From positions 8,114,501-8,178,500 of the forward strand of contig NZ_CP036298.1 in assembly GCF_007752135.1 (NCBI RefSeq): a stretch of DNA of 64,000 bases. The letters run 5' to 3'. The notes under the pieces were generated by a model, which worked only from the letters and a program-made list of their open reading frames with translations, had not been told where the DNA came from and did no database searches. The position numbers were made by a program, and so were the translations under genes. Numbering within the stretch: position 1 is the first letter of the stretch; the number at the start of each line of letters is the position of its first letter. This DNA is from Aureliella helgolandensis (lineage in GTDB: Bacteria > Planctomycetota > Planctomycetia > Pirellulales > Pirellulaceae). This document shows positions 1-64,000 of this stretch, piece by piece.

Positions 1-403
1 GTGTTCCAAGTCTTCCAATGCGGACCGGCACCCACACGTAAGCCTGCTGCAATGGGTCTGACAAAGAATGCTGCAACAGCGAAGCATCGACATCCTGACG
101 GTAGACCACGGTCACGCCATCCCCGTCGACACTGTGCACTTCAATCGCAGTCACCTTGTCTGCGATGCCTGATGGTAGGTTGACCCGAACCGGGGAAAGA
201 TGTCCTAGCTTCCACATGCCGGCCAACCCTAGCTCAGCGGTCACTGCATCGACGGCAACTGCATCGCTGGCAACAGGTGCGAGCGGCTCATCCACCTCGG
301 CACTCTGCCGCTCAGCCCCCACCTCGGTCACAGTTTGCCCCTGAAGCACCGATGCTGCCAAACATATTAAAAGCATGCTGCCGCAGAGAAAACGCAACCA
401 CAT
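1..403 (-). CDS. Exported protein of unknown function, 5' part (gene runs off the left edge)
   Basis: An open frame runs from an ATG at 403 down to the window edge without a stop, giving about 134 residues. It begins MWLRFLCGSMLLICLAASV, a clear signal peptide with a short basic start and a hydrophobic core, followed by an acidic low-complexity stretch and then a sheet-like region (VRVNLPSGIADKVTAIEVHS). An AGG lies about 8 bases before the ATG. The next gene upstream, the DUF1080 gene, ends 48 bases away on the same strand, so the two may be co-transcribed. The visible part matches no family I recognise. Secretion is inferred from the signal peptide. The C-terminal part, which would decide its function, is outside the window. 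Confidence 0.7.
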   Translation of the reverse strand, partial: MWLRFLCGSMLLICLAASVLQGQTVTEVGAERQSAEVDEPLAPVASDAVAVDAVTAELGLAGMWKLGHLSPVRVNLPSGIADKVTAIEVHSVDGDGVTVVYRQDVDASLLQHSLSDPLQQAYVWVPVRIGRLGT

Positions 404-451
404 GAAAAGACCTGCAAAGAAAACGGGAAACACAAGACGCGTAAATTGCTG

Positions 452-1117
452 CTATGGCAGACGTTTGACTTCAAGGTTCTTGAAGTACACCACACTCATT
501 GGATCATGGGCTTGCAAGGCAAAGGTACCCGGCATTAGACGGCGGTCGAAGTCCTTGGAGTACGCGGGCTGATTCTCAGGCTCCGTATAGTCGACCATCG
601 TCTCACCATTGAGCAACAGTCGAATGCGCCGCCCTTCTACAATAATCTCTTGCGTGTACCACTCATCATCCTTCACACCTGGATCCGCAATGTTCTCCAC
701 CGAATACAGACTGCTCGACTTCTTTGGATCGGTGTGGGACACATTCACTTGGCACTCGTAGCCGAACTTGGGCCAACCCGACTCCTGGAACTTGGTAGCA
801 AAGTAGATCCCAGCGTTGCTCCCCTTGGTTGTCTTTACGTCGGCCTTGAAATGAAAGTTCGTAAACGGCTTGTCTTGGCCCACGTAGAACAGGTGGGCGC
901 GAGGTCCTGCACAAACCAACATGCCCTCCTCCACTTTCCAACTCTCGGGATTTTCGTTGACCTTCCAACCCGTCAAAGATTTTCCATCAAACATTTCCAC
1001 CCAGCCATCTGCCTCTTCCGCGACTTTGTCCTGAGCTCTCAGGGTGGCAGGGGTGAAACTGGTTAACGATACCACCAGCAGGGCTAATACTGCAGATCGG
1101 GTTATTTTCATCATCAT
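452..1117 (-). CDS. DUF1080 (3-keto-disaccharide hydrolase fold) exported protein
   Basis: A 221-residue protein with an N-terminal signal peptide (MMMKITRSAVLALLVVSL...) and one DUF1080 domain filling the rest. Family marks are WVEMFDGKSLTGWKV near the start, GSNAGIYFATKF in the middle, and the closing strand SVVYFKNLEVKRLP. DUF1080 is a concanavalin-like jelly roll; some members hydrolyse 3-keto-glycosides, and planctomycetes carry many copies. Three consecutive ATGs are possible starts, and a GAGG motif precedes the first. It acts outside the cytoplasm, judging from the signal peptide. Substrate cannot be inferred. The truncated exported-protein gene follows 48 bases downstream on the same strand. 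Confidence 0.88.
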   Translation of the reverse strand: MMMKITRSAVLALLVVSLTSFTPATLRAQDKVAEEADGWVEMFDGKSLTGWKVNENPESWKVEEGMLVCAGPRAHLFYVGQDKPFTNFHFKADVKTTKGSNAGIYFATKFQESGWPKFGYECQVNVSHTDPKKSSSLYSVENIADPGVKDDEWYTQEIIVEGRRIRLLLNGETMVDYTEPENQPAYSKDFDRRLMPGTFALQAHDPMSVVYFKNLEVKRLP

Positions 1118-1500
1118 GCAAAACCTCAGGTAGGAGTCCTAAACGGAAAATTGGGGGGAACAACCAGTTGCGGACGCGCGGTGGCCTAAATGCCGCCCTA
1201 CAGGTCGCACAAGGCCTCGATGCCGTGCGAGAGGGCGGAGACCGACGATTGTACCGAAACATGCAACTTCGGCAGCCATTGGAAGGGAGAATTGCTGGTC
1301 TTAATCGCAACCCGACGTGTGCGCCAGGCAAGGGCGACGGCCGCTACAGCGTGATTCGGGGGGGTGCTAGCTTCGCGCGAAAACTGAAAACGCTCTTCTA
1401 GCGACAATCCGCTCCACGACTTGCCAAAGGAGTCGTTTCGATGGCTTGGGCCAACAAAGTAGCCGATATGCCACCTCCCCACGCCCAACGTCAGCGGCTT
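1118..1500. other. Intergenic stretch without a supported gene
   Basis: About 380 bases between the DUF1080 gene and the terminator of the cytochrome gene. Short open frames here lack coding character, and one of them is the terminator hairpin read through. The promoter of the DUF1080 gene probably lies here, but no clear -35/-10 pair was found. Confidence 0.5.
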
Positions 1501-1544
1501 CAAAAAGAAAAAGGCAAGTGCCACCGCTACGGCAGACACTTGCC
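1501..1544 (-). terminator. Intrinsic terminator of the small cytochrome gene
   Basis: Read on the minus strand, an 8-bp stem GGCAAGTG/CACTTGCC (positions 1537-1544 and 1513-1520) closes a 16-base loop. It is followed at once by the U-rich tail TTTTTCTTTTTG. It lies 28 bases past the stop codon of the cytochrome gene at 1572, so it most likely ends that transcript and isolates it from the DUF1080 gene downstream. Confidence 0.85.
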
Positions 1545-1571
1545 CAAATGCATCGATCGACGGCGAGTTTA

Positions 1572-1991
1572 TTACTCGTCTTTTTTGCCTTCGACGTTTC
1601 CACCAGGAAGCAACTTGGCTTCGATTCGTTTGGCAAAGGTCTCGTGCTTCTCGTCGCCACTCTTCTCGTCTGCGAGCTTCTTGAAGATCGCGTCGAGGCG
1701 TTCTGCGAACTGCTCAGGATCCTTCTTGAAATCAGCTACTGGGAATTCATCCTTTTCCAACGCTTCATGCAGGGCTGCACCGTAGGGATTGCGGACCTTC
1801 TTCTTGTTTTCTTTATTAACATGGCACACGTTGCACTTGGCTTCTTTCACCAAAGCGACGAAGCCTTCATCGGCCTTTTCACCAGCGTAGATTGCTACGA
1901 ATCGATCGCTTAGCTGTTTGATGGCAAACGCCGGCGATGCTGAAGTGATCGCGAAGCCAGCCACTGCCAAACCTAGTAAAACCTTCTTCAT
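1572..1991 (-). CDS. Small exported mono-heme c-type cytochrome
   Basis: A 139-residue protein with a textbook signal peptide (MKKVLLGLAVAGFAITSASPAFA). One heme-attachment motif CNVCH lies at residues 53-57. After it come many charged residues and helices, with an extremely Lys/Glu-rich tail (GGNVEGKKDE). The start is supported by AGGGAGA about 9 bases upstream. No methionine exists outside the initiator, so the usual Met distal ligand is missing. A His ligand (for example in the ALHEAL segment), or an open coordination site, is more likely. A periplasmic electron-transfer or sensor role is inferred. It appears to be a single-gene unit with its own terminator. Confidence 0.85.
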   Translation of the reverse strand: MKKVLLGLAVAGFAITSASPAFAIKQLSDRFVAIYAGEKADEGFVALVKEAKCNVCHVNKENKKKVRNPYGAALHEALEKDEFPVADFKKDPEQFAERLDAIFKKLADEKSGDEKHETFAKRIEAKLLPGGNVEGKKDE

Positions 1992-2117
1992 CCGTTAATA
2001 TCTCCCTGAGATGTCAAACTTAATAAACTGCGGTTTTCGTATGCAAGTTTGCGCACAACGTCACACAAAATCAAGGGACGGGACTTGCGGAAGGTCACTT
2101 TGCCACCGCAATCTTCC

Positions 2118-4865
2118 CTACAAGGGGGGCGGATTCACCAAGGCAACTCCAGGCTGAAACAACCCCTTGGTGACAGCCATGTCTTCGACATTGGCTTCGT
2201 ATAATGGCTGTTCCGGCACTCCAGCCTTCTGCCACATGACCTGTGCCTCATTGCCGAGTTCATCGAACCATTCATACCCATTAACTTGAGCCTCGATGAA
2301 TCCGAACTGAGCAATCCTGGTTTGTCCCGAGTAAACGTGGCAAATATCTCGAATATTCGCGTCGTACGCATTCTCGTGTCCACGCAATAGTAGCATATTA
2401 AAATTGCCATTCAAACTCGGCTGGGTTAGCCCGCGAATGACGAATTGCGGTTCCCCCTCCCGCGACCAATACGCGCACTCCTCACTGGTGCGATTCAGTC
2501 CCAATAGCGGTGCCCCCTCGCCAACATAGTCCAGCGATGCAAACCCTCGCTCATTCACAAACGTCGAATGGGTGCACATAAGCCGCACAAATCGCATTTG
2601 CGAATCGACGGCGCTCGGCCCCTTCACTTCGATCGTAGGACCACTGAGCACGACCAAGCTATTATCGATGCTGACCTCAAGCCGGTTTGCCAGATCGAGA
2701 TTCTGGAATCCGATGAAGGCTGCTTCACCGCGGACCACACAATTCTTAGCGACGATCGTCAATCGGTTTGTTTCCGATACCCCAAGGCCCGACTTCAACA
2801 CCTCCACAGACTCATTGGTCAGCAACGGTTTGGTGCTTCCACCTGACAACACCACAAACGTATTCTGGCGGCGGACATCCTTCTTGACTGTTACCGAACA
2901 ATGCTGCAATTCCAGCGTGGAAGAGGCTTTCATGTCGAACACCGCTTGCTTGGAAATTGCTCCTGCTGCCGGTACATCCATGCGAAAAGCAACATCGGTG
3001 CAGGTTAACTGCGTATCGCGTAGGTTGAGCCACGCCATCCACGCGTCGCCATTGGTGGCCGCCGACTTTTGGGGCAATTCGAGGATGGCTGGGTGCACCA
3101 GATTTCCGCGAAGCTTCAAGACACCCGCGCCTAGATATACGGGCCGATCAACAACAACTCGACCTCGTATCTCGATTTCCTTGAGCGACGGGTCTTGGGC
3201 ATACCTCTCAACCGCAGTGGCAAACGAGCTCTCCCATCGCATCGGCGCCACGTCGAAAGGCTGCTCGGAAGCCACCACCAAAACATCCACCGCCGCCCCA
3301 CGACTCGCCGTCTGCCCTTCAGCTCCACTGGATGCTGCGTCTGGACCGGTTGCCGAAGTGGCCGCAGCATCCACCACACTTCGCTTCTCAGGAGTGGCCG
3401 ATGCCGAGCTACCCGATGCGGGACTGGGAGCCGGCAAATTCGGCATTGCCTGCGGCGACTCGGAATGATCGTGCGGTGTCTCCTCCGACCTAGAACTCGC
3501 GATTCCACTTTCCACACCACCTTCAAAGTCAGGCAGAAAGTCATTCGATAAACTCTGCACGCTTTGCAGCCACAACGTGCTACCCAACAAAAACGCCAAG
3601 GCAACCATCCACGGCAGATTGGCTTCCAGGAGGGTTCGCTGCGCAATGCTGGGACTGACTAAGAACGTCCCAGGCGTTTGACTCCGTGGTAATTCTTCAA
3701 TTTCTGCCAGCAGCACTAAATCGTTGATCAAGTCAACCGGCTTCTGATACCGATCGGCTGGCCGTTTGGCCATTAACTTCATCGTGATTTCATACAACTG
3801 GTCGCTCAAATCTTCGCGCCAAGCTCGTGGATCTGGCGGTGGTTGGCTACCATGATTCAAGAGCTTCTGAAGCGCTGTCCCCTCTGGAAACGGAGGATGC
3901 CCCGTCAGCAGAAAGAACAAGGTGCAGCCCAGCGAATAGAGATCGCTCCGCACATCTGCGTCTCTTGGATTGCGGGCCTGCTCCGGAGAGATGTAGTCGA
4001 AGGTCCCCAGCGTCACACCACTAGCCGTTGCATCCGCCGTAGATTTATCGAGCGACGTGTCGCGGGCAAGCCCCATATCAACGACTTTGATATGCCCATT
4101 GGCGGTTACCAATACATTCGACGGCTTGATATCACGGTGAACCACATCGCGTTGGTGCGCATGCTGCAAGGCCTCAGCCACTTGTCGGGTGTAGTAGACC
4201 GCATCGTCGACTCCTAAAGGGCCTTCCAGCTCGACGAGATCGCGGATATTCACGCCATCGATGAACTCGAAGACGATGTAGTTCCACTGTTCCGCCTCTC
4301 CAACATAGAAGACGCGGGCAATGTTGGGGTGATCCAAGCGGGCCGCCGCCTGAGCTTCCAGGCGAAAGCGTCGTAGCGTTTCCGGATCTCGCTTGGAAGC
4401 CGGAATGACTTTAATGGCCACTACCCGGTCGAGCCGCAGGTCTCGCCCGCGAAACACGGCTCCCATTCCTCCGCCACCAATCATCTGATCGACGGCAAAG
4501 TGATCGAGCTGGCGACCTTCCAACATCGCTGCCAACTCGGCCAGCGGCATGGAACGATAGAATTCGGCTGGACTGGCCACCGGACGCTGGCTGATGACCG
4601 TCATGGAGTCTTCGGCGACCGCTTCCAAATCAATCGCTCCACTTCCCGCTGACGTGGCATCCTCCCCCGCTCCACCCTGGAGATTCGTGAGGTGCGGGCC
4701 ATCGTAGGCAACCGTTCGCGACGAACGCTCCTGCAGCTTGGCCGCTGGCGGCGGAACCTCATCGTCTAGAGCTGGAGACGATTGCGGCTCATCACCACTT
4801 GGCAATAATTCAGCATCCTCGCCAGACTCAGGATGGGATTGAGGATCTCCAGGTATTCTATTCAT
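2118..4865 (-). CDS. Membrane-anchored Ser/Thr protein kinase with large C-terminal extracytoplasmic region
   Basis: About 915 residues from the ATG at 4865. An in-frame ATG at 4967 would add 34 residues with no kinase-like content, so I prefer the inner one, although neither has a clear ribosome site. A Pro/Glu/Asp-rich leader is followed by a PknB-type kinase domain: glycine loop GGGGMGAVF near residue 128, Lys in VVAIKVI near 150, catalytic HRDIKPSN near 242. The metal-binding triplet is DMG rather than DFG near 263, followed by SPEQ. One membrane segment (WMVALAFLLGSTLWL) lies near 415-430. The remaining roughly 480 residues are outside the cytoplasm and look like repeated short beta strands, as in a right-handed beta helix. 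Planctomycetes have many such kinases. The substrate is unknown. Confidence 0.88.
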   Translation of the reverse strand: MNRIPGDPQSHPESGEDAELLPSGDEPQSSPALDDEVPPPAAKLQERSSRTVAYDGPHLTNLQGGAGEDATSAGSGAIDLEAVAEDSMTVISQRPVASPAEFYRSMPLAELAAMLEGRQLDHFAVDQMIGGGGMGAVFRGRDLRLDRVVAIKVIPASKRDPETLRRFRLEAQAAARLDHPNIARVFYVGEAEQWNYIVFEFIDGVNIRDLVELEGPLGVDDAVYYTRQVAEALQHAHQRDVVHRDIKPSNVLVTANGHIKVVDMGLARDTSLDKSTADATASGVTLGTFDYISPEQARNPRDADVRSDLYSLGCTLFFLLTGHPPFPEGTALQKLLNHGSQPPPDPRAWREDLSDQLYEITMKLMAKRPADRYQKPVDLINDLVLLAEIEELPRSQTPGTFLVSPSIAQRTLLEANLPWMVALAFLLGSTLWLQSVQSLSNDFLPDFEGGVESGIASSRSEETPHDHSESPQAMPNLPAPSPASGSSASATPEKRSVVDAAATSATGPDAASSGAEGQTASRGAAVDVLVVASEQPFDVAPMRWESSFATAVERYAQDPSLKEIEIRGRVVVDRPVYLGAGVLKLRGNLVHPAILELPQKSAATNGDAWMAWLNLRDTQLTCTDVAFRMDVPAAGAISKQAVFDMKASSTLELQHCSVTVKKDVRRQNTFVVLSGGSTKPLLTNESVEVLKSGLGVSETNRLTIVAKNCVVRGEAAFIGFQNLDLANRLEVSIDNSLVVLSGPTIEVKGPSAVDSQMRFVRLMCTHSTFVNERGFASLDYVGEGAPLLGLNRTSEECAYWSREGEPQFVIRGLTQPSLNGNFNMLLLRGHENAYDANIRDICHVYSGQTRIAQFGFIEAQVNGYEWFDELGNEAQVMWQKAGVPEQPLYEANVEDMAVTKGLFQPGVALVNPPPL

Positions 4866-5337
4866 GTCGCACAGTTCATTCGCCCTACATTGAGCAGTAT
4901 GCCGCAAGCAGCAGTTGAGTTTCTCCCACGCATCGCTCTTCCACCTAGGTTTGCCCCTCCGAGACACGCTGGCCTGGCTCCCAGGCCCTGCCTGGCAACG
5001 AGGAAGTCGACTCTGCCTGCCAACCAGAGAGTTCGGAGCAGACCGATCGTACGGGTCGGCATGTCGAGCGGCCTTGCCGAACCAGCCCCGACCAAGAGCC
5101 CTACCACTGCCCCTTCACCTTCACCTTCACCTTCACCTTCACCTTCACCTCCAAGGCAACAACCACGCACGCGGCCACGCGTGCCCCAAGCTGCCCCGTC
5201 GCGTCTCCCTTACCAGGATAAGTACCCGCCGGATAAGCGTCAAACTTCCCTTTGCCCCATCCGGGCTAGATATCCCTAATTAAGCCCCCAGCCGCTAAAG
5301 CCACGCCACCCAACCACTACAGTCCTCACAACCCAAC
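4866..5337. other. Intergenic region upstream of the kinase gene
   Basis: About 470 bases. It holds a hexanucleotide microsatellite (separate entry) and no supported gene. Apparent open frames here are products of the simple repeat. Confidence 0.5.
5112..5150. repeat. Hexanucleotide microsatellite (CCTTCA)6.5
   Basis: Six and a half uninterrupted copies of CCTTCA. On the opposite strand this reads as GGTGAA repeats. It lies in the intergenic space about 250 bases ahead of the kinase start. Such perfect hexamer tracts can change length by slippage. Confidence 0.95.
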
Positions 5338-6417
5338 TCACTCGCGCACCACGCGAAAGCCAAGATAGCTAGCCGCGTCCCCGGCTTCAGCAAAAGCCCG
5401 CACGGTCGAACGGCACTGGATGGGACTGACATACCACGACCCACCCCGCAGCGATCGCCAATCACCGTGCTGGTGCTGAGGCGTGTCTTCCAAAACTGCA
5501 AAATCAAGGATCGCTTCAGGGTTCTGCCGACTCCCACGCCGACGAGCATCATCCAACATCTCCTGATAGACCCCTGGGGAGTATTTGTCGCTACACCATT
5601 CCCAAACATTGCCATGCATATCGCAGATACCCCAAGGATTCGGCTTCCGCGATGCCACCGGAGCGGTATAGACGAAGCCATCCCCCTGATTCGGCTCTAA
5701 ACCAACCACGCGCTGGCGGATCACCTCCTGCGGGAACATTTGATAGAGTGTTGCATCCGCAACATTCGCATAGGCATAGACTCTGTCGGGATCGTCGCCG
5801 CAGCTATAGCACGTGCTAGTGCCCGAGCGGCACGCGTATTCCCACTCCGCTTCACTCGGTAATCGGTATCGCACAACTTCCGTTTTGCTCAACCATCGGC
5901 AAAATGCATTCGCATCGTTCCACGATACGCAGGTGACAGGGTGTTCATCGGACTGCTCGAAGCCAGGCTGCCTCCAGTGACGCCCCTCGATCAATGAAAA
6001 CCTATCCAGCGGCTCTGCATCAGGACAAAACACCAGCGCTGCGTCAGCGCGTTCTGCGTCGGTAACATACCCAGTGCTGGTCACGAAACGGCGAAATTGT
6101 CCCACAGTAACTTCAGTCTCTCCCAGCCAAAAGTCTTTAGTGATTCGAACCGGAAACTGGGGCATTTCAAGACCCGCATGAATTTCCAATTGGTACGCAC
6201 TTCGCTTGTGGTTGGCCAATACGTCCTCCCGTTCGCGCAGTCCCATCTGGAATTCGCCCGCTACGATCCGAACCAACTTCATCCCTAGCGTATTCTGGAT
6301 CGGCTCCTCGGCCTGCGCTGGCCAGGTCCCGCACATCAGCATGCCACACACCAGCCCCCAGAACACGCGCCCGGGCTGCATCAGCGGTTGAACTACCATC
6401 GAAAGTTGGAAGATCAT
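5338..6417 (-). CDS. Exported FGE-sulfatase-domain (SUMF1-fold) protein lacking the FGE cysteine pair
   Basis: About 359 residues. The start at 6417 is set by an ATGA overlap with the stop of the DUF1552 gene, which implies translational coupling. A signal sequence (GRVFWGLVCGMLMCGTWPAQA) follows a short leader. The mature part is a formylglycine-generating-enzyme fold: IPxGxFxMG-like start (VRIVAGEFQMG), WNDANAFCRWLS, RLPSEAEWEYACRSGT, MHGNVWEWCSD, SLRGGSWYV and terminal SYLGFRVV. In true FGE two cysteines sit after GGS; here the first position is Val (GGSWYV) and only the second Cys (IQC) remains. Sulfatase activation is therefore unlikely. Planctomycetes use many such proteins with unknown ligands. 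It is the last gene of the DUF1592-DUF1552 set. Confidence 0.87.
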   Translation of the reverse strand: MIFQLSMVVQPLMQPGRVFWGLVCGMLMCGTWPAQAEEPIQNTLGMKLVRIVAGEFQMGLREREDVLANHKRSAYQLEIHAGLEMPQFPVRITKDFWLGETEVTVGQFRRFVTSTGYVTDAERADAALVFCPDAEPLDRFSLIEGRHWRQPGFEQSDEHPVTCVSWNDANAFCRWLSKTEVVRYRLPSEAEWEYACRSGTSTCYSCGDDPDRVYAYANVADATLYQMFPQEVIRQRVVGLEPNQGDGFVYTAPVASRKPNPWGICDMHGNVWEWCSDKYSPGVYQEMLDDARRRGSRQNPEAILDFAVLEDTPQHQHGDWRSLRGGSWYVSPIQCRSTVRAFAEAGDAASYLGFRVVRE

Positions 6418-7745
6418 GCCTGCACCAACTCCGCAATTACGCCACGACTGTCCTGAAACTCTCCACCCACGGGTACCCCCACTCGTTCCAACATGGTCTG
6501 CCACACAGACGCAAGTGGCTGCTCCGTGTCCAATCTCAGATGCCCCCGATGGCGAACACCGAGTCCCTGCCCTCCCGAGAGGATCGTCGGAAGATTGTCT
6601 CGACTATGCTCGAACCCCATTCCGCTGGAAAGCCCTAACACCGTGTGATCCAGCAACGAGCCCTCCCCCTCCTTCACTTCAGACAAGCGTTTCAGAAAAT
6701 AGGCCCAATGCGTCATGTAGATCGCATCCACCTTGGCCAGTTCATCTAGATTCCGCGGATCGTTGCCATGATGAGAAAGCGCATGATAGCCATTGGACAC
6801 ATTAAACTCAGGATAGACTCCGCCAGAGAGCTCCTTACGGACCACATAGCTAACCACCCGCGTCGAATCGGTCTGAAACGCCAGCACGATTAAGTCGTAC
6901 ATCATCTTCGCATAGTCGTCGTAGAGGTATTCTCCGTTTCCTTCGGGGCCTTTCATCGGTTGCTCGAATCTCCCGTGTAGCCCATCAAGCTTTGGCTCCG
7001 ATTTGGGACGGTCGGCCCATGCTATTCTGCGTTCGAGTTGCTGCTCCAATTCACGTAGACTGGTAAAATACTGGTCGAGCTGCTGTCGATCGGCTTGCCC
7101 CAGTCGAGCATTTACTTGCTTGGCATCGCTGCGAACCAGATCCAGCACCGACCGACGCCGGTTCAACCCTCCAACCTCGGCTGCGGTTTGCTCGGGCGAA
7201 TTGGGACGAAACAAGCGGTCGAACATGGCCGTGGGATCGTTCTCAGCCGCCAGCGGAACTCCTTGTTCGTTCCACGATATAGTGGCCAGCGCTTGAGAGC
7301 CGTAGTTGGTCCCGCGATCAACCGATAGCTGCATGGAACTGAAGCGGGTCTCTTTTCCAATAACCTTGGCCGCAACTTGATCCGGACTGATCTGCTGTTT
7401 TTCCCCTCGCGCAATGGAGGTCGAGAAGGGATAAGCCCCTTCGTGCCCGCCACCTTCGGCTAAGTAAGTACCACTGAGCACGGTGAACTTTCCACGCATC
7501 GGCTCGAGTGGCTTCAAGATGCGGCTCGCCGTAAAATCCTCGCCTTCGTCCTGGGGAGTGAACTGACGCATGTTCATACCAGTCCCGAAGTAAAACATCC
7601 CCATTCGCGCCGGCGCACTGCTCACCTCCGCCCCCACCGCGTCGCGTCCAGGCAACATCGCTTGCAAGTAGGGGAGTCCCACGGCGGCGCCTGCCCCACG
7701 CAACAGAGTTCGGCGAGAGAGTCGGAACGGTTTCTGGTAACTCAT
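6414..7745 (-). CDS. DUF1552 family protein with Tat-type signal
   Basis: About 443 residues. The ATG at 7745 is chosen because AAGGA lies 8 bases before it; the frame is open further upstream without a ribosome site. The N-terminus carries a Tat-like signal (LSRRTLLRGAGAAVGLPYL). The body matches DUF1552: RMGMFYFGTGMNMRQFTPQ after the signal, FTVLSGTYLAEGGGHEGAYPF, a helical stretch LRELEQQLERRIAW, HHGNDPRNLDELAKVDAIYM, and GLGVRHRGHLRLDTEQPLASVW near the end. DUF1552 proteins occur in planctomycetes next to DUF1592-type cytochromes, as here. The biochemical role is not established. The gene lies 155 bases after the DUF1592 gene and overlaps the next one by ATGA. Confidence 0.87.
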   Translation of the reverse strand: MSYQKPFRLSRRTLLRGAGAAVGLPYLQAMLPGRDAVGAEVSSAPARMGMFYFGTGMNMRQFTPQDEGEDFTASRILKPLEPMRGKFTVLSGTYLAEGGGHEGAYPFSTSIARGEKQQISPDQVAAKVIGKETRFSSMQLSVDRGTNYGSQALATISWNEQGVPLAAENDPTAMFDRLFRPNSPEQTAAEVGGLNRRRSVLDLVRSDAKQVNARLGQADRQQLDQYFTSLRELEQQLERRIAWADRPKSEPKLDGLHGRFEQPMKGPEGNGEYLYDDYAKMMYDLIVLAFQTDSTRVVSYVVRKELSGGVYPEFNVSNGYHALSHHGNDPRNLDELAKVDAIYMTHWAYFLKRLSEVKEGEGSLLDHTVLGLSSGMGFEHSRDNLPTILSGGQGLGVRHRGHLRLDTEQPLASVWQTMLERVGVPVGGEFQDSRGVIAELVQA

Positions 7746-7900
7746 GAGTATTCCTTGAGACGCTTGGCAGATGCGTATTGAGTAATGGTCGCGAATGGGT
7801 TGAGCAAGAAGGAAAAGGGGGCAAAACAAGTATGGAGCAAGGAGGGGACAGAGTCGATTCTGGAGGAAACGTCGCTTCGCTGAATTTCGGAAGGCCTTTC

Positions 7901-10483
7901 CTACTTCTGCAGGAAAGGGTCGCTAGATACGATCGCGTGAATCAGACTTCGCAGCGTGTAGTGGTGATCGGCCATGTGACTGACCAATGCATCGATCCGC
8001 GAACGGTCCGAGACTTCCACCGACCTGCCCGTCGCGTAGGTAAACATTTTCTCGGCCAGTCCCTGGGCAAACCGCTCCTCCTGCTTCAGGAGCAGTTGCT
8101 TGAACTCCGCCCAAGTCTCAAATGCCTCCCCATTCGGAAGCACGCCCGACGCATCGATCGTGGGACTATTGCTTCCGCGAAACCCCTCGCCGTCCTGCAC
8201 TGTTCGCCATTGCCCAATCACATTGAAATTTTCTAACGCGAGCCCATAACAATCAATTCGCCGGTGACAGGCCGCACAAGAGGCAAGCTGCTGGTGCTGG
8301 ATCAACCGCTCACGCACCGTCAGTTTTTCTCCTCGAATGTTTGGCTCAACTTCGCCCACATTGGGAGGCGGCGGATTCGGCGGATCGTTGAACAACACAT
8401 TTCGGACGTAGGCACCACGGCTGACCGGCTTGGTCCGTATCCCATCCGATCCAGCCATCGCCACCCCAGCCATCCCCAGCAGCCCTCCACGAGGCGATTC
8501 GCTACTTAACTGCACGCGGCGAAAGTGATCTCCCTCCACGCCTGCAATACCGTACAGTTCCGCCAACGGTTGATTCAACATGGTCCAATCGGAATCGATG
8601 AATGCAATTGCAGATTCATCCCGCTGCAACACCTCTTTGAAGAAGGCCAAGGGTTCGGCGACCATCGCTTCCCCCAGCTTCGGCGTGTAGTCGCGATAGA
8701 CGCGCTCACTCGGTGCAAAAGCCAAGATCGCATCGGTCTTCAGCCACTGCCGTCCAAAACCTTCGACCAACCCATCTACCTTGGGGTCGGCAAGCATCCG
8801 ATCCACCTGCCGAACCAACTCACCGGAATCCCTCAACCGCCCCGCGCGGGCAAGATCGAACAATTCGTCATCGGGCATAGAAGACCATAGAAAATAGCTC
8901 AACCGTGTGGCCAACCCCCAGTCAGAAATCGCTTGCAAACTGTCGCGTTCCGAATTGGGCAAAGAGCTCGCCTCTGATTCGATCAGATAGAGAAATTTTG
9001 GCGAACACAGGACCGTCGCAAGGCCGTTGCGAACCGCTTGATTGAACGGCTCACCATCGGCAATCTCGGCTTTCACCCCTTCGGTAATGGACTCGACCTC
9101 TTCAGGCGACACCGGACGGCGAAAGGCGCGTCGCATCAAACGCTCAAAAATCGCGTCTACATACTCAGCATTCAAGACGGCCCCCTCCCCTCGAAACAAG
9201 AGAGCCTGATGGCTCTTGGGAGGCCACTGCTCATACAACGGACCTTCGCATTCGATCCAATCGACATACAGTTTTGGAAACTGACTTGTATCCGCAGATT
9301 CAGGTGTCGGTTTCGCCCGCGTCAGTGCTTCGAGCTGTTGGCGCGATTGCAGACGCAGCGCCGCCTCAAAGTCGTCTCGCTCCGCTGCCTCCCTCTGAGC
9401 TTGAAATAACTTTGCTCCTACGGGACTCGATTGTTGAAACGCAGAGCCGTTCACGATCGAAACCGAATACTCTCCGCACTTCGGGTCGCGCGCTGTCAAC
9501 AACTCATACACTTGAGGCTCATCGGTGACATCCGATTCAATCAAGAGTTGCCGGTCCTGCTGCGGGTGCTGTTGACGCACCTGCATGCGTACCGGCTTTC
9601 CATCGGCACCGCGCGTCCCCCAGACGCGAACGCGAATCCGATAAAAACCGGCAACAGGAATCTCTTTCTTAGTGTCACCGTACTTCATCTCCCCAAACGA
9701 GCGAGTTGAGTGGTCCATCAGCAGGATGTCGTGCTCGCGACACTCAATGCCTGGATTCGCACATAGATAATCGATCGCCCTGTTGGCGGCGGTGTCCTCG
9801 AGCTCAAACCGTATTGTTTGCGTTGGGAACTCTGGTGGACCATCAACCACTGCCTGCTCAGCAAGCCGGGTCGCCAACTCAAAATAGTTTTCCAACAGCG
9901 ATGGATCGACCATCAGTCCGGTGGAGACCTTGTCGAATCCGTCAACGGTTCCATCAGGGGGCAATAAATCCTGTGGACTCTCACCCGGTAAAAAGCGGAT
10001 ACTCAGCAAATCCCGAATCGTATTGGCGTACTCCGTGCGGTTCATCCTCCGCAATAGAGAACGTCCCCCCGAACCAACTCGGCGACGCTCTTCGGATCTC
10101 ACCCCGGCTGCAATCCAATCGGCAACTTCCCCAAGCTGCTCGAGCTCCGGTGGCGGCTCTTCGGGGGGTGGCATCTGCCCAAGGTTGATCTGATCCATCA
10201 CCTCCGCCCATCTCGCTGCCGACTCGGGGACAGAAAAATCGGGTTGCAATTGGTCCAAACGCAGACTAGCGTTCGCCTCCCCCTCTCCGTGGCAAGCGAT
10301 GCAATGCTGGCGTAAAAAGGGCACAACGGAGTTCGTGTAGGTCGAAGCGTCATGCGCGACCGGCTTCCCCCCTGGATCTGCAGCATGCATGGGTGACAGT
10401 AGCGAAATCCACGCCAGAATCAGGGCTAGACTCCCATGTCCCCTGAGCTGACTTCTCCCATCGTTCCGAATTTTGGTGCTCAT
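7901..10483 (-). CDS. Planctomycete cytochrome of the DUF1587/1592/1588/1585 type
   Basis: About 860 residues from the first ATG at 10483; an upstream TTG at 10525 is also open. A signal segment (LALILAWISLLSPMHAAD) is followed by a heme-c motif CIACH near residue 61. The family domains come in order: DUF1587 (RRMNRTEYANTIRDLLSI), a DUF1595-like part, DUF1592 (SDWGLATRLSYFLWSSMPDDELFDLA), DUF1588 (PVSRGAYVRNVLFNDPPNPPPP) with a second heme motif CAACHRRID near 736, and DUF1585 (FAEKMFTYATGRSVEVSDRS region). Two covalent hemes are thus expected outside the cytoplasm. These proteins are widespread in planctomycetes and may feed electrons from an uncharacterised oxidation. It leads the three-gene set with DUF1552 and the FGE-fold protein. 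Confidence 0.9.
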   Translation of the reverse strand: MSTKIRNDGRSQLRGHGSLALILAWISLLSPMHAADPGGKPVAHDASTYTNSVVPFLRQHCIACHGEGEANASLRLDQLQPDFSVPESAARWAEVMDQINLGQMPPPEEPPPELEQLGEVADWIAAGVRSEERRRVGSGGRSLLRRMNRTEYANTIRDLLSIRFLPGESPQDLLPPDGTVDGFDKVSTGLMVDPSLLENYFELATRLAEQAVVDGPPEFPTQTIRFELEDTAANRAIDYLCANPGIECREHDILLMDHSTRSFGEMKYGDTKKEIPVAGFYRIRVRVWGTRGADGKPVRMQVRQQHPQQDRQLLIESDVTDEPQVYELLTARDPKCGEYSVSIVNGSAFQQSSPVGAKLFQAQREAAERDDFEAALRLQSRQQLEALTRAKPTPESADTSQFPKLYVDWIECEGPLYEQWPPKSHQALLFRGEGAVLNAEYVDAIFERLMRRAFRRPVSPEEVESITEGVKAEIADGEPFNQAVRNGLATVLCSPKFLYLIESEASSLPNSERDSLQAISDWGLATRLSYFLWSSMPDDELFDLARAGRLRDSGELVRQVDRMLADPKVDGLVEGFGRQWLKTDAILAFAPSERVYRDYTPKLGEAMVAEPLAFFKEVLQRDESAIAFIDSDWTMLNQPLAELYGIAGVEGDHFRRVQLSSESPRGGLLGMAGVAMAGSDGIRTKPVSRGAYVRNVLFNDPPNPPPPNVGEVEPNIRGEKLTVRERLIQHQQLASCAACHRRIDCYGLALENFNVIGQWRTVQDGEGFRGSNSPTIDASGVLPNGEAFETWAEFKQLLLKQEERFAQGLAEKMFTYATGRSVEVSDRSRIDALVSHMADHHYTLRSLIHAIVSSDPFLQK

Positions 10484-11058
10484 CCTGCAACTATTCTTAT
10501 CGCTTATTGCCGTCTGGTCCTGCAAATACTGCCCTCTGCGTCTCTCTAGGATACTCCACTTGCGGGCCGGTTGTTGAACCCAGAATGCGAATCAGTCTCC
10601 TCGCCCCCCTCCGCCAAACCGGCCGAGCTCGCAAGTACGTCAGCAAGCTGCGCGAAGGGAGGGACAGAGCACCCCTTTGGTGTGCAATGCCTGCATTGTC
10701 AGGCCCATCCCTCGGAACATAGTGGTCTGCCCCCAGCGGGCCCGCTCCAGCTCGGCCCCTCAGCGAAAGAAACTTATTTATCCATCAAAGGTTGGCTCGC
10801 GAATGACGCGAACCGTAGCGCCGAGCCACCACGACTCGCCCCCACCTTCACTCGACCTAATTCACCTCAGTAGCGAGCAAACTGCTCGCTGCAATACGCT
10901 CACGATCTATCCACCACAGCCACCGGGCAATGGCCCATCCCGCCCGCAAGGGCAACCGATCGTGGTAAGATCGACCTGTTCAACCATGCGCATGCGCGAC
11001 TGCATGCGATAGCTCGCTAGCGTTGCTAAATGTACCCACCTTGAGAGAGTAAATCCCC
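10484..11058. other. Divergent intergenic region between the cytochrome set and the sulfatase
   Basis: About 575 bases with no supported gene. It separates divergent genes, so promoters of both should be here. A small perfect hairpin, AGCGAGCA/TGCTCGCT with a 3-base loop, lies at 10872-10890 without a T-tract. Confidence 0.5.
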
Positions 11059-12489
11059 ATGCTTCGATCCCCCTCCACCGCACAGCACACTGGTAGCCAA
11101 CGTTTCAGCGTCCTCAGCTGCAACCCAGCACGCCTGCTCGCGATCCTAGTAGGTGCTTGCGTCCAGCTCGTTGGCGGGCAACCACTGATCGCCCAGACCG
11201 ACAGTCGCCCCGATATCGTCTTGATCGTGGCCGACGATTTGGGCTGGGGAGACCTAGGCTGCTTCGGTGCCGAGGATCTAGAGACCCCATCCTTGGACGG
11301 TCTGGCTGCGCGCGGCCAACGCTGGACGAATTTCTACGCCAACTGCACCGTTTGCTCCCCCACGCGAGCTTCCATCATGACGGGCTGCTATCCAGATCGC
11401 GCAGGTGTACCTGGGGTGATTCGCACCCATGCCAGCAACAGCTGGGGCAAGCTGGCCAACCTCCCCACACTCCCCGAAGTCCTATCCAAGGCGGGCTACC
11501 AGACGGCCTGCGTCGGTAAATGGCATCTTGGCCTCTCCCCCGAAGATCATCCCCAATCTCGCGGCTTCGATTCGTTTCATGGTTTCCTAGGCGACATGAT
11601 GGACGATTACTACACCCACCGTCGCCACGATATCGCCTACATGCGTAAAAACCGTACGCCCATCAATCCCGCCGGACACGCCACCAGCCTTTTTGCTGGC
11701 TGGGCGAACCAAGCCATCGACCGCATGGCAGACCAAGACCAACCCTACTTTCTCTACTTGGCATTCAACGCACCTCACACTCCCATCCAGCCGCCGGCCT
11801 CCGCGCTGGCCCGCGTCCAACAGCGTGCTCCGGAAATGCCTGAAACTCGCGCCAAATTGGTGGCCTTAATCGAAGACCTCGATGCTGCCATTGGTCGTGT
11901 CCTATCCAATATCGAAAACCGAGGACGTGACACGCTCATTGTATTCGTGAGCGACAACGGAGGCCAAAGAAATGTCGGTGCCAACAACGGTCCTCTGCGA
12001 GACGGCAAGGGATCTAAGTATGAAGGAGGTTTGCGTGTTCCGGCCATCGCCTGCTGGGACGGTCAGATTCCGGCCGGTTCCGAAACCCAAGCAATGGGCG
12101 TTACCATGGATATCCTCCCCACTCTGTGCGAAATTGCCGGTTCGCAAGCCCCAACCGGAATCGACGGACAATCCTTGACCCAATGGGCACAACATCCCAA
12201 CGCCCCCCAAGACCCGAGAGAGGTCTACTTTGTCCGACGCGAAGGAGGCAATGCCTATTCCGGTTTAACGATCGAAGCCTTACGCCAAGGGGATTGGAAG
12301 CTGGTCCATAACTTCCCGACCTCTCCCTTTGAATTGTTCAATTTGGCGACCGACCCAACGGAGTCACAAGATCTGTCCAGGAAGCAACCCGCCAAACTGC
12401 GCAGTCTGCAGAGCGCTCTGCGATTGCACATCCAACGTGGCGGGCAAGTCCCCTGGCAACCGATCCCCCAGAAACCTACCGCTCAATAG
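11059..12489 (+). CDS. Cys-type sulfatase, exported
   Basis: A 476-residue protein with a signal sequence (LLAILVGACVQLVGGQPLIAQ) and a type I sulfatase domain. The metal-site Asp pair lies in IVADDLGWGDLG near residue 58, and the formylglycine signature CSPTRASIMTG has its Cys near residue 99. GKWHLG and SDNGGQRN also match the family. The catalytic Cys must be converted to formylglycine by an FGE encoded elsewhere; the nearby FGE-fold protein lacks the needed cysteines. It hydrolyses sulfate esters, most likely of algal polysaccharides in a marine habitat (inferred). GAGAG about 10 bases upstream supports the start. It is transcribed alone and away from the cytochrome set. Confidence 0.93.
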   Translation: MLRSPSTAQHTGSQRFSVLSCNPARLLAILVGACVQLVGGQPLIAQTDSRPDIVLIVADDLGWGDLGCFGAEDLETPSLDGLAARGQRWTNFYANCTVCSPTRASIMTGCYPDRAGVPGVIRTHASNSWGKLANLPTLPEVLSKAGYQTACVGKWHLGLSPEDHPQSRGFDSFHGFLGDMMDDYYTHRRHDIAYMRKNRTPINPAGHATSLFAGWANQAIDRMADQDQPYFLYLAFNAPHTPIQPPASALARVQQRAPEMPETRAKLVALIEDLDAAIGRVLSNIENRGRDTLIVFVSDNGGQRNVGANNGPLRDGKGSKYEGGLRVPAIACWDGQIPAGSETQAMGVTMDILPTLCEIAGSQAPTGIDGQSLTQWAQHPNAPQDPREVYFVRREGGNAYSGLTIEALRQGDWKLVHNFPTSPFELFNLATDPTESQDLSRKQPAKLRSLQSALRLHIQRGGQVPWQPIPQKPTAQ

Positions 12490-12533
12490 CAGCGCATCAA
12501 GCCAGTCGCAGGTGCGTTTTACCAAGAGAAACT

Positions 12534-12654
12534 GCAACCCGCTGCGTCAGCAAGGAGAGTCGACTGACAAGCGGTCAAGCATGCGGGGAACTACCCGGGG
12601 TCTTACCTCCAACTGCTGAACCAACCACTCATCCTCGCTTACGCGTCGGGTTGC
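12534..12654. repeat. 121-bp repeat 'B', copy 1, with terminal inverted repeats
   Basis: The ends are imperfect inverted repeats: left GCAACCCGCTGCGTCAGCAA, right (read in reverse) GCAACCCGACGCGTAAGCGA. The centre (AGTCGACTG...CTACCCGGGGTCTTACC) is almost identical to the interrupted second copy about 50 bases downstream. It contains no gene. It behaves like a miniature non-autonomous element or a palindromic intergenic repeat. Confidence 0.8.
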
Positions 12655-12713
12655 GTTTTTACGATCAACAACCACCCCATGCACCAGCATACCCCCCCTC
12701 ATTGCAACCCGCT

Positions 12714-14245
12714 TAGGCTGTGAATTTTTAGCCAAGTGGTTTGCAAATTAATTTTAGGCGCTACAACTATAGCATGAATACTCAAAAACCATCGCAGCTT
12801 GCTCGTGTTTCCCGCCCCCATCGTATTCAAGTGGAAATGCACATGCTTTCACTTGAAGATATGCTTCCGCGCGACCATCGTGCTCGCATTGTCTGGTCGT
12901 TTGTCAAAACGTTGGACCTAGAACCTCTGTATGAAAAGATCGTTGTCACCAAGAGCACCGTTGGCCGCAATAGTATTGCGCCGGAGATACTGGTTTCACT
13001 GTGGCTTCTGGCAACCTTGGATGGCATCGGCACAGCCCGAGAACTTGGTCGCCGATGCGAGACGGACATAGCCTATTTATGGACGCTCGGAAATGTCACG
13101 GTCAATTATCACACGTTGAGCGACTTTCGAGTGGAGAACGGAGCATTCTTGGAGAAGACGCTCGTTGACACGGTTGCCTCGTTGGTCGCCCAAGGTCTGG
13201 TGCCCCTGGAGACCATTGCCCAAGACGGAATGCGCGTTCGGGCTAGTGCAGGCAGTAGTTCGTTTCGCCGCAAGCCGACGCTTGAGTCATTGCAGCAGCA
13301 GGCTCAGGCTCACGTAGATAGATTGAAGAAAGAATCCGAGAACGAATCCGATCGTTCCGATGGAGACGCACGTCGCCAAGCGGCAGTCGAACGAGCATCG
13401 CGTGAGCGTCAAGAGCGATTAGATGAGGCTTTGCGACAGTTTGAGGAGCTTAGTAAGCAGCGCGAGTCTCGGAGAAAAGGTGACGGCGAAAAGACTCGCG
13501 TGAGCACTACGGACCCTGACGCCCGTAATATGAAGATGGCCAATGGTGGCTTCGATCCGGCCTTCAACGTCCAGTTCGCAACCGATGCTGACTCGCGAGT
13601 AATAGTCGCTGTCGATGTTATCAACTCGGGAACTGACAGTGGCCAAATGGCACCAATGCACGAGAAAGTGTGCTCAACTTACGACAAGACACCCAAGACG
13701 CAATTGGTCGATTCCGCTTACGCAACCAAGGGCGATGTTAAGACCGTGGAGTCTAAAGGGACCGAAGTCGTCTCCACGATCCCCCGTGGATCGGTATTGG
13801 AAAGCAAAGGCAAAGATCCTCACGCGCAGCAACCTGGCGAAAGCGACGAATACACAGCGTTTCGCGCGAGAATGGCCAAAGAGGAATACAAAGAGCTTTA
13901 CAAGACGCGCCCGTCGGTTGCCGAATTTCCCAATGCGGACTGCCGCAATCGGAACCTTCGGCAATTCAAAGTTCGAGGACTGGTGAAGGTCAAAGCGGTA
14001 GCGCTATGGCATGCCGTGGCCTTTAACTTCACACGCATGGTAAACCTGGGGGCCTTGGCAAGCTAAGCAGTTGCAAGGCAACCGCTTGGTTGAGAAATAA
14101 CACAACTCGAAGAGATGAGCATGATGGACACGAGCTAACTTGCTGGCCAACAATCCGACCAAGTAAGACTTTCAGCCGCCAATTCGAAAAAATTTCGTGG
14201 TTGGAATACCAAAAGAGTCCGTTGGTGAAAAAACTTCACAGCCTA
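12714..14245 (+). mobile_element. IS1182-like insertion sequence (1532 bp)
   Basis: The ends are TAGGCTGTGAA (12714-12724) and TTCACAGCCTA (14235-14245), an 11-bp perfect inverted repeat that stays T-rich further in. Both ends are flanked by GCT (12711-12713 and 14246-14248), a 3-bp target duplication inside repeat B. It holds one intact transposase gene. No other full copy is in this window, but the 117-bp miniature elements have related ends. Confidence 0.85.
12774..14066 (+). CDS. IS1182-family (DDE) transposase
   Basis: About 430 residues from the ATG at 12774. An in-frame upstream start adds 11 residues that overlap the IS end. The N-terminal DUF772-type region includes MLPRDHRARIVWSF and PEILVSLWLLATLDGIGTARELG. 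It is followed by a charged coiled-coil insert (residues about 190-245: QAQAHVDRLKKE...RERQERLDEALRQF), typical of IS1182. Candidate catalytic acids are Asp in IAQDGMRVRASAG, Asp in LVDSAYATKGD and Glu in SVAEFPNADCRNR. It would cut and join the element's ends. No frameshift or internal stop is visible, so the element may still be active. Confidence 0.9.
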   Translation: MNTQKPSQLARVSRPHRIQVEMHMLSLEDMLPRDHRARIVWSFVKTLDLEPLYEKIVVTKSTVGRNSIAPEILVSLWLLATLDGIGTARELGRRCETDIAYLWTLGNVTVNYHTLSDFRVENGAFLEKTLVDTVASLVAQGLVPLETIAQDGMRVRASAGSSSFRRKPTLESLQQQAQAHVDRLKKESENESDRSDGDARRQAAVERASRERQERLDEALRQFEELSKQRESRRKGDGEKTRVSTTDPDARNMKMANGGFDPAFNVQFATDADSRVIVAVDVINSGTDSGQMAPMHEKVCSTYDKTPKTQLVDSAYATKGDVKTVESKGTEVVSTIPRGSVLESKGKDPHAQQPGESDEYTAFRARMAKEEYKELYKTRPSVAEFPNADCRNRNLRQFKVRGLVKVKAVALWHAVAFNFTRMVNLGALAS

Positions 14246-14344
14246 GCTGCGTCAGCAAGGAGAGTCGACTGGCAAGCGACCAAGCATGCGAGGAACTACC
14301 CGGGGTCTTACCTCCAACTGCTGAATTAGCCACTCATCCGCTTA

Positions 14345-14461
14345 CCGGGCTGTTGATTTAATAGCAATTTGAGTTTTAATGCGGATATAGCATCCCTAAT
14401 TGTCTGGTAGCGGAGGTTACCTTTCCTTGCTCACGCGGCGGGTTAATATTTCAACAGCCAG
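14345..14461. mobile_element. 117-bp miniature element 'A', copy 1 (reverse orientation)
   Basis: It starts CCGGGCTGTTGATTTAATAG and ends TTTCAACAGCCAG, flanked on both sides by TTA (14342-14344 and 14462-14464). It has four sister copies in this window with the same length and the same inverted ends. It is non-coding, which fits a MITE. It lies inside the second copy of repeat B, 300 bases ahead of jetA. Confidence 0.88.
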
Positions 14462-14478
14462 TTACGCGTCGGGTTACG

Positions 14479-14765
14479 ATGTTTACATTCGACCGTACTG
14501 CGGATTGCGTTAGGGGCTTGAGACAGGAGGGGCTCAGTGCAGCACCACTGCGGCAACCTTACGACCGCATCTACGGGAAAAACCGCTGATCAAACGAAGA
14601 GACAGCCCCCTCCTCAGGGAACAGCGGTAATTATTCGACCACTAAACGCACTTTTGAGACCTTTATCTTGATTCGTGGACCAAACGTGTCAACATGGAGT
14701 GTTAGCGTTCAAACGGCCCCTCGCCCTCCGCTATCAACAGCCTCCGATTTGGTGCTTAACACCGT
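14479..14765. other. Leader region of the Wadjet operon
   Basis: About 290 bases between the mobile-element nest and jetA. It contains a long-range inverted repeat (AGGAGGGGCT near 14525 and AGCCCCCTCCT near 14604). A short dyad, GGTG-CTTAA-CACC, lies just before the jetA ATG. No convincing sigma-70 promoter was found. Regulation is unresolved. Confidence 0.4.
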
Positions 14766-16277
14766 ATGTCCTCAACTCACTTCATGACCACCATGCACCG
14801 AGACGCACTGCGGACGTTCTTCGATGCATCCCCGACTGCGCGCCTGCTGCGCTCAGACCTGGCTCCCCTGGTAATTGACTTTCTCAATCGCACTTTCAAG
14901 GCGGGCGAATCCATTTCGATCGGCCAGACCGAACTGCGAGTCATGCTAGCCACCTACCAAGAAGAGCTGCACGAGATTGAGCCCGAGGTAATGCGAGGCC
15001 CGCCGCAGCGCTATGCTACCCAGTGGGCCGAAAACGGCTGGCTCAGTCGTTTTCTGGAAGCCAGTTCGATTGAACCGCAGTATCAACTCACCCGTTATGC
15101 CGAAGAGGCAATTCGCTTTGTCGATTCGACACTCTCCAAAGGCAATAGCTTGGTGGGTACCGAGAGCCGCCTACGGCTGGTCATTGAGACGCTGGAGGAC
15201 ATCGTCCGCGGCGCCTCTGCCGATCCCAACCGCCGGCTGGAGTATCTGAAACTCCAACGCGTTGCGATCGATGAAGAGATTGCCGCAATCGAGGCGGGAA
15301 AATCGGTACAAGTCTACCGTCCCTCTCAGATACGCGAGCGTTTTCAAACGGCCATCGATCTCCTTAAAGCCTTGCAGAGTGACTTTCGAGCTGTGGAAGA
15401 GCGTTTTCAGTCGATTACCCGTGACGTGCAGCAACAGCAATCCACCGGCGATAAGACGCGGGGGGGAATTCTTGGTTTTGCCCTCGACTCCGAAGATCTA
15501 CTCAAACAGCAGGATGAGGGAATCAGCTTCTTTGCCTTCGTCGCTTTCCTCTTTTCTCCAACCCAGCAAGCCGCCTTGCGGAAAAACATCGAAGAGGTGC
15601 AGCAGCTGTCGGCACTGGCAGAGGAGCACGAATCATTGCAGCACGTCCGCCGCATGATACCTGCCCTGTTGGCCGAAGCTGACAAAGTCATGAAAACCAC
15701 CGCGAGGCTCTCGGGCACCCTGCGCCGCCTGCTCGACGCTCAAGCCGCCGCACATCGCGTGCGCCTCGCGAACGTACTGCGCGATATCAAACAGGCCGCT
15801 TTAGAATTGCGTGGCCAACCGCCAGCCGACGGCGTTCTATCCCTCTCAGCCGATGCGGGAATTGCTTCCCCGCTTGCCCGAACCTTTTGGAAACCCCGCG
15901 CCACCTTCGACCCACAGACCCCCGAGGAGCACGTCGTCGACCTGTCGGCGCTGCGCGACGCTGCCAGCGCGCTTGCTCGGCTAACTCGCCTCGACTTCCG
16001 TCGCTTGCGTCGCACGATTCGCGATGCGACCTACCAAGGCAACTCCGTTCGCTTGGCCACGCTGCTCGAATCCACCCCAGTCACCGGAGGTGTGGTGGAG
16101 CTGCTGGGCTATCTCCAAATTGCACATGATGACAAGCACGAAATCGATTCCACGCTGATCGATACCATCTGCATCCTAGAAACGCGTCACCGCGACCGAT
16201 CTCTCCGCGTTCGCGTTCCCCGCGTTACCTTCAACCCCAAAGCGGTTACCACTCGACCTGGCCGGAGGCCCAAGTGA
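14766..16277 (+). CDS. jetA: Wadjet JetA, DUF3375 kleisin-like subunit (MksF type)
   Basis: A 503-residue DUF3375 protein. It opens with HRDALRTFFDASPTARLLRSDLAPLVIDFLNRTFK, followed by SIGQTELRVMLATYQEEL and QYATQW-like and GWLSR-type motifs characteristic of the family. The long helical middle holds VYRPSQIRERFQTAIDLLKALQSDFRAVEERF, and the C-terminal winged-helix-like part ends in VRVPRVTFNPKA. In Wadjet (MksBEFG/EptABCD) this subunit bridges the SMC-like ATPase heads as the kleisin. The complex extrudes plasmid DNA loops and cleaves small circles. The stop codon overlaps the GTG of the next gene as GTGA, which indicates translational coupling. A second in-frame ATG follows 18 bases later. 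Context and length agree with a functional operon. Confidence 0.9.
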   Translation: MSSTHFMTTMHRDALRTFFDASPTARLLRSDLAPLVIDFLNRTFKAGESISIGQTELRVMLATYQEELHEIEPEVMRGPPQRYATQWAENGWLSRFLEASSIEPQYQLTRYAEEAIRFVDSTLSKGNSLVGTESRLRLVIETLEDIVRGASADPNRRLEYLKLQRVAIDEEIAAIEAGKSVQVYRPSQIRERFQTAIDLLKALQSDFRAVEERFQSITRDVQQQQSTGDKTRGGILGFALDSEDLLKQQDEGISFFAFVAFLFSPTQQAALRKNIEEVQQLSALAEEHESLQHVRRMIPALLAEADKVMKTTARLSGTLRRLLDAQAAAHRVRLANVLRDIKQAALELRGQPPADGVLSLSADAGIASPLARTFWKPRATFDPQTPEEHVVDLSALRDAASALARLTRLDFRRLRRTIRDATYQGNSVRLATLLESTPVTGGVVELLGYLQIAHDDKHEIDSTLIDTICILETRHRDRSLRVRVPRVTFNPKAVTTRPGRRPK

Positions 16278-16948
16278 ATCTTCCCAACAACTCATCGTCT
16301 GACACCGATTTCCTGCTCTCGGGCCGAGAGCAAGCGTACCCACCGCCGGTCGAGTGGAGCGGAGTTGCAGTCCGCCTCTTGCAAGGTGTGGTCTACCACG
16401 ATGACAGTCGAAATGTGTGGGAAACGTTGCTGGCCAACGTCTCTCCCTTGACCGAGTATTTTGGAAAACTCGGCTTACTGCTGGTGGTCGATGAAACCGA
16501 TGCGATGGCCTACCTACGGCAACCGGATGATGAGGAGGTTCCTACAGAATACGATCCCGTACCACGCCTGTTCCGTCGCACCCCCCTGACCTACGAAACG
16601 ACCCTGCTGTGTGTCTTGCTACGCGATGAATTGCGACAATTTGAAGAGGAGGATGTCCAGAACGAGCGGTGTGTGATTTCGCAGCTAGATTTATTGGCGG
16701 TGTGGCAAGCCTTCTTCCCTGAGCAAAACGATGCTGTCAAGCTAAATCGCACCCTAACTTCCGCACTTCGCAAGCTGGAAGACCTCAAATTCGTCCGACA
16801 GTTTGAGAAAGAGCCGCCCAGTTGGGAAGTCCGACGAATCATCAAAGCTCGCCTTCCGCTGGCCGATCTGGAACGCTTGCGACATAGCTTGGTCGCCGCT
16901 GCGCAGACCGCCGCTCAAACTGACACGGCGACCGAAGAAGACTCCTAA
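16274..16948 (+). CDS. jetB: Wadjet JetB, DUF4194 KITE-like subunit (MksE type)
   Basis: A 224-residue protein starting at GTG 16274, fixed by the 4-base GTGA overlap with jetA. It matches DUF4194: PVEWSGVAVRLLQGVVYHDD, the YFGKLGLLLVVDETDAMAYL strand, the PRLFRRTPLTYETTLLCVLLRDELRQFE helix, and the winged-helix tail RTLTSALRKLEDLKFVRQF. In Wadjet the JetB dimer binds the JetA kleisin near the ATPase. The last 20 residues are Ala/Thr/Glu-rich and look dispensable. It is followed after 71 bases by the SMC-like gene on the same strand. Confidence 0.9.
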   Translation: MNLPNNSSSDTDFLLSGREQAYPPPVEWSGVAVRLLQGVVYHDDSRNVWETLLANVSPLTEYFGKLGLLLVVDETDAMAYLRQPDDEEVPTEYDPVPRLFRRTPLTYETTLLCVLLRDELRQFEEEDVQNERCVISQLDLLAVWQAFFPEQNDAVKLNRTLTSALRKLEDLKFVRQFEKEPPSWEVRRIIKARLPLADLERLRHSLVAAAQTAAQTDTATEEDS

Positions 16949-17019
16949 AACGCCAACGGAAAATCACACCATCGCCCCCTCCTCTTCCCCTAAAGTGCTT
17001 TCAACCTCAAAGTCATCTC

Positions 17020-20000
17020 ATGGTAGACGTATTTGATCACGCTGATGGTGAAACTCCCCCGCTGCCAGGCTACCGCCTTTCGAAATTGGAAATCTACAAC
17101 TGGGGAACCTTCGATGGAGCCGTCTATTCGGTCTATCCAGAGGGCCAAACCACACTGTTGGTTGGAGAGAACGGCTCCGGTAAATCAACCTTAGTCGACG
17201 CACTACTGACTTTGCTGGTCCGTCCACAGACACGCAACTACAACGTCGCCGCCGGCGCGATGAAGAACGAGAGGGATGAGCGAACCTACCTACGAGGTGC
17301 CTACGATCGGACGGTGGGAGAAAGCGGAAGACCTCAAATCCAGTACCTGCGCAGCGGTTCTGGACACTACACCGCCCTGCTCGCTTGCTTCTCTAACGCC
17401 GCCTCCAACGACTCTTTCACACTTTGCCAGATTCTCTACTTGAACGCCGACAACTCAGTCGAGAAAGTCTATGCGTTTTGTGAAGGGCAGCGCGGGATTG
17501 TGCAAGATCTGTCGCATATCACATCGGCCAGCGCGGTTGCCAAGCACCTGAAGGATCGTGGTTACAACACCACCTCCAGCTACAAGCAATACTTGGGTTG
17601 GTTCCAGCGCAAGACCAGCTTCCGTCCCAAGGCGATGGACATCTTCAATCAAACGGTGGCTGTCAAAGACGTCCAGCGACTCGACCTGTTCATCCGCCAG
17701 CACATGTTGGAATTGAAACCCTGGAAGAATAAGGTTGATCGCCTCCTCAGTCACTTTAACGAACTGAGCGAAGCTCACCGCATGCTAATTCGCGTGCGAC
17801 AGCAAGACGAATTGCTCAGCCCCATTTCCGAAGCCGGAGTGCGTTATCAGGCACGGCTCGACGAGGTGACCGCCGCCCGCAAACAACTCGACGCCTGCGA
17901 ATTGTATTTTGCAATGGAGTCGGTCGCCCTCCTCGAGCCACTGTGCGACAAATGGCAGCAACAATTGCAGTTCTTAGCCGACGAGATCACTCGTCTCGAT
18001 GAACTCCAAGACCGCTGCCGCAACGAGATCGCGCGGTTGACGGTGGAAATCGAGCATGCCGGCGGCGACCGACTTCGGCAACTGCCGGGATTGATCGAGC
18101 AAGCCGAATCAATTTCACGCGTCAAGCTGGCTGCCCGTCATCGCTTCGAAGCTCAGCTCCGCTCCGCCGAACTCCAGCCGCAAATCACTTCACCAGACCA
18201 GTTCCACAAGACTCGGCAGTTGATCCATCAACGGCGTAATAGATTGGTTGAAGACCGAACTCAAAGCCGGCACATGAGCAGTGCAATACAGTTCGAAATC
18301 GGCTCGCTGACGAGGCAACTCTCCGACGATCGCAATGAGCTCGAGGCGCTGCAGCGCCGCAAGAACAACCTGCCGGAGTCGCTCATTGCCATGCGCGATC
18401 AGATTTGCAGCGACTTGCGCCTGGCGCCTTCGGATCTCCCGTTTACCGCAGAGCTGGTTGCAGTTGCCCCCGAGGAACGCGAATGGGAAGCCTCCATCGA
18501 ACAGGTCCTGTACGGTTTCGCGCGTTCGCTGCTCGTGGCGGAGGAAGTCTACCCCAGAGTATCCGGTTACGTCGACCGCACGCGACTGCTGGACGGACGT
18601 GGTCAAGGGCAACGCTTGGTCTACTTGAAAGTGGGTAAACGGAGCGAATCGACTCGTCGCACAAGCAGCGACGAAACGCTCGTTAGCAAGCTACTCTACC
18701 GCGACGATCATCCGCTGACCCCTTGGGTCCGCAGCGAAATGCGAGATCGCTTTGACTATCTCGCCTGCGAAACCGTGGAGCGATTCCAAACCACTCGGGG
18801 TGCCGCCATGACCAAGAATCGCCACTTGCGATCTGGTGGCTGGCGCCACGAAAAGGACGACCGCGCCCGCTTGGGGGACCGTCGCAATTTTGTACTGGGG
18901 TGGGATAACCGCGCCAAGCGACTCGCCCTCTCCGATTCAATTCGTGAGACAGAGGAAAGCTTGCAACAGCTCCACACCCGCGTGGCCAAACTGGTGGCCA
19001 CGGAAGACCGCACCACCGCCGCCATTGAATCGCTCGACCAAGCCCTGCAAATTGACGACTTCGACATCATCGATTTTGAAAAACATGAATTCCAGGCGTC
19101 CCAGTTGCGACTCGAAATGCAACGCATCGAAGAGGCCGATGATCAGATCCAAGAACTCAAGGCGCATCGCAAGAAGTTAGAAACGGAAGTGGTGGGTTAC
19201 AAATCCGATCGTGATCGTTTTATCGCGCAGCATACCACCCGCGAAACAGAACTGCGCAATGGCCAAGGCTTACTCAACAATGCACGCCGCACCATTGAAC
19301 AAACCGAGATCAACGGACGGCGTGCCCTACTCGAACAAGAGTTCGAGACGTTGTCCAACCAGTCGCCCGCCCCCCTGTCCATCGAAAACATCGCCACCCT
19401 GCCACAAACAGTCGCCGCCGACTTGCGGGACAAGCATGAAAAACTGCGTGAAAGACTGGTTCCTATTGCCAAAGAGGTGACCAGTGCCATGACGCGTTTC
19501 CTCAAGAATTTTCCTGATGAGCAAGCCGATTTGGACGCCGATGTCGCCGCCATCTCCAGCTTCAATGCCCTGTACGCGAGAATTGCCAGTGACGATCTCC
19601 CCAAGCATGAGACCCGATTCAAGCAGCGATTGAATGAAAAGGTGCTCTTGGAAATTGGGATGCTCCACGGCAGCCTTGAAGGGGAACGTCAGGAAATTCG
19701 CAACAAGATCGAACAACTCAATACCGCCCTGCGACTCTTGGAATGGAAGCCTGGGACCTACATGCGTCTGGAACCCAGCGATGTCCAGGATCGAGAGATT
19801 CAAGATTTTCGGCGCGAGTTGTCAGCCTGCTTGAACGGAACCCTCGATGGGACGACCGAAGCCAACGAAGCGACTTTTGTGCGCATCGAAAAACTGGTTG
19901 CTAAGCTGCGCGAGGAAGGCAACGATCGCTGGCGACAAAAGGTTGTTGACGTTCGCAATTGGTTCAACTTTGCCGCCCGAGAACTGGTGGCAGAAACGGG

Positions 20001-20382
20001 CGAGGCGCGGAGCTACTATGATGGCGGCACTGGACAATCAGGCGGTGAAAAAGGGAAGCTCGCCTTCCTCGTCTTAGTAGCAGCCATTGCCTATCAATAC
20101 GATTTGGATCCGAACGCTACACACAGCAACCGCCTGCATTTTGTAATGGTTGATGAAATGTTTTCCCGCAGTGATGACCAACACGCGGAATACGCCCTGG
20201 ATCTGTTTGAACGATTCGGGCTGCAACTGCTAATCGTGGCCCCCTTGGATGCCAAAGCTCGCGTGACGGAACCCTACGTTGGCACCTACATCCACGTCGT
20301 GAAAGACAAACAAACCCATTGCAGCCAACTCCTCTCTTTAACCGCCGAAGAGTTTCAGGAACAGGCTCTGCCCGAAGAGTAG
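17020..20382 (+). CDS. jetC: Wadjet JetC, SMC/MukB-like ATPase (MksB type)
   Basis: 1120 residues. The Walker A motif GENGSGKS is at residues 49-56, just after the opening strand LSKLEIYNWGTFDGAVY. The centre is long coiled coil (about 270-450 and 640-960) around a hinge-like globular part (about 470-620, with FTAELVAVAPEEREWEASIEQVLYGFARSLLV). The ABC signature TGQSGGEKGKLAF lies near 1005-1015 and Walker B FVMVDEMFSR near 1040-1048. This is the loop-extruding motor of Wadjet. The 71-base gap after jetB contains no visible terminator. The gene ends the first block of the operon and faces a convergent FG-GAP gene 59 bases away; jetD is found only 2.6 kb further on. Confidence 0.93.
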   Translation: MVDVFDHADGETPPLPGYRLSKLEIYNWGTFDGAVYSVYPEGQTTLLVGENGSGKSTLVDALLTLLVRPQTRNYNVAAGAMKNERDERTYLRGAYDRTVGESGRPQIQYLRSGSGHYTALLACFSNAASNDSFTLCQILYLNADNSVEKVYAFCEGQRGIVQDLSHITSASAVAKHLKDRGYNTTSSYKQYLGWFQRKTSFRPKAMDIFNQTVAVKDVQRLDLFIRQHMLELKPWKNKVDRLLSHFNELSEAHRMLIRVRQQDELLSPISEAGVRYQARLDEVTAARKQLDACELYFAMESVALLEPLCDKWQQQLQFLADEITRLDELQDRCRNEIARLTVEIEHAGGDRLRQLPGLIEQAESISRVKLAARHRFEAQLRSAELQPQITSPDQFHKTRQLIHQRRNRLVEDRTQSRHMSSAIQFEIGSLTRQLSDDRNELEALQRRKNNLPESLIAMRDQICSDLRLAPSDLPFTAELVAVAPEEREWEASIEQVLYGFARSLLVAEEVYPRVSGYVDRTRLLDGRGQGQRLVYLKVGKRSESTRRTSSDETLVSKLLYRDDHPLTPWVRSEMRDRFDYLACETVERFQTTRGAAMTKNRHLRSGGWRHEKDDRARLGDRRNFVLGWDNRAKRLALSDSIRETEESLQQLHTRVAKLVATEDRTTAAIESLDQALQIDDFDIIDFEKHEFQASQLRLEMQRIEEADDQIQELKAHRKKLETEVVGYKSDRDRFIAQHTTRETELRNGQGLLNNARRTIEQTEINGRRALLEQEFETLSNQSPAPLSIENIATLPQTVAADLRDKHEKLRERLVPIAKEVTSAMTRFLKNFPDEQADLDADVAAISSFNALYARIASDDLPKHETRFKQRLNEKVLLEIGMLHGSLEGERQEIRNKIEQLNTALRLLEWKPGTYMRLEPSDVQDREIQDFRRELSACLNGTLDGTTEANEATFVRIEKLVAKLREEGNDRWRQKVVDVRNWFNFAARELVAETGEARSYYDGGTGQSGGEKGKLAFLVLVAAIAYQYDLDPNATHSNRLHFVMVDEMFSRSDDQHAEYALDLFERFGLQLLIVAPLDAKARVTEPYVGTYIHVVKDKQTHCSQLLSLTAEEFQEQALPEE

Positions 20383-20441
20383 TAATGTCGGCCCGCGTTG
20401 CAGAGGTCGAAGCCCTAGAACGCTCGGACCGTGGAGCCCAT

Positions 20442-22097
20442 TCATTGTGAACTCTCCCTTGCAGGGGTCGTACTCAGGATGGCTATCGGTGGAGCCATCA
20501 TCTCTGTTTCATCGAGATAGAAACTCCCCATGGCGATATCCATTGTCCCATTCTGGTCGAAGTCTGCAACGCAAACCGCTGCGTGACTACAGTCACCGAC
20601 CTGCAAAACTCGCACTTCAAACTCCTCCCCGCCTGTGTTCTCAAGCCACACAAGTGACGCTAGCTCGCTTGCATCTCCGGCTCCTTTTAGCTGGCTGGGT
20701 AGGAACGAGCCAACGAGGATGTCGGTGTCGTCATCTCCATCGAAATCAACTACCTGCGGGCTGTGGCAACCAGGGATATAAGCCAGCTGATGGTCTTCGA
20801 AGGTGAGTTGTCCTTTATTCTCCAGCCAGTGGACAGCGTGATAGGGCTTAATCTGAAAACTATCGAGGGCATCGCCATTGGTGTACACCACATCCCAATC
20901 GCCATCGCCATCGAGATCACAAACCTCCATACCGCTACTGCCACTGGAGGGATCTGCACTAAAGATCGATTGCCCAGAAAACTGGCCTGAACTGTCTTGC
21001 GTATAGAGCATGACGGTTTCGAATTCCTGCCCAAACAAGGCAATAATATCAAGTTTTCCGTCGCCATCGAAATCAAGAATTCTGCTTTCAAGTGCGCCCG
21101 ACCTAGTGTCAAGCACGTGCGTCTTAAAACTGGCCGCTGTAGCAGGACCTGCTGAAATGCGTTCCATCCAAAGCAATTGACCAGTTGTATGCCAACCGAA
21201 ATCAGCCACAACGATATCCAGGTCTCCATCACCATCGATATCACCACACTGCACGTCAGCCACCCGTCCGCAGTCGCTCAACAAAACTTCCTGCGTAAAG
21301 GCGGACGAACTATCCGATTCACGCGTTAGCCAAACAACCCGCCCCAAGTTATGATCACTTGGTAAGAACCTCCCCAAGTCGGACACCAGCAAACCAATCT
21401 GCCCTGCCCCGTCCAAATCGACTTGTTGGAAGCGGCATGGATTGCGCAGTCGAGCCAGGAGCTGGCCTTGGTGACTCTTTTCCCCGCTGCTTGGCGCGGC
21501 AAAGATGCCACCGTTTCGCATGTCACTGTACACCAACTGCTTTCCCAACGTCGGCCCCCAATCGATCACCTTGATGGCTGCTGTCGCGGGTGCCTGTAGC
21601 AACTCTCCCTCGGATTGCACGATGCCTGGATCGAAGCGTGCGAGAGCGGACACATCGACCGGCTCGCGCGGCGGAAATTCGAACTCAGCCGGTGCAAGTG
21701 AACGGTAATAACGCGTGACATCTTCAGGACTTGGCATGGTTAGGTCGGATCGACCACTTGAAAAATAGAAATCAAATCCCCGCTGCACCTCATGCGCCCA
21801 ACGCTCTTGCGTGAAATTCTGCGGTGAGGGGAAAATGTGGCAAGCCCCACAAAACGCTTCCGCCGAAGCCTTAACCTCGTCAGACACTTCGCCAATCGAT
21901 TCTGGCTCCTTGGCCGCTTCCGCACGAGAGACGCTTGCCTGCTCAACATCCGGTACTGAGGAGCTTCCGCACCCGCTAGAGGCCACCCCCCAACATCCCA
22001 AAGCAAAACAGAGAGTTCGGCAGCCCCAAGGGCCAGCCAAACGTCGCTTGCAAACCCCATTTCGCCGGGTGAGCGATCTATAAAACTCAGCCGACAT
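20442..22097 (-). CDS. FG-GAP (VCBS) repeat lipoprotein with a cytochrome-type CxxCH motif
   Basis: About 551 residues from the ATG at 22097; an upstream TTG at 22145 is open but less likely. A basic N-terminus is followed by a hydrophobic segment and a lipobox-like VASSGC. Near residue 90 a heme-binding CGACH is followed by IFPSPQNFTQERWAHEV, a form seen in planctomycete proteins of this kind. The rest is an FG-GAP beta-propeller with calcium-type DxDGDGxxD loops (GDIDGDGDLDIVVADFG, CDLDGDGDWDVVYTN, VDFDGDDDTDILVGS, ADFDQNGTMDIAMGS). It is likely exported and lipid-anchored. It lies in reverse orientation between jetC and jetD and has no obvious link to Wadjet. Confidence 0.85.
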   Translation of the reverse strand: MSAEFYRSLTRRNGVCKRRLAGPWGCRTLCFALGCWGVASSGCGSSSVPDVEQASVSRAEAAKEPESIGEVSDEVKASAEAFCGACHIFPSPQNFTQERWAHEVQRGFDFYFSSGRSDLTMPSPEDVTRYYRSLAPAEFEFPPREPVDVSALARFDPGIVQSEGELLQAPATAAIKVIDWGPTLGKQLVYSDMRNGGIFAAPSSGEKSHQGQLLARLRNPCRFQQVDLDGAGQIGLLVSDLGRFLPSDHNLGRVVWLTRESDSSSAFTQEVLLSDCGRVADVQCGDIDGDGDLDIVVADFGWHTTGQLLWMERISAGPATAASFKTHVLDTRSGALESRILDFDGDGKLDIIALFGQEFETVMLYTQDSSGQFSGQSIFSADPSSGSSGMEVCDLDGDGDWDVVYTNGDALDSFQIKPYHAVHWLENKGQLTFEDHQLAYIPGCHSPQVVDFDGDDDTDILVGSFLPSQLKGAGDASELASLVWLENTGGEEFEVRVLQVGDCSHAAVCVADFDQNGTMDIAMGSFYLDETEMMAPPIAILSTTPARESSQ

Positions 22098-22612
22098 TAC
22101 AATGCCCAATATACTCGGAGGAGACGAGGTTCTAGAGTTGCTCAAGAAACGCGATACGCTTCCCCCGAGCTGCGGAAGCGGGTCCCTTGCCTACTGCTGT
22201 GCAACTGCATTTGATGACTGGCGGGCGATGATCGTTCGTGCCAGCAAATTCCGCTTGCACGTGGCAACGCCCAAACGGGGCACCTGTTCCTGCGCAATTC
22301 CCTTGCCCGCTGGAGTCCAGCGGCAAGCCTGAAAGGGAAGCTGCACTGCTCGCCAACCATCGATTCTATAACGACGATTCCCCCCCTAAGCCTCTCTAGC
22401 GGAATTTCAGTCGACTTCTCACAAGAAAAAGTATAGTCTGCAGGGCGCTGCGTCGACTTCTTCGGTGCACAATCTTCCCAGACCCAATTTGTGACGCTAC
22501 GCTTGGCGCACCTCACCCTGCGTGCAACTGCGTTCCTGTCCATCACACACTTGGCCAACTTCCGGCTCGCGCAAGCGTTTCGGGGCCCAGGCGAGACCAA
22601 AGGAGCGAATGA

Positions 22613-23011
22613 GGTTCCCAGCTGGCTGAAGAGATTAAGGACAAGCGAGAGGTGTTCTCAACGCTTCACCAGGAAGCTGCCGCGCAGCCTCGTGATGCCG
22701 ACATACGCTTTCGCTTGGGTTAGCTCGCCCAAGAGTTGCAAATGCCGGATATGGCAGTCACTCGGGTTAACGGGCTGTGGAAATAGTAACCCGCCGCGTG
22801 CGCAAGAAATGGCGGTTACCGCTACCGGGAAATTAGGGATGCTACCTCCGCGTTAAAATTCAAATTGCTATAAAATCAACAGCCCGCTAAGGCTGCAATC
22901 GAACTCGAGCCGACGCATGAGCGGGCCAGACCAGCGCTCCTCAACTTCACGACGCTCGCTTTGCCCCAACTGGACACGACTCAATCCCCACCGCCCGTCT
23001 CCGATCCATGA
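22613..23011 (+). pseudogene. TPR-protein gene remnant split by miniature element A
   Basis: One reading frame gives a helix-turn-helix TPR-like sequence: QLAEEIKDKREVFSTLHQEA, then AAQPRDADIRFRLG, an in-frame TAG where Glu is expected, then LAQELQMPDMAVTR. It is interrupted at the 117-bp element (22770-22886). The same frame resumes beyond it with KAAIELEPTHERARPALLNF, the usual end of a TPR unit. Element plus TTA duplication is 120 bp, so phase is kept but stops are introduced. No 5' part is recognisable before 22613. The frame's TGA overlaps the jetD ATG as ATGA, which may be chance. It was probably once a partner of an FG-GAP protein. Confidence 0.6.
22770..22886. mobile_element. 117-bp miniature element 'A', copy 2
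   Basis: It starts ACGGGCTGTGGAAATAGTAA and ends AAAATCAACAGCCCG. The flanks are TTA (22767-22769) and CTA (22887-22889), a nearly intact 3-bp duplication. It lies within the TPR remnant 120 bases ahead of jetD. Confidence 0.85.
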
Positions 23012-24225
23012 TTACTCCCGCAGAAATTTATCAGAAAGTTGCGAGGCTTTACACAGCTGGTGTTCAGGCTTGGTTAGCTGGCGACGACTCATTTTTCCCG
23101 CGAAGAATCCCAGCGAATCTAAGCTTCCATGGACTCGAGCACTACGAGCTCATCCAGCAAGTTGAACAGTTGCGGCAGGGATCCAAACAGGCGATCGGAT
23201 ACGGATATTCCATTCGCTTTGAACGCAAAGTGAGCCGTAAACATGGAGAAAACCTATTTCCCTCCGCCATCGAAATCGTGTCGCTCGACGATCTGCTCCT
23301 TCTGCTTCGGAAGCAAAAAGAATTTCGCGTTTTGGTGAAAGCCACAATCCAACTGCGAAGTAGCTTTCCTCAATTGGAACCGTGGATACGACAGCATTGG
23401 AAGCGGCTGATCCTGGCAGCGGAGCACCTCCCCGACCTGCTTCAAATCACCCAATACATGCTGGCAAACCCGAATCCCGATTGCTACTTACGGGAACTTC
23501 CCCTGCCAATCTCCACCAAGATACTTGAGCAGCACAAACCGCTGTTGGGCGAATGGTTCAACCTCCTGCTTCCCGCACATGCGATCAACCACGGATGTGA
23601 TCCTCGCAATTTTGAGCAGCGGTATGGCTTCCGCTATGCGAGAAAACACCTACTGGTGCGCGTCTTGGATCGAGACCTCCTGCCTGAGCTAGGAATCCCT
23701 TTCGATGAGTTATGCTTGCCCGCTCAAACTCTCGCCGTACTTCCGTCGAGAAACCTCCGCGTCATCGTCGTGGAAAATAAGATAAACCTGCTGACGCTGC
23801 CCCAAGTCCCTCGGGGGATTGCGTTTGGAGGCCTAGGCAACGACCTCAGTGAATTCAACACCATTGAATGGCTGAAATCTTCAGAGCTGCATTACTGGGG
23901 AGACATTGATGTCGCTGGGTTTCAGATCCTGGAACGTTTTCGACGAGCATTCCCTCAGACGCAGAGTCTGTTGATGGACCGAGAGACGCTCGACATGCAC
24001 GCCACCCTATGCACCCCGCTTCCCAAACGCCACCAAGCAACAGTCGGCGAAACCCAAGAATCGGCGAATGCAAACAGCGGAGTGAATGTGAACTCGGCAT
24101 CATGCCACCTTTCGCGAAGCGAGCAAGAATTGCTTGCACACTGTCAACACGACGCTATCCAACTTGAGCAAGAGCATCTCCCCCAGACCTATGTCACCGC
24201 GCGCATCCGCGCCTTGGTCCGGTAG
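23008..24225 (+). CDS. jetD: Wadjet JetD, DUF3322/DUF2220 Toprim nuclease (MksG type)
   Basis: A 405-residue protein. The N-terminal DUF3322 part starts MITPAEIYQKVARLYTAGVQ and contains FPRRIPANLSFHGLEHYELI and GYGYSIRFERKVSR. The C-terminal DUF2220 Toprim part has the acidic site expected of the nuclease: Glu in VIVVENKINLLTL near residue 255, and Asp pair in YWGDIDVAGFQILERFR near 299-301. JetD cuts the plasmid DNA extruded by JetABC. A short Asn/Ser-rich insertion (SANANSGVNVNSA) near residues 353-365 is unusual. Unlike typical jetABCD operons, this gene is separated from jetC by an inverted gene and a pseudogene, so it must have its own promoter. Its length and active-site residues look intact. 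Confidence 0.9.
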   Translation: MITPAEIYQKVARLYTAGVQAWLAGDDSFFPRRIPANLSFHGLEHYELIQQVEQLRQGSKQAIGYGYSIRFERKVSRKHGENLFPSAIEIVSLDDLLLLLRKQKEFRVLVKATIQLRSSFPQLEPWIRQHWKRLILAAEHLPDLLQITQYMLANPNPDCYLRELPLPISTKILEQHKPLLGEWFNLLLPAHAINHGCDPRNFEQRYGFRYARKHLLVRVLDRDLLPELGIPFDELCLPAQTLAVLPSRNLRVIVVENKINLLTLPQVPRGIAFGGLGNDLSEFNTIEWLKSSELHYWGDIDVAGFQILERFRRAFPQTQSLLMDRETLDMHATLCTPLPKRHQATVGETQESANANSGVNVNSASCHLSRSEQELLAHCQHDAIQLEQEHLPQTYVTARIRALVR

Positions 24226-24437
24226 ATCCTGGAAGTCGGGACAGCATTGGAGGCAGTGATTCTTGGGCAAGTTGGTTGCATACACTGCGGCTAGCGGATC
24301 CTCCGCAATCACAACTCAGCTGCAAAATGGGGTGATGAAGCCCCGCCGGCTAGCGAACATCACACCAGCGATGCGCGAAATGCAGAACTGGTTTGCGATA
24401 GGCTCCAGCGAATCGCCACCGAGCCTCACTCCCGCAC

Positions 24438-24800
24438 TCATGCTTTAGGGACTTGAACCTGAATCTCTTGCCCGACCACGCGGACTTTGAACTTATCGAC
24501 CCCAATTTTTGGGTTTTCTAACCAAGTGCCATCGGCAATTGAAAAGCACCAGTGGTGCCAAGGGCACACGACGGCACAGCCATCGTCCACATAGCCTTCA
24601 GCCAGCGAGGCCCCTTGGTGCGGGCAAAAATCGTCGATGGCAAAGTACTCTTCTTGGTTCTTAAAGACTGCCACCATGCGGTTTCCCACGGAAAATGCCC
24701 TCCCCCTCCCTTCCAGAATATCGCCAACTTTAGCTACGGTAACGTAGGGTGGGTCCGACTCTTCATCGGGAAACAATGGCAGGGGAGCTTCTTCACTCAT
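24438..24800 (-). CDS. Rieske [2Fe-2S] ferredoxin-like protein (NirD/biphenyl-dioxygenase-ferredoxin type)
   Basis: A 120-residue cytosolic protein with no signal peptide. The cluster ligands are visible: Cys59 and His61 in CPHQGASLAEG, Cys79 and His82 in CPWHHWCFSIADG, giving the C-x-H...C-x2-H Rieske arrangement. The domain is flanked by strands RAFSVGNRMVAVF and KVRVVGQEIQVQV. Small stand-alone Rieske proteins carry electrons to oxygenases or act as the small subunit of nitrite reductase; no such partner is next to it. It is convergent with jetD. Confidence 0.88.
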   Translation of the reverse strand: MSEEAPLPLFPDEESDPPYVTVAKVGDILEGRGRAFSVGNRMVAVFKNQEEYFAIDDFCPHQGASLAEGYVDDGCAVVCPWHHWCFSIADGTWLENPKIGVDKFKVRVVGQEIQVQVPKA

Positions 24801-25110
24801 GGATCGACTTTGTCAGTGGTTTCTAGAATTTCTGAGACTGCGGCTGACTGATTTTGGCGCGCCTTCAATCCTAACGCAAACCTAGCTTCGCGCCAGCCAC
24901 TTTCGCTCTGGTTACCAGCTGCGCTCTAGCAGCCCGCCGCATACCGGCGCCGCCCGCCGCTGGCTGACATTGTAAACCGCTGCATGGACAAGCAAGGGTG
25001 GTTGCCGTGACGTGGGAGTCAGGGGTACCGCCGTCCCGCTAAAACCAAACGCCCGTTCAAATCCGCGCGCCGGTAAGCCAGATTGGACTCGCTGCCGCTG
25101 CGGTGCAACG

Positions 25111-25180
25111 CACAATGCACAAGGCACAATGCACAACGCACAACGCACAAGGCACAACGCACAACGCACAACGCACAACG
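25111..25180. repeat. Heptamer array (CACAAYG/CACAAGG)10
   Basis: Ten consecutive 7-bp units of CACAACG, CACAATG or CACAAGG. The order is mixed and there are no spacers, so this is a simple tandem array and not CRISPR. Units outside this range degrade (TGCAACG before, CATGATG after). It ends 53 bases before element A copy 3. Confidence 0.92.
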
Positions 25181-25233
25181 CATGATGCGAGGCCTACGTG
25201 AAACGGCAGCCGTCTTAAGAGCAACAAGCCTTA

Positions 25234-25350
25234 ACGGGCTGTTGAAATAGTAACCCGCCGCGTGAGCAAGGAAAGACAACCTCCGCTACAAGTCAATTAA
25301 GGCTGCTACCTCCGCATTAAAATTCAAATTGCGATTAAATCAACAGCCCG
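25234..25350. mobile_element. 117-bp miniature element 'A', copy 3
   Basis: It starts ACGGGCTGTTGAAATAGTAA and ends AAATCAACAGCCCG, flanked by perfect TTA repeats (25231-25233 and 25351-25353). This is the cleanest copy in the window. It lies 74 bases past the early stop of the isomerase gene. Confidence 0.9.
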
Positions 25351-25424
25351 TTAAGCGGTGGGTGGGATTGTGGCTAGCCACGGTTCATCTACGCGGTTCA
25401 TCTCCAGGGACGGAAGACATCTAT

Positions 25425-26825
25425 CTAACGGTAAGGGTTGATGCCGCGCAACCGGCCCTCCACAACCGTAGCCAACATCAGCAGCTGGAACAACTGCCCC
25501 TGATAGTATTCATCCAGGATGGGTATCGAGATTTGGGTCGCTGGAATTCGCGCCTCCCGCATGCCCTGCAAAGCATCCTCATAGACTTCGTCCAGAACGC
25601 TGGGCAGCGTTGGGGCAACGTCGGCTTCACCGCCGGACGGCTCCGCCACAAACAGGCCATTCACCCAGTTCCCGCTCGTTTCCGCCGAACTCCTCAGGGG
25701 ATCAAACCGACTGCGTTCCACTCGCACATAATGCACCAGTTTATTCGGTGGACCATTTTGGCATTGCTGCCCAAACCGACGATAATCACGTGGCATGGTA
25801 ACTGTCAGGGGTGTCGGACCAGCTCGCCGATGATTCAAGGCGCCAGTTACAACATGCTCATACCAGCGACCGGTCGCTTCCAACGCATCATTCCACACGC
25901 ACAAAGCACGGATCGGCTCATCACAGTGCACGTCCGCCAAATAGCTCACAGCGGCCAGCTGCAGCACGATGTTGTCGGCAGCTTTCGTGGTAGAAAAATG
26001 CTCATCAATCGCCTGCGCTCCCTCCATCAACTTCATAATGTTGATCCCCATCAGCGCACCGGGTACCAAACCAACATGAGAGAGCAGCGAAAATCGTTCG
26101 CCGACACTTGGAGGCACCGAAAACACATTCGGGCAGGCTAGACGCTCAGCAACCCCTCGCAGCTCCCCCTCCGCGCCCGTAACCGCGATGAATCGACTCC
26201 GAAGCAACTGCGGGTCGCCTCCGCAACTCACCGCCAGCGCTCGGAGGAACGGTTCAAGCACAGCTTGGACTTGGCGATCCTCCCCACTGGGGTCAATCAC
26301 CACTACCCCCCAGCTCTCCTGCACCCCAACTGCTGTCTGAGCACGGTGTGCGTTGAGAAGTTGCAAGAGCCCCTGCGTCGGATCATTGCCAAGACTGTTT
26401 CCGGCGAAATACATCCTTGGACGACTCCCCCGCGCGCCCCGAGAAAGCTGATTGAAGTAGGGTTGGCAACAACTCGCCAACATGGCTTCAGCCCCCAAGG
26501 AAGCTGTTTCACTCCCGAGCACCACGATGCTGTCAACTTCTGTCATCAGTCTCTTGGTAACCGCCAAGACGAGCGCCAACTCACTCCCTTGACGGTCCGC
26601 CTGATAGCTGGCCAATTGCTGCTGCGGCAATTGAAAAAACCCAGAGTGGAGCGGCAGCTTCTCCGCCGGAGTCGCGATGCTTCCGGCCAACATGGGGCCA
26701 TCGAGTTGCACCAGCTCATCCCGCAATCGATCGAGCACCGAAGCGAGACCGCTCAACTTCGCCCGTCGCTCCCCACCACCGGGAGGGAAGGCATCCGTTG
26801 AATCGAAGTTTAGCAGTGGTGGCAT
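25425..26825 (-). CDS. pgi: Glucose-6-phosphate isomerase, probably shortened at the C-terminus
   Basis: A 466-residue PGI-family protein, which interconverts glucose-6-phosphate and fructose-6-phosphate. Sugar-phosphate-site segments are VDSIVVLGSETASLGAEAML, FAGNSLGNDPTQGLL and FIAVTGAEGELRGVAE. The family signature is PSVGERFSLLSHVGLVPGALMGI. The end IPILDEYYQGQLFQLLMLATVVEGRLRGINPYR is the conserved C-terminal helix, but the frame stops at TAG right after GINPYR. Most relatives continue about 10-30 residues with a QPGVE..K motif that supplies the catalytic lysine. The missing tail does not occur in another frame downstream. Element A copy 3 begins 74 bases later, so a deletion is plausible. 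Activity may be lost or altered. Confidence 0.85.
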   Translation of the reverse strand: MPPLLNFDSTDAFPPGGGERRAKLSGLASVLDRLRDELVQLDGPMLAGSIATPAEKLPLHSGFFQLPQQQLASYQADRQGSELALVLAVTKRLMTEVDSIVVLGSETASLGAEAMLASCCQPYFNQLSRGARGSRPRMYFAGNSLGNDPTQGLLQLLNAHRAQTAVGVQESWGVVVIDPSGEDRQVQAVLEPFLRALAVSCGGDPQLLRSRFIAVTGAEGELRGVAERLACPNVFSVPPSVGERFSLLSHVGLVPGALMGINIMKLMEGAQAIDEHFSTTKAADNIVLQLAAVSYLADVHCDEPIRALCVWNDALEATGRWYEHVVTGALNHRRAGPTPLTVTMPRDYRRFGQQCQNGPPNKLVHYVRVERSRFDPLRSSAETSGNWVNGLFVAEPSGGEADVAPTLPSVLDEVYEDALQGMREARIPATQISIPILDEYYQGQLFQLLMLATVVEGRLRGINPYR

Positions 26826-27023
26826 GGGAGGCTCTTAGCAGCGATAGGAAATGCAGGCCAGAAATCTACAACATATCAACATGCAACGGAACCGCATGGC
26901 GTGTGCATGAAGTCTCCCTGTTTCGCTTTTTCGCGCGTGGGCTTCCCACCAATACGGATTTGCGAGAACAGTTTTTTGGATGAAAGTCAGCCTGTTCGAC
27001 GCTGACCGCTTGGCCGAAAACAC

Positions 27024-27051
27024 TTGACAGCCACGACCGCCTTGCTATTCT
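27024..27051 (+). promoter_or_regulatory. Sigma-70-type promoter of the cobalamin-riboswitch transcript
   Basis: A perfect -35 box TTGACA at 27024-27029 and a -10 box TATTCT at 27046-27051 are separated by 16 bases. The first riboswitch helix begins within 10 bases after the expected start site. This is the best promoter match found in the window. Confidence 0.8.
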
Positions 27052-27057
27052 CAGGGC

Positions 27058-27275
27058 AGCTTGTGGTGACGTGTGCTGGCAGTCTTTCAGCCACGTGAAC
27101 AGGGAACTCCGGTGAAACTCCGGGACGGACCGGCCGCTGTGAGCCGCTTGCATTTCGACAGAAATGCGACGAAACCCTCTTTCTAGAGATACCATTGCTT
27201 CCGTTAGATGGGAGCGAGAAGGTGTGTGGGATTCGTGAGTGGCAAGTCAGAAGACCTACCGCAAGTCGTTGCGTA
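27058..27275 (+). ncRNA. Cobalamin (B12) riboswitch
   Basis: The conserved core is easy to read: P3 arm ACGTG...CACGT followed by AACAGGGAACTCCGGTG, AAACTCCGGGACGGACCGGC and CGCTGTGAGCCG (27098-27145). The 3' B12 box AAGTCAGAAGACCTACCGC is at 27244-27262. These match the class elements GGGAA-CCGGTG-AAA-CCGG-CTG-CCCGC-ACTGTGA and the AGTCAGGAGACCTGCC box. It sits between the TTGACA/TATTCT promoter and a DUF1559 pseudopilin gene. The expression platform (27276-27369) contains GGGG/CCCC and GTCC/GGAC pairings but no plain U-tract terminator, so translational control is likelier. High B12 would normally switch off the downstream genes. Confidence 0.93.
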
Positions 27276-27369
27276 TTTGCCCTCCAGGTAATGGGGCTGA
27301 CGTGAATTTCGGTGCACCCCTGCCCCGATCTGTCCTTCCATTCCTAGCTGTACGGACCAGGCCATCCAC

Positions 27370-28152
27370 ATGTGCCGAAAATCCGCTTTTACGTTGGTCG
27401 AGCTGCTGGTGGTGATTGCCATTATTGGCATTCTCGTCGGATTGTTGCTACCGGCCGTGCAAGCAGCCCGCGAGGCCGCGCGTAAAGCTTCCTGCAAGAA
27501 CAACTTGCGGCAGATTGGCATCGCCCTCCACCAATACCACGACGCGCATCAATCCTTACCGACTGGCTGCATTGAGTGGCGTGCCTACCGAGCTCCCCCT
27601 ACCAGGCGGCAATTCGCCTGGTCTGCATTGCTACTCCCCTTCCTTGAGCAATCAAACCTCCATCAACAAATTGATTTCAACGTGCCTTACGACGCGCCAG
27701 CCAACGCGCCAGCCGCCGCCACTCGGCTTCAAGTATTCGAATGTCCAACAGCCCCCAACCGCCAGCTCTTGCGGGCTCAAACCGATTACGCGGGGCTGTA
27801 CGGCGAAATCATCAACGATCGCATCTCCGATGATGGCATCTTCCTCTACGACCAGCGAATCGCCTTTCGCGATATTCGCGACGGCCTATCGAATACCTTG
27901 GCGGTTTCAGAGGATGTGGGAGGCCCCGACAGTGAATGGATCAACGGACGCAATGTGTTCGTTCAGTCCGGCGGGATTAATGATCCTCAAGCCTGGATAG
28001 GCGACAACGAAATTCGCAGCCAACACACTGGCGGAGCCATGCTGTTGCACTGCGACAGCCACGTTGATTTTCTGAGCGAGTCGATCGACCGCCAGATTCT
28101 CGGGGCAATGATAACCCGGGCTACCGGCGACATCGTTCAATTACCCCAGTAG
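27370..28152 (+). CDS. DUF1559 pseudopilin-like protein under B12-riboswitch control
   Basis: A 260-residue protein with a type IV prepilin-like N-terminus (SAFTLVELLVVIAIIGILVG then LLLPAVQAAREAARKASCKN) and the DUF1559 region (NLRQIGIALHQYHDAHQSLPTG, RFAWSALLLPFLEQSNLHQ-type motif, GGAMLLHCDSHVDFLSE near the end). Planctomycetes have dozens of such proteins, thought to be cell-surface or secretion-system pseudopilins. It is the first gene after the cobalamin riboswitch and is followed after 59 bases by a PEP-CTERM protein, so both should answer to B12. A role in cobalamin scavenging is inferred from this context only. Confidence 0.88.
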   Translation: MCRKSAFTLVELLVVIAIIGILVGLLLPAVQAAREAARKASCKNNLRQIGIALHQYHDAHQSLPTGCIEWRAYRAPPTRRQFAWSALLLPFLEQSNLHQQIDFNVPYDAPANAPAAATRLQVFECPTAPNRQLLRAQTDYAGLYGEIINDRISDDGIFLYDQRIAFRDIRDGLSNTLAVSEDVGGPDSEWINGRNVFVQSGGINDPQAWIGDNEIRSQHTGGAMLLHCDSHVDFLSESIDRQILGAMITRATGDIVQLPQ

Positions 28153-28211
28153 TTTTGCAGACTCTTACTAATCCTCTCCCTGAAGTCTTACACCCCAGAG
28201 TTTTCCAGAAA

Positions 28212-29069
28212 ATGCAATATCCAACGACCCTCACAGCAATCCTGCTCATCGCTTTCTCACAAGCCGTTTCCGCAGCCGTAGTGGACTTCGAAGAACTCAC
28301 GGTCTATTCGGGAACTAGCGGAATTGAAAACGGTCAGCCCGGTGGCCAATTCTACAATGGAGATTCGGGGAACGGCAACAATTCCAATGGCTGGTCTAGC
28401 GGAGGTCTTTACTTTAGCAACAGTTTTGACAGAAGCGAATTTAACGGCATCACCTACGAATCGTGGACCGGCTGGGCATACTCGAACGTCCAAAACAACC
28501 TAACACCCGGTTTCACCAATCAATATGCCTCGTTTCCTGGTAGCGGAGCAGGTGGCAGTTCGAACTATGCTATCGCCTTCGCCTTCCCAGGCGACATCAC
28601 CTATATGAATATCGACGCTGGCATGGAGATCGCTGGGCTCGATATCAGCAACACGACCTACTCGTACCTCGCATTACGGGATGGAGTCTACGGCAGCAAA
28701 CCGTTCGGTGGCAATACAGGCAACGATCCCGACCTCTTCACGGTAACGCTCTCCGGTTACGACGCAGCGGGAGCTACAGGCAATCAGATTGGCTCTGTCG
28801 ATTTCAATTTGGCAGACTTCCGCGCTGCAAACAACAGCCTTGACTACATCGTTGACGCCTGGACCACGCTCGACTTGTCGGCGCTGGCTAGCGCTCGTTC
28901 CATAGCATTGAGCTTCACCTCAACGGACGCAGGGCAGTTTGGGATTAACACGCCTACCTATGTGGCCATCGACAACATTCGCCTGACGGCTGTCCCCGAG
29001 CCGAACTCGCTAGCGTTACTCAGCCTCGCCAGCTGGGCAATGTGCGCACGCCGCCGTCGATCACACTAA
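28212..29069 (+). CDS. DUF4465-like PEP-CTERM surface protein, B12-regulated unit
   Basis: About 285 residues from ATG 28212. A signal peptide (TTLTAILLIAFSQAVSAAVV) is followed by a beta-rich domain with the pattern of DUF4465: GGLYFSNSFDRSEFNGITY, WTGWAYSNVQNNLTPGFTNQ, GSGAGGSSNYAIAF, FTVTLSGYDAAGA, DFNLADFRAANN, and SFTSTDAGQFGINTPTYVAI. It ends in VPEPNSLALLSLASWAMCARRRR, a PEP-CTERM sorting tail. From memory, DUF4465-type proteins of Bacteroides (BtuH) are surface B12-binding proteins encoded in B12-riboswitch loci. If the family call holds, this would be a planctomycete cobalamin-capture protein. It follows the DUF1559 gene in the same direction. Confidence 0.82.
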   Translation: MQYPTTLTAILLIAFSQAVSAAVVDFEELTVYSGTSGIENGQPGGQFYNGDSGNGNNSNGWSSGGLYFSNSFDRSEFNGITYESWTGWAYSNVQNNLTPGFTNQYASFPGSGAGGSSNYAIAFAFPGDITYMNIDAGMEIAGLDISNTTYSYLALRDGVYGSKPFGGNTGNDPDLFTVTLSGYDAAGATGNQIGSVDFNLADFRAANNSLDYIVDAWTTLDLSALASARSIALSFTSTDAGQFGINTPTYVAIDNIRLTAVPEPNSLALLSLASWAMCARRRRSH

Positions 29070-29172
29070 CGCGTGGACCCTATATCTCAACGGGCAAACG
29101 CTCGGGGCGAGCCTTAACAGCCGCCGACCATGGCGTCCTAGCGACTTAGTGCGATCACCACCCCACGTCCGC

Positions 29173-29196
29173 TCGCACTCCTCATGAGGAGTGCGA
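29173..29196. repeat. 24-bp perfect palindrome
   Basis: TCGCACTCCT is followed by CATG and then the exact complement AGGAGTGCGA. It lies about 100 bases past the PEP-CTERM gene. It could form a 10-bp stem with a 4-base loop, but there is no T-tract on either side, so it may be a protein-binding site or a weak transcription pause. Confidence 0.6.
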
Positions 29197-29216
29197 ACTG
29201 CTACCGAAGTCTCCCC

Positions 29217-29543
29217 AGGGACAGACCACCGGGATGGTAGCCTCACCGCGAAGCCAGCATTTCAGCTCTAGCCAAAGCCCTCCATCTTTCCGCCTCCATC
29301 TTCCCGTCTCCGTGTTCACTACTCCACCAGAGAAAGCGTGCTCGCATGGCGCGTTCGAATGGGGACACACCCCGAACCTCCGTGCAGGGACAGACCACTG
29401 GGATGGTAGCCTCACTGGGAAGCTAGCATTTCAGTCCTAGCCATAGCTCTTCATCTTCCTGTCTTTATTTTTCCGTCTCCATCTTCCCGTCCCCCTGTTC
29501 ACCACTCCACCAGAGCAGACTCGCTCCAATGGGGACACAGCCC
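29217..29543. repeat. Two tandem copies of a ~157-bp intergenic repeat (period 169)
   Basis: Copy 1 is 29217-29373 and copy 2 is 29386-29543. Both open with AGGGACAGACCAC(C/T)GGGATG, carry GTAGCCTCAC and AGCATTTCAG, share TCTCCATCTTCCCGTC- and CACTCCACCAGAG-type text, and close with AATGGGGACACA. Divergence is visible but modest. Function is unknown. Confidence 0.75.
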
Positions 29544-29812
29544 GCGAGAGTCCTCTCAGTGAGAGTCGCGGCACTCGGGGAATGGGGAATGCTGGTGATG
29601 CCAATCCCCAGCTATCGCGAATACGCAAACACGCTCTGTCCCCGGTAGGGTGCTCTGTCCCTGGCGCGCTGTCCCTGGCGCGGCCAAGTTCGGGCAGTTT
29701 GTGATCGCCCCTGGCTGGATTGTTGAAAAACGCGATAATTTCTCGCAAGACTAGTGCTGACGAGACACTAGCGACTTTATGGACACCAGACCGAACCAAC
29801 TGAGAACCGATC

Positions 29813-31018
29813 ATGGACATGCATACACTGACCCGCGAGCTACAAGTCAAGAACAAGTCGAAAATCGTGATGCTGGTTGGCGATGGACTGGGTGGTTTGC
29901 CTATGACCGCGGGGGGTAAGACGGAGCTGGAAACAGCGAAAACACCTAATTTGGATGCCCTGGCTGCCAAGGGAGTTCAAGGATTGTCGATTCCAGTCAA
30001 ACCAGGGATTGCCCCCGGTTCGGGGCCAGGCCACTTGGGGCTCTTTGGCTACGATCCACTGGAGTATCAGATTGGACGTGGTGCCCTCGAGGCCACAGGG
30101 ATCGGTTTCGAATTGCAGGCTGGTGACGTCGCCATCCGCTGCAATTTCTGCACGCTCGACAACGCAGGCAACATCTCAGACCGCCGCGCTGGACGAATTT
30201 CCACCGAGGAAAGCACTCCGCTGGCCATCTCGTTGCGGCAAATCAAGATCCCTGGCATTGAGGTGTTTGTGGAACCGGTCAAGGAACACCGTTTTGTGGT
30301 CGTCTTCCGCGGACCAGGGCTGAAGGGAAGCGTCAAAGACACCGACCCGCAAGCGACCGGCGTCCCTCCCCTCGAGCCGGTTGCCGCCGACGAAGCCAGT
30401 CAGAAAACAGCCGAGGTTGCCAAAGAGTTCCTCAAACAAGCCAAAGAGATCCTGAAAAGCGAAAAGAAAGCCAACTTCCACACGATGCGTGGCTTTGCCG
30501 ATCGCCCCAACATGCCTACTTACCACGAGGTATACGGCCTGCGCGCGGCTGCCATTGCGGTCTACCCCATGTACAAAGGGCTTGCTCGCCTGGTCGGCAT
30601 GGACATCGTCGGAGAAGCACTCACCCTACAAGACCAAATGGATGTCCTGAAGCAGAATTGGGACGATTACGACTTCTTCTTCCTCCATTTCAAGTACACC
30701 GATAGCACGGGTGAAGATGGCAACTTTGACGAGAAAGTTCGCCGCACCGAAGAGCTCGATGGCTGCCTGAAGGCAATCACGGCTCTGAATCCAGAAGTGC
30801 TGATCGTTACTGGCGACCACTCGACGCCCGCCTACCTCAAGAGTCACTCCTGGCACCCTGTACCAACGCTGTTGGTCTCGGATTGCTGCCGCCCCGATCC
30901 ACACACCACGTTCGGCGAGTCGACAGCGATCACCGGAGGACTAGGACAATTTGAAGCCAAGTACCTCATGCTACTCGCGCTCTCCAATGCAGGTCGCATG
31001 GGTAAGTTTGGAGCTTAG
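29813..31018 (+). CDS. apgM: 2,3-bisphosphoglycerate-independent phosphoglycerate mutase, archaeal type
   Basis: A 401-residue cytosolic enzyme of glycolysis and gluconeogenesis converting 3-phosphoglycerate to 2-phosphoglycerate. It belongs to the alkaline-phosphatase superfamily: the metal-site start KIVMLVGDGLGG, ELETAKTPNLDALAAKG, the active-site region PGSGPGHLGLFGYDP, RCNFCTLDNAGNISDRRAGR, and the second metal site VLIVTGDHSTPAYLKSHSWHPVP. This is the archaeal-type (ApgM) form common in planctomycetes. Two near ATGs (29813 and 29819) are possible starts. A GC-rich hairpin 30 bases after the stop may end the transcript. Confidence 0.93.
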   Translation: MDMHTLTRELQVKNKSKIVMLVGDGLGGLPMTAGGKTELETAKTPNLDALAAKGVQGLSIPVKPGIAPGSGPGHLGLFGYDPLEYQIGRGALEATGIGFELQAGDVAIRCNFCTLDNAGNISDRRAGRISTEESTPLAISLRQIKIPGIEVFVEPVKEHRFVVVFRGPGLKGSVKDTDPQATGVPPLEPVAADEASQKTAEVAKEFLKQAKEILKSEKKANFHTMRGFADRPNMPTYHEVYGLRAAAIAVYPMYKGLARLVGMDIVGEALTLQDQMDVLKQNWDDYDFFFLHFKYTDSTGEDGNFDEKVRRTEELDGCLKAITALNPEVLIVTGDHSTPAYLKSHSWHPVPTLLVSDCCRPDPHTTFGESTAITGGLGQFEAKYLMLLALSNAGRMGKFGA

Positions 31019-31047
31019 TCTCGTACTGTGATTGAGAGTTGCAGTGT

Positions 31048-31070
31048 CCCTGCTCCTTGAGAGAGCGGGG
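31048..31070 (+). terminator. Possible weak terminator after apgM
   Basis: An 8-bp stem CCCTGCTC/GAGCGGGG (one G-U pair) closes a 7-base loop and is followed by CGTTTCGG, with only a short T run. It lies 30 bases past the stop codon. The weak tail makes this tentative. Confidence 0.4.
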
Positions 31071-31299
31071 CGTTTCGGCCGAAAGAGAGAGCCAAGACGC
31101 GATCCGCCACCCCATAGCGGATTACTGACATGGCAAGCCGGGGCCGTGTGAGCCAAGCAGGGGTAATCGCCGCTGCAGGATATTTAGAAGTACGCCGCGA
31201 CTCGCAAAACCACAAACATGCTCAGGGTGACCAGCCGCTAACGAACTTCGCAAGAGTGACGGCCAATCGCCCACGCTGGGAGTCGTAAATCTGCCGCGA

Positions 31300-32274
31300 C
31301 TAGACCTCTATCGCTTCACCGCGAGCGGCATGAGATGTGAAAATTTTGGGACAGTATCTGCGCACCATCTCGGGAGGAACAAAAGCCAAGTTGGCGGTGA
31401 GCATGATAACCCCAAAGGTGACCATCCCCAAAGCAAGGCCGATCCCGGCATGCACCAGGACGGCCATGCCTAGCGCAAACGGACGGGTCGCTCGGGGCCA
31501 TACCAAGGCACAATAGAACGTCTCCCAAAAAAGCGTCAGTGACGTCAACGTGGCGATCAAAAATGGCATATACCCCAGCCACGTGATATCGAGTGATTGG
31601 TACTCGAAGTTCACGGCGGAAAACCACAACGCGCTCCCGTCAAACCACATCTCGCCACGCATCTTACTGAGCCCACCGAACAGGTAGATGACACAAAGAT
31701 GCAGCTGAATCAACCGCGTCGCCACATTATTACCGACCGATGCTCGGGCACTTGGCAACCAATAACTCTCTCCACGCCGATCGCGCCAGACCGCATCGAC
31801 GCTCCATACGCTACCGCTGCGGGCCACCATCAAATACATGGCCAACAACATCACGATTTGATCCAGCCCGAAGAGCGCCCCGGTCATGCGATGGCAAACC
31901 ATCAATGTCATCCACCACGCCAGCGGGATCGTCACCCGCGTCGCACACCCCAGCATCATTAGCAAACTAGCTAGAATGGCTACCAGCTCATGGCTCATCA
32001 ATACCCAGGGTTGGTCGACGTAGAACAACCAGCTCCACGACCAATCTTGGGCATGCAATTGCTGAATAGCCGCTGCATCGATCCACGCGGCCTCCCCCAT
32101 GAAATCGGTCAGCAAGCTAGTCCAAATCACATGCACATAGGCAAGCATCCCACCACATAGGATCCGGATGATCGCCAGAGTATGCGGCAATTGCGGGGTG
32201 AACCAGAAGCGATCCCAACCCTCAAGCAGCGATTTCCCCCAGACAATGGGAGAATCAAGTTGCCCATCCTTCAT
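31300..32274 (-). CDS. HTTM-domain (gamma-carboxylase-like) membrane protein
   Basis: A 324-residue protein with about seven membrane helices. Family pattern: RFWFTPQLPHTLAIIRILCGGMLAYVHV at the start, MMLGCATRVTIPLAWWMTLM, LIQLHLCVIYLFGGLSKMRGEMWFDGSALWF, and WETFYCALVWPRATRPFALGMAVLVHAGIGLALG. This is the HTTM fold (horizontally transferred transmembrane domain) related to vitamin-K-dependent gamma-carboxylase. The ATG at 32274 overlaps the TGA of the upstream gene as ATGA, so the two proteins are made together. Bacterial HTTM proteins usually have unknown substrates. The catalytic lysine cannot be assigned with confidence. Confidence 0.87.
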   Translation of the reverse strand: MKDGQLDSPIVWGKSLLEGWDRFWFTPQLPHTLAIIRILCGGMLAYVHVIWTSLLTDFMGEAAWIDAAAIQQLHAQDWSWSWLFYVDQPWVLMSHELVAILASLLMMLGCATRVTIPLAWWMTLMVCHRMTGALFGLDQIVMLLAMYLMVARSGSVWSVDAVWRDRRGESYWLPSARASVGNNVATRLIQLHLCVIYLFGGLSKMRGEMWFDGSALWFSAVNFEYQSLDITWLGYMPFLIATLTSLTLFWETFYCALVWPRATRPFALGMAVLVHAGIGLALGMVTFGVIMLTANLAFVPPEMVRRYCPKIFTSHAARGEAIEV

Positions 32275-33017
32275 GGCCCCACCTCTTCTGCTGTGGCTGC
32301 TGGATACAGAATGCGTGGATCGGCAGGGCCTGGCATCATGGGGTCCAAGGGCGCATCAGGCAACATGATATACAACGCTGGATCATCCAACCGCAGCCGC
32401 TGCTCCAAGACTTCTTGACTACTAGGCAAGCGATGCTCCAAGCGGTCGATCACTGCGAGCGTTGCTCCAAAACGCACTTCCAAGTGACGTTGCATCGAAT
32501 CGCGGATTCTTTCGAACAACGCGCGGTCAAACTTCCAGTCTTGCGCTAGGGGATCGTTGGCCACGGCCACCTCAGGTGGTACCGGCGGGATGTGCAACTG
32601 ATGCAAGAATTCGGCAAGCATAAAATGCCGATGATAAAGCAGTCGCGGCCACTGCGCCTGCTTATCAGGAAAGCGTACGCGGGCATCTTCCGCATCTTCG
32701 TACGAAAGCCGGCATTCCAACAAATGACTTGGCCCCGGCTCAGGCGCAAAGAAAAAATAGCCATGGTTCAAGTAGGCAAATTCGGTATACGGGGCTAACA
32801 CGCTCCGCAAGGGCGTCAAGACATTGGATAACCTTCTCGGGCTGCGACTAAACAGCTGAAAAGGCTCGACGACCACCGCGCTCAGATGCAATAACAACAG
32901 CAGACTCAGCGCCAACTTAGCCCTCGACCCAAGCAACTTTGCTTCCCGAGGCCCCGCTGACCGCTGCCCAGATCGATCGTCGGTTCTCTGATTACCCTGC
33001 ATGGCTCTACGAGACAT
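32271..33017 (-). CDS. Single-pass membrane partner protein of the HTTM protein
   Basis: A 248-residue protein. One membrane segment lies near residues 33-50 (LALSLLLLLHLSAVVVEPF). The following soluble part contains LAPYTEFAYLNHGYFFFAPEPGPSHLLECRL, PRLLYHRHFMLAEFLHQLH and a Pro-rich acidic tail. The string YLNHGYFFFAPEPG and the H-x-H pattern recur in planctomycete proteins encoded next to HTTM genes. GGAG about 6 bases upstream supports the start. The 4-base ATGA overlap with the HTTM gene suggests a two-subunit unit. Function is unknown. Confidence 0.8.
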   Translation of the reverse strand: MSRRAMQGNQRTDDRSGQRSAGPREAKLLGSRAKLALSLLLLLHLSAVVVEPFQLFSRSPRRLSNVLTPLRSVLAPYTEFAYLNHGYFFFAPEPGPSHLLECRLSYEDAEDARVRFPDKQAQWPRLLYHRHFMLAEFLHQLHIPPVPPEVAVANDPLAQDWKFDRALFERIRDSMQRHLEVRFGATLAVIDRLEHRLPSSQEVLEQRLRLDDPALYIMLPDAPLDPMMPGPADPRILYPAATAEEVGP

Positions 33018-33098
33018 CCTAATCTCCTACAACGTCCAAACCTACGCGTGCCCCACTCACTCTCCCAGTCAATTGCATTAGAGTGTTACCGAAAGCGT

Positions 33099-33141
33099 GA
33101 AAAAAACAAACCCCCGCAGGTCATGAACCTACAGGGGTTGT
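33099..33141 (-). terminator. Intrinsic terminator of the TIGR03000 protein gene
   Basis: On the minus strand, AACCCCTGTAGGT and ACCTGCGGGGGTT pair around a short CATG loop with one bulge. The stem is followed by TGTTTTTTTC. It lies about 40 bases past the stop codon at 33183. Confidence 0.88.
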
Positions 33142-33182
33142 TGTGATTTCAGATAGGACGAAAGCTCCGCAAGCCTGCTCCC

Positions 33183-34361
33183 CTAGCGGGACGCAATCTT
33201 GTCAGCCGAGTCATCGAAGTTGAAAGTCAATTGAAGCTTGTCGCCACCGATCAGCCGAATCGACTGTCGTTTGACTTGATCACCCAACTTCACTTCGATT
33301 TGGTAGTCATCCCAAACTTCTCCAGGAAGCAAACGATCGGTGCGGAAGGTGCGTTCCATTCCCGATGCCTTGGTGGAGGAACCCGCCAAAGTCACTTCAG
33401 CTCCTTCTGGAACATTGAGCGTTACAGCGGTTTCAATGGTGCTGTTGCTATCTGCAAATGCGAATTGGACGTGTTCGTCACTGCCAGCAGTCACGACAAC
33501 TTCCTTCTCTTCAGTCAGGAGAGAACCGTCTGCGGCATCCATCTCAGCTCGCACTTCGAAGCGATAGCTCTTGCCAGACTCGAGGCCGCGGCTGATGAAT
33601 TGGCGTACCGAACCGGTGCTTGTGGTCAATTTTCCATTGACGAAGATCTTGGCGGCGGAGGGCACGGCAACTGTCAGGTTGACGGTATCCGATGCAAGTC
33701 CGGAATCCGAAACGAGCGAAAGTGGCGAAGTGTAGCTCGACGTATTAGAGGCACCGTAGTAAGCGCCACCAGTGCTACCGTAGCTGACGCCAGAGCTGTA
33801 GCCGGTGCTGCCATAGTTGACCGAACCACCCGAGCTGCCGCCGCTGTAGGACGAGCCATAGCTGCTGTAACCACCGGAACTGCCATAGGAGGAGCTGTAG
33901 CCGGACGAACCGCCACTGCTACCATACCGAGCGCTATATCCGCTGCTACCATAGTAGGAGCGACGCGCGGCGCGGTTTGCCACGTGACGCGCATGCTTGG
34001 CGGCCAAGTGATCATGGATGCCTTCGAGCGTGCGGCGCACGATTCCCACACGCCCCCCGCTGCTGCCCCCGGATGAACCGTAGCTGCCATAACCGCCACT
34101 ACTGCCATAACTAGCGCTGTAGCCACCCGAGCTACCGTAGCTCGACGCGTATCCGCCGGAGCTCCCATAGCTGGAGGCATAACCACCAGAACTGCCGTAG
34201 CTGGACGCATATCCACCGCTACTTCCGTAGCTTGCGGAATAGCCACCGGAGCTACCGTAGCCTGCTAGACCACCGCTGCTTCCCCAGCCCGCATCCACAT
34301 TTCCAACCATTAGCGCACCGAGAAACAAAGCGGCTGCCGAACGAACTAGTCTGTACTTCAT
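33183..34361 (-). CDS. Gly/Ser/Tyr-repeat surface protein with TIGR03000 domains
   Basis: About 392 residues from ATG 34361. Signal peptide YRLVRSAAALFLGALMVGNVDA. A first block of about 7 units of YGSSGGYASS type is followed by a basic spacer (RRTLEGIHDHLAAKHARHVANRAARR), then a second GSSGY/GSSGG block. The C-terminal half has two TIGR03000-like domains: AKIFVNGKLTTSTGSVRQF with YRFEVRAEMDAADGSLLTEE, and AEVTLAGSSTKASGMERTF with YQIEVKLGDQVKRQSIRL. TIGR03000 is a planctomycete domain of unknown function. The repeat blocks are similar at DNA level and likely vary in length. It is monocistronic with its own terminator and likely cell-surface or wall-associated. Confidence 0.85.
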   Translation of the reverse strand: MKYRLVRSAAALFLGALMVGNVDAGWGSSGGLAGYGSSGGYSASYGSSGGYASSYGSSGGYASSYGSSGGYASSYGSSGGYSASYGSSGGYGSYGSSGGSSGGRVGIVRRTLEGIHDHLAAKHARHVANRAARRSYYGSSGYSARYGSSGGSSGYSSSYGSSGGYSSYGSSYSGGSSGGSVNYGSTGYSSGVSYGSTGGAYYGASNTSSYTSPLSLVSDSGLASDTVNLTVAVPSAAKIFVNGKLTTSTGSVRQFISRGLESGKSYRFEVRAEMDAADGSLLTEEKEVVVTAGSDEHVQFAFADSNSTIETAVTLNVPEGAEVTLAGSSTKASGMERTFRTDRLLPGEVWDDYQIEVKLGDQVKRQSIRLIGGDKLQLTFNFDDSADKIASR

Positions 34362-34579
34362 GAGCTTTAGAAACTCCACGGCTCTAGGGTAGTAAAATAC
34401 TGAGGGATGGAACCCATCTTAACATGTTCCCACCCCAACAGCATATCTTGTGAGGGATTGCGTTCAAGCAGGCTGGGTAGAATTTACCGAATAGCAAGAA
34501 CAGGCAAGAACACTTTAAATGTAGCATCTAGCTTGAGTTTGTCGAACGAATCCACCAAAACGCGTCGCGATGCCACGGT

Positions 34580-35839
34580 TCACGGCTCCACCGCCTCCAG
34601 CTGGATACCATCAAAGGCTACTTTACCCACCCCCCCAAGTAACCCAATGGAAACAATCGCCTCTCTCGCGGCGGCTGGAACGCGAAACACACGGCTCTCT
34701 TCTTTCCAATCGCGGGTGCCACGAAAGGGCCCGATCCAATGCGTTCCCAAGAGTCCACGCTGGTCATTAAAGAAGCGAATGCCAATCACCGGCAATTCAT
34801 TGCGATCTAACCCCACCTTCACCCCGTCCACCTTGACCGAGCCCGACAACCGCACCCGCTTGACCACGCGACCATCCAGGGCAATCCCCTGCAGCAAGTG
34901 CGCGGGGCGGCCGGCCGTTTCATTCGTGAATTCGACATAGTGCCCGCCATTGGGACTCTCCTCGGATGAACTCCATTTCAACCCCCGCTGGTAATACCAC
35001 CCAGGAACATAGCCGTTGTCAGCTGGTGGCTGTTCGAAATCACCATTCAACAAGGCTGGACGCGCCGGATCCACATGCACTTGGCGATTCTCTTCTGCGG
35101 TGCCGGTCATAGGGACGAACAAAGTTGGTCGAAGCGCTTCGCGCTCCAACTTTCCGTCCACCTTGCGCATTAAGTACAGTGTTTGCTGATAGCGTTCGCC
35201 GACCGGTACCACAATTAATCCACCATCGACCAGTTGATCCACCAAAGGTTGCGGCACATCCTCAGGACTGCAGGTGACGATAATGCGATCAAATGGAGCA
35301 TGCTCCTCCCAACCTAAAAAGCCATCGCCAATCTTCGTGAAAACATTCCTGTAGCCCAATGCATCCAGCACCTTTTTAGCCTGCGTGCCCAATTCTGGGA
35401 CGATCTCAATCGAGTAGACCTCTTTGACCAGAGGGCTTAAGACGGCTGCCTGAAAACCACTGCCCGTACCGATTTCGAGCACCTTATGGTCTGCTTGAAC
35501 ATCGAGCTCCTGGGTCATGATCGAGACAATGTAGGGACTGCTGATCGTCTGAGAAGCACCAATTGGCAGAGCGCTGTCCGCGTAAGCGTCAGCGCGCAGT
35601 GAAAACGGAATGAACTCCTGACGTGGAGTAGCGCGAATGGCATCGATGACCCGCGTATCGTTCACTCCACCTGGAATTAGTACGTCCTGAATCAACCGTT
35701 CGCGGGCTGTCTCAAAATTCGAAAATGGGGGAAGTCCGACTTGCCCATGCACAGCATTGCTACTCTGCAGTACAAGGCACACGAGCCCTCCCCACAGTAA
35801 ACAACGCGTTTGAAGGCCCCTCGCGAGACGACTGATCAT
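34580..35839 (-). CDS. Exported protein-L-isoaspartate O-methyltransferase with C-terminal extension
   Basis: About 419 residues from ATG 35839, the first one that gives a signal peptide (RLARGLQTRCLLWGGLVCLVLQSSNAVHG). Residues about 40-250 are a PCMT domain: RERLIQDVLIPGGVNDTRVIDAI, TPRQEFIPFSLRADAYADSALPIG, the SAM-binding VLEIGTGSGFQAAVL, IGDGFLGWEEHAPFDRIIVTC and GGLIVVPVGE. The usual enzyme is cytosolic and about 210 residues long; here a further 170 residues form a carbohydrate-binding-like jelly roll (LLNGDFEQPPADNGYVPGWY, VRLSGSVKVDGVKV). It would repair or modify isoaspartyl residues outside the cytoplasm, although SAM supply there is unclear. The signal peptide was read by eye. Confidence 0.85.
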   Translation of the reverse strand: MISRLARGLQTRCLLWGGLVCLVLQSSNAVHGQVGLPPFSNFETARERLIQDVLIPGGVNDTRVIDAIRATPRQEFIPFSLRADAYADSALPIGASQTISSPYIVSIMTQELDVQADHKVLEIGTGSGFQAAVLSPLVKEVYSIEIVPELGTQAKKVLDALGYRNVFTKIGDGFLGWEEHAPFDRIIVTCSPEDVPQPLVDQLVDGGLIVVPVGERYQQTLYLMRKVDGKLEREALRPTLFVPMTGTAEENRQVHVDPARPALLNGDFEQPPADNGYVPGWYYQRGLKWSSSEESPNGGHYVEFTNETAGRPAHLLQGIALDGRVVKRVRLSGSVKVDGVKVGLDRNELPVIGIRFFNDQRGLLGTHWIGPFRGTRDWKEESRVFRVPAAAREAIVSIGLLGGVGKVAFDGIQLEAVEP

Positions 35840-36252
35840 GACGGGATTCTCGTTAGTACAGGAATTCGATTGCGACCGGGTTCGCAAAGTGCGCGCAACC
35901 CGACTAGTCACCCTATTTTCGCTACTACAGCTTAGCATGCCAACACAAGCAGTGCGTTCATTGGCACATCAGGGCCCCCTAGCCACCAGCAGATTCATGC
36001 AAACCACCACAACCGTCACAACCTCTACGAGAGCAAAGATACTGTTCGATGTGCAAGGAATGCGACGATTGAGTAGACATCGATCGGATATGCAAGTTGA
36101 CAGGCATGGACGCACTGTCGCGCACTCTTGCATTACAACGTCTTCGTCGTCTGGCTGGGCAACGGCCAAGTGGGACACTTGAGTGTCATGGGACTCGTCC
36201 CATGCACCCTTGGCTCCACTCGATACGACCTGAACATGTGGATGGAATCACT
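35840..36252. other. Divergent intergenic region with a palindromic site
   Basis: About 410 bases between divergent genes. Perfect palindrome CATGGGAC-TC-GTCCCATG at 36187-36204, about 50 bases before the next start, may be an operator. Nothing else is supported. Confidence 0.4.
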
Positions 36253-36786
36253 ATGTCGCTTTCAAGAAAAGTAGCCAACGGCTCAGCCATTTTCATGATC
36301 GCTGCGGCGAGTTGCGTTGGCGCCGCAGAACGCCCTACGATGAAGCACGATACGTGCGATCCGCGGCCCGACATCCTGGCTCATCCGCTGTACGACGCGC
36401 ACACACCGTACCGCCTGCAATACAACCGGCCACGCAATCTATCGGGTTGGCTTGCATCCAAAATCGCGCCCTCCAGCCAAGAGGCAATGGTGTGGCGCGA
36501 GAATACCCAAGCCGGACGCTATGACCAGCACCACATGCCCGCGGTCTACAAACGCTACTATTACCCGAAGCCTTGGGAAGTCCTGCAGACTGGCGCTCGT
36601 CCCGACCATCGCCTGGATGCAACGCCCCCGATGGTGAACAGCATCCCTGAGCCTATCGCCGAGAACTCAGCCCAAGCGCCGCTGCAACTCTCCACACCAC
36701 CCAACAATCGATCGATCCTCTCCAACCCCGACACTTCGAGTCGAGTTCAACCACCAGCTCCGCTGGGTCCGCTCCCTATCGAGTAG
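36253..36786 (+). CDS. Small exported protein of unknown function
   Basis: About 177 residues from ATG 36253; an upstream in-frame start would add 52 residues without signal-peptide character. Signal peptide VANGSAIFMIAAASCVGAAE. The mature part has YDAHTPYRLQYNRPRNLSGWLASKIAPSSQEAM, then AVYKRYYYPKPWEVLQTGARPD, and a Pro/Ser-rich tail ending PPAPLGPLPIE. It matches no family I know; similar short secreted proteins occur in planctomycetes. A palindrome lies about 50 bases upstream. It converges on bioA. Confidence 0.65.
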   Translation: MSLSRKVANGSAIFMIAAASCVGAAERPTMKHDTCDPRPDILAHPLYDAHTPYRLQYNRPRNLSGWLASKIAPSSQEAMVWRENTQAGRYDQHHMPAVYKRYYYPKPWEVLQTGARPDHRLDATPPMVNSIPEPIAENSAQAPLQLSTPPNNRSILSNPDTSSRVQPPAPLGPLPIE

Positions 36787-36806
36787 CTACCCAGCGCGTT
36801 CGACGA

Positions 36807-38195
36807 TCAATCACCGCAGGCTTGGCTGACACCGAACTTCACCGCAGCAACAATCTGATCTATATGCTCCGCAGTACAGCACAGTGGCGGCATAATGACG
36901 ATAACATTGCCCAACGGTCTCAGCCATACACCTCGTTCCATCGCCGCCTGGCAGGCCAAGTGCCCACGGCGTTGGGACCACTCGTAACCGCGTTGACTGT
37001 GTTGGTTTTCCACCAATTCGACTGCCGCAACCAGCCCTCGGCACCGGACATCGCCCACGTGCCGGTGCTCGCGCAAGTCCGCTAGGCACTCCTCGAGGTA
37101 GGCTCCCTGCCGCAGAACATTCTGCAGAGTCTGCTCCTCCTCGAATAAATCCAGCGTTGCGAGCGAGGCAGCACATCCGAGAGGATTGCCCCCAAACGTG
37201 TGCCCATGGAAAAAGGATTTTGATTCAGCGTAGTCACCGAGAAATGCGTTCCAGACTTCACGTGTCGTGAGCGTTGCAGCCACCGGCAGATAGCCTCCAC
37301 TGAGCCCCTTGCCGGTGCACAAAAAATCGGGCTCCACCTGCTCCCATTCGCACGCCCACAGCTTACCCGTCCGCCCCATGCCCACCGCAATCTCATCGGC
37401 GATTAACAAAACGCCGTGCTCGCGCGTCAACTTGCGCAGACCGCTCAAAAATTGAGCTGGGTGCATCACTAATCCAGCTGCGCCCTGCACCAGGGGCTCT
37501 ACGACCAAAGCAGCAATTCTGCCCGAGAATCGGTTCAACAAATCTTCGTACTGGTCAAGATAATGCTGACAGGCATCCTCGGCCCTTACCCCTTCGGGTA
37601 AGCGGTAGGTATCGGGACAGGGTCCTCGCAACACATCAAACAGCAAGGGGTCGAACATGGCGTGGAAGCGAGAGACTCCGCCCACGCTCACACTCCCCAA
37701 CGTGTCTCCATGATAGGCATTGCCCACCGCCAGAAAAAGCGACCGCTCCGGCTCTGGTTCAGCCCGTTGCCGCCAATACTGAAACGCCATCTTCAGAGCA
37801 ACTTCAACCGCACTCGATCCATCGCTGCTGTAGAAGATGCAATCGAGACCTTGCGGAGTCACCTCCACCAGCCTTCGTGTCAGCTCAATGGTGGTTGAAT
37901 TACTCATTCCCAGCGAGGTCACATGGGCGACGCGATCGAGCTGGCCGCGAATTGCCGCATCGATTTTGGGATGCCGATGGCCATGCACATTGCACCACAT
38001 GCTGCTGATGCCATCCAAGAGAGCCCGACCTTGATGGTCGTACAACCAGACCCCTTCGGCGCGATCGACCAACAATGGCTCATACTCAGCCATCTGAGTA
38101 AAAGCATGCCAGCAATGCTCTCGATCAACAAGCAATCGATCGTCAATCGCTGATCGCGGCTGCTCTTCCTCCGACACGATGCTGATACCTACCAA
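36807..38195 (-). CDS. bioA: Adenosylmethionine-8-amino-7-oxononanoate aminotransferase
   Basis: A 462-residue class III PLP aminotransferase of biotin synthesis: 7-keto-8-aminopelargonate to 7,8-diaminopelargonate with SAM as amino donor. Landmarks: HAFTQMAEYEPLLVDRAEG, LLDGISSMWCNVHGHRHPKI, YSSDGSSAVEVALKMAFQYW, AYHGDTLGSVSVGG, the PLP-site IADEIAVGMGRTGKLWACE, PLP lysine in CTGKGLSGGYLP, and SFFHGHTFGGNPLGCAASLA. It overlaps by 7 bases the preceding small gene of the SAM-adenosyltransferase type, so expression is coupled. BioA consumes SAM, which gives the neighbourhood a SAM theme. Confidence 0.93.
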   Translation of the reverse strand: MVGISIVSEEEQPRSAIDDRLLVDREHCWHAFTQMAEYEPLLVDRAEGVWLYDHQGRALLDGISSMWCNVHGHRHPKIDAAIRGQLDRVAHVTSLGMSNSTTIELTRRLVEVTPQGLDCIFYSSDGSSAVEVALKMAFQYWRQRAEPEPERSLFLAVGNAYHGDTLGSVSVGGVSRFHAMFDPLLFDVLRGPCPDTYRLPEGVRAEDACQHYLDQYEDLLNRFSGRIAALVVEPLVQGAAGLVMHPAQFLSGLRKLTREHGVLLIADEIAVGMGRTGKLWACEWEQVEPDFLCTGKGLSGGYLPVAATLTTREVWNAFLGDYAESKSFFHGHTFGGNPLGCAASLATLDLFEEEQTLQNVLRQGAYLEECLADLREHRHVGDVRCRGLVAAVELVENQHSQRGYEWSQRRGHLACQAAMERGVWLRPLGNVIVIMPPLCCTAEHIDQIVAAVKFGVSQACGD

Positions 38196-38476
38196 TAGAC
38201 TTCTACGAGTGCGCCAACTTGGACACCCAGCATCGCGCTTGCGCTGTCGCCCACCAAGACCACTTTAAGCGGTTCACCTGCATCGAGAATCGCGACCAAC
38301 GTCATTGCGGGCTGACTGTGATCGGCAGGGTACAGCCCATAGGTTTCATGCTCATCAACCACCACGCGCAATGTTGCATCGCGGGGTGCGCCGGACAGCT
38401 GATCACCGGGAATGTCGGTGACAAGATTACCAGTCTCGTCGATCTCAACTACTTTTCCAGATAGTGTTCCTGACAC
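38189..38476 (-). CDS. Stand-alone C-terminal-domain homologue of the SAM hydroxide adenosyltransferase family
   Basis: A 95-residue protein: LSGKVVEIDETGNLVTDIPGDQL, RVVVDEHETYGLYPADH, PAMTLVAILDAGEPLKVVLVGDSA, GVQVGALVEVYW. This is the small beta-barrel that forms the C-terminal half of DUF62/SAM hydroxide adenosyltransferases, whose hallmark is (V/I)..ID.(F/T)GNL(V/I)T. The full-length family member is the next gene upstream, so this looks like a duplicated or split-off domain. It overlaps bioA by 7 bases. The N-terminal adenosyl-binding domain is absent, so it cannot be the whole enzyme. A binding or regulatory role is inferred. Confidence 0.7.
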   Translation of the reverse strand: MSGTLSGKVVEIDETGNLVTDIPGDQLSGAPRDATLRVVVDEHETYGLYPADHSQPAMTLVAILDAGEPLKVVLVGDSASAMLGVQVGALVEVYW

Positions 38477-38620
38477 CGTTGTCGTCTCATGTTATCAGTT
38501 CCGACCCAGTCCTCATGACCTCCGAGAAACCAAACAGCTTCGCGATCCATACTCATTGCTGTCTTGCCTACAGGGCAGAATTGTATCAACTTTGGAAGCG
38601 CATTTGTGGCCAGTTCTCGA

Positions 38621-39442
38621 TTAATTCTCACTCACGCCAAACTCAAGCCAATCTCCCACGCTCAGAGACAATTCGCGCGCGGCGGAACCATTCACAATGG
38701 CCAATTCCAGGCAACCTTGCGATCCCTTAAGCATCACGAGCTCTCCCGACTGGGCCTCTCCGTATGTTTCCACCACCTGCAATGGACGCACCGCATCCCC
38801 AATTTTAAGGTGCAGCTGCTGCCCGCCCCGCCCATTTCCAATTGAACCAGCCAGACTGGCGTTGCCAAAATGGTCGATTTCAACGATTTGCGCGCACGCA
38901 GCATCCGCTGGGCGATTTGGCAGCAATTGCATGGCCCCAGGGGGTATCTCTGGGAGAATCACAAACTCCCGAGCTGCCAAGTCGAGTGCGCTCCCCAAAT
39001 CGCACAACGGACTCCCAGCCGCCCAATGCGCCGCCACGGGCGCCATGATGTCACGACCGTGAAAGGTCGAGCTGACTGGCTGCCGCCACAAATCCCGGCG
39101 ATCCACCACCACCGCAGCGTCGATTTGAAAATCTTGCAGCAAATAGGTCAGCAATCCGTTGTCCGGCAAGACAAACCGCTGCCCCGCCAATTCGACCGCC
39201 ACAATTCTCCGGTCGGTGCCCACCCCGGGGTCTACGACAGCTAGATGCACAGTGGCTGGCGGAAAACAGCTCACCACTTGTCGCAACATGCGGGCCGCAC
39301 ATCGAATATCTTGTGGCGGAATCAAGTGGGAGATATCGACCAACGGACTGTCTGGGGCAATTCCGAGCAGAACTCCCTTCACCTGAGCCAGGTAGCCGTC
39401 ACGCAGGCCAAAATCGGTCAAGATCGTGATCGGTGGTGACAT
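38621..39442 (-). CDS. SAM hydroxide adenosyltransferase (DUF62 family)
   Basis: A 273-residue protein. N-terminal domain: ITILTDFGLRDGYLAQVKGVL with the Asp of the active site, PDSPLVDISHLIPPQDIRCAA, VHLAVVDPGVGTDRRIVAVE, FVLPDNGLLTYLL, FHGRDIMAPVAAHWA. C-terminal barrel: AQIVEIDHFGNASLAGSI and GELVMLKGSQGCLELAIVNGSAA. The family hydrolyses SAM to adenosine and methionine; relatives act as halogenases, but the motifs here fit the hydrolase group. It begins 6 bases after the gatB stop, so the two genes share a transcript, and it is followed by its own orphan C-terminal-like domain and bioA. Confidence 0.9.
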   Translation of the reverse strand: MSPPITILTDFGLRDGYLAQVKGVLLGIAPDSPLVDISHLIPPQDIRCAARMLRQVVSCFPPATVHLAVVDPGVGTDRRIVAVELAGQRFVLPDNGLLTYLLQDFQIDAAVVVDRRDLWRQPVSSTFHGRDIMAPVAAHWAAGSPLCDLGSALDLAAREFVILPEIPPGAMQLLPNRPADAACAQIVEIDHFGNASLAGSIGNGRGGQQLHLKIGDAVRPLQVVETYGEAQSGELVMLKGSQGCLELAIVNGSAARELSLSVGDWLEFGVSEN

Positions 39443-39448
39443 AGTAGC

Positions 39449-40927
39449 CTACCCCATCGCTTCGATCATGGCTTGGCAAAGCTGCCGCACCAGCTTGGGG
39501 TCCGCATTGGGATTCTTCTTCTTAGCCGCACCGATCAAAGAGCCCAACCCCTTGAGATTTCCATCCTGCACCTGTGCAACCACTTGGGGATTTTCTTCCA
39601 AGAGCTCTCTACACAGCGACTCAATCTCCCCGCGATCCACCGACTCGATCCCCAGGGCCGACTTGGCTTGCTCCAAATTGGCAGACGGAGTATCCAGCCA
39701 GTATTGGAAGACGTCTTTCCCACGGGAGTTGTCGACATCGCCGGCATCAATAGCCACCAACAGCTGGGCCAAGCGCTCCGCCGTGATCGGAAAGTCCTCG
39801 ATCTCAAGGTTTTGCTCTTTTAAGGTGCGCAGAACGTCTTGCTGAATCCAGCTGCTAACTCGCTTCGCCGATGCTCCCGCCGCGATCAGGGCATCGAAAT
39901 ACCCCAGCACTCCCCTACCCTGCGATACAATAACATCCGCATCGTAGGCCTTAAGTCCCTCTGACGACTCGAGTCGGCGGCGGGCCACGGCGGGCAATTC
40001 CCCCAACTCACCTCGCGCCGTATCCAATTGCTGCTGCGTGATTCGCAACGGAACTAGATCGGGATCCGGGAAATAGCGATAGTCACTCGACTCCTCTTTC
40101 TCGCGCTGCGGCACGGTAACTCCTGCGGCATCATCCCACCCGCGTGTTTGCTTGGGTGCCTGTCCCATTTCCTGCCCGGTTTTCTTCCATGCCTCAAACT
40201 GACGCTGCGCCTCGTAGGCAATCGCTCGTTCGACAGCCCGGAAGCTGTTCAAGTTCTTCACCTCCACGATCGGCGTAGCGACCGTGCGGCCCTCATGCTC
40301 CAGGTGCAGATTCACATTTGCATCTGCTCGCAGACTCCCCTCCTGCATATTGCAATCCGACACCCCTAAATAGGTCAACAGCAGCCTCAGCTCGGTCAGG
40401 TAGGCCTTAGCCGCCTGAGCGGAGCGCATGTCGGGTTCCGAGACGATTTCCAACAGCGGCGTTCCGGTGCGATTCAAGTCGATGCGACTATCGGCCTTGC
40501 CCCCAGCCTCATCATGCATACTCTTTCCGGCATCCTCTTCGAGGTGCGCGCGCGTCAAGCGGACGCGGAGCATTTCTCCTGGTGCCTCGGGATCCGGAAA
40601 ATCCAAGTACCCCTCACCGCAAATCGGTTGATCAAACTGACTGATCTGATACCCCTTGGGCAGATCGGGATAAAAGTAATTCTTGCGGTCCCACTTCGTA
40701 ACCGAATCGATCTGGCAGTTCATTGCCAACCCAGTCCGCAGGGCCAATTCGATCGCCCGCTGATTCATCACCGGCAAGGCACCGGGCAAGCCCAGACAAA
40801 CGGGACAAACCTGGGTATTGGGAGGCGCTCCGAACTCGGTCGAGCAACCACAAAACAACTTGGTGGAAGTGCTCAACTGGGCATGCACTTCCAAACCAAT
40901 CACTAGCTTGTAAGGCATACTGGTCAT
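39449..40927 (-). CDS. gatB: Aspartyl/glutamyl-tRNA(Asn/Gln) amidotransferase subunit B
   Basis: A 492-residue subunit of the GatCAB amidotransferase, which turns Glu-tRNA(Gln) or Asp-tRNA(Asn) into the amidated form. Diagnostic: YKLVIGLEVHAQLSTSTKLF, CSTEFGAPPNTQVCPVCLGLPG (zinc-site Cys), KNYFYPDLPKGYQISQFDQP, LLEIVSEPDMRSAQAA and SDYRYFPDPDLVPLRI. The C-terminal GatB/YqeY helical domain ends with GAAKKKNPNADPKLVRQLC. The ATG at 40927 overlaps the gatA stop as ATGA, which couples their translation. Confidence 0.96.
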   Translation of the reverse strand: MTSMPYKLVIGLEVHAQLSTSTKLFCGCSTEFGAPPNTQVCPVCLGLPGALPVMNQRAIELALRTGLAMNCQIDSVTKWDRKNYFYPDLPKGYQISQFDQPICGEGYLDFPDPEAPGEMLRVRLTRAHLEEDAGKSMHDEAGGKADSRIDLNRTGTPLLEIVSEPDMRSAQAAKAYLTELRLLLTYLGVSDCNMQEGSLRADANVNLHLEHEGRTVATPIVEVKNLNSFRAVERAIAYEAQRQFEAWKKTGQEMGQAPKQTRGWDDAAGVTVPQREKEESSDYRYFPDPDLVPLRITQQQLDTARGELGELPAVARRRLESSEGLKAYDADVIVSQGRGVLGYFDALIAAGASAKRVSSWIQQDVLRTLKEQNLEIEDFPITAERLAQLLVAIDAGDVDNSRGKDVFQYWLDTPSANLEQAKSALGIESVDRGEIESLCRELLEENPQVVAQVQDGNLKGLGSLIGAAKKKNPNADPKLVRQLCQAMIEAMG

Positions 40928-42402
40928 GACAACTCTGCAATCTTGGGTTCAAAAAATCGAGCTTGCTGAATTTGATAGGCCACGTTCAACAACCGGGCTT
41001 CCCCCAGCGCGGGAGCGTGCAATTGAATCGCCAACGGCAAGCCCCCCTCACTAAATCCGGCTGGCAACGATATCGCCGGAATTCCCGCGAGATTGGCACC
41101 CACCGTAAACAAGTCTTCCAGGTACATCTGGACGGGATCACTCATATTTTCCCCCAGCCCAAAAGCGGGGCGGGGTGTGACCGGTCCCAACAACACATCG
41201 ACCGACCCGAACGCTTGCCGATAGTCGTCAGCAATCAAGCGACGCACCTGCAGCGCCTTCTTGTAGTACGCATCGTAATAGCCGGCGCTCAACGCGAATG
41301 TCCCCAGCATGATCCGCCGCTTGACCTCGGCACCAAACCCTTGACTGCGACTGCGGGCGATCATGGCCTCCAACTGCGAACCCTCGGCATTCTCCGCCTT
41401 CTCACGGAACCCATAGTGCACGCCATCGTAGCGAGACAGGTTCCCGCTAGCTTCGCTTGGAGCCACTAAGTAGTACGTCGGAACCGAGTACTCGGTATGT
41501 GGCAGAGTCACATCCAGGATGGTGGCCCCTAGATCCTTGAGCATCTGCTGCCCTCGCAATACAGCTTGCCGAACCTCAGCATCCAGCGACGGGTGCTCTA
41601 AATGCTCGCGAATTACCCCCACACGCAACCCGGCCAACGGTCGCTCCAATTCTGCCGAATAATCGGGAACCGCCTCGTTGAGCGACGTACTATCGCGCGA
41701 GTCATGCCCGGCGAGCAACTGCAGACTGGCTGCCAAATCTTCGACCGTATGCGCCAAAGGACCGACTTGATCCAAGCTACTCGCAAAGGCTACTAACCCA
41801 TAGCGGCTAATCCGACCGTACGTCGGCTTCAACCCACAGACTCCGCAGAAGGCGGCGGGCTGCCGCACCGATCCCCCGGTGTCTGAGCCAATGGACAGTG
41901 GTGCCATACCGGCTGCCAAGCAAGCCGAGGCACCGCCACTCGATCCTCCAGGCGTGCGCTCCAGGCTCCACGGATTCCGCGTCGCTCCACTGAAACTAGT
42001 CTCAGTGCTTCCACCCATCGCGAATTCATCCATGTTCGTCTTACCCAGTGGAATCAACCCCGCTTGCAGCAGGTTTGCCACGGAAGTCGCCGTGTAGGGT
42101 GGCTGAAACTTCTCCAGCATCCGAGAGCCACAAGTCGTCGGCATCGAATCGGTACACAAGACATCCTTGAGCGCCACTGGCACGCCCGCCAAAGGCGATG
42201 CAACTTGGCCACTGGAGAGCGCTTGATCAACCTGGTCGGAGAGCGCAAGCGCTGACTCTCGCCCCACATGGACGAATGCATTGACGCGTGCATCTAGGAA
42301 ATCAACACGGTCTAAGAAGTAGGTCGTCGCCTCGCGACTCGAGATCTCCCGAGCGGCAATCTTGCGACCAAGTTCAACGGCGGATAGCAGTTCTAGTTTC
42401 AT
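40924..42402 (-). CDS. gatA: Aspartyl/glutamyl-tRNA(Asn/Gln) amidotransferase subunit A
   Basis: About 492 residues from ATG 42402; an upstream in-frame ATG adds 7 residues. It is an amidase-signature enzyme that releases ammonia from glutamine. The Ser-cis-Ser-Lys triad is visible: Lys in GVPVALKDVLC, cis-Ser in IGSDTGGSVRQPAAFCG, nucleophile Ser downstream in the same loop, after RTPGGSSGGASACLAAG. TNMDEFAMGGSTETS and GPVTPRPAFGLGE also match. It is coupled to gatB by ATGA. Between gatA and gatC lies element A copy 4, so the gatC-gatA junction is stretched to 310 bases. Confidence 0.96.
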   Translation of the reverse strand: MKLELLSAVELGRKIAAREISSREATTYFLDRVDFLDARVNAFVHVGRESALALSDQVDQALSSGQVASPLAGVPVALKDVLCTDSMPTTCGSRMLEKFQPPYTATSVANLLQAGLIPLGKTNMDEFAMGGSTETSFSGATRNPWSLERTPGGSSGGASACLAAGMAPLSIGSDTGGSVRQPAAFCGVCGLKPTYGRISRYGLVAFASSLDQVGPLAHTVEDLAASLQLLAGHDSRDSTSLNEAVPDYSAELERPLAGLRVGVIREHLEHPSLDAEVRQAVLRGQQMLKDLGATILDVTLPHTEYSVPTYYLVAPSEASGNLSRYDGVHYGFREKAENAEGSQLEAMIARSRSQGFGAEVKRRIMLGTFALSAGYYDAYYKKALQVRRLIADDYRQAFGSVDVLLGPVTPRPAFGLGENMSDPVQMYLEDLFTVGANLAGIPAISLPAGFSEGGLPLAIQLHAPALGEARLLNVAYQIQQARFFEPKIAELS

Positions 42403-42452
42403 GCAGAAAAGCTTAAGCCACACGAAAGCGACCGAAAAGGGGCCGCACTAGT

Positions 42453-42482
42453 AGCGGGCAGTCGAAATAGTAACCCGCCGCG
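42453..42482. repeat. 5' fragment of miniature element A
   Basis: AGCGGGCAGTCGAAATAGTAACCCGCCGCG matches the left 30 bases of the 117-bp element with few changes and is cut off by copy 4. After copy 4 the text GTGAGCCAGCGAGG resembles the next part (GTGAGCAAGG), so copy 4 may have jumped into an older copy. Confidence 0.6.
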
Positions 42483-42484
42483 CA

Positions 42485-42601
42485 ACGGGCTGTTGAAATA
42501 GTAACCCGCTGCGTGAGCAAGGACAGGTGACTGCCGCTACAAGGCAATTAGGGACGCTACCTCCGCGTTAAACCCAAAATTGCTATTAAATCAACAGCCC
42601 A
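42485..42601. mobile_element. 117-bp miniature element 'A', copy 4 (between gatC and gatA)
   Basis: ACGGGCTGTTGAAATAGTAA at the left and AAATCAACAGCCCA at the right. Same length as the other copies; the flanking duplication is no longer recognisable. It lies inside the gatCAB operon region. Confidence 0.85.
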
Positions 42602-42712
42602 GTGAGCCAGCGAGGTCGATCACCACACACAACCACCCTCATGGGGCCAGCTCCATCGCAGAGAAGACCGAATTCGCTCTTACGCCGGCAAGCGAGCCGC
42701 CAGAGACAGCCC

Positions 42713-43006
42713 TTAGCTCCGCGCCATGACCGGCGGCACCAAAAAGAAGTCTTCGTCACGACTCGGCGCATTCGCCAAAGCCGCCTCGTGAGACAAGCCT
42801 GGCTGGAGCTCGTCGAGGCGAGTCGCGGAATGCACATCCAACGGGTGTGCGAGCGGCTCAACTCCCTCGGTGGGCACATCGCTCAACCGCTCTACAAACT
42901 CCACGATCCGGCCGAGCTGCTCTGTAAACGCAGCAATCTCGCTTTTCGAGTACTCGAGTTTCGCAAGCGCGGCGACCTTCTCGACATCCTGGCAAGTTAA
43001 CTTCAT
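42713..43006 (-). CDS. gatC: Aspartyl/glutamyl-tRNA(Asn/Gln) amidotransferase subunit C
   Basis: About 97 residues from ATG 43006, which gives the canonical GatC start (MKLTCQDVEKVAALAKLEYS). The body follows the family: EIAAFTEQLGRIVEFVERLSDVPTEGVEPLAHP, then the C-terminal LANAPSRDEDFFLVPPVMA. GatC wraps around and stabilises GatA. Element A copy 4 and a partial older copy lie downstream before gatA, so the gene set may still be one transcript carrying the element in its message. Confidence 0.93.
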   Translation of the reverse strand: MKLTCQDVEKVAALAKLEYSKSEIAAFTEQLGRIVEFVERLSDVPTEGVEPLAHPLDVHSATRLDELQPGLSHEAALANAPSRDEDFFLVPPVMARS

Positions 43007-43159
43007 GAAAACCGATCCACTCCTGCCTGCCGAGCTTATATCACCGCCAGACACACCACAACGTGCACGGACTGGTATGCAGACCGCTCTAGAACTGCGC
43101 AGCGGCGAACGGAGCCAAGCTCCCGCTCACCCTACAAACCCAATAGCTCAACAATGCCG

Positions 43160-43429
43160 CTACACCTTGGCAGATGGCAGGGCAAATGGCTTTTGCTTTA
43201 CAACCTTGCGGATCACGCCGCTGCGAATGCACTGCGTGCAGACTCGCAACTTCTTATGCTCACCACTTGGCAATTCAACTCGAACGCTTTGCAGATTCGG
43301 CTTGAACTTACGGCGAGTGATACCGGTTACTTTGGTACCCACACCACCCAGATACTTGGCTTTACCACGAATTTCAATCGAATTACCAACTGAAGCTTGC
43401 TTGCCACACACGGCGCATTCACGAGCCAT
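43160..43429 (-). CDS. rpmB: 50S ribosomal protein L28, zinc-binding form
   Basis: An 89-residue protein starting at ATG 43429, chosen for the perfect family start MARECAVCGKQ and GGAGA about 8 bases upstream. Two Cys pairs (Cys5/Cys8 in CAVC and Cys64/Cys67 in CTQC) form the zinc ribbon of the C+ version of L28. GVTRR-like GITRRKFKPNLQSVRV is the rRNA-binding part. It lies about 150 bases upstream of gatC in the same direction. The rest of its usual partners (such as rpmG) are not seen here. Confidence 0.94.
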   Translation of the reverse strand: MARECAVCGKQASVGNSIEIRGKAKYLGGVGTKVTGITRRKFKPNLQSVRVELPSGEHKKLRVCTQCIRSGVIRKVVKQKPFALPSAKV

Positions 43430-43938
43430 GGAGAGATCTCCAAACACTATCGAAGAAAGATGAATATCAGCCAGCCATCGGAAGAAATCGACCGAGACCT
43501 GCACATTAATTTACGCGTTGTCTTGTATATTCAAACATTCCTGCCAGCCAACGTTCTAACGCGTCAACGGACGAAATATCTACTACGCTTACCCATTCGT
43601 CCAAAACTGCTCTCAGACGGAACTCCGAAGTATAGCCACTCCCCTTGCAAACACAACACCAAACCAGCACTCCCCACCCGGGGGATGCGCAGTCTCAACA
43701 CGACCTTACAGCCTCGCCCCCACGCTCTTCAACCTGGCCGGTGCGACGAAGAGCCATGCATAAACTTTGCAGTAGTGCACCACTTGCTTCTGAGATTGCC
43801 GACGGGTGTCAGCCACGCTTGCCATTGAGCCCGCCTACAATGGAGCAGAAATCGTGCGCACCCGTTTTCAGCAAAATTGCTATCTATCGCTCAGCCCAGG
43901 CTCCCCCCTGAGAACGACAGCCCCAAAGGCATTTCATC
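43430..43938. other. Intergenic region upstream of rpmB
   Basis: About 510 bases between divergent genes. Nothing with coding character is seen. An AT-rich stretch at about 43505-43535 probably contains the rpmB promoter, but I cannot define its boxes securely. Confidence 0.45.
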
Positions 43939-44310
43939 ATGCAGGAGCACGACAGAACAACAGCCAACCTTGTGCCCTACCTGCCACCACTGACGGAAAG
44001 TGGGGTCGAAACGCTTGCCGCTCAGATAGCTCGGTGGCAAGCGGTTCGGCGGTATTCCGCTGCGGGATTCCTCCTCCTATCGCTCGCGTCGGTCTCGGGA
44101 ACCGCTGCGTCAATGATTCTTAGCTTTCGCCGATTGGCAGATGCAGGGAACGTCTATCCGCGACAATTGTCTGAGGACCTTTTCTTTAGTCTTGGCATTG
44201 GCTTTGCTTGCATGCCCTTTATCACGGTCGCGATACTTGTCTATGTCATTGCCATTATCAAACTGTCTATCGCCAGACGGGCCGCTAAGGCTTACGAGCA
44301 AATCGAGTGA
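43939..44310 (+). CDS. Two-helix membrane protein of unknown function
   Basis: A 123-residue protein. Two membrane helices (SAAGFLLLSLASVSGTAASM near 40-60 and LFFSLGIGFACMPFITVAILVYVIAIIKL near 83-110) are joined by an Arg-rich loop (FRRLADAGNVYPRQLSED). It precedes a DUF1559-like gene by 12 bases, so the two are probably translated from one message. No family is recognised. Confidence 0.65.
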   Translation: MQEHDRTTANLVPYLPPLTESGVETLAAQIARWQAVRRYSAAGFLLLSLASVSGTAASMILSFRRLADAGNVYPRQLSEDLFFSLGIGFACMPFITVAILVYVIAIIKLSIARRAAKAYEQIE

Positions 44311-44322
44311 GGCTTGATAAAA

Positions 44323-45060
44323 ATGCGTTGCTCTCTGAAAAACTTATTCCTTGCGGTACTGTGCGCAGCGATTGGATTCACGCTCCTCAAGGCAGTTCAG
44401 ACGGCCCAGCGTGCCGCCTTGAAGATGAACTCTCATTCACCATTGAATCAACTTAGCCTGGCACTGCACAACTACCATGGGGTGTACGGTTGCTTTCCGC
44501 CGGCCTGCATTACCGATGCGCGCGGCCGGCCGATGCATAGCTGGCGAATTTTGGTCTTGCCCTACATGGAAGAGCGTCCCCTGTACGAGAATTATGATTT
44601 CAACGAACCTTGGGACGGCCCGAATAACTCGCTGCTCGCCAAGCAAATGCCGCGGATGTTCCACTCTCCCACGGAGCCGCAGTCTTCGGAATTCACCAAT
44701 ATCGTCGCCATTTCCGGCGACGGCACTACGTTTCCTAGCGACCGATCGACGTCGCTGACAGACATACTTGACGGTCCAGAGAATACCATCCTGCTGACTG
44801 AAATTAGCGAATCAGAAGTCCCCTGGCTTAAACCACAAGACCTCGATGCAGCCAACCTTGCCGTGGGACCTCCCTTGGCGCCGGAGCTGAGTATCTCCGC
44901 AGCAAGTTGGAGACGCCCCATGATCGTGTTTGCCGATTCCATTCATGCTTATACTGTGCAGCAGGGCATCTCCATCGAAGAGCTCCGTGCACTCACGACT
45001 ATCGCCGGAAATGAATCCACCACAAAGTCGAAGTTGCTGGAACAAGGCGACCTCAGATAG
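44323..45060 (+). CDS. DUF1559-like protein with degenerate pilin leader
   Basis: About 245 residues from ATG 44323 (GAGG about 11 bases upstream). The hydrophobic N-terminus (LKNLFLAVLCAAIGFTLLKAVQ) replaces the usual FTLVELLVVIAIIG prepilin motif. The body still fits DUF1559: SPLNQLSLALHNYHGVYGCFPPACITDARG, HSWRILVLPYMEERPLYENYDFNEPWDGPNN, SLTDILDGPENTILLTEI. The last DUF1559 stretch (GG...CDGSV) is changed to RRPMIVFADSIHAYTV. It therefore looks like a surface protein that has lost the peptidase-recognition site. It follows a small membrane protein gene. Confidence 0.75.
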   Translation: MRCSLKNLFLAVLCAAIGFTLLKAVQTAQRAALKMNSHSPLNQLSLALHNYHGVYGCFPPACITDARGRPMHSWRILVLPYMEERPLYENYDFNEPWDGPNNSLLAKQMPRMFHSPTEPQSSEFTNIVAISGDGTTFPSDRSTSLTDILDGPENTILLTEISESEVPWLKPQDLDAANLAVGPPLAPELSISAASWRRPMIVFADSIHAYTVQQGISIEELRALTTIAGNESTTKSKLLEQGDLR

Positions 45061-45151
45061 CGACCACTGCGAACCTCGTTGACCCTCCAGGCTCAACAGG
45101 CGAGAAAGAAACCGCCCCGCGGCCGCATAACTCTCCCATCGCGCCCCCTTC

Positions 45152-48100
45152 CTACCGCGACGCCTCCCCCAACACCTTCGCCGCCAACTCTCGAACAGCG
45201 ACATCCGTATGCTGGCTCAGCTGCTGGATGCGTTGCCCCCCCAACCACTGCGGATCAATCTTCTCCGCCTGCACGGCAGCCAACACTCGTTGAATTCTCG
45301 GCACCGTCCTCATCAACGCGTCAAGCGCCAGCTCCCGATTTTGGGGTGCGAGCCTCGGCAATGCCTCCACCAGCAAACGCCCCGCTTCGGCTGCCGGCAT
45401 ATCCGATAAACCACTCACCGCCCCCATTTGCAATTCCGCATTCTCGTCCGCCAGGTAGCCTGCCAATTGTTCGCCGTGCTCCGCCCAGGCAGCAAGGGCC
45501 ACCATCCGCAACGCATCGTAGCGCGTACCTGCCCTCACGCGTCCGTCATCCGCCATCTGAGACGCCAGTGCGATCGATCGATTCCATCGCGCGACCAAGG
45601 GCCCGTTCCCCGAGATCAAGCGCTGAATGCGGTCCAGCGGCCAGCTGCCCACCAAACTCACCCCATTAATCAAACCTCCGCCAATCACCACCGCTTGCCA
45701 ATCCTGCAACGGTTCACCGCTTCGTGGCAAGCTGATCTCCAAGACCTGTAGAAGCTCCGAAGACTGGTTCCTCTTCCCCGCTGCAATCGCAACTCGCCAA
45801 ATCCAGGGAATCCTCCGGTACTCCTCGGCCGAATCCTCAGGCATGTCTGCGGTCAGCGCCGTGATCATTGCCGCCGCATGTTGAGGCGACTCGGCAATAA
45901 CTTGCTCTCGCTCCGCTTGCGATAAAGTGTCATCCAGCAATTTCCGCGCGCGTTGATAAACCTCCGAGTCGGCACCTTGAACGTAGGCCATAATGTTGGC
46001 CAAATCTTGCTTCGAAAGATCCTTCTCCAACCCCTCAGGCATTGCCGACTTCCCAGTTGCACGCAGCTGCACCAGTTGATTGCGAAGCAACACATGCTGC
46101 TTGCCCCCTTGCTCCAACAACGTAATGCTCGTTGCTGTCTCACTGCTCATCTGCCCAGACAGTACACTCCCATCGTCCATCAACGCTACGTACCCTTGGT
46201 AGCGTGCATCGACATCACGGTTGGGATTTAGGATCGCCGTCAACAAAAATTCAGTAGAGCGTGAGGTGAGTGCCGCCAAGTCCGGTCCGACCTCATGCCC
46301 CACGTCATTGAATTTATGGCACGCGCTGCAGTGCTTGGCGAATTGCGACTGCCCGACTTGCGGATCCGCAGTCAACTGCGCAACATCGCGCCACCCGCTC
46401 ACCAACGCATTGCGATCACTTGCAGCACCGTTGATCAACAGGCCCTCCACCAACTCTCGCTGCGTGGCGGGTTGGCGGGCGAGGAATCGCTGCCTTGCAC
46501 CCGCATCGAAATCGACGGCAGTCAACACTCCCGCTTGCAGCCCTTCGAGTGTGGTCGCATCCCAACTGGGCTGCGCCAACAACACCTCGATGAGCGACAC
46601 ACGCACTTGAGGACTGGCGGCTGGAAGGCATCCTAGCAACACTTGCCCCCCCGCCGCATCGCCTCGTCGAGCAATTGCATGAAGGGCCATTGATTGGCGG
46701 TCTTGCGAATACCGCAAGTCAATCAATTGGGCTATTTCACGGGTCGCATCGACGGGCGACTCTCGATTGAGTTGCGAATCTTTCTCTACACCATCTTGCG
46801 CCAGCAATGCCTTGGTAACCGCGCCGGAGCGACGCCCCAGCAATTTCAGCGCGATCCCGACCTCCCCGTCCGACGCGCCCTCTGCTTGGAGCAACTGCCG
46901 TGCAGCGACAGTGATGGACTGCGCTGCCTGCCGGTGCGTACCGCTGAGCTGGAGCTCGACTTGCGCATCGACCAAGTCCCCTTCTGCAATTGGGGTTTGA
47001 TCCGCAGCGTTCAACTCGTGGCTAGCATCGACCAGCCGCAGGACTCCGCCGGCAGCACGGCGATCGAGGCCATCGAGCAACTGCGCCAAACTCTCCATTT
47101 GCCACAATTGCCATTCTCCGCTAGCTTCGAGTACTAAACTAAGAACCCGATCAATGGCTGAAGCATCCCCCACTCCAGCAGCGGTCGCCACGACTTGGGC
47201 TCCTACGCGTTTGCGGGACTCCGGGCTGGTCAAAACCTGCTCTGCGACGCGACTCACATTGCCAGCGGTCAGTGAGCTCAGCGCCGCCGACTGCAAATAG
47301 GGATCCGAAGATTCAGTCGCCAGCCTAGCGAGAAGTTCACTCGTAAACTCGGCTTGAAACTCGCCTAGAGAATTCGCAACTTGCAGGCGAACTTGGAATG
47401 CTTCGTCTGTGCCCAGTTCAAGGACCCGTTGCACAACCGAGGGATGGTCTGCAAACTGCTCAGCTAGTCGAACCGCCTGCCGCCTTACTTCAGGATGCGA
47501 ATCGCCCAGTGCGTGCAACAGCTGCGTGACGGATAAGCAGTGGAGGCCGTCGAGTGCAGCGAGCGCTTGTATCCGAACGGCTGGCAGCGGGCTTTCCCGG
47601 GCGATTCGCTCCAACTCCTGGGCAGCTCCTTGAGCATCGCGCCACAGCAACATCTGATGAACCAAGTCACGGATGATTCCATTTTCAGTATCGATCGCGC
47701 GAGCCAATTCTTCGTCTTTCATATGACTCAAGGCAAGTTGCGGTCTGGCAGCTTCCCCAGCGTTCGATACTCGATAGATGCGTCCCATGCCCTGCCCTGC
47801 GAACACATCCAACTCAGCCAACGTCTCATCGGGAATCCACTTAGGATGTTCGATCACATAGCGATACATGTCGACGATCCACAAGCTCCCGTCGGGACCG
47901 GTACGAGCTTGAACGGGGCGAAACCAACGGTCGCTTGAGGTCAGAAAATCGACGGTCTGCTCATTCTCGGCTCGGCGACCTCGCACGACCGCCCCCTGCT
48001 GACTAAGCACCTGCCGATACACCAGCTGATTTACAGGCTCACAAGTAAACGAGCTTCCCGCGTACTGCGCCCCCAGCAATCGATCGCGGTAGATCCCAAC

Positions 48101-50332
48101 ACCACACGCTGCAGTGGCGCGCCCCGGTGCCCCCGACAATCGGAACATCACCAGATCGCTGGCGGGAAACAGTTTTCCAGCAGCGGGACCGTCAGGAACG
48201 CTTACCGCCGTGGCAGGAGGAACCACAAACGGATTTCGACTTACATACGACTCTACGACTGGATAGTGACGCAGCAGCGTACTGTTGTCGCAGCCAAACC
48301 AATTCCCCCAATCATCGCGTACGCGTCCCTGTTGGCTCCGCCCCGTTACCGGCTCAATCAACCCGAGATCGGGCTGGATGCGGAAGTCTCTCCCTGAAAC
48401 ATCAACCACATCCCCCTGTTGATTCGAAATGCGACCACCAAACAATCCTCCCGAACCGTAGAGCCAATGATCCAATCCCCATTGCAGGCTGTTTACGCGA
48501 GCCTGACCATTGTGTGTTTCAAAACCGCTGAACAATACTTCGCGAGTATCCGCCCGACCATCGCCATCGCGATCTCGCGCAAAAAGAATATCTGGAGCAT
48601 CACAAACCAGCGCCCCGTCCCTCCAGACTTTGACATCGGTCGGATAGCGCAAGCCATCCAAGAAGACCTGGGAGGATTCGTACCTGCCGTCCCCATCCTC
48701 ATCCTTCAGAACTCGCACTTCTCCCTGCGGCACAAACTCCTCTTCGATCCCATGCCCATAATCCACCATCTGCACTACCCACACATCACCATCTGGACCA
48801 AAGTCAATGGCGACCGGATCGACGACCTGTGGTTCGGAAGCAACCAACTGCACCTGTAGCTCCGCATGGGTCTGGAACAGCTGAATAGAATCCTCCGGCG
48901 TTTTAGGAGCGACTCCGTTCGTTCGCCTCAAAGACTTTTCGCCACCACCGGTGCTTGCCGACTCCTCCGCTACGAGCCGATAGTCGACTGGGACGAGGCG
49001 TTTTACTTCATCCACGATCTTTTGCTCTAGCCCGCTCGCCAATCGATCGGGGAGCGCGAAATAGGGGATCTCAGCTCCGGCACCATAGCCCCCCTCCTTC
49101 CACAATCTTTCCGATGGGATATAAGACCCGAAATCGTGGCTGTAGCCGTGGACCCACAACCGACGTTCATCCAACTCCTGCTTCAATCGCAGGGAATAAT
49201 CCACACACACTTCACCCGAGAGAAAAACCATGCACAGTTGATCACCGAAATGACACTCCTGGATCGGATAGGGCAGTGAACTTGGAATCACTTCACCTCG
49301 ATCCAATCGAGCTAGTTGAGTTCCGGCGTTGTAACCAGCCGGCCCGCCAGCGGCCTGCATCACCTCGTACTCCTGCCGAGTAGGCACACTGTGGAAAGGC
49401 AATTCGATCTGCCCGCGCGAAGTCTCCAACGGGGCCGACAGGGATTGCATCTCTCCAGAGTGAACAAGCCTGGCCACTTCATCACCAATCTGCATCCCCT
49501 GCTGTAGAGCCACCTCCGTCTTATCCCCCGTGACTCCACTGTCTGGATTCTGGTCAGCCCCGCAACCAATAGAAACCATGGCAATGGCATCGGGAAAATG
49601 CCGTTCCATGGCCTCTGCGGCATACCCCGCCCAATCACCGCTCAGCAGATTGTGGGACAGCGTCACGCAGTGACAAGCATAGGAGGTATAGATCGCGCGA
49701 ATTGTGTGCGGCTCCCCTGCCGAGCGAACCACCAAGCAGGGCAGTGAATGATCGACCGGCCCGCCCTTCGTACGTCGATTGGCAGCGAATCCAACCTCCC
49801 CGACCGCCCAACTCAGCTTCGCCGGTTGGCGATCTGCAAGCGCCCGCTCCACCACGCTGACTAAATCTGCAACTAACTCCTCGCTATAGCGATCGAGATG
49901 CGCCTGATGCTCCGGTGGGATCGGTTCAGCAAAGATATTGTCTGCCGCCCCGTTGACCTTAGGCGCGCAATGCGTGTGGGTGAACGTCACGATTAGCCGC
50001 TCACGCGTGAGCTTCGTCTTCTCAGCCAGACGGCGGGCCACTTCATCGACCATCGGCGCGCGAACCCCCAGACTATCGAGCGTGACCAATACCACCGGGC
50101 CTTGCTGATCCGTCCCAATCGCCAACGCCCGCGCCCACAAAGCTTGGGAAACACCCTCGGACTCCGCTTTCCGAAATGCAAAACCACTGAGCCGCACTGG
50201 ATATTGAGGAGTTACATCTTGCTTGGCCACGCCGACACTATATACCGTCGATGCGGATGATTCGGCTAGCAACACGCTGGGGCCTAGAATCCCCCACAGG
50301 ACGAGCCCGACCAGTGCGCTCACCCCACGCAT
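45152..50332 (-). CDS. Ceramidase-like / PVC-type dehydrogenase / HEAT / cytochrome c fusion
   Basis: About 1726 residues from ATG 50332, which yields a signal peptide (RGVSALVGLVLWGILGPSVLLAE); the frame stays open upstream to 50482. Domain order: (1) about 25-440 neutral/alkaline ceramidase-like, with VGVAKQDVTPQYPVRLSGF, VTFTHTHCAPKVNGAADN, YTSYACHCVTLSHN; (2) about 490-900 PVC-type membrane-bound-dehydrogenase propeller (DPVAIDFGPDGDVWVVQMVDYG, VLKDEDGDGRYESS, FARDRDGDGRADTREVLFSG); (3) HEAT repeats; (4) a heme-c segment with CSACHKFNDVGHEVGPDLAAL; (5) further HEAT-like helices. Dehydrogenase-HEAT-cytochrome chains are typical of planctomycetes, but the fused amide-hydrolase front is less common. 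Substrate is unknown. It is exported. Confidence 0.85.
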   Translation of the reverse strand: MRGVSALVGLVLWGILGPSVLLAESSASTVYSVGVAKQDVTPQYPVRLSGFAFRKAESEGVSQALWARALAIGTDQQGPVVLVTLDSLGVRAPMVDEVARRLAEKTKLTRERLIVTFTHTHCAPKVNGAADNIFAEPIPPEHQAHLDRYSEELVADLVSVVERALADRQPAKLSWAVGEVGFAANRRTKGGPVDHSLPCLVVRSAGEPHTIRAIYTSYACHCVTLSHNLLSGDWAGYAAEAMERHFPDAIAMVSIGCGADQNPDSGVTGDKTEVALQQGMQIGDEVARLVHSGEMQSLSAPLETSRGQIELPFHSVPTRQEYEVMQAAGGPAGYNAGTQLARLDRGEVIPSSLPYPIQECHFGDQLCMVFLSGEVCVDYSLRLKQELDERRLWVHGYSHDFGSYIPSERLWKEGGYGAGAEIPYFALPDRLASGLEQKIVDEVKRLVPVDYRLVAEESASTGGGEKSLRRTNGVAPKTPEDSIQLFQTHAELQVQLVASEPQVVDPVAIDFGPDGDVWVVQMVDYGHGIEEEFVPQGEVRVLKDEDGDGRYESSQVFLDGLRYPTDVKVWRDGALVCDAPDILFARDRDGDGRADTREVLFSGFETHNGQARVNSLQWGLDHWLYGSGGLFGGRISNQQGDVVDVSGRDFRIQPDLGLIEPVTGRSQQGRVRDDWGNWFGCDNSTLLRHYPVVESYVSRNPFVVPPATAVSVPDGPAAGKLFPASDLVMFRLSGAPGRATAACGVGIYRDRLLGAQYAGSSFTCEPVNQLVYRQVLSQQGAVVRGRRAENEQTVDFLTSSDRWFRPVQARTGPDGSLWIVDMYRYVIEHPKWIPDETLAELDVFAGQGMGRIYRVSNAGEAARPQLALSHMKDEELARAIDTENGIIRDLVHQMLLWRDAQGAAQELERIARESPLPAVRIQALAALDGLHCLSVTQLLHALGDSHPEVRRQAVRLAEQFADHPSVVQRVLELGTDEAFQVRLQVANSLGEFQAEFTSELLARLATESSDPYLQSAALSSLTAGNVSRVAEQVLTSPESRKRVGAQVVATAAGVGDASAIDRVLSLVLEASGEWQLWQMESLAQLLDGLDRRAAGGVLRLVDASHELNAADQTPIAEGDLVDAQVELQLSGTHRQAAQSITVAARQLLQAEGASDGEVGIALKLLGRRSGAVTKALLAQDGVEKDSQLNRESPVDATREIAQLIDLRYSQDRQSMALHAIARRGDAAGGQVLLGCLPAASPQVRVSLIEVLLAQPSWDATTLEGLQAGVLTAVDFDAGARQRFLARQPATQRELVEGLLINGAASDRNALVSGWRDVAQLTADPQVGQSQFAKHCSACHKFNDVGHEVGPDLAALTSRSTEFLLTAILNPNRDVDARYQGYVALMDDGSVLSGQMSSETATSITLLEQGGKQHVLLRNQLVQLRATGKSAMPEGLEKDLSKQDLANIMAYVQGADSEVYQRARKLLDDTLSQAEREQVIAESPQHAAAMITALTADMPEDSAEEYRRIPWIWRVAIAAGKRNQSSELLQVLEISLPRSGEPLQDWQAVVIGGGLINGVSLVGSWPLDRIQRLISGNGPLVARWNRSIALASQMADDGRVRAGTRYDALRMVALAAWAEHGEQLAGYLADENAELQMGAVSGLSDMPAAEAGRLLVEALPRLAPQNRELALDALMRTVPRIQRVLAAVQAEKIDPQWLGGQRIQQLSQHTDVAVRELAAKVLGEASR

Positions 50333-50896
50333 TCGATTCGCGAACGCTGGCCATCCACCACCTTGCAATGCCCGGCTCTTCCAGCCAGTCGAGCGAACAA
50401 CACTGGAACGGTCACAAACAACTATCGTCAGTTGGCGAAAATCTCGAATCATCGATGGGCAAGCTCTGGAGGTAGGCAGCAATTGACTCTAGCCGGGTTG
50501 CAGGTTGAGCCAGCAAATGTGGGAAGGCGCGAATCGCCAATGTCGAAGTTTCAGGAACCGAATTGACTTCCGCACTGACGGTCGGCGTGCGCAGCAAGCT
50601 GCGACTTAGATCACTCTTTCAGATTTTACAGGACAGTTTCACAACCCGGCGCGCGACGGTTGGTGGCTTCAGGAACGTTTTCAGTTTTACCGCGAACGCA
50701 GCGCCACCAATTACCTTGCAGCGTCAACCAGAGTTGCTTGCTCACCAGGCTGTTGATTGAATAGCAATTTGAATTCTAACGCGGAGGTAGCGTCCCTAAC
50801 TACCGTGTAGCGGCAACCACCTTTCCTTGCTCACGCAGCGGGTTGCGATTTCGTCAGCCCGGTCAGCGAGAGGTCTGATCCACATGGGCCATTGCT
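50333..50896. other. Gene-free stretch with a cytochrome-like remnant and element A copy 5
   Basis: About 560 bases between the fusion gene and the FG-GAP gene. On the minus strand, 50412-50597 reads VPETSTLAIRAFPHLLAQPA and then TRLESIAAYLQSLP, like the tail of a c-type cytochrome. No upstream heme motif is seen, so it is at most a remnant. Element A copy 5 is listed separately. Confidence 0.45.
50745..50861. mobile_element. 117-bp miniature element 'A', copy 5 (reverse orientation)
   Basis: It starts CCAGGCTGTTGATTGAATAG and ends CGATTTCGTCAGCCCG. TCA lies directly before it (50742-50744) and again at 50863-50865, one base further out. This copy is the most diverged at its right end. Confidence 0.8.
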
Positions 50897-52138
50897 CTAC
50901 GGCTCGCTCTGCTCACGCCGCAACTGATTCCAGTACACTTTTACATTGTGCGTGGCACGCCCTACCGCAACAATATCCATGTCACCGTCGTTGTCTAGAT
51001 CGGCCACGGTCAAGTCCTCCACGGCCACGCCACCTGCGTCTAGCAGTTCTCGCGACCACGCGCCTTCTATCGGATTCACTGGATCGTAGATGCGGACTCC
51101 ACTTCGATGCTCCGAGCTCAGATCATCACGCACTCCGACCACGAGCTCCTCTTCTGGATCATCATCCAAATTGGCGCAGACCACCGCATGCCCCCATGCC
51201 AATTGTTCATCGAGCACAAAGCGTGTCCACAGTTCGGAACTGGTCTGCCAGTCGTGCGGGGCAATATAGACCACAACTTTGTCACCATGCCATGGTTCGA
51301 TGGTGGCGAGATAGAGTTGCCCGTCAGCCAAGCGCCCTTGGCGGACTTCGCTAGCACCCCGCTTGGGCGCCGGTTGCTCCTGCCCAGTCCCCAAGCGTTT
51401 TAGCTGCATGCCGGACGCCCCAGCCTGCAACCAGGTAACTCCTTCATAGCTGGCCGTCAAAAGATCTTCGCGTTCATCCTGGTTGAGATCTGCAACCTGC
51501 AATCCATGCATCACATGGAGTTCGTCGGTGAGGACCCGACGGGACCAAGTTTCCTTGGCTGGGTCCGCCCCCGGAGTAAACGCCAGCAACCGAACTCCGA
51601 CCTGATCAAACCCCGGCCCGCGTGTGCCGCGTCCCTTGAGAGGGGCCACCACCAACGACGCGCGGCCGTCTCCGGTCAAATCGGCCCACTGCATGCGGTG
51701 CGTGGTGGGCTCAGATGCAATCTTGCGATATATCCAAGGCCCCTCCGACGTTTGTTCGAGCCAACCGATAGTGCCCCCCGAATCGGAGTTTCCAAACTGC
51801 CAATCGGCCCCAAGTGCAAAGTCGATGCGGCCATCCCCATTGACGTCGTGTGCAGCGAAACAGACGTTGTCAAACTTGGCATCCGGGGTTTCATAGACCA
51901 CGTGCTCGTTCCAACTCGGATTCTCAAGCCACAGCACGCGGCGGCTATCGACGATTGCAATGTCCTGCTTCCCGTCCGCGTTCACATCCAAAACGCGCAC
52001 CGCATACCCTACGGATAGCTTGGTACCCAGCTCCTGAGGATTGAACTCGTGCGCATGGGCAACCGTAGCCGGCCCTCCAATCGCGAGTACCATCGAAAGC
52101 AGGAGCAGAAACAACCGGGCGAACTTCAAACACAACAT
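50897..52138 (-). CDS. Exported FG-GAP (VCBS) repeat protein
   Basis: About 413 residues from ATG 52138, supported by GGAG upstream and a clean signal peptide (FARLFLLLLSMVLAIGGPATVAHA). At least five FG-GAP units with Ca-type loops: VLDVNADGKQDIAIVDSRR, HDVNGDGRIDFALGADW, ADLTGDGRASLVVAP, ADLNQDEREDLLTASYEG, ANLDDDPEEELVVGVRDD, and ADLDNDGDMDIVAVG. It should form a seven-bladed beta-propeller outside the cytoplasm. No enzymatic motif is visible. Planctomycetes carry many such proteins; this one is a single gene. Confidence 0.88.
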   Translation of the reverse strand: MLCLKFARLFLLLLSMVLAIGGPATVAHAHEFNPQELGTKLSVGYAVRVLDVNADGKQDIAIVDSRRVLWLENPSWNEHVVYETPDAKFDNVCFAAHDVNGDGRIDFALGADWQFGNSDSGGTIGWLEQTSEGPWIYRKIASEPTTHRMQWADLTGDGRASLVVAPLKGRGTRGPGFDQVGVRLLAFTPGADPAKETWSRRVLTDELHVMHGLQVADLNQDEREDLLTASYEGVTWLQAGASGMQLKRLGTGQEQPAPKRGASEVRQGRLADGQLYLATIEPWHGDKVVVYIAPHDWQTSSELWTRFVLDEQLAWGHAVVCANLDDDPEEELVVGVRDDLSSEHRSGVRIYDPVNPIEGAWSRELLDAGGVAVEDLTVADLDNDGDMDIVAVGRATHNVKVYWNQLRREQSEP

Positions 52139-52675
52139 GGGTGGAGACTCCAGACAGGCGGGTGGGATGCGCGGACTCACACTGCAGAAATGATTCACAA
52201 ACACAATCGAGCCCCACGGCACTTGCGGACCAGATTATGGCAATCCGGCCCACAAGCATGGCTATTAAGCAGTGTATCAAGTTTGCCTGCGCCATTCCCA
52301 GCGAAACACGGGGCTCGATGCTTACCGAGCGAGCATTCTCAGTAGCAGGTAGCCGCGCTGCGGCGGCGGACTCGCCAGCAGTTTGAGCGAAACGAACGGG
52401 GCCGTTGGCCTGAGTGGGGCGCGTCCCCATGCCCGTCAGCTGGAGGCTGCGAGCCAAGGCGACCATCATTGGCGAAGGGGGCCCTAGATTCTCCGCCCGT
52501 GCAGCAACGCCGGAGAAACGGAGAAACGGTGCAGGTGGTTTCCTGCATGCTGGGAAGCGGCAATGCAAAGCAGTCTTAAGGGGCCTGCCTGGAGCAGACT
52601 GCGGTTTGCATCCAGCGACTAAATCGGCCACAATGGGGCCTCTATTCCCAGTCACTCTCCCCGAGACCCCCTTCC
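52139..52675. other. Divergent intergenic region
   Basis: About 540 bases between two divergent genes, presumably containing both promoters. A short repeat (GGAGAAACGGAGAAACGG near 52513-52530) is the only structure seen. No gene is supported. Confidence 0.45.
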
Positions 52676-54193
52676 ATGAAACACTTCCTCTGCTTCGCCC
52701 TGCTGGCTACCTTGGCTGGCATTCCCCTTGCGAGCTGTACCGCCGCTGAGTCCGTTTTGAAGACGCTGATCATCGATGGACAGAATAACCACCAATGGGC
52801 CAAAACCACCCCGCTGATCGAAGCCACCTTGGAGAGCTCGGGACGGTTTTCGGTCGACGTCGCAACCACTCCACCCAGTGGTGGTGATATGTCCAGCTTC
52901 CAACCCAAGTTCGACGACTACGATGTGATCGTTTCGAACTACAACGGTGAGTCCTGGTCCGAACAAACTCAGGCCGCCTTCGCCGATTTCATTCGTGCCG
53001 GTGGCGGCTTTGTATGCGTCCATGCTGCCGACAACTCCTTCCCCAACTGGCCCGAGTACAACGAAATGATTGGACTTGGCGGCTGGGGGGGACGCACCGA
53101 GCAAGCTGGCCCTTATGTTCGCTGGCGCGATGGAAAATTCAATCGCGATACACAAAAGGGGCGTGGCGGGAGCCATGGACGACGCCATCCCTTTGAAGTC
53201 ATCGTCCGCGACCCGGCGCACCCAATCACCCGCGGCATCCCAACTTCATGGCTACAAGCTGAGGATGAACTCTACGCTGAGCTTCGCGGACCAGCCAAAA
53301 ACATGGAAATCCTAGCCACTGCATTCAGCAGCAAAGACACCGGCGGCACCGGCGAACACGAGCCCATCCTGATGGTACTCAACTTTGGCGACGGACGCAT
53401 CTTCCATACCACGCTCGGGCACGACGAGAAATCGATGAGCGGTACTGCCTTTCAGGTAACGTTACAACGTGGGGCAGAATGGGCCGCAACCGGCAGCGTC
53501 ACACAACCCGCTGTCACCGCAGCACTACTCAGCAAAGACAAACCGGTCATGCGCAATGCTCTCGAACTGGAGCTTCCCGCGGGACACGACAAAGCCGATT
53601 TCAGCACCGCTCCCGACATTAAATCCGATGGTTGGGTATCTCTCTTCAATGGCCAGAACCTGACCGGTTGGAGCCAGAAGAATGGGACCGCAAGCTACGC
53701 CGTCGAAGAGGGAGTCATCGTCGGAAGAACTGCCGTCGGTAGTCCTAATTCTTTCATGTGTAGCGACCAAGACTACGGCGATTTCGAATTGACCTTCGAA
53801 GTCAAAGTTGACGAAGGACTCAACTCTGGGGTTCAAATTCGCTCCAAGAGCCTGGACTCCCACAACAACGGACGGGTGCATGGCCCTCAGGTCGAGATTG
53901 AATCGAGTCCGGGAGAAGCGGGTTACGTCTACGGTGAAGCAACCGGCCGTGGCTGGCTGAGCCCCACTCAGCCGCAAACCAACGCGATCGACAATTCAGG
54001 CTGGAATCGTTTCGTGGTGCGCGCGATCGGTCCTCGCATCCAAACCTGGATCAACGGACAGAAAATCGAGGACATCTACGATCCAGAAAGCTACCAAGAG
54101 GGCTTCCTGGGCTTGCAAGTCCATGGAATCGGCAAGGAGGAAGGACCCTTTGAAGTCCGTTGGCGCGACATTCGCATCAAGGAGATCCAATAG
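52676..54193 (+). CDS. ThuA-like plus DUF1080 two-domain exported protein
   Basis: A 505-residue protein. Signal peptide (KHFLCFALLATLAGIPLASCTAAE). Residues about 28-270 form a ThuA/glutamine-amidotransferase-like domain (VLKTLIIDGQNNHQWAKTT, VSNYNGESWSEQTQAAFADF, GGGFVCVHAADNSFPNWPEYN, FGDGRIFHTTLGHDEKSM). The second half, about 315-503, is DUF1080 (GWVSLFNGQNLTGWSQKNG, GLNSGVQIRSKSL, QPQTNAIDNSGWNRFVVRA, GPFEVRWRDIRIKEI). ThuA proteins have been linked to trehalose and other disaccharide use, and DUF1080 to 3-keto-sugar hydrolysis, so a 3-keto-glycoside route is plausible. It is near a Gfo/Idh/MocA oxidoreductase, the enzyme class that makes 3-keto sugars. Confidence 0.9.
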   Translation: MKHFLCFALLATLAGIPLASCTAAESVLKTLIIDGQNNHQWAKTTPLIEATLESSGRFSVDVATTPPSGGDMSSFQPKFDDYDVIVSNYNGESWSEQTQAAFADFIRAGGGFVCVHAADNSFPNWPEYNEMIGLGGWGGRTEQAGPYVRWRDGKFNRDTQKGRGGSHGRRHPFEVIVRDPAHPITRGIPTSWLQAEDELYAELRGPAKNMEILATAFSSKDTGGTGEHEPILMVLNFGDGRIFHTTLGHDEKSMSGTAFQVTLQRGAEWAATGSVTQPAVTAALLSKDKPVMRNALELELPAGHDKADFSTAPDIKSDGWVSLFNGQNLTGWSQKNGTASYAVEEGVIVGRTAVGSPNSFMCSDQDYGDFELTFEVKVDEGLNSGVQIRSKSLDSHNNGRVHGPQVEIESSPGEAGYVYGEATGRGWLSPTQPQTNAIDNSGWNRFVVRAIGPRIQTWINGQKIEDIYDPESYQEGFLGLQVHGIGKEEGPFEVRWRDIRIKEIQ

Positions 54194-54230
54194 CCGACAT
54201 CGCTCTATCGGGCTGAATTCAGATTTGGTA

Positions 54231-54258
54231 TGTAGCAGGCAAACCCTTGCCTGCTACA
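54231..54258. repeat. Perfect 12-bp hairpin between the ThuA gene and the lipoprotein gene
   Basis: TGTAGCAGGCAA and TTGCCTGCTACA form a 12-bp perfect stem around the loop ACCC. There is no U-run on either side, so it is not a standard intrinsic terminator. It may stabilise or separate the messages, or bind a protein. Confidence 0.6.
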
Positions 54259-54295
54259 TGCCAAGATGAACTCTCCTTACCAGCCAGATCGGTCA

Positions 54296-54451
54296 ATGAA
54301 AGCTATCGCCACTCTCGCTCTACTGCTCACGGCTCTGCTCTTCAGTGCCACCCTCGTTGGCTGTGCCACCCAAGAAATCTCGACCGAGGGTCGCCGGGTC
54401 TCGCCACTTTCCACGTGGCAAGACCAACAGCAACCCAATTTCTTTCGGTAG
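54296..54451 (+). CDS. Small lipoprotein
   Basis: A 51-residue lipoprotein from ATG 54296 (upstream in-frame ATG at 54266 adds 10 residues). The lipobox LVGC follows the hydrophobic LALLLTALLFSATL, so mature Cys is near residue 23 and only about 29 residues remain (ATQEISTEGRRVSPLSTWQD and a few more). It lies 100 bases after the ThuA-DUF1080 gene. Many planctomycete loci have such short lipoproteins. Function is unknown. Confidence 0.65.
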   Translation: MKAIATLALLLTALLFSATLVGCATQEISTEGRRVSPLSTWQDQQQPNFFR

Positions 54452-54456
54452 CCTAA

Positions 54457-55899
54457 TTAGCTAATTGCAGGGACCTCGTATCCAGCGCGGTATTCGCGTT
54501 TCAGCAACGCGTTTGCTTGAGCAGCACTGGCACCTGTGAAAGCGCCCTTCTCGGGATTGAACTCTAGCATCGGACTCAACTTGAGCTCATTCATGGCGAC
54601 TGAATGCGAGCCTACATGCGTCTGCATCTCATCGATCAGCGCACCCCATTCTGGTACTTCTTGCGACAGCTCTCCTGCCGCATCGGCGGAGTAAGTGTCA
54701 CCGACCCGATAGGCAATATTGGCTAGGTTGCACCAGCCTGTTGAATAATGCCCCATCTCAATATCGGTGTTCAACTGACTCGCATCCCGGCTGCGAACAC
54801 AGGCAATGAAGTTCTCCTGGTGCAGCGTACCACCACTATTGCCTTTGAATTCGCGAATCAACTTGCCGTTATTGTCAAAAGCCGCACCTCGTCCGCGCTG
54901 GCCCTCGTACCGTCCACCCTCGCAATACGCGATGTACCCGCTGCCAGGGCCTGGATGACCAGGAGACTTTTTCGACTGTCCCCCAGCGGTCAAATTGGAC
55001 AGCCCGATGACCGTGGGAATCTCGCCGGTATCGAAGTACACAAAGTGGACATTCGGGGTATTCCCCGCATCGCCCCAAGCAACCCTTCCGCCACCGCCCA
55101 TAATCCGACTTGGCAGACTAACCTTGTCGAGGAACACGTTATTCCGAGCGTCGTCCAACACATGCACCCCCCAGTTCCCCATCTCGCCAGAACCGGTATT
55201 GAAATCCCAGTGCCAATCGTACTGCAACTTGTCACGATAGATCGGCTGATCCTGAGCTGGCCCCAGCCACAGGTCGTAGTTAACTCCCTTGCCGATCGCT
55301 AGCGGGGTCGCTCGCTTTCCGATTGGTTGGCGAACGCCGTAACGGTTCACACGGCAACTCTGAATCTTGCCGAGCCCCTTCTCTTCGTGCAGAAACTTCT
55401 TGATTTCGGCCTGCATCGGATCGGACCGCTGCTGCGTACCTACCTGGCAAATCCGATTGTATTTTCGCGCTGCGTTAATGGTTTGCTCACCTTCCCACTG
55501 GGAATGCGACAGCGGCTTCTCCACGTACACATCCTTGCCCGCTTCCATCGCCCAAATAGCGGCCAAGCAGTGCCAGTGGTTGCAGGTTGCGATCACGACT
55601 GCATCGATATCATCATCCTCCAGCAAGTCCCGCAAATCGGCGTAGGTCTTCGCCTTGGGAAAGCTCTTCGCTTTTCCGGCAAGCTGGGATTCATCGGGAT
55701 CGCAAAGCGCCGCTACCACCACACCCGGCATATTGTGGAACACCCGCATGTGTTCCCCCGACCGACCGCCACAGCTGATGAACCCGACCCGTATCTCTTC
55801 ATTGGCCATTGCGCGGGCTGATTGTGAGGGAAAGGTCCACAGGGCTCCCGTGGCTGCAGCCGCCCCCAGCAGCGTTCTACGATTTAACTGACGATTCAT
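54457..55899 (-). CDS. Gfo/Idh/MocA-family oxidoreductase with Tat signal
   Basis: About 480 residues. Two ATGs nine bases apart are possible; GGGAG lies 9 bases before the one at 55899, which is chosen. Tat signal NRRTLLGAAAATGALW. A Rossmann domain follows (IRVGFISCGGRSGEHMRVF, VVAALCDPDESQL, DAVVIATCNHWHC, GKDVYVEKPLSHSQWEGEQ with the family EKP motif). The C-terminal sheet contains YDWHWDFNTGSGEMGNWGVH. Such proteins oxidise or reduce sugars with tightly bound NAD(P), and Tat export of the folded, cofactor-loaded protein fits. It lies close to the ThuA-DUF1080 gene, a common combination for 3-keto-sugar chemistry (inferred). Confidence 0.92.
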   Translation of the reverse strand: MNRQLNRRTLLGAAAATGALWTFPSQSARAMANEEIRVGFISCGGRSGEHMRVFHNMPGVVVAALCDPDESQLAGKAKSFPKAKTYADLRDLLEDDDIDAVVIATCNHWHCLAAIWAMEAGKDVYVEKPLSHSQWEGEQTINAARKYNRICQVGTQQRSDPMQAEIKKFLHEEKGLGKIQSCRVNRYGVRQPIGKRATPLAIGKGVNYDLWLGPAQDQPIYRDKLQYDWHWDFNTGSGEMGNWGVHVLDDARNNVFLDKVSLPSRIMGGGGRVAWGDAGNTPNVHFVYFDTGEIPTVIGLSNLTAGGQSKKSPGHPGPGSGYIAYCEGGRYEGQRGRGAAFDNNGKLIREFKGNSGGTLHQENFIACVRSRDASQLNTDIEMGHYSTGWCNLANIAYRVGDTYSADAAGELSQEVPEWGALIDEMQTHVGSHSVAMNELKLSPMLEFNPEKGAFTGASAAQANALLKREYRAGYEVPAIS

Positions 55900-56176
55900 T
55901 CTGACCATCTCCCGCGAGTTTGACGACTGATAACTATGAATTCAAGCTACCCCAGTATACAGCGCCCCACCTAGGATTAAAGATCTACCTGTCCAGCTAA
56001 ATAACGGCACAATCCAAACCGCAACCAGTGGTCGCGAGCTACCTGCGCTAGGCTAAACACACTCTTTCTTGTGCAACAAAAACCAGTGGAGCCAAGATCC
56101 CGCTGCCACTTCCACGAGACTCACGTCCGGCACCTACGCAATTGGTTTCGGTGAGTGGGGTGGGTGGCGCAGGAGA

Positions 56177-58507
56177 TTACTCGAACATCAACAGACGACT
56201 GGGACTGGCATAGAACAAACGCCCCGATTCGACCAACAAATTCCCGCCCTCGCGGCCGCGTGTCCCGATAGGAACACGACGGAGAAGCCGAGGGGTGCCT
56301 GTGGCTAACGCATTGTGTTCTGGAGCCAGTTGGGCGGAGAAAACCAGAATTTCCCCGGCGACGGGAAACCACACTTCGCCTCCCGCCAACACGCCACGGC
56401 CAAGTCCGCGCGGACTTGGAAGTGCATTGGACACCCCGGGGGTCGTCGCCCCTGGAAAACGTCCCAACACTCGGCCACTCAAGCGATCAATCCACACGAG
56501 GCGATCGCCGCTAACCAACAAGTTGTCGCCATAAACTCCCAGAAGATGGACTACGTCAGCGACCTGCTGATCATCGGTGGACCACACCAAATCTCCGGTC
56601 GTCACATCCAGTGCAAAGATTTCAGCGCAATCTTGTGGCGCACAATACAACACCCCACCTTCAACCATGCAAGGTGCAAGGTCGCGGTAGCGAAAGCGAT
56701 CGGGGCGAGGATAGTCTCGGCGACTCATATCCGGCCGCGCGTACTGCGTCTGCCATATTATTTCACCGTGCAGGGGATCGAGACAAACAATCGCCCCCAT
56801 GTTGGTGCCGTAGTACAGACGTCCACCCGACATGGTCAGCAATTGATTGGCGATGATATTCGCATCTTCACTCGCATGCACAACATCACTCGCCAACACC
56901 TTCGAATGCCATACCAAACCGCCCCCCAGTCTCTCGAACGCTGCCACGCTGCGACGGACCCCAACATTATCGCGCTGTGCGATTGCCACGAGCAACAACT
57001 CGCCCCAAATCAAGGGCGCCCCCTCGAACTCCGCGCCAGGAAACCTGTCTTCACTGAGCCGGAGTGGAAAACCTTGCAGCATGCTTCCTTGCTGGGACAG
57101 GTCCAGCCCAACCAAATAGCTGCGAGAATTGCCATCATTCCATGCTTGCTGCCTCGACCAGCCCGTGACCGGGCTTCCCATCCTCGCATACAGGCAGCCC
57201 TCTTCAATCGAGAGCGTTCCGCGTGGTACACCGACAAAGGGATACCCCAAGGGCAAGTAGGCTGCGGTAGCAACTTGACTATCGAAAAGGGGGAGGACGT
57301 TCGACTCCACCTCTGGCCAGGCCCGTCCCGTTGCAGCATCGTAGGCGACAATCCGTGTCAACTCGTTCACGAAGACTTTGCCGTCGTAGACCGCCGGATG
57401 GTAGCACAATGCTCCCAGTTCCTGCTCCCCGGCGCGGGGCCGACTGGCAATCGTGCGATCATTGCTCGTTGAATACCGAGCCAACGCCTGGCTCCATACC
57501 GGCCAATCGCCCGCATCCGAGGCGGTAACAGCTGAGACGGCACGTTGACGATTCATCGCGAACGTCACTGATGCATCCACAAGATCTGGACGCTGGGCGG
57601 CATTGAGCCGGTCCCCTAAATCGGTCAACGCTGGTTGTACCGTTTCCCCGATTGCCGGTGGCAAGTACCTCACTGCCACGCTTGCCCACTGATGCACTCC
57701 CTGCGCGTCGAAGCTGGCGGGATCCACTTGAACCGCGGATATCAAGCGGTGCATGGCTTCAGGCAACAGCGAACGATCTGCAGCGGCAGTATCGAGTATG
57801 CGATCTTGGTTCCCCCAATCCTGCAGCAAACTTTGAGCGGCCGGGCTGCCAGCACTTTGCGACCAGACCAAGGGCCACCCCAGAGTACCTGTTGGCTGAT
57901 ACTCTACGGCCGGAGCTTTCGGCAAGCCCATCAAATCGAATCGCAAATCAGGCTCAGCCCGCTGTATCGCCTGCACCGCAGCGATTCCCCATCCATATTC
58001 CAAGTAGATGTCAGCCAAGAGCAAATTCAGCTTCCCTCCAAGCTTGGATGCCGAATATCGATCCGCGGCGCGGCGCACGGCCTCCGGATCTTTGAGGAGT
58101 CGCTGCTGCTCATAGACGCTCATTGCTAAGCCATCGACGGTAGCCTGATACTGCGGACGACGCTCGGGCCAACTCATCAACAGCGTTTGAGTCTGCTCGG
58201 CCACCCATTCCCGCATCGGCACAAAACGGCGGGTAACCTGCGTCCCGGCTCGCTGCGATTCGCCCGCTAGAACCAACGCGTCGCCCGCTTGATCCAACAA
58301 CTTCTCTAAGCTGACCAACGCCTCATCAAATTCCCCAGCCGTCGACAACTGCTGCACCTGCTCCATCAGCAATTGCTCAGCCGCAGTATGAATGGCTGGC
58401 GGGTCCACGAACTCAATCTGCTGGCCTAACACCAGCCTGGTCCGCTCGAGAACCAGCCCAAAGGCTATCAGGATGACGAGTAGAGTTGTTCGTACGCTGG
58501 GCTGCAT
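56177..58507 (-). CDS. Exported PQQ-like beta-propeller protein
   Basis: About 776 residues. ATG 58507 has GGGGG 6 bases ahead and gives a signal peptide (VRTTLLVILIAFGLVLERTRLVLG); ATG 58513 is an alternative. The N-terminal 330 residues are mostly helical (AEQLLMEQVQQLSTAGEFDEAL, VVSLEKLLDQAGD-like repeats). From about residue 350 the protein has PQQ-propeller blades of the form YDGKVFVNELTRIVAYDAATG, GRLYYGTNMGAIVCLDPLHGEIIW, MVEGGVLYCAPQDCAEIFALDVTTGDLVW and SGDRLVWIDRLSGRVLG. There are no clear dehydrogenase ligands, so a BamB-like scaffold role is likelier than catalysis. It ends the oxidase-assembly operon, starting 17 bases after the DUF420 gene. Confidence 0.86.
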   Translation of the reverse strand: MQPSVRTTLLVILIAFGLVLERTRLVLGQQIEFVDPPAIHTAAEQLLMEQVQQLSTAGEFDEALVSLEKLLDQAGDALVLAGESQRAGTQVTRRFVPMREWVAEQTQTLLMSWPERRPQYQATVDGLAMSVYEQQRLLKDPEAVRRAADRYSASKLGGKLNLLLADIYLEYGWGIAAVQAIQRAEPDLRFDLMGLPKAPAVEYQPTGTLGWPLVWSQSAGSPAAQSLLQDWGNQDRILDTAAADRSLLPEAMHRLISAVQVDPASFDAQGVHQWASVAVRYLPPAIGETVQPALTDLGDRLNAAQRPDLVDASVTFAMNRQRAVSAVTASDAGDWPVWSQALARYSTSNDRTIASRPRAGEQELGALCYHPAVYDGKVFVNELTRIVAYDAATGRAWPEVESNVLPLFDSQVATAAYLPLGYPFVGVPRGTLSIEEGCLYARMGSPVTGWSRQQAWNDGNSRSYLVGLDLSQQGSMLQGFPLRLSEDRFPGAEFEGAPLIWGELLLVAIAQRDNVGVRRSVAAFERLGGGLVWHSKVLASDVVHASEDANIIANQLLTMSGGRLYYGTNMGAIVCLDPLHGEIIWQTQYARPDMSRRDYPRPDRFRYRDLAPCMVEGGVLYCAPQDCAEIFALDVTTGDLVWSTDDQQVADVVHLLGVYGDNLLVSGDRLVWIDRLSGRVLGRFPGATTPGVSNALPSPRGLGRGVLAGGEVWFPVAGEILVFSAQLAPEHNALATGTPRLLRRVPIGTRGREGGNLLVESGRLFYASPSRLLMFE

Positions 58508-58523
58508 GGACATCCCCCACTCT

Positions 58524-58973
58524 TTAACCAACTACTTCACGCGGCACGTAAATTTGGTACAGCATTAGATAGACAATCACACCTGTCACCGAAACGTACA
58601 GCCAGATTGGCCAGGTCCATCTGGCAAGCTTGCGGTGCCGCTCGATGTGACCCTTGAGGCCCAAGTAAACTGTCGTCAAGGCCAGAAAGGGAACGCTGAT
58701 CGCTAACAGGATATGGGAGGCCAGCAGGACTAAGTAGAAATAGCGGACCCCGGCCGGAGCAACTTCCGGATCGGTGGGAAACGGCTTGGACGGCACGTTG
58801 AAGTGGTACACCAAGTAACAAGCCAGGAACAATGTGCTGACCACCAAGGTGGCCAACATTACCCGCTTGTGCGCTTCAATCCGCTTCTGCTTAATCAAGA
58901 CAAAACCCACAATCAACAGCAAGGTAGCCAAACTGTTGAGCGAGACATTGACGTGCGGTAACCATTCAATCAC
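58524..58973 (-). CDS. DUF420 membrane protein (YozB/CtaM-like)
   Basis: A 149-residue protein with four membrane helices: LNSLATLLLIVGFVLIKQKR, RVMLATLVVSTLFLACYLVYHF, YFYLVLLASHILLAISVPFL and WTWPIWLYVSVTGVIVYLML. HKRVMLATL, YHFNVP and the second-helix histidines (ASHILLA, KGHIERHRKLAR) follow the DUF420 pattern. DUF420 proteins (CtaM in Gram-positive bacteria) are needed for heme-copper oxidase maturation. That fits the neighbouring SCO1 and ctaB genes. Confidence 0.9.
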   Translation of the reverse strand: MIEWLPHVNVSLNSLATLLLIVGFVLIKQKRIEAHKRVMLATLVVSTLFLACYLVYHFNVPSKPFPTDPEVAPAGVRYFYLVLLASHILLAISVPFLALTTVYLGLKGHIERHRKLARWTWPIWLYVSVTGVIVYLMLYQIYVPREVVG

Positions 58974-59006
58974 GCTGCGAACTCGATTCTAAAAATTGAA
59001 ATGCGG

Positions 59007-59038
59007 CCAGGGGACCAGGGGACCAGGGGACCAGGGGA
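59007..59038. repeat. Octamer microsatellite (CCAGGGGA)4
   Basis: Four exact units of CCAGGGGA in the 100-base gap between the SCO1 stop and the DUF420 start. It sits inside the putative operon, so length changes could affect downstream translation. Confidence 0.92.
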
Positions 59039-59073
59039 AATATCGAGAGATAAGCCTCGGCCAACCAGCTTGC

Positions 59074-59901
59074 CTACTCTTCGGATGGAGCCTCTTCTGG
59101 GAAAGTCCCGCCGGCAGCGATGAGCTTTTCCAAGTCCTCAATCAAGGCTTGCCACTGCCCCGGTTCCGTCCAAGTGTAGTAGTTCACATTGTTGCCCTCG
59201 GCATCGACCAAAATAAACTTCTCCGCATGAAAACGGCGCATGACAGACAATCCAAACATCTCTCCACCAACGCGAGTGATGTATCCCATGTCTCCCGTTA
59301 GGAATAACCACTGCTCCTTATCCGCGTTGAACTTGTCAGCATATTGCGACAGCACGGCTGGGCGGTCGACTTCTGGATCACAGGAAATGCTCACGAATTT
59401 AACGGGCTGCCCCTGAAATCGTTCTTGCAATTGCTGCACCTTATCGTTCTGCCGCAAGCAAATTGAAGGACAGGTCGAGAAGAAGAAACTCGCCACGTAG
59501 GGCTCGCCCTTCAGCGAGTCACTGCTTACCAGCTTGCCAGACCGCTCGATCAACTCGAACTTACTCAACCATTCCTCTTCAGCACCAGCGGGCTGCTGAC
59601 TAGCAAGCGACTTCGGTGCGGCCGTCCCCGCACTGGAACTCGAAGTCTCGTCGACCGGTACCAAATTGCCTTCTTCGTCCTCGGTGTAGGCTACCCCTGC
59701 CTGCCCATTAGCCGGACCGGATCGATTGCATCCGGTCAGCATGAGGCACAAAACAGAGCCCAAACACAGCCACTGGGCCGTGGTACCAACGGTCTTTGCT
59801 AAAGACCCACATTGCGCTCGACGAAGGGCAGTGGCCTGCGAGCGAGCGACGTTCAGAAAACAATGCTTCGCGTTCATGAATTGCTTCAGTCCTAGTTTCA
59901 T
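59074..59901 (-). CDS. SCO1/SenC-type copper chaperone lipoprotein
   Basis: About 275 residues. ATG 59901 overlaps the permease stop as ATGA, which sets the start. After a basic N-region comes a lipobox (SVLCLMLTGCNRSG), so it is anchored to the outer face. The thioredoxin-like domain has the copper motif CPSIC (near residues 144-148) in VASFFFSTCPSICLRQNDK. The third ligand is His near residue 223 in RRFHAEKFILVDAEG. FVSISCDPEVDRPAVLSQYADKF also fits. SCO1 delivers copper to the Cu-A centre of cytochrome oxidase. A Gly/Ser/Ala linker of about 40 residues separates the anchor from the domain. Confidence 0.93.
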   Translation of the reverse strand: MKLGLKQFMNAKHCFLNVARSQATALRRAQCGSLAKTVGTTAQWLCLGSVLCLMLTGCNRSGPANGQAGVAYTEDEEGNLVPVDETSSSSAGTAAPKSLASQQPAGAEEEWLSKFELIERSGKLVSSDSLKGEPYVASFFFSTCPSICLRQNDKVQQLQERFQGQPVKFVSISCDPEVDRPAVLSQYADKFNADKEQWLFLTGDMGYITRVGGEMFGLSVMRRFHAEKFILVDAEGNNVNYYTWTEPGQWQALIEDLEKLIAAGGTFPEEAPSEE

Positions 59902-60767
59902 TTCAAATCTCCCTTGGCAGGCTTTAGTACGACGCGTGCTGCTAACCAACACGTCACCAATAGAAAACCACAAGTGACCAGCCAACTAGCCGCCAAGCTC
60001 GGCATCCACACCTCAGCCGATTCCACCGCAGCTCCCAACATTCTACGCATACCAGCAATCATATAACTCATGGGATTCAATCGCATCAGCCAATGCATAA
60101 TCCATTGTCCTACGGGACTAGCACCATTGGGCTGCGGGATGGGGAAGAATGCACCACTCAGCAACCACAAGGGCATCAGCACTAGGTTCATAATGGCATG
60201 AAAACCTTGAGTTGACTCCATCGGCCACGCAAAGAACACCCCTAAAGCGGTGAGCGCCAGGGCAGCCAGCGCCATCATGAGCACCACTCCCAAAAGTGAG
60301 GCGGTCAGTGGGACACTTCCCACCGCCAACGCCAAACCCAGGAAAATCATGGCTTGCACCCAGGCGATGGCCCCTCCTCCCAAGATCTTCCCAGCCGCGA
60401 TGGTCCACCTTGGAACAGGCGCCACCAGAACGTTCTGCAGAAACCCCTCGCGTCGATCTTCAATAATGGAAATCGTCGCAAAGATCGCCGTGAAGAGCAG
60501 GATCAATGCGATCGTGCCGGGCAGGTAGTAGGTCATAAAATCTTGGTCGCCACCACGGAACGCAGAATGCATCCCAGTGCCAAAGAGCAACCAGAATAGG
60601 ATGGGTTGCCCGAGCGCGCCGATGACGCGATTGCGCTGCCTGAAAAAGCGGATCCACTCCCGCCAGGCAAGCATCCACACACTGGCCAGCGCGTTGGAAC
60701 GAACGAGCGTCGGGCTGGGAACGTCCGCAGGTTGCCCCTGCTGATAATCTACAACGGTGGTCGCCAT
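59898..60767 (-). CDS. ABC-2 type transporter permease
   Basis: A 289-residue protein with six membrane helices: LGQPILFWLLFGTGMHSAF, YYLPGTIALILLFTAIFATISI, GGAIAWVQAMIFLGLALAVG, LLGVVLMMALAALALTALGVFFAW, NLVLMPLWLLSGAFFPIP and SWLVTCGFLLVTCWLAARVV. EDRREGFLQNVLVAPVPRW is the DrrB-type signature loop. It pairs with the ATPase gene directly upstream (34 bases between reading frames), and its TGA overlaps the SCO1 ATG. Such pairs also occur beside cytochrome-oxidase genes in planctomycetes; the substrate is unknown. Confidence 0.9.
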   Translation of the reverse strand: MATTVVDYQQGQPADVPSPTLVRSNALASVWMLAWREWIRFFRQRNRVIGALGQPILFWLLFGTGMHSAFRGGDQDFMTYYLPGTIALILLFTAIFATISIIEDRREGFLQNVLVAPVPRWTIAAGKILGGGAIAWVQAMIFLGLALAVGSVPLTASLLGVVLMMALAALALTALGVFFAWPMESTQGFHAIMNLVLMPLWLLSGAFFPIPQPNGASPVGQWIMHWLMRLNPMSYMIAGMRRMLGAAVESAEVWMPSLAASWLVTCGFLLVTCWLAARVVLKPAKGDLK

Positions 60768-61733
60768 TTAACGCCTAGCTTTCTTTTTTTTCGGTGTCGA
60801 GTCCTTTAATTCTTCATTCCAGAAGCGGTGCCCCGTCTTGGCTACGAACACGTCCTCCAAACTCGGTTGCCCCAAGGTCAACGATTGAATCTGGCTGCCA
60901 AACTGATGCGACAGTGGGGGAATAACCTCCGCCGCCGAGCCCATCACGCGAATCTCCTGCTCAAAAACCTGAGGCGTCAAGGCGCGTTCTCTTAACCACG
61001 CCAAAATCGGCTCGCGCTGCGTCGCATGGATTCGCAAGACCTGATCACCCAAGGCGCTCCGCAGATCCCCAGGCGCTCCTACGGCAACCTGCTTGCCCGC
61101 GTGCATGATCGCAATTCGATCTGCCTTATCAGCCTCCTCCAAAAGATGCGTTGTTAGAAGGATCGTTACGCCTGCCGTTTGTCGCAGTTCCAGCAAGGCA
61201 TGCCACAAGTCGAGCCGCGCTGCGGGGTCGAGCCCCGTACTTGGCTCGTCCATCAGCAGCAGGCGTGGCTTGTGCAAGATCCCTTTCGCCAACTCAGCCC
61301 GCCGTTTCAGCCCGCCCGACAACTCCTCCGCTCTCGTATGCAGGCGATCTTGCAAGCCGAGTTGCGTGGCGACCTCGTCCAAGCGTTCAGCCAAGACCTC
61401 GCCGCGAAGCCCATACAGGGCTGCTTGGCAGCGTATATTTTCGGCCACGGTCAACTTGGGATCTAAGCTTGGCGATTGAAAGACGACTCCCAACTGGGCT
61501 CGCACCAAGGCCGTCTCAGTTTTGACAGAATGGCCAAACACGAATATTTCACCGGACTGCACCCGAGCCAAAGTGCTAATCAAACGGAACAAAGTCGTCT
61601 TGCCACTTCCGTTGGGTCCGAGCAGAGCGAAAATTTCGCCTCGCCCGACCGTCAACGCCAAATCATCGACGGCCTTCCGCGGCCCGTACGCATGCACCAA
61701 ATGCTGGACGTCTAGTGCCAAAGGTTCATTCAT
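60768..61733 (-). CDS. ABC transporter ATPase (DrrA/CcmA-like)
   Basis: A 321-residue ATPase. Walker A GPNGSGKTT near residues 38-46, Q-loop VVFQSPSLDPKLTVAEN, signature LSGGLKRRAELAKGI, Walker B LLLMDEPSTGLDP, H-loop LLTTHLLEEADKADRIAIM. The C-terminal 80 residues (LRIHATQREPILAWLRERA, TLGQPSLEDVFVAKTGHRF) match the regulatory extension of daunorubicin-type ATPases, ending in a Lys-rich tail. It drives the adjacent ABC-2 permease. It starts 54 bases after the HAD gene's stop on the same strand. Confidence 0.94.
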   Translation of the reverse strand: MNEPLALDVQHLVHAYGPRKAVDDLALTVGRGEIFALLGPNGSGKTTLFRLISTLARVQSGEIFVFGHSVKTETALVRAQLGVVFQSPSLDPKLTVAENIRCQAALYGLRGEVLAERLDEVATQLGLQDRLHTRAEELSGGLKRRAELAKGILHKPRLLLMDEPSTGLDPAARLDLWHALLELRQTAGVTILLTTHLLEEADKADRIAIMHAGKQVAVGAPGDLRSALGDQVLRIHATQREPILAWLRERALTPQVFEQEIRVMGSAAEVIPPLSHQFGSQIQSLTLGQPSLEDVFVAKTGHRFWNEELKDSTPKKKKARR

Positions 61734-61786
61734 TCCGATATCAAATCATTTCGTTAAACATGTGCTGCCAAACGCACGGCTCTGGG

Positions 61787-62401
61787 TCACCGCGCTGAAA
61801 TTTGCAAACGCTTCAATTCCTCGGACAATTGGGATGACGACTCAAACCGAACCGAGGTGAGTCCCAGTGCCCGCCCAGCTTCCACGTTCCGCAAATTATC
61901 ATCAATGAAGATCGCGCGGCGCGGGTCGATCGCGTAACGCTCAAACAGCAACTCGAAAAACTCGGGAAAAGGCTTGCGAGTCTTCTCCACGCCGGAAACC
62001 AAAATCCCTTCAAACCAGTGCAAGAAATCGTAGCGATCCAAAGCAATGGGAAAGGTCTCTGCCGACCAATTGGTGAGTGCGACCAAGCGATGCCGGTCCT
62101 GCTGTCGCAACTGTTCCAAGATATCCACCGTTCCCTGGATAGGTCCTCCAAGCATTTCCTCCCATCTGCCATAGAAAGCGCGAATTTCTGGCTCCCAATC
62201 TGGAAACAGACGGACCCGTTCCTCGGTGGCTTGCTGCAACGGAACCCCGGCATCCTGCTGCTCATTCCAATCATGCGTACAAACATGCTCGTAGAAATAC
62301 TGACGCCGCGCTGCATCGCCTTGGAAGATTGGAGCGAAGACGTAGTCGGGATTCCAATCCACTAAGACGCCGCCCAGATCAAAGATGACTGTGTCGAACA
62401 T
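61787..62401 (-). CDS. HAD-superfamily hydrolase (HAD-IA, YihX-like)
   Basis: A 204-residue protein with all four HAD motifs: I IFDLGGVLVDW (nucleophile Asp8), II ALTNWSAETFP, III VEKTRKPFPEFFELL, IV AIFIDDNLRNVEAG. The helical cap lies between I and II (FYEHVCTHDWNEQQDAGVPL). Relatives are sugar-phosphate phosphatases or haloacid dehalogenases; the motifs here fit a phosphatase of the YihX kind. It lies 9 bases after the COX3-like gene in the same direction, so it is co-transcribed with the oxidase-assembly genes. Confidence 0.9.
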   Translation of the reverse strand: MFDTVIFDLGGVLVDWNPDYVFAPIFQGDAARRQYFYEHVCTHDWNEQQDAGVPLQQATEERVRLFPDWEPEIRAFYGRWEEMLGGPIQGTVDILEQLRQQDRHRLVALTNWSAETFPIALDRYDFLHWFEGILVSGVEKTRKPFPEFFELLFERYAIDPRRAIFIDDNLRNVEAGRALGLTSVRFESSSQLSEELKRLQISAR

Positions 62402-62410
62402 ATACTGTCG

Positions 62411-63742
62411 CTAAAACCAATAGACCCATGAAATCAAAAACTCACCCCAAATGCAGAGCATCCACCAGTATACACCGACTCCCTGCAACACCCTCCAACG
62501 CCGCGGAGTGCGCCGCCAAGGCACAAGTACGACGAGCAAAATCAAAGCGGTGAAGACGTGGACGGCGTGCGCAGTGGTCAATAGCAGGCAGGTGGACGCC
62601 CACCTCCGCCCTCCAGGAATACAAACCGGCAAACGCAACCAAGGATAATGCCGATTGAGCCCGCCTTGCATGGGTACCAACTGCTCGTGGAACTCCTGCC
62701 GTGTCTGAAGCGCCCGCTCCTCGTTCCTTGCTTCCAGCTTGGCCGCTCCCGCCGATGTGGCAAGCATTGCCGCTCGCGCATAATCTTCCTGACTGCGATC
62801 CCTGTGCTCTTTCGGCATCTCCTCTTGGACTTGGCGTGCACGGTGCATTGCCTCGACCGCTCGCTTCTCATCCGCATCTGCGGCCCGCTGCCGTTGCTGC
62901 GTGAGTTGAAGCGATTCTCGAATCCCCTGCAACTCCAGTGTTCGATAGTGTTCGGCGACCTCTCGCTGTGCGGGTAGGCCAGAAATATCGAATGCCAGAG
63001 TTGTCATGGCCATCTGCTGCACAGCAGCATCCGCTTGCTTACCGACCACATCCTCAGTCCATCCCACCGCTCCACTGAGCAACGCACTCACGACAGCCTG
63101 ACGTTGGCCTCGCATGTCAACCTCCGCCGCCAACTTCGCAAATTCTGTCCGAACCGAGGAAGCCTCAGTCGATTCGCGATGCCCTTCTCGCTCCACAACA
63201 CTCTCTGCAGGGCTAGACAGTTGCATCTCCAACTCCCCCATCCGTACCGTGGCTTCACTCAACTCCGCATTGAGTTGCGTCAAACGCTCCTTGACTGCCG
63301 ACAAGTACCTGGTGTCGGGCCGATCGTACAAAACGCGTTGAGCGGCATTGGCTATGAGATTATGAGCCCACTGATTGTAGGACTCGGCCCCTCGAGTCCC
63401 TAAATAAAGGCTCCCCAGCAGCAATGTCAAAGCCAACCAACCCCGCGTTGCAGCAACGGCCTCCCGGCTTGCGGCGCGTAGCGTGGCCAACAGGGTCGCT
63501 CCAGAACCGAGGAGAGACAGTCCGCCCAACGCACCCATCGCTACCACCACGTGCATGTCGCTTGGATGTGGCCAATCCCCAGAGGGTGAAGCCCACCGCA
63601 CCCCAACACAACCGGCGACCAAACTGGCTAAGAACACAATCTCCGCAAGCAAGAACAAGCCAAACACTACCCCTCCACGCGACAGCGGCAGGCCTGGCTG
63701 AAACTGCAAGTCTGGCGAGTTTGTTTCGGAGGGAGATACCAT
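62411..63742 (-). CDS. Cytochrome c oxidase subunit III-like protein with large coiled-coil insertion
   Basis: A 443-residue protein. N-terminal helices (SRGGVVFGLFLLAEIVFLASLVAG, GALGGLSLLGSGATLLATLRAA, ALTLLLGSLYLGTRGAESYNQW) and C-terminal ones (TTAHAVHVFTALILLVVLVPW, VGVYWWMLCIWGEFLISWVYWF) follow the COX3 plan: H(A/G)xHV then ...YWW(M/F)....WEFLF-type end. In between, about 240 residues (roughly 140-380) are charged coiled coil (AVKERLTQLNAELSEATVRM, LQLTQQRQRAADADEKRAVE, MPKEHRDRSQEDYARAAML) with no equivalent in normal COX3. It lies next to the ctaB gene, which supports the oxidase link. Its proton and heme roles cannot be judged. Confidence 0.8.
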   Translation of the reverse strand: MVSPSETNSPDLQFQPGLPLSRGGVVFGLFLLAEIVFLASLVAGCVGVRWASPSGDWPHPSDMHVVVAMGALGGLSLLGSGATLLATLRAASREAVAATRGWLALTLLLGSLYLGTRGAESYNQWAHNLIANAAQRVLYDRPDTRYLSAVKERLTQLNAELSEATVRMGELEMQLSSPAESVVEREGHRESTEASSVRTEFAKLAAEVDMRGQRQAVVSALLSGAVGWTEDVVGKQADAAVQQMAMTTLAFDISGLPAQREVAEHYRTLELQGIRESLQLTQQRQRAADADEKRAVEAMHRARQVQEEMPKEHRDRSQEDYARAAMLATSAGAAKLEARNEERALQTRQEFHEQLVPMQGGLNRHYPWLRLPVCIPGGRRWASTCLLLTTAHAVHVFTALILLVVLVPWRRTPRRWRVLQGVGVYWWMLCIWGEFLISWVYWF

Positions 63743-63806
63743 GCGGATCGCACTGGTGCGTGCTACCTAAAACCATGCGTGTATGCGACCAACAAGCGTC
63801 CGGTCG

Positions 63807-64000
63807 TTAGCGAATCCAGTAGGACAGCAGGATCAACAACATCGTCAACGGTAGGTGCAACAGACTCACGTGCAACATGCGGCGAGCCGTTTTCATATCT
63901 GGTGCCCGCACAAAACGAATGGCGGCTACCGTTTGCCACAGAGCGACTGCTACCGCACAAACCGTCAACAGACTGGCGAATAAACCAACCGGTGGCACGG
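63807..64000 (-). CDS. ctaB: Heme O synthase (protoheme IX farnesyltransferase), C-terminal part
   Basis: The frame enters from the right edge and ends at 63807. The visible 64 residues include PVGLFASLLTVCAVAVALWQ, a loop with FVRAPDMKTARRMLHVS, and the last helix LLHLPLTMLLILLSYWIR. This is the C-terminal end of CtaB/CyoE-type UbiA prenyltransferases, where the A(R/K)xLFxxS(L/I)xYL(P/T) pattern precedes the last membrane helix. The enzyme adds a farnesyl group to heme B for cytochrome oxidase. The neighbours (COX3-like, SCO1, DUF420) support the call; the catalytic residues are outside the window. Confidence 0.8.
   Translation of the reverse strand, partial: VPPVGLFASLLTVCAVAVALWQTVAAIRFVRAPDMKTARRMLHVSLLHLPLTMLLILLSYWIR

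Follow-up and report, generated by a model that had tools for sequence, protein, structure and literature searches.

In the planctomycete Aureliella helgolandensis, a full-length cobalamin riboswitch stands before a DUF1559 pseudopilin gene and a gene for a DUF4465 protein with a PEP-CTERM tail. We read this arrangement as a module for acquiring B12, repressed by the vitamin, whose dedicated pseudopilins stand in for BtuB, and give that reading a probability of just over one half. Computation on the window (the whole stretch of 64,000 nucleotides that was analysed) and on related genomes identifies the riboswitch and both protein families, finds the B12-bonding residues in place, and shows that the linkage recurs, that the linked pilins form separate clades, and that riboswitch-linked TonB receptors are scarce in genomes with these pilins. 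The RF00174 and DUF4465 matches, together with the recurrence, also support the first-pass annotation, which had suggested a planctomycete B12-capture module.

The riboswitch leader and the two genes behind it

The cobalamin aptamer (RF00174) occupies 27047..27277 on the plus strand, where the whole of it is covered (model positions 1-189) at 82.1 bits (E 1.1e-18) against a curated cut-off of 31.5; the riboswitch that had been proposed from the letters alone is thus matched. It is the only Rfam match above the gathering score within the window, and one of two cobalamin riboswitches in the genome. The promoter TTGACA-16-TATTCT, which had been claimed ahead of it, is present as a sigma-70-like site at 27024..27051 (+), with 10/12 matches and a TG before the second hexamer. 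Alone, such a site is weak evidence because the region holds three of the kind against a shuffle mean of 1.1. Among the 158 riboswitches with sufficient upstream DNA, to which the comparison was confined, 86 have a promoter-like site of at least 9/12 nearby; 100 mononucleotide shuffles gave 5.3 on average and never more than 10. The leader between aptamer and pilin start (27278..27369, +) is presumed from its position to be the expression platform. No terminator-like site was found on its plus strand, and the fold of 27230-27400 is no better than that of shuffles (z -0.33). That B12 turns the riboswitch off, and that the locus responds to B12, is inferred: there are no expression data, and the expression platform is not resolved.

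The gene that follows (27370..28152, +) encodes a 260-residue protein that is indeed a DUF1559 pseudopilin, as first annotated (PF07596, E 1.5e-52), and it also passes the cut-offs of PF07963, TIGR02532, and TIGR04294 (H-X9-DG), with an H-x9-DS close to its C-terminal end. It is a clear member of the DUF1559 / SBP_bac_10 paralogue family, which has 75 PF07596 matches in this genome. The start is prepilin-like, with MCRKSA before and FTLVE after the presumed cleavage site (F7-T-L-V-E11, placing Glu at +5). The residue before that site is Ala6, not Gly; at the same position in 48 aligned riboswitch pilins (the window's own plus 47 others, from 48 picked out of 52 eligible) there are 23 Gly and 9 Ala, and 16 sequences are unmatched by the pattern. 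The substitution bears on cleavage, not on fold. AlphaFold predicts a long N-terminal helix (9-60) and a globular C-terminal part (mean pLDDT 92.9), and for the latter no solved fold was matched beyond the pilin helix.

The second gene (28212..29069, +) encodes 285 residues, with a DUF4465 domain at residues 81-256 (28452..28979, +) that scores 156 bits against PF14717 (E 1.7e-45; cut-off 25). A PEP-CTERM sorting signal at residues 260-282 (28989..29057, +) scores 23.9 bits against a PF07589 cut-off of 20.7. Both assignments agree with the first-pass annotation. The N-terminal signal peptide was judged by eye only. The genome has five exosortase matches, two of them near 200 bits. The earlier use of the name BtuH for the DUF4465 proteins of Bacteroides has to be corrected, as these are BtuJ1 and BtuJ2 (PMC13398666) and BtuH is a separate family (PMC8941943).

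Binding of B12 by DUF4465 was demonstrated in 2026, and eight diverse members bind it, including one from the planctomycete Mucisphaera (PMC13398666). Sequence matches of the window protein in the PDB are 9qpm, 9hmu, 9fct, and 9i2l. By alignment, the B12-bonding residues of BtuJ1, whose roles are described in PMC12751083, are retained: Tyr146 corresponds to Y150 in the DE-loop motif N147-T-T-Y150 (28650..28661, +), and Asn241, Thr242, and Tyr245 to N246, T247, and Y250 in the HI-loop motif N246-T-P-T-Y250 (28947..28961, +), a motif of DUF4465 proteins described in PMC13398666. The B12-bonding residues common to BtuJ1 and BtuJ2 are present; another conserved BtuJ1 contact, Tyr97, is Phe101 here. 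In 55 DUF4465 frames, the NTTY-like motif occurs in 34 and the xTPxY/F motif in 46. From these residues, and without binding data, the window protein is predicted to bind B12. It shares its Pfam domain, bonding residues, and a riboswitch-controlled locus with BtuJ1/BtuJ2 of Bacteroides thetaiotaomicron (DUF4465, IPR027828; PMC12751083, PMC13398666). However, it carries a PEP-CTERM tail rather than a lipoprotein anchor and adjoins a pseudopilin, and neither BtuB nor BtuCD was recognised among its neighbours.

Recurrence across the order

We examined 159 riboswitch sites in 126 genomes of the order, including the two of the window's genome; about 180 are known to us from the search, and about 20 weak ones were left out. 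At 105 of the 159 sites the riboswitch is followed, within 350 bases, by the start of a DUF1559 frame, making this pilin the commonest gene behind it, whereas in the control a DUF1559 frame lies in the 2.5 kb upstream at only 1/70. The arrangement proposed from one locus is therefore found in many related genomes. Of the 52 genomes that carry DUF4465, 48 have it on the same strand as a riboswitch and 350-2091 bases downstream of it. In three of the four exceptions (G118, G090, and G102) a contig end is no more than about 1.3 kb away; in the fourth (G136) it is not. Outside type 2, 72 of the 79 riboswitch-pilin sites (all pilin sites off the type-2 list, a set slightly wider than type 1 of the tree) have a PEP-CTERM-like frame in the 3.5 kb that follow the pilin, compared with 6/70 upstream, 9/79 on the other strand, and 1/18 at the remaining pilin sites. 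At 15/159 sites the riboswitch leads MetE or ribonucleotide reductase genes, and 10/159 (two with almost no DNA) match none of our seven home-made gene profiles, which were built from the riboswitch loci themselves. For 30 loci from the phylum, the orientation of several was guessed and 15 had no match. Because the genomes are related and some are incomplete, absences and Fisher P values overstate the case.

The riboswitch-linked pilins form two clades (bootstrap 96 and 100 in a 107-sequence subsample) that include only 1 of 56 other DUF1559 proteins, and they carry residues rare among those others. The tree of the full pilin set took in 105 of 116 pilin sites, those where the pilin has 180 aa or more and starts less than 700 bases past the riboswitch, a different count from the 105 sites within 350 bases. 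The background proteins came from 60 loci chosen in five genomes for their high scores rather than at random, and 56 of these had a usable ORF. The window pilin falls inside the type-1 clade, as does one background pilin (L279) in FastTree trees, and two riboswitch pilins (L219 and L274) fall outside both clades. Chance, or the abundance of DUF1559 paralogues, as the source of the pilin-riboswitch adjacency was rejected by the position, strand, and clade tests.

The pilin's place ahead of the binder, on one strand, at many sites, and its best NCBIfam match, GspG, though below the cut-off (39.3 against 88.85 bits), would also fit export of the B12 binder by a type-II-like secretion system of which the pseudopilin is a substrate-specific component. 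We give this little credence. The 20 riboswitch pilins outside type 1 have no DUF4465 or BtuH-like match in the DNA examined (less than 3.3 kb at three of these sites), and a PEP-CTERM-like frame occurs at just one of the 18 remaining pilin sites; the pilin is therefore kept at sites that lack the supposed cargo next to it. Conversely, at some riboswitch sites the binder is present and the first gene is not a pilin. BtuFCD was also considered as part of the cassette, since three families that follow the binder in other genomes have transporter-like sizes. It was rejected on their identities: a methyltransferase, a protein that matches shikimate dehydrogenase only weakly and below cut-off, and what looks by eye like a dethiobiotin synthetase.

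Possible routes across the two membranes

Riboswitch-linked TonB receptors are scarce where riboswitch-linked pilins occur. One is also present in a single genome (G031) of the 102 with a riboswitch-first pilin, the two kinds of site co-occur in 1 of 126 genomes, and 66 of the 102 pilin genomes have no Plug match at E 0.001. This comparison supports the earlier suggestion that the pair works instead of a TonB receptor, with the reservation that 36/102 do have a Plug match, the window's genome included. Its two TonB receptors are not linked to a riboswitch and, at 99 and 110 bits, fall far short of the 599.7-bit cut-off of the B12-receptor model TIGR01779; no riboswitch-linked or BtuB-equivalent receptor was found in this genome. 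The genome lists behind the pilin/TonB and FecCD/DUF6580 counts, and some locus coordinates, were transcribed by hand.

The second riboswitch of the genome precedes a 283-residue, distantly BtuH-like protein. The profile of its family (29 of 33 matches aligned) matches residues 377-497 of the BtuG1 chain 8blw_B (E 2.4e-8), reaching into the C-terminal BtuH domain, which is some 250 residues long (PMC10404256). This is the only PDB match of the profile at E 1, and the BtuH2 structure 7BIZ is unmatched. Foldseek likewise places 8blw_B at the top for the protein (E 4.7e-4), at a TM of only 0.37. Its PEP-CTERM score, 19.4 bits, is just under the cut-off of 20.7, and 18 of 29 family members have the signal at E 0.01. 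The BtuB-BtuG-BtuH loci of Bacteroides (PMC10404256, PMC8941943) are similar in that cobalamin riboswitches control surface B12 binders. In the window's genome, by contrast, neither a riboswitch-linked TonB receptor nor a BtuC-type permease was found, and the gene met most often behind the riboswitch here encodes a pilin.

The two receptors of this genome and the Plug matches in 36 pilin genomes leave room for a module that does capture only. Binder and pilin, the latter an accessory, would hold B12 at the surface or matrix, and the vitamin would enter through a TonB receptor not linked to the module, a large porin, or some other unrecognised pore. BtuG and BtuH of Bacteroides are themselves capture proteins beside a separate receptor (PMC10404256). 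We consider this possible but rather unlikely, given the 66 genomes without Plug, the low scores and lack of linkage of the window's receptors, and the near absence of genomes with both kinds of riboswitch-linked gene.

Under the preferred reading, an acquisition module with pseudopilins in place of BtuB, scarce B12 would let the riboswitch permit one transcript for two exported proteins. The BtuJ-like DUF4465 protein would bind B12 outside the cytoplasmic membrane, sorted by an exosortase via its PEP-CTERM tail. The pseudopilin, drawn from a large planctomycete family and reserved for B12, would assemble into or decorate a pilus-like fibre holding B12 or the B12-loaded binder, and this fibre would bring B12 across the outer membrane, the step done by BtuB in other bacteria. 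Both the surface location of the binder and the pilin's part in passage and uptake are inferred, there being no uptake experiment.

For the cytoplasmic membrane, DUF6580 is put forward because no BtuC-type permease was found in the window's genome; the sole FecCD match (33.5 bits) was rejected as an ABC-3 permease. B12 may pass through DUF6580, an inferred role, and would then serve MetH, which is present in the genome. CbiC was not found in 142 of 146 genomes, the window's among them. Neither DUF6580 nor a strong FecCD (the 30 genomes above 100 bits) occurs in 27/146 genomes, so DUF6580 cannot be the whole answer.

B12 shortage might instead turn on adhesive or matrix fibres, made of the pilin and the PEP-CTERM protein, that fix the cell to algae or to biofilms with B12 producers. 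Adhesion is a frequent job of pilins. The PEP-CTERM system has in addition been described as exopolysaccharide-associated (PMC1569441). Yet the frequent partners come from B12-binding families (DUF4465 and, distantly, BtuH) that adhesion would not need, and 4 of 21 type-2 pilin sites have DUF6580, two of these four with a periplasmic-binding-protein gene as well. We regard attachment as distinctly unlikely.

Implications for planctomycete uptake

How large molecules pass through the planctomycete outer membrane is an open question. Dextran seen on pili-like fibres led to the proposal of "fishing rod" pili, pilin-like proteins that would catch a substrate outside the cell and pull it into the periplasm (PMC5394234, PMC12078418). 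As far as the available text of these sources goes, the proposal concerns polysaccharides and names no pilin gene, whereas here a riboswitch connects particular DUF1559 pilins with B12. In Planctopirus limnophila no paralogue group is larger than DUF1559, whose 68 proteins are of unknown function (PMC10632474). The riboswitch ties two clades of this family to one ligand, vitamin B12, and the "fishing rod" idea therefore becomes testable by single-gene deletion and uptake.

Only tentatively do we extend the reading to the class as a whole, with dedicated pseudopilins as an outer-membrane B12 entry route replacing BtuB, the DUF1559 paralogues as a substrate-specific, pilus-borne uptake set, and DUF6580, to which the arrangement points as a candidate permease, carrying B12 inward. 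If true, the "fishing rod" hypothesis would gain a candidate ligand and a genetic handle, the riboswitch would reveal the first ligand among DUF1559 uptake proteins, and diderm bacteria without BtuB would have a B12 entry route.

The riboswitch locus and its DUF4465 protein

On the forward strand of the window, a promoter-like sequence pattern (TTGACA-16-TATTCT, 27024-27051) is followed by a full-length cobalamin aptamer (RF00174, 27047-27277, 82.1 bits), a DUF1559 pseudopilin gene identified by profile search (260 aa, 27370-28152) and, after a gap of 59 bases on the same strand, the gene of a 285-aa protein (28212-29069) that combines a DUF4465 domain (156 bits) with a PEP-CTERM tail. The promoter-like site, complete riboswitch, DUF1559 pseudopilin and DUF4465-like protein with its PEP-CTERM tail read by the first-pass annotation are all borne out by these searches. 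No terminator-like sites were found on this strand between 26850 and 29400. By eye, degenerate repeats around 'gggacagaccaccgggatggtagcctcac' lie downstream of the DUF4465 gene (29200-29720), and low-complexity minus-strand ORFs at 24912-25279 repeat CALCVVR-like units, suggesting a short tandem repeat.

The first-pass annotation took DUF4465 proteins to be the B12-binding BtuH of Bacteroides; the binding is published, but the name is wrong. The Bacteroides thetaiotaomicron DUF4465 proteins are BtuJ1 and BtuJ2, with a Kd of 0.16 nM for BtuJ1 (available part of PMC12751083), and eight diverse DUF4465 proteins, including one from the planctomycete Mucisphaera calidilacus, bind B12 according to the accessible portion of PMC13398666 (2026). 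The window protein sequence matches the solved DUF4465 structures 9qpm (1.3e-18), 9hmu, 9fct and 9i2l, and in the alignment keeps the B12-bonding residues of both BtuJ structures (Y150, N246, T247, Y250), with Phe101 as the counterpart of BtuJ Tyr97. It is likely that this protein binds B12, although there are no binding data. Among 55 surveyed DUF4465 frames, 34 carry an NTTY-like motif and 46 an xTPxY/F motif, and the nearest named records come from mixed phyla, the best being a Planctomycetota MAG (44% identity). At two loci, L073 (genome G117) and L078 (G113), riboswitch and pilin are followed by large ORFs (1082 and 1805 aa) with two and three DUF4465 matches, respectively; these are possibly multivalent B12 binders. 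One DUF4465-bearing contig also has an Rfam Acido-Lenti-1 RNA match (L088:6568-6613, 46.4 bits).

Recurrence behind cobalamin riboswitches

RF00174 was found in 135 of 146 genomes of the window's order and DUF4465 in 52. In 48 of the 52, DUF4465 follows a same-strand riboswitch at a distance of 350-2091 bases; of the remaining four, those in G118, G090 and G102 are no more than about 1.3 kb from the end of a contig, and that in G136 is farther away. We surveyed 159 riboswitch sites from 126 genomes (6.5 kb per site, shorter at contig ends). A same-strand DUF1559 pilin occurs in the examined DNA of 116 sites, and at 105 of these the open frame begins no more than 350 bases after the aptamer, so the arrangement does recur in other planctomycetes, a check that the first-pass annotation had proposed. 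The pilin stands alone at 50 sites, and is followed by DUF4465 at 32, by a BtuH-like protein at 14, and by both in the order DUF4465-BtuH-like at eight. Riboswitches lead to a TonB receptor at 12 sites (one with a distant pilin), to MetE or ribonucleotide reductase at 15, and to no match at 10, the rest forming smaller classes. As a control, 2.5 kb of upstream DNA was examined at 70 sites: the riboswitch strand had a single pilin and a single DUF4465, the opposite strand neither. Phylum-wide, among the best 30 loci by score, a pilin stands behind the riboswitch in three (all from the window's class) and a TonB receptor in 11.

The window's genome, a single contig of 8.44 Mb, has a second cobalamin riboswitch (G000:C1:2066656-2066900) preceding a 283-aa protein, whose PEP-CTERM score (19.4) is just under the cut-off of 20.7. 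Its family matches BtuG1 (8blw_B 377-497, E 2.4e-8), a segment that extends into the C-terminal BtuH domain (PMC10404256, in the part available). The fold match is weak (TM 0.37), and because the family gave no match to the BtuH2 structure itself, the relation to BtuH is distant.

Pilin clades and PEP-CTERM partners

DUF1559 is described as apparently restricted to Planctomycetes (PMC10632474, in part), and work on R. baltica also terms it a family of solute-binding proteins (PMC2754498, in part); the window's genome has 75 matches, which mark it as a planctomycete, while the order name Pirellulales is inferred. A FastTree tree covering 105 riboswitch-linked DUF1559 proteins and 56 others places 85 of the riboswitch pilins, including the window's, in one clade (type 1) with a single outsider (support 0.955). 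The tree requires five label changes; none of 500 shuffles needed fewer than 39. Once three pilins belonging to a different order in the class had been added, a second clade (type 2) comprised 21 proteins, all riboswitch-linked (support 0.914); two riboswitch pilins fall outside both. IQ-TREE on a 107-sequence subsample gave 96 for the first type (28/28) and 100 for the second (20/21). Type-1 residues rare in other DUF1559 proteins include D139, G142, N192, N195, F197 and Q199. For the window pilin, structure prediction gave a confident model (pLDDT 92.9), and a Foldseek search with it returned only pilin-helix matches (best E 0.22).

A PEP-CTERM-like ORF, recognized by pattern, follows the pilin at 72 of 79 non-type-2 sites with at least 1.2 kb available after the pilin, compared with 6/70 upstream, 9/79 on the opposite strand and 1/18 at the remaining pilin sites. 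Beta-propeller-like proteins, judged by eye and reminiscent of BtuG, stand behind riboswitch-linked pilins at L145, L151, L213, L229, L230, L254 and L266, several with PEP-CTERM-like ends; neither of the two scanned (L145, L151) gave a Pfam propeller match over the cut-off. PEP-CTERM-like families with a motif close to FDDIQFWVGxGxNRAA, and a shorter kind, also recur (L146, L220, L225, L233, L244, L272; L140, L142, L144); their function is unknown, and they are possibly further B12 binders. At several loci (L077, L080, L086 and L101 among them), genes for a methyltransferase and a shikimate-dehydrogenase-like protein recur downstream of the cassette, sometimes with a BioD-like gene, without an evident link to B12.

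Receptors, permeases and a possible pilin route

The window's genome encodes MetH (1954 bits); CbiC was not found there, and is absent from the search results in 142 of the 146 genomes overall. Its two TonB receptors adjoin no riboswitch and score far under the B12-receptor cut-off. Its sole FecCD match was rejected as an ABC-3 permease. Across the 126 genomes, 102 have a pilin directly behind a riboswitch, 11 a riboswitch-linked TonB receptor and one both (Fisher P ~1e-7, uncorrected for relatedness); the riboswitch-linked pseudopilin is seldom found alongside a riboswitch-controlled TonB receptor. Among the 102 pilin genomes, no Plug domain (TonB receptor, E 0.001) was matched in 66, and 36 had a match.

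For the permease, DUF6580 is a candidate. This membrane-protein-like family stands behind cobalamin riboswitches in several genomes, sometimes beside BtuF-like and diphthamide-synthase-like genes. It is present in 50 of 58 pilin genomes lacking both Plug and a strong FecCD match (>100 bits), versus 98 of 146 overall, and is rarer where FecCD is strong (strong FecCD 30, both 9, neither 27). DUF6580 stands behind a riboswitch at L126 (G117), L127 (G118), L143 (G144) and L228 (G030). In another order of the class, two genomes have an operon of pilin, small protein, diphthamide-synthase-like protein, DUF6580 and periplasmic binding protein, while in a third the pilin is followed by DUF6580; only one Pirellulales type-2 site has it in the examined DNA. 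DUF6580 was likewise noted at L361-L363 and, in the window's genome, at L354:5224-5784.

Taken together, the parts of the locus are consistent with a B12-repressed module for acquiring the vitamin. Its capture proteins belong to known kinds, whereas their anchor differs, and the new element is the pseudopilin, present even without an adjacent binder (type 2). Searches of openly licensed PMC papers, judged by titles and abstract openings, showed no description of the arrangement, and PMC13398666 mentions neither pilin nor PEP-CTERM. The simplest account, which is inferred, has the pilin performing BtuB's task at the outer membrane. A "fishing rod" has been proposed in planctomycetes for polysaccharides (PMC12078418, in part), preceded by gold-labelled dextran on pili-like fibres (PMC5394234, in part); in a similar manner, the pilin would take B12 over the outer membrane in BtuB's stead.
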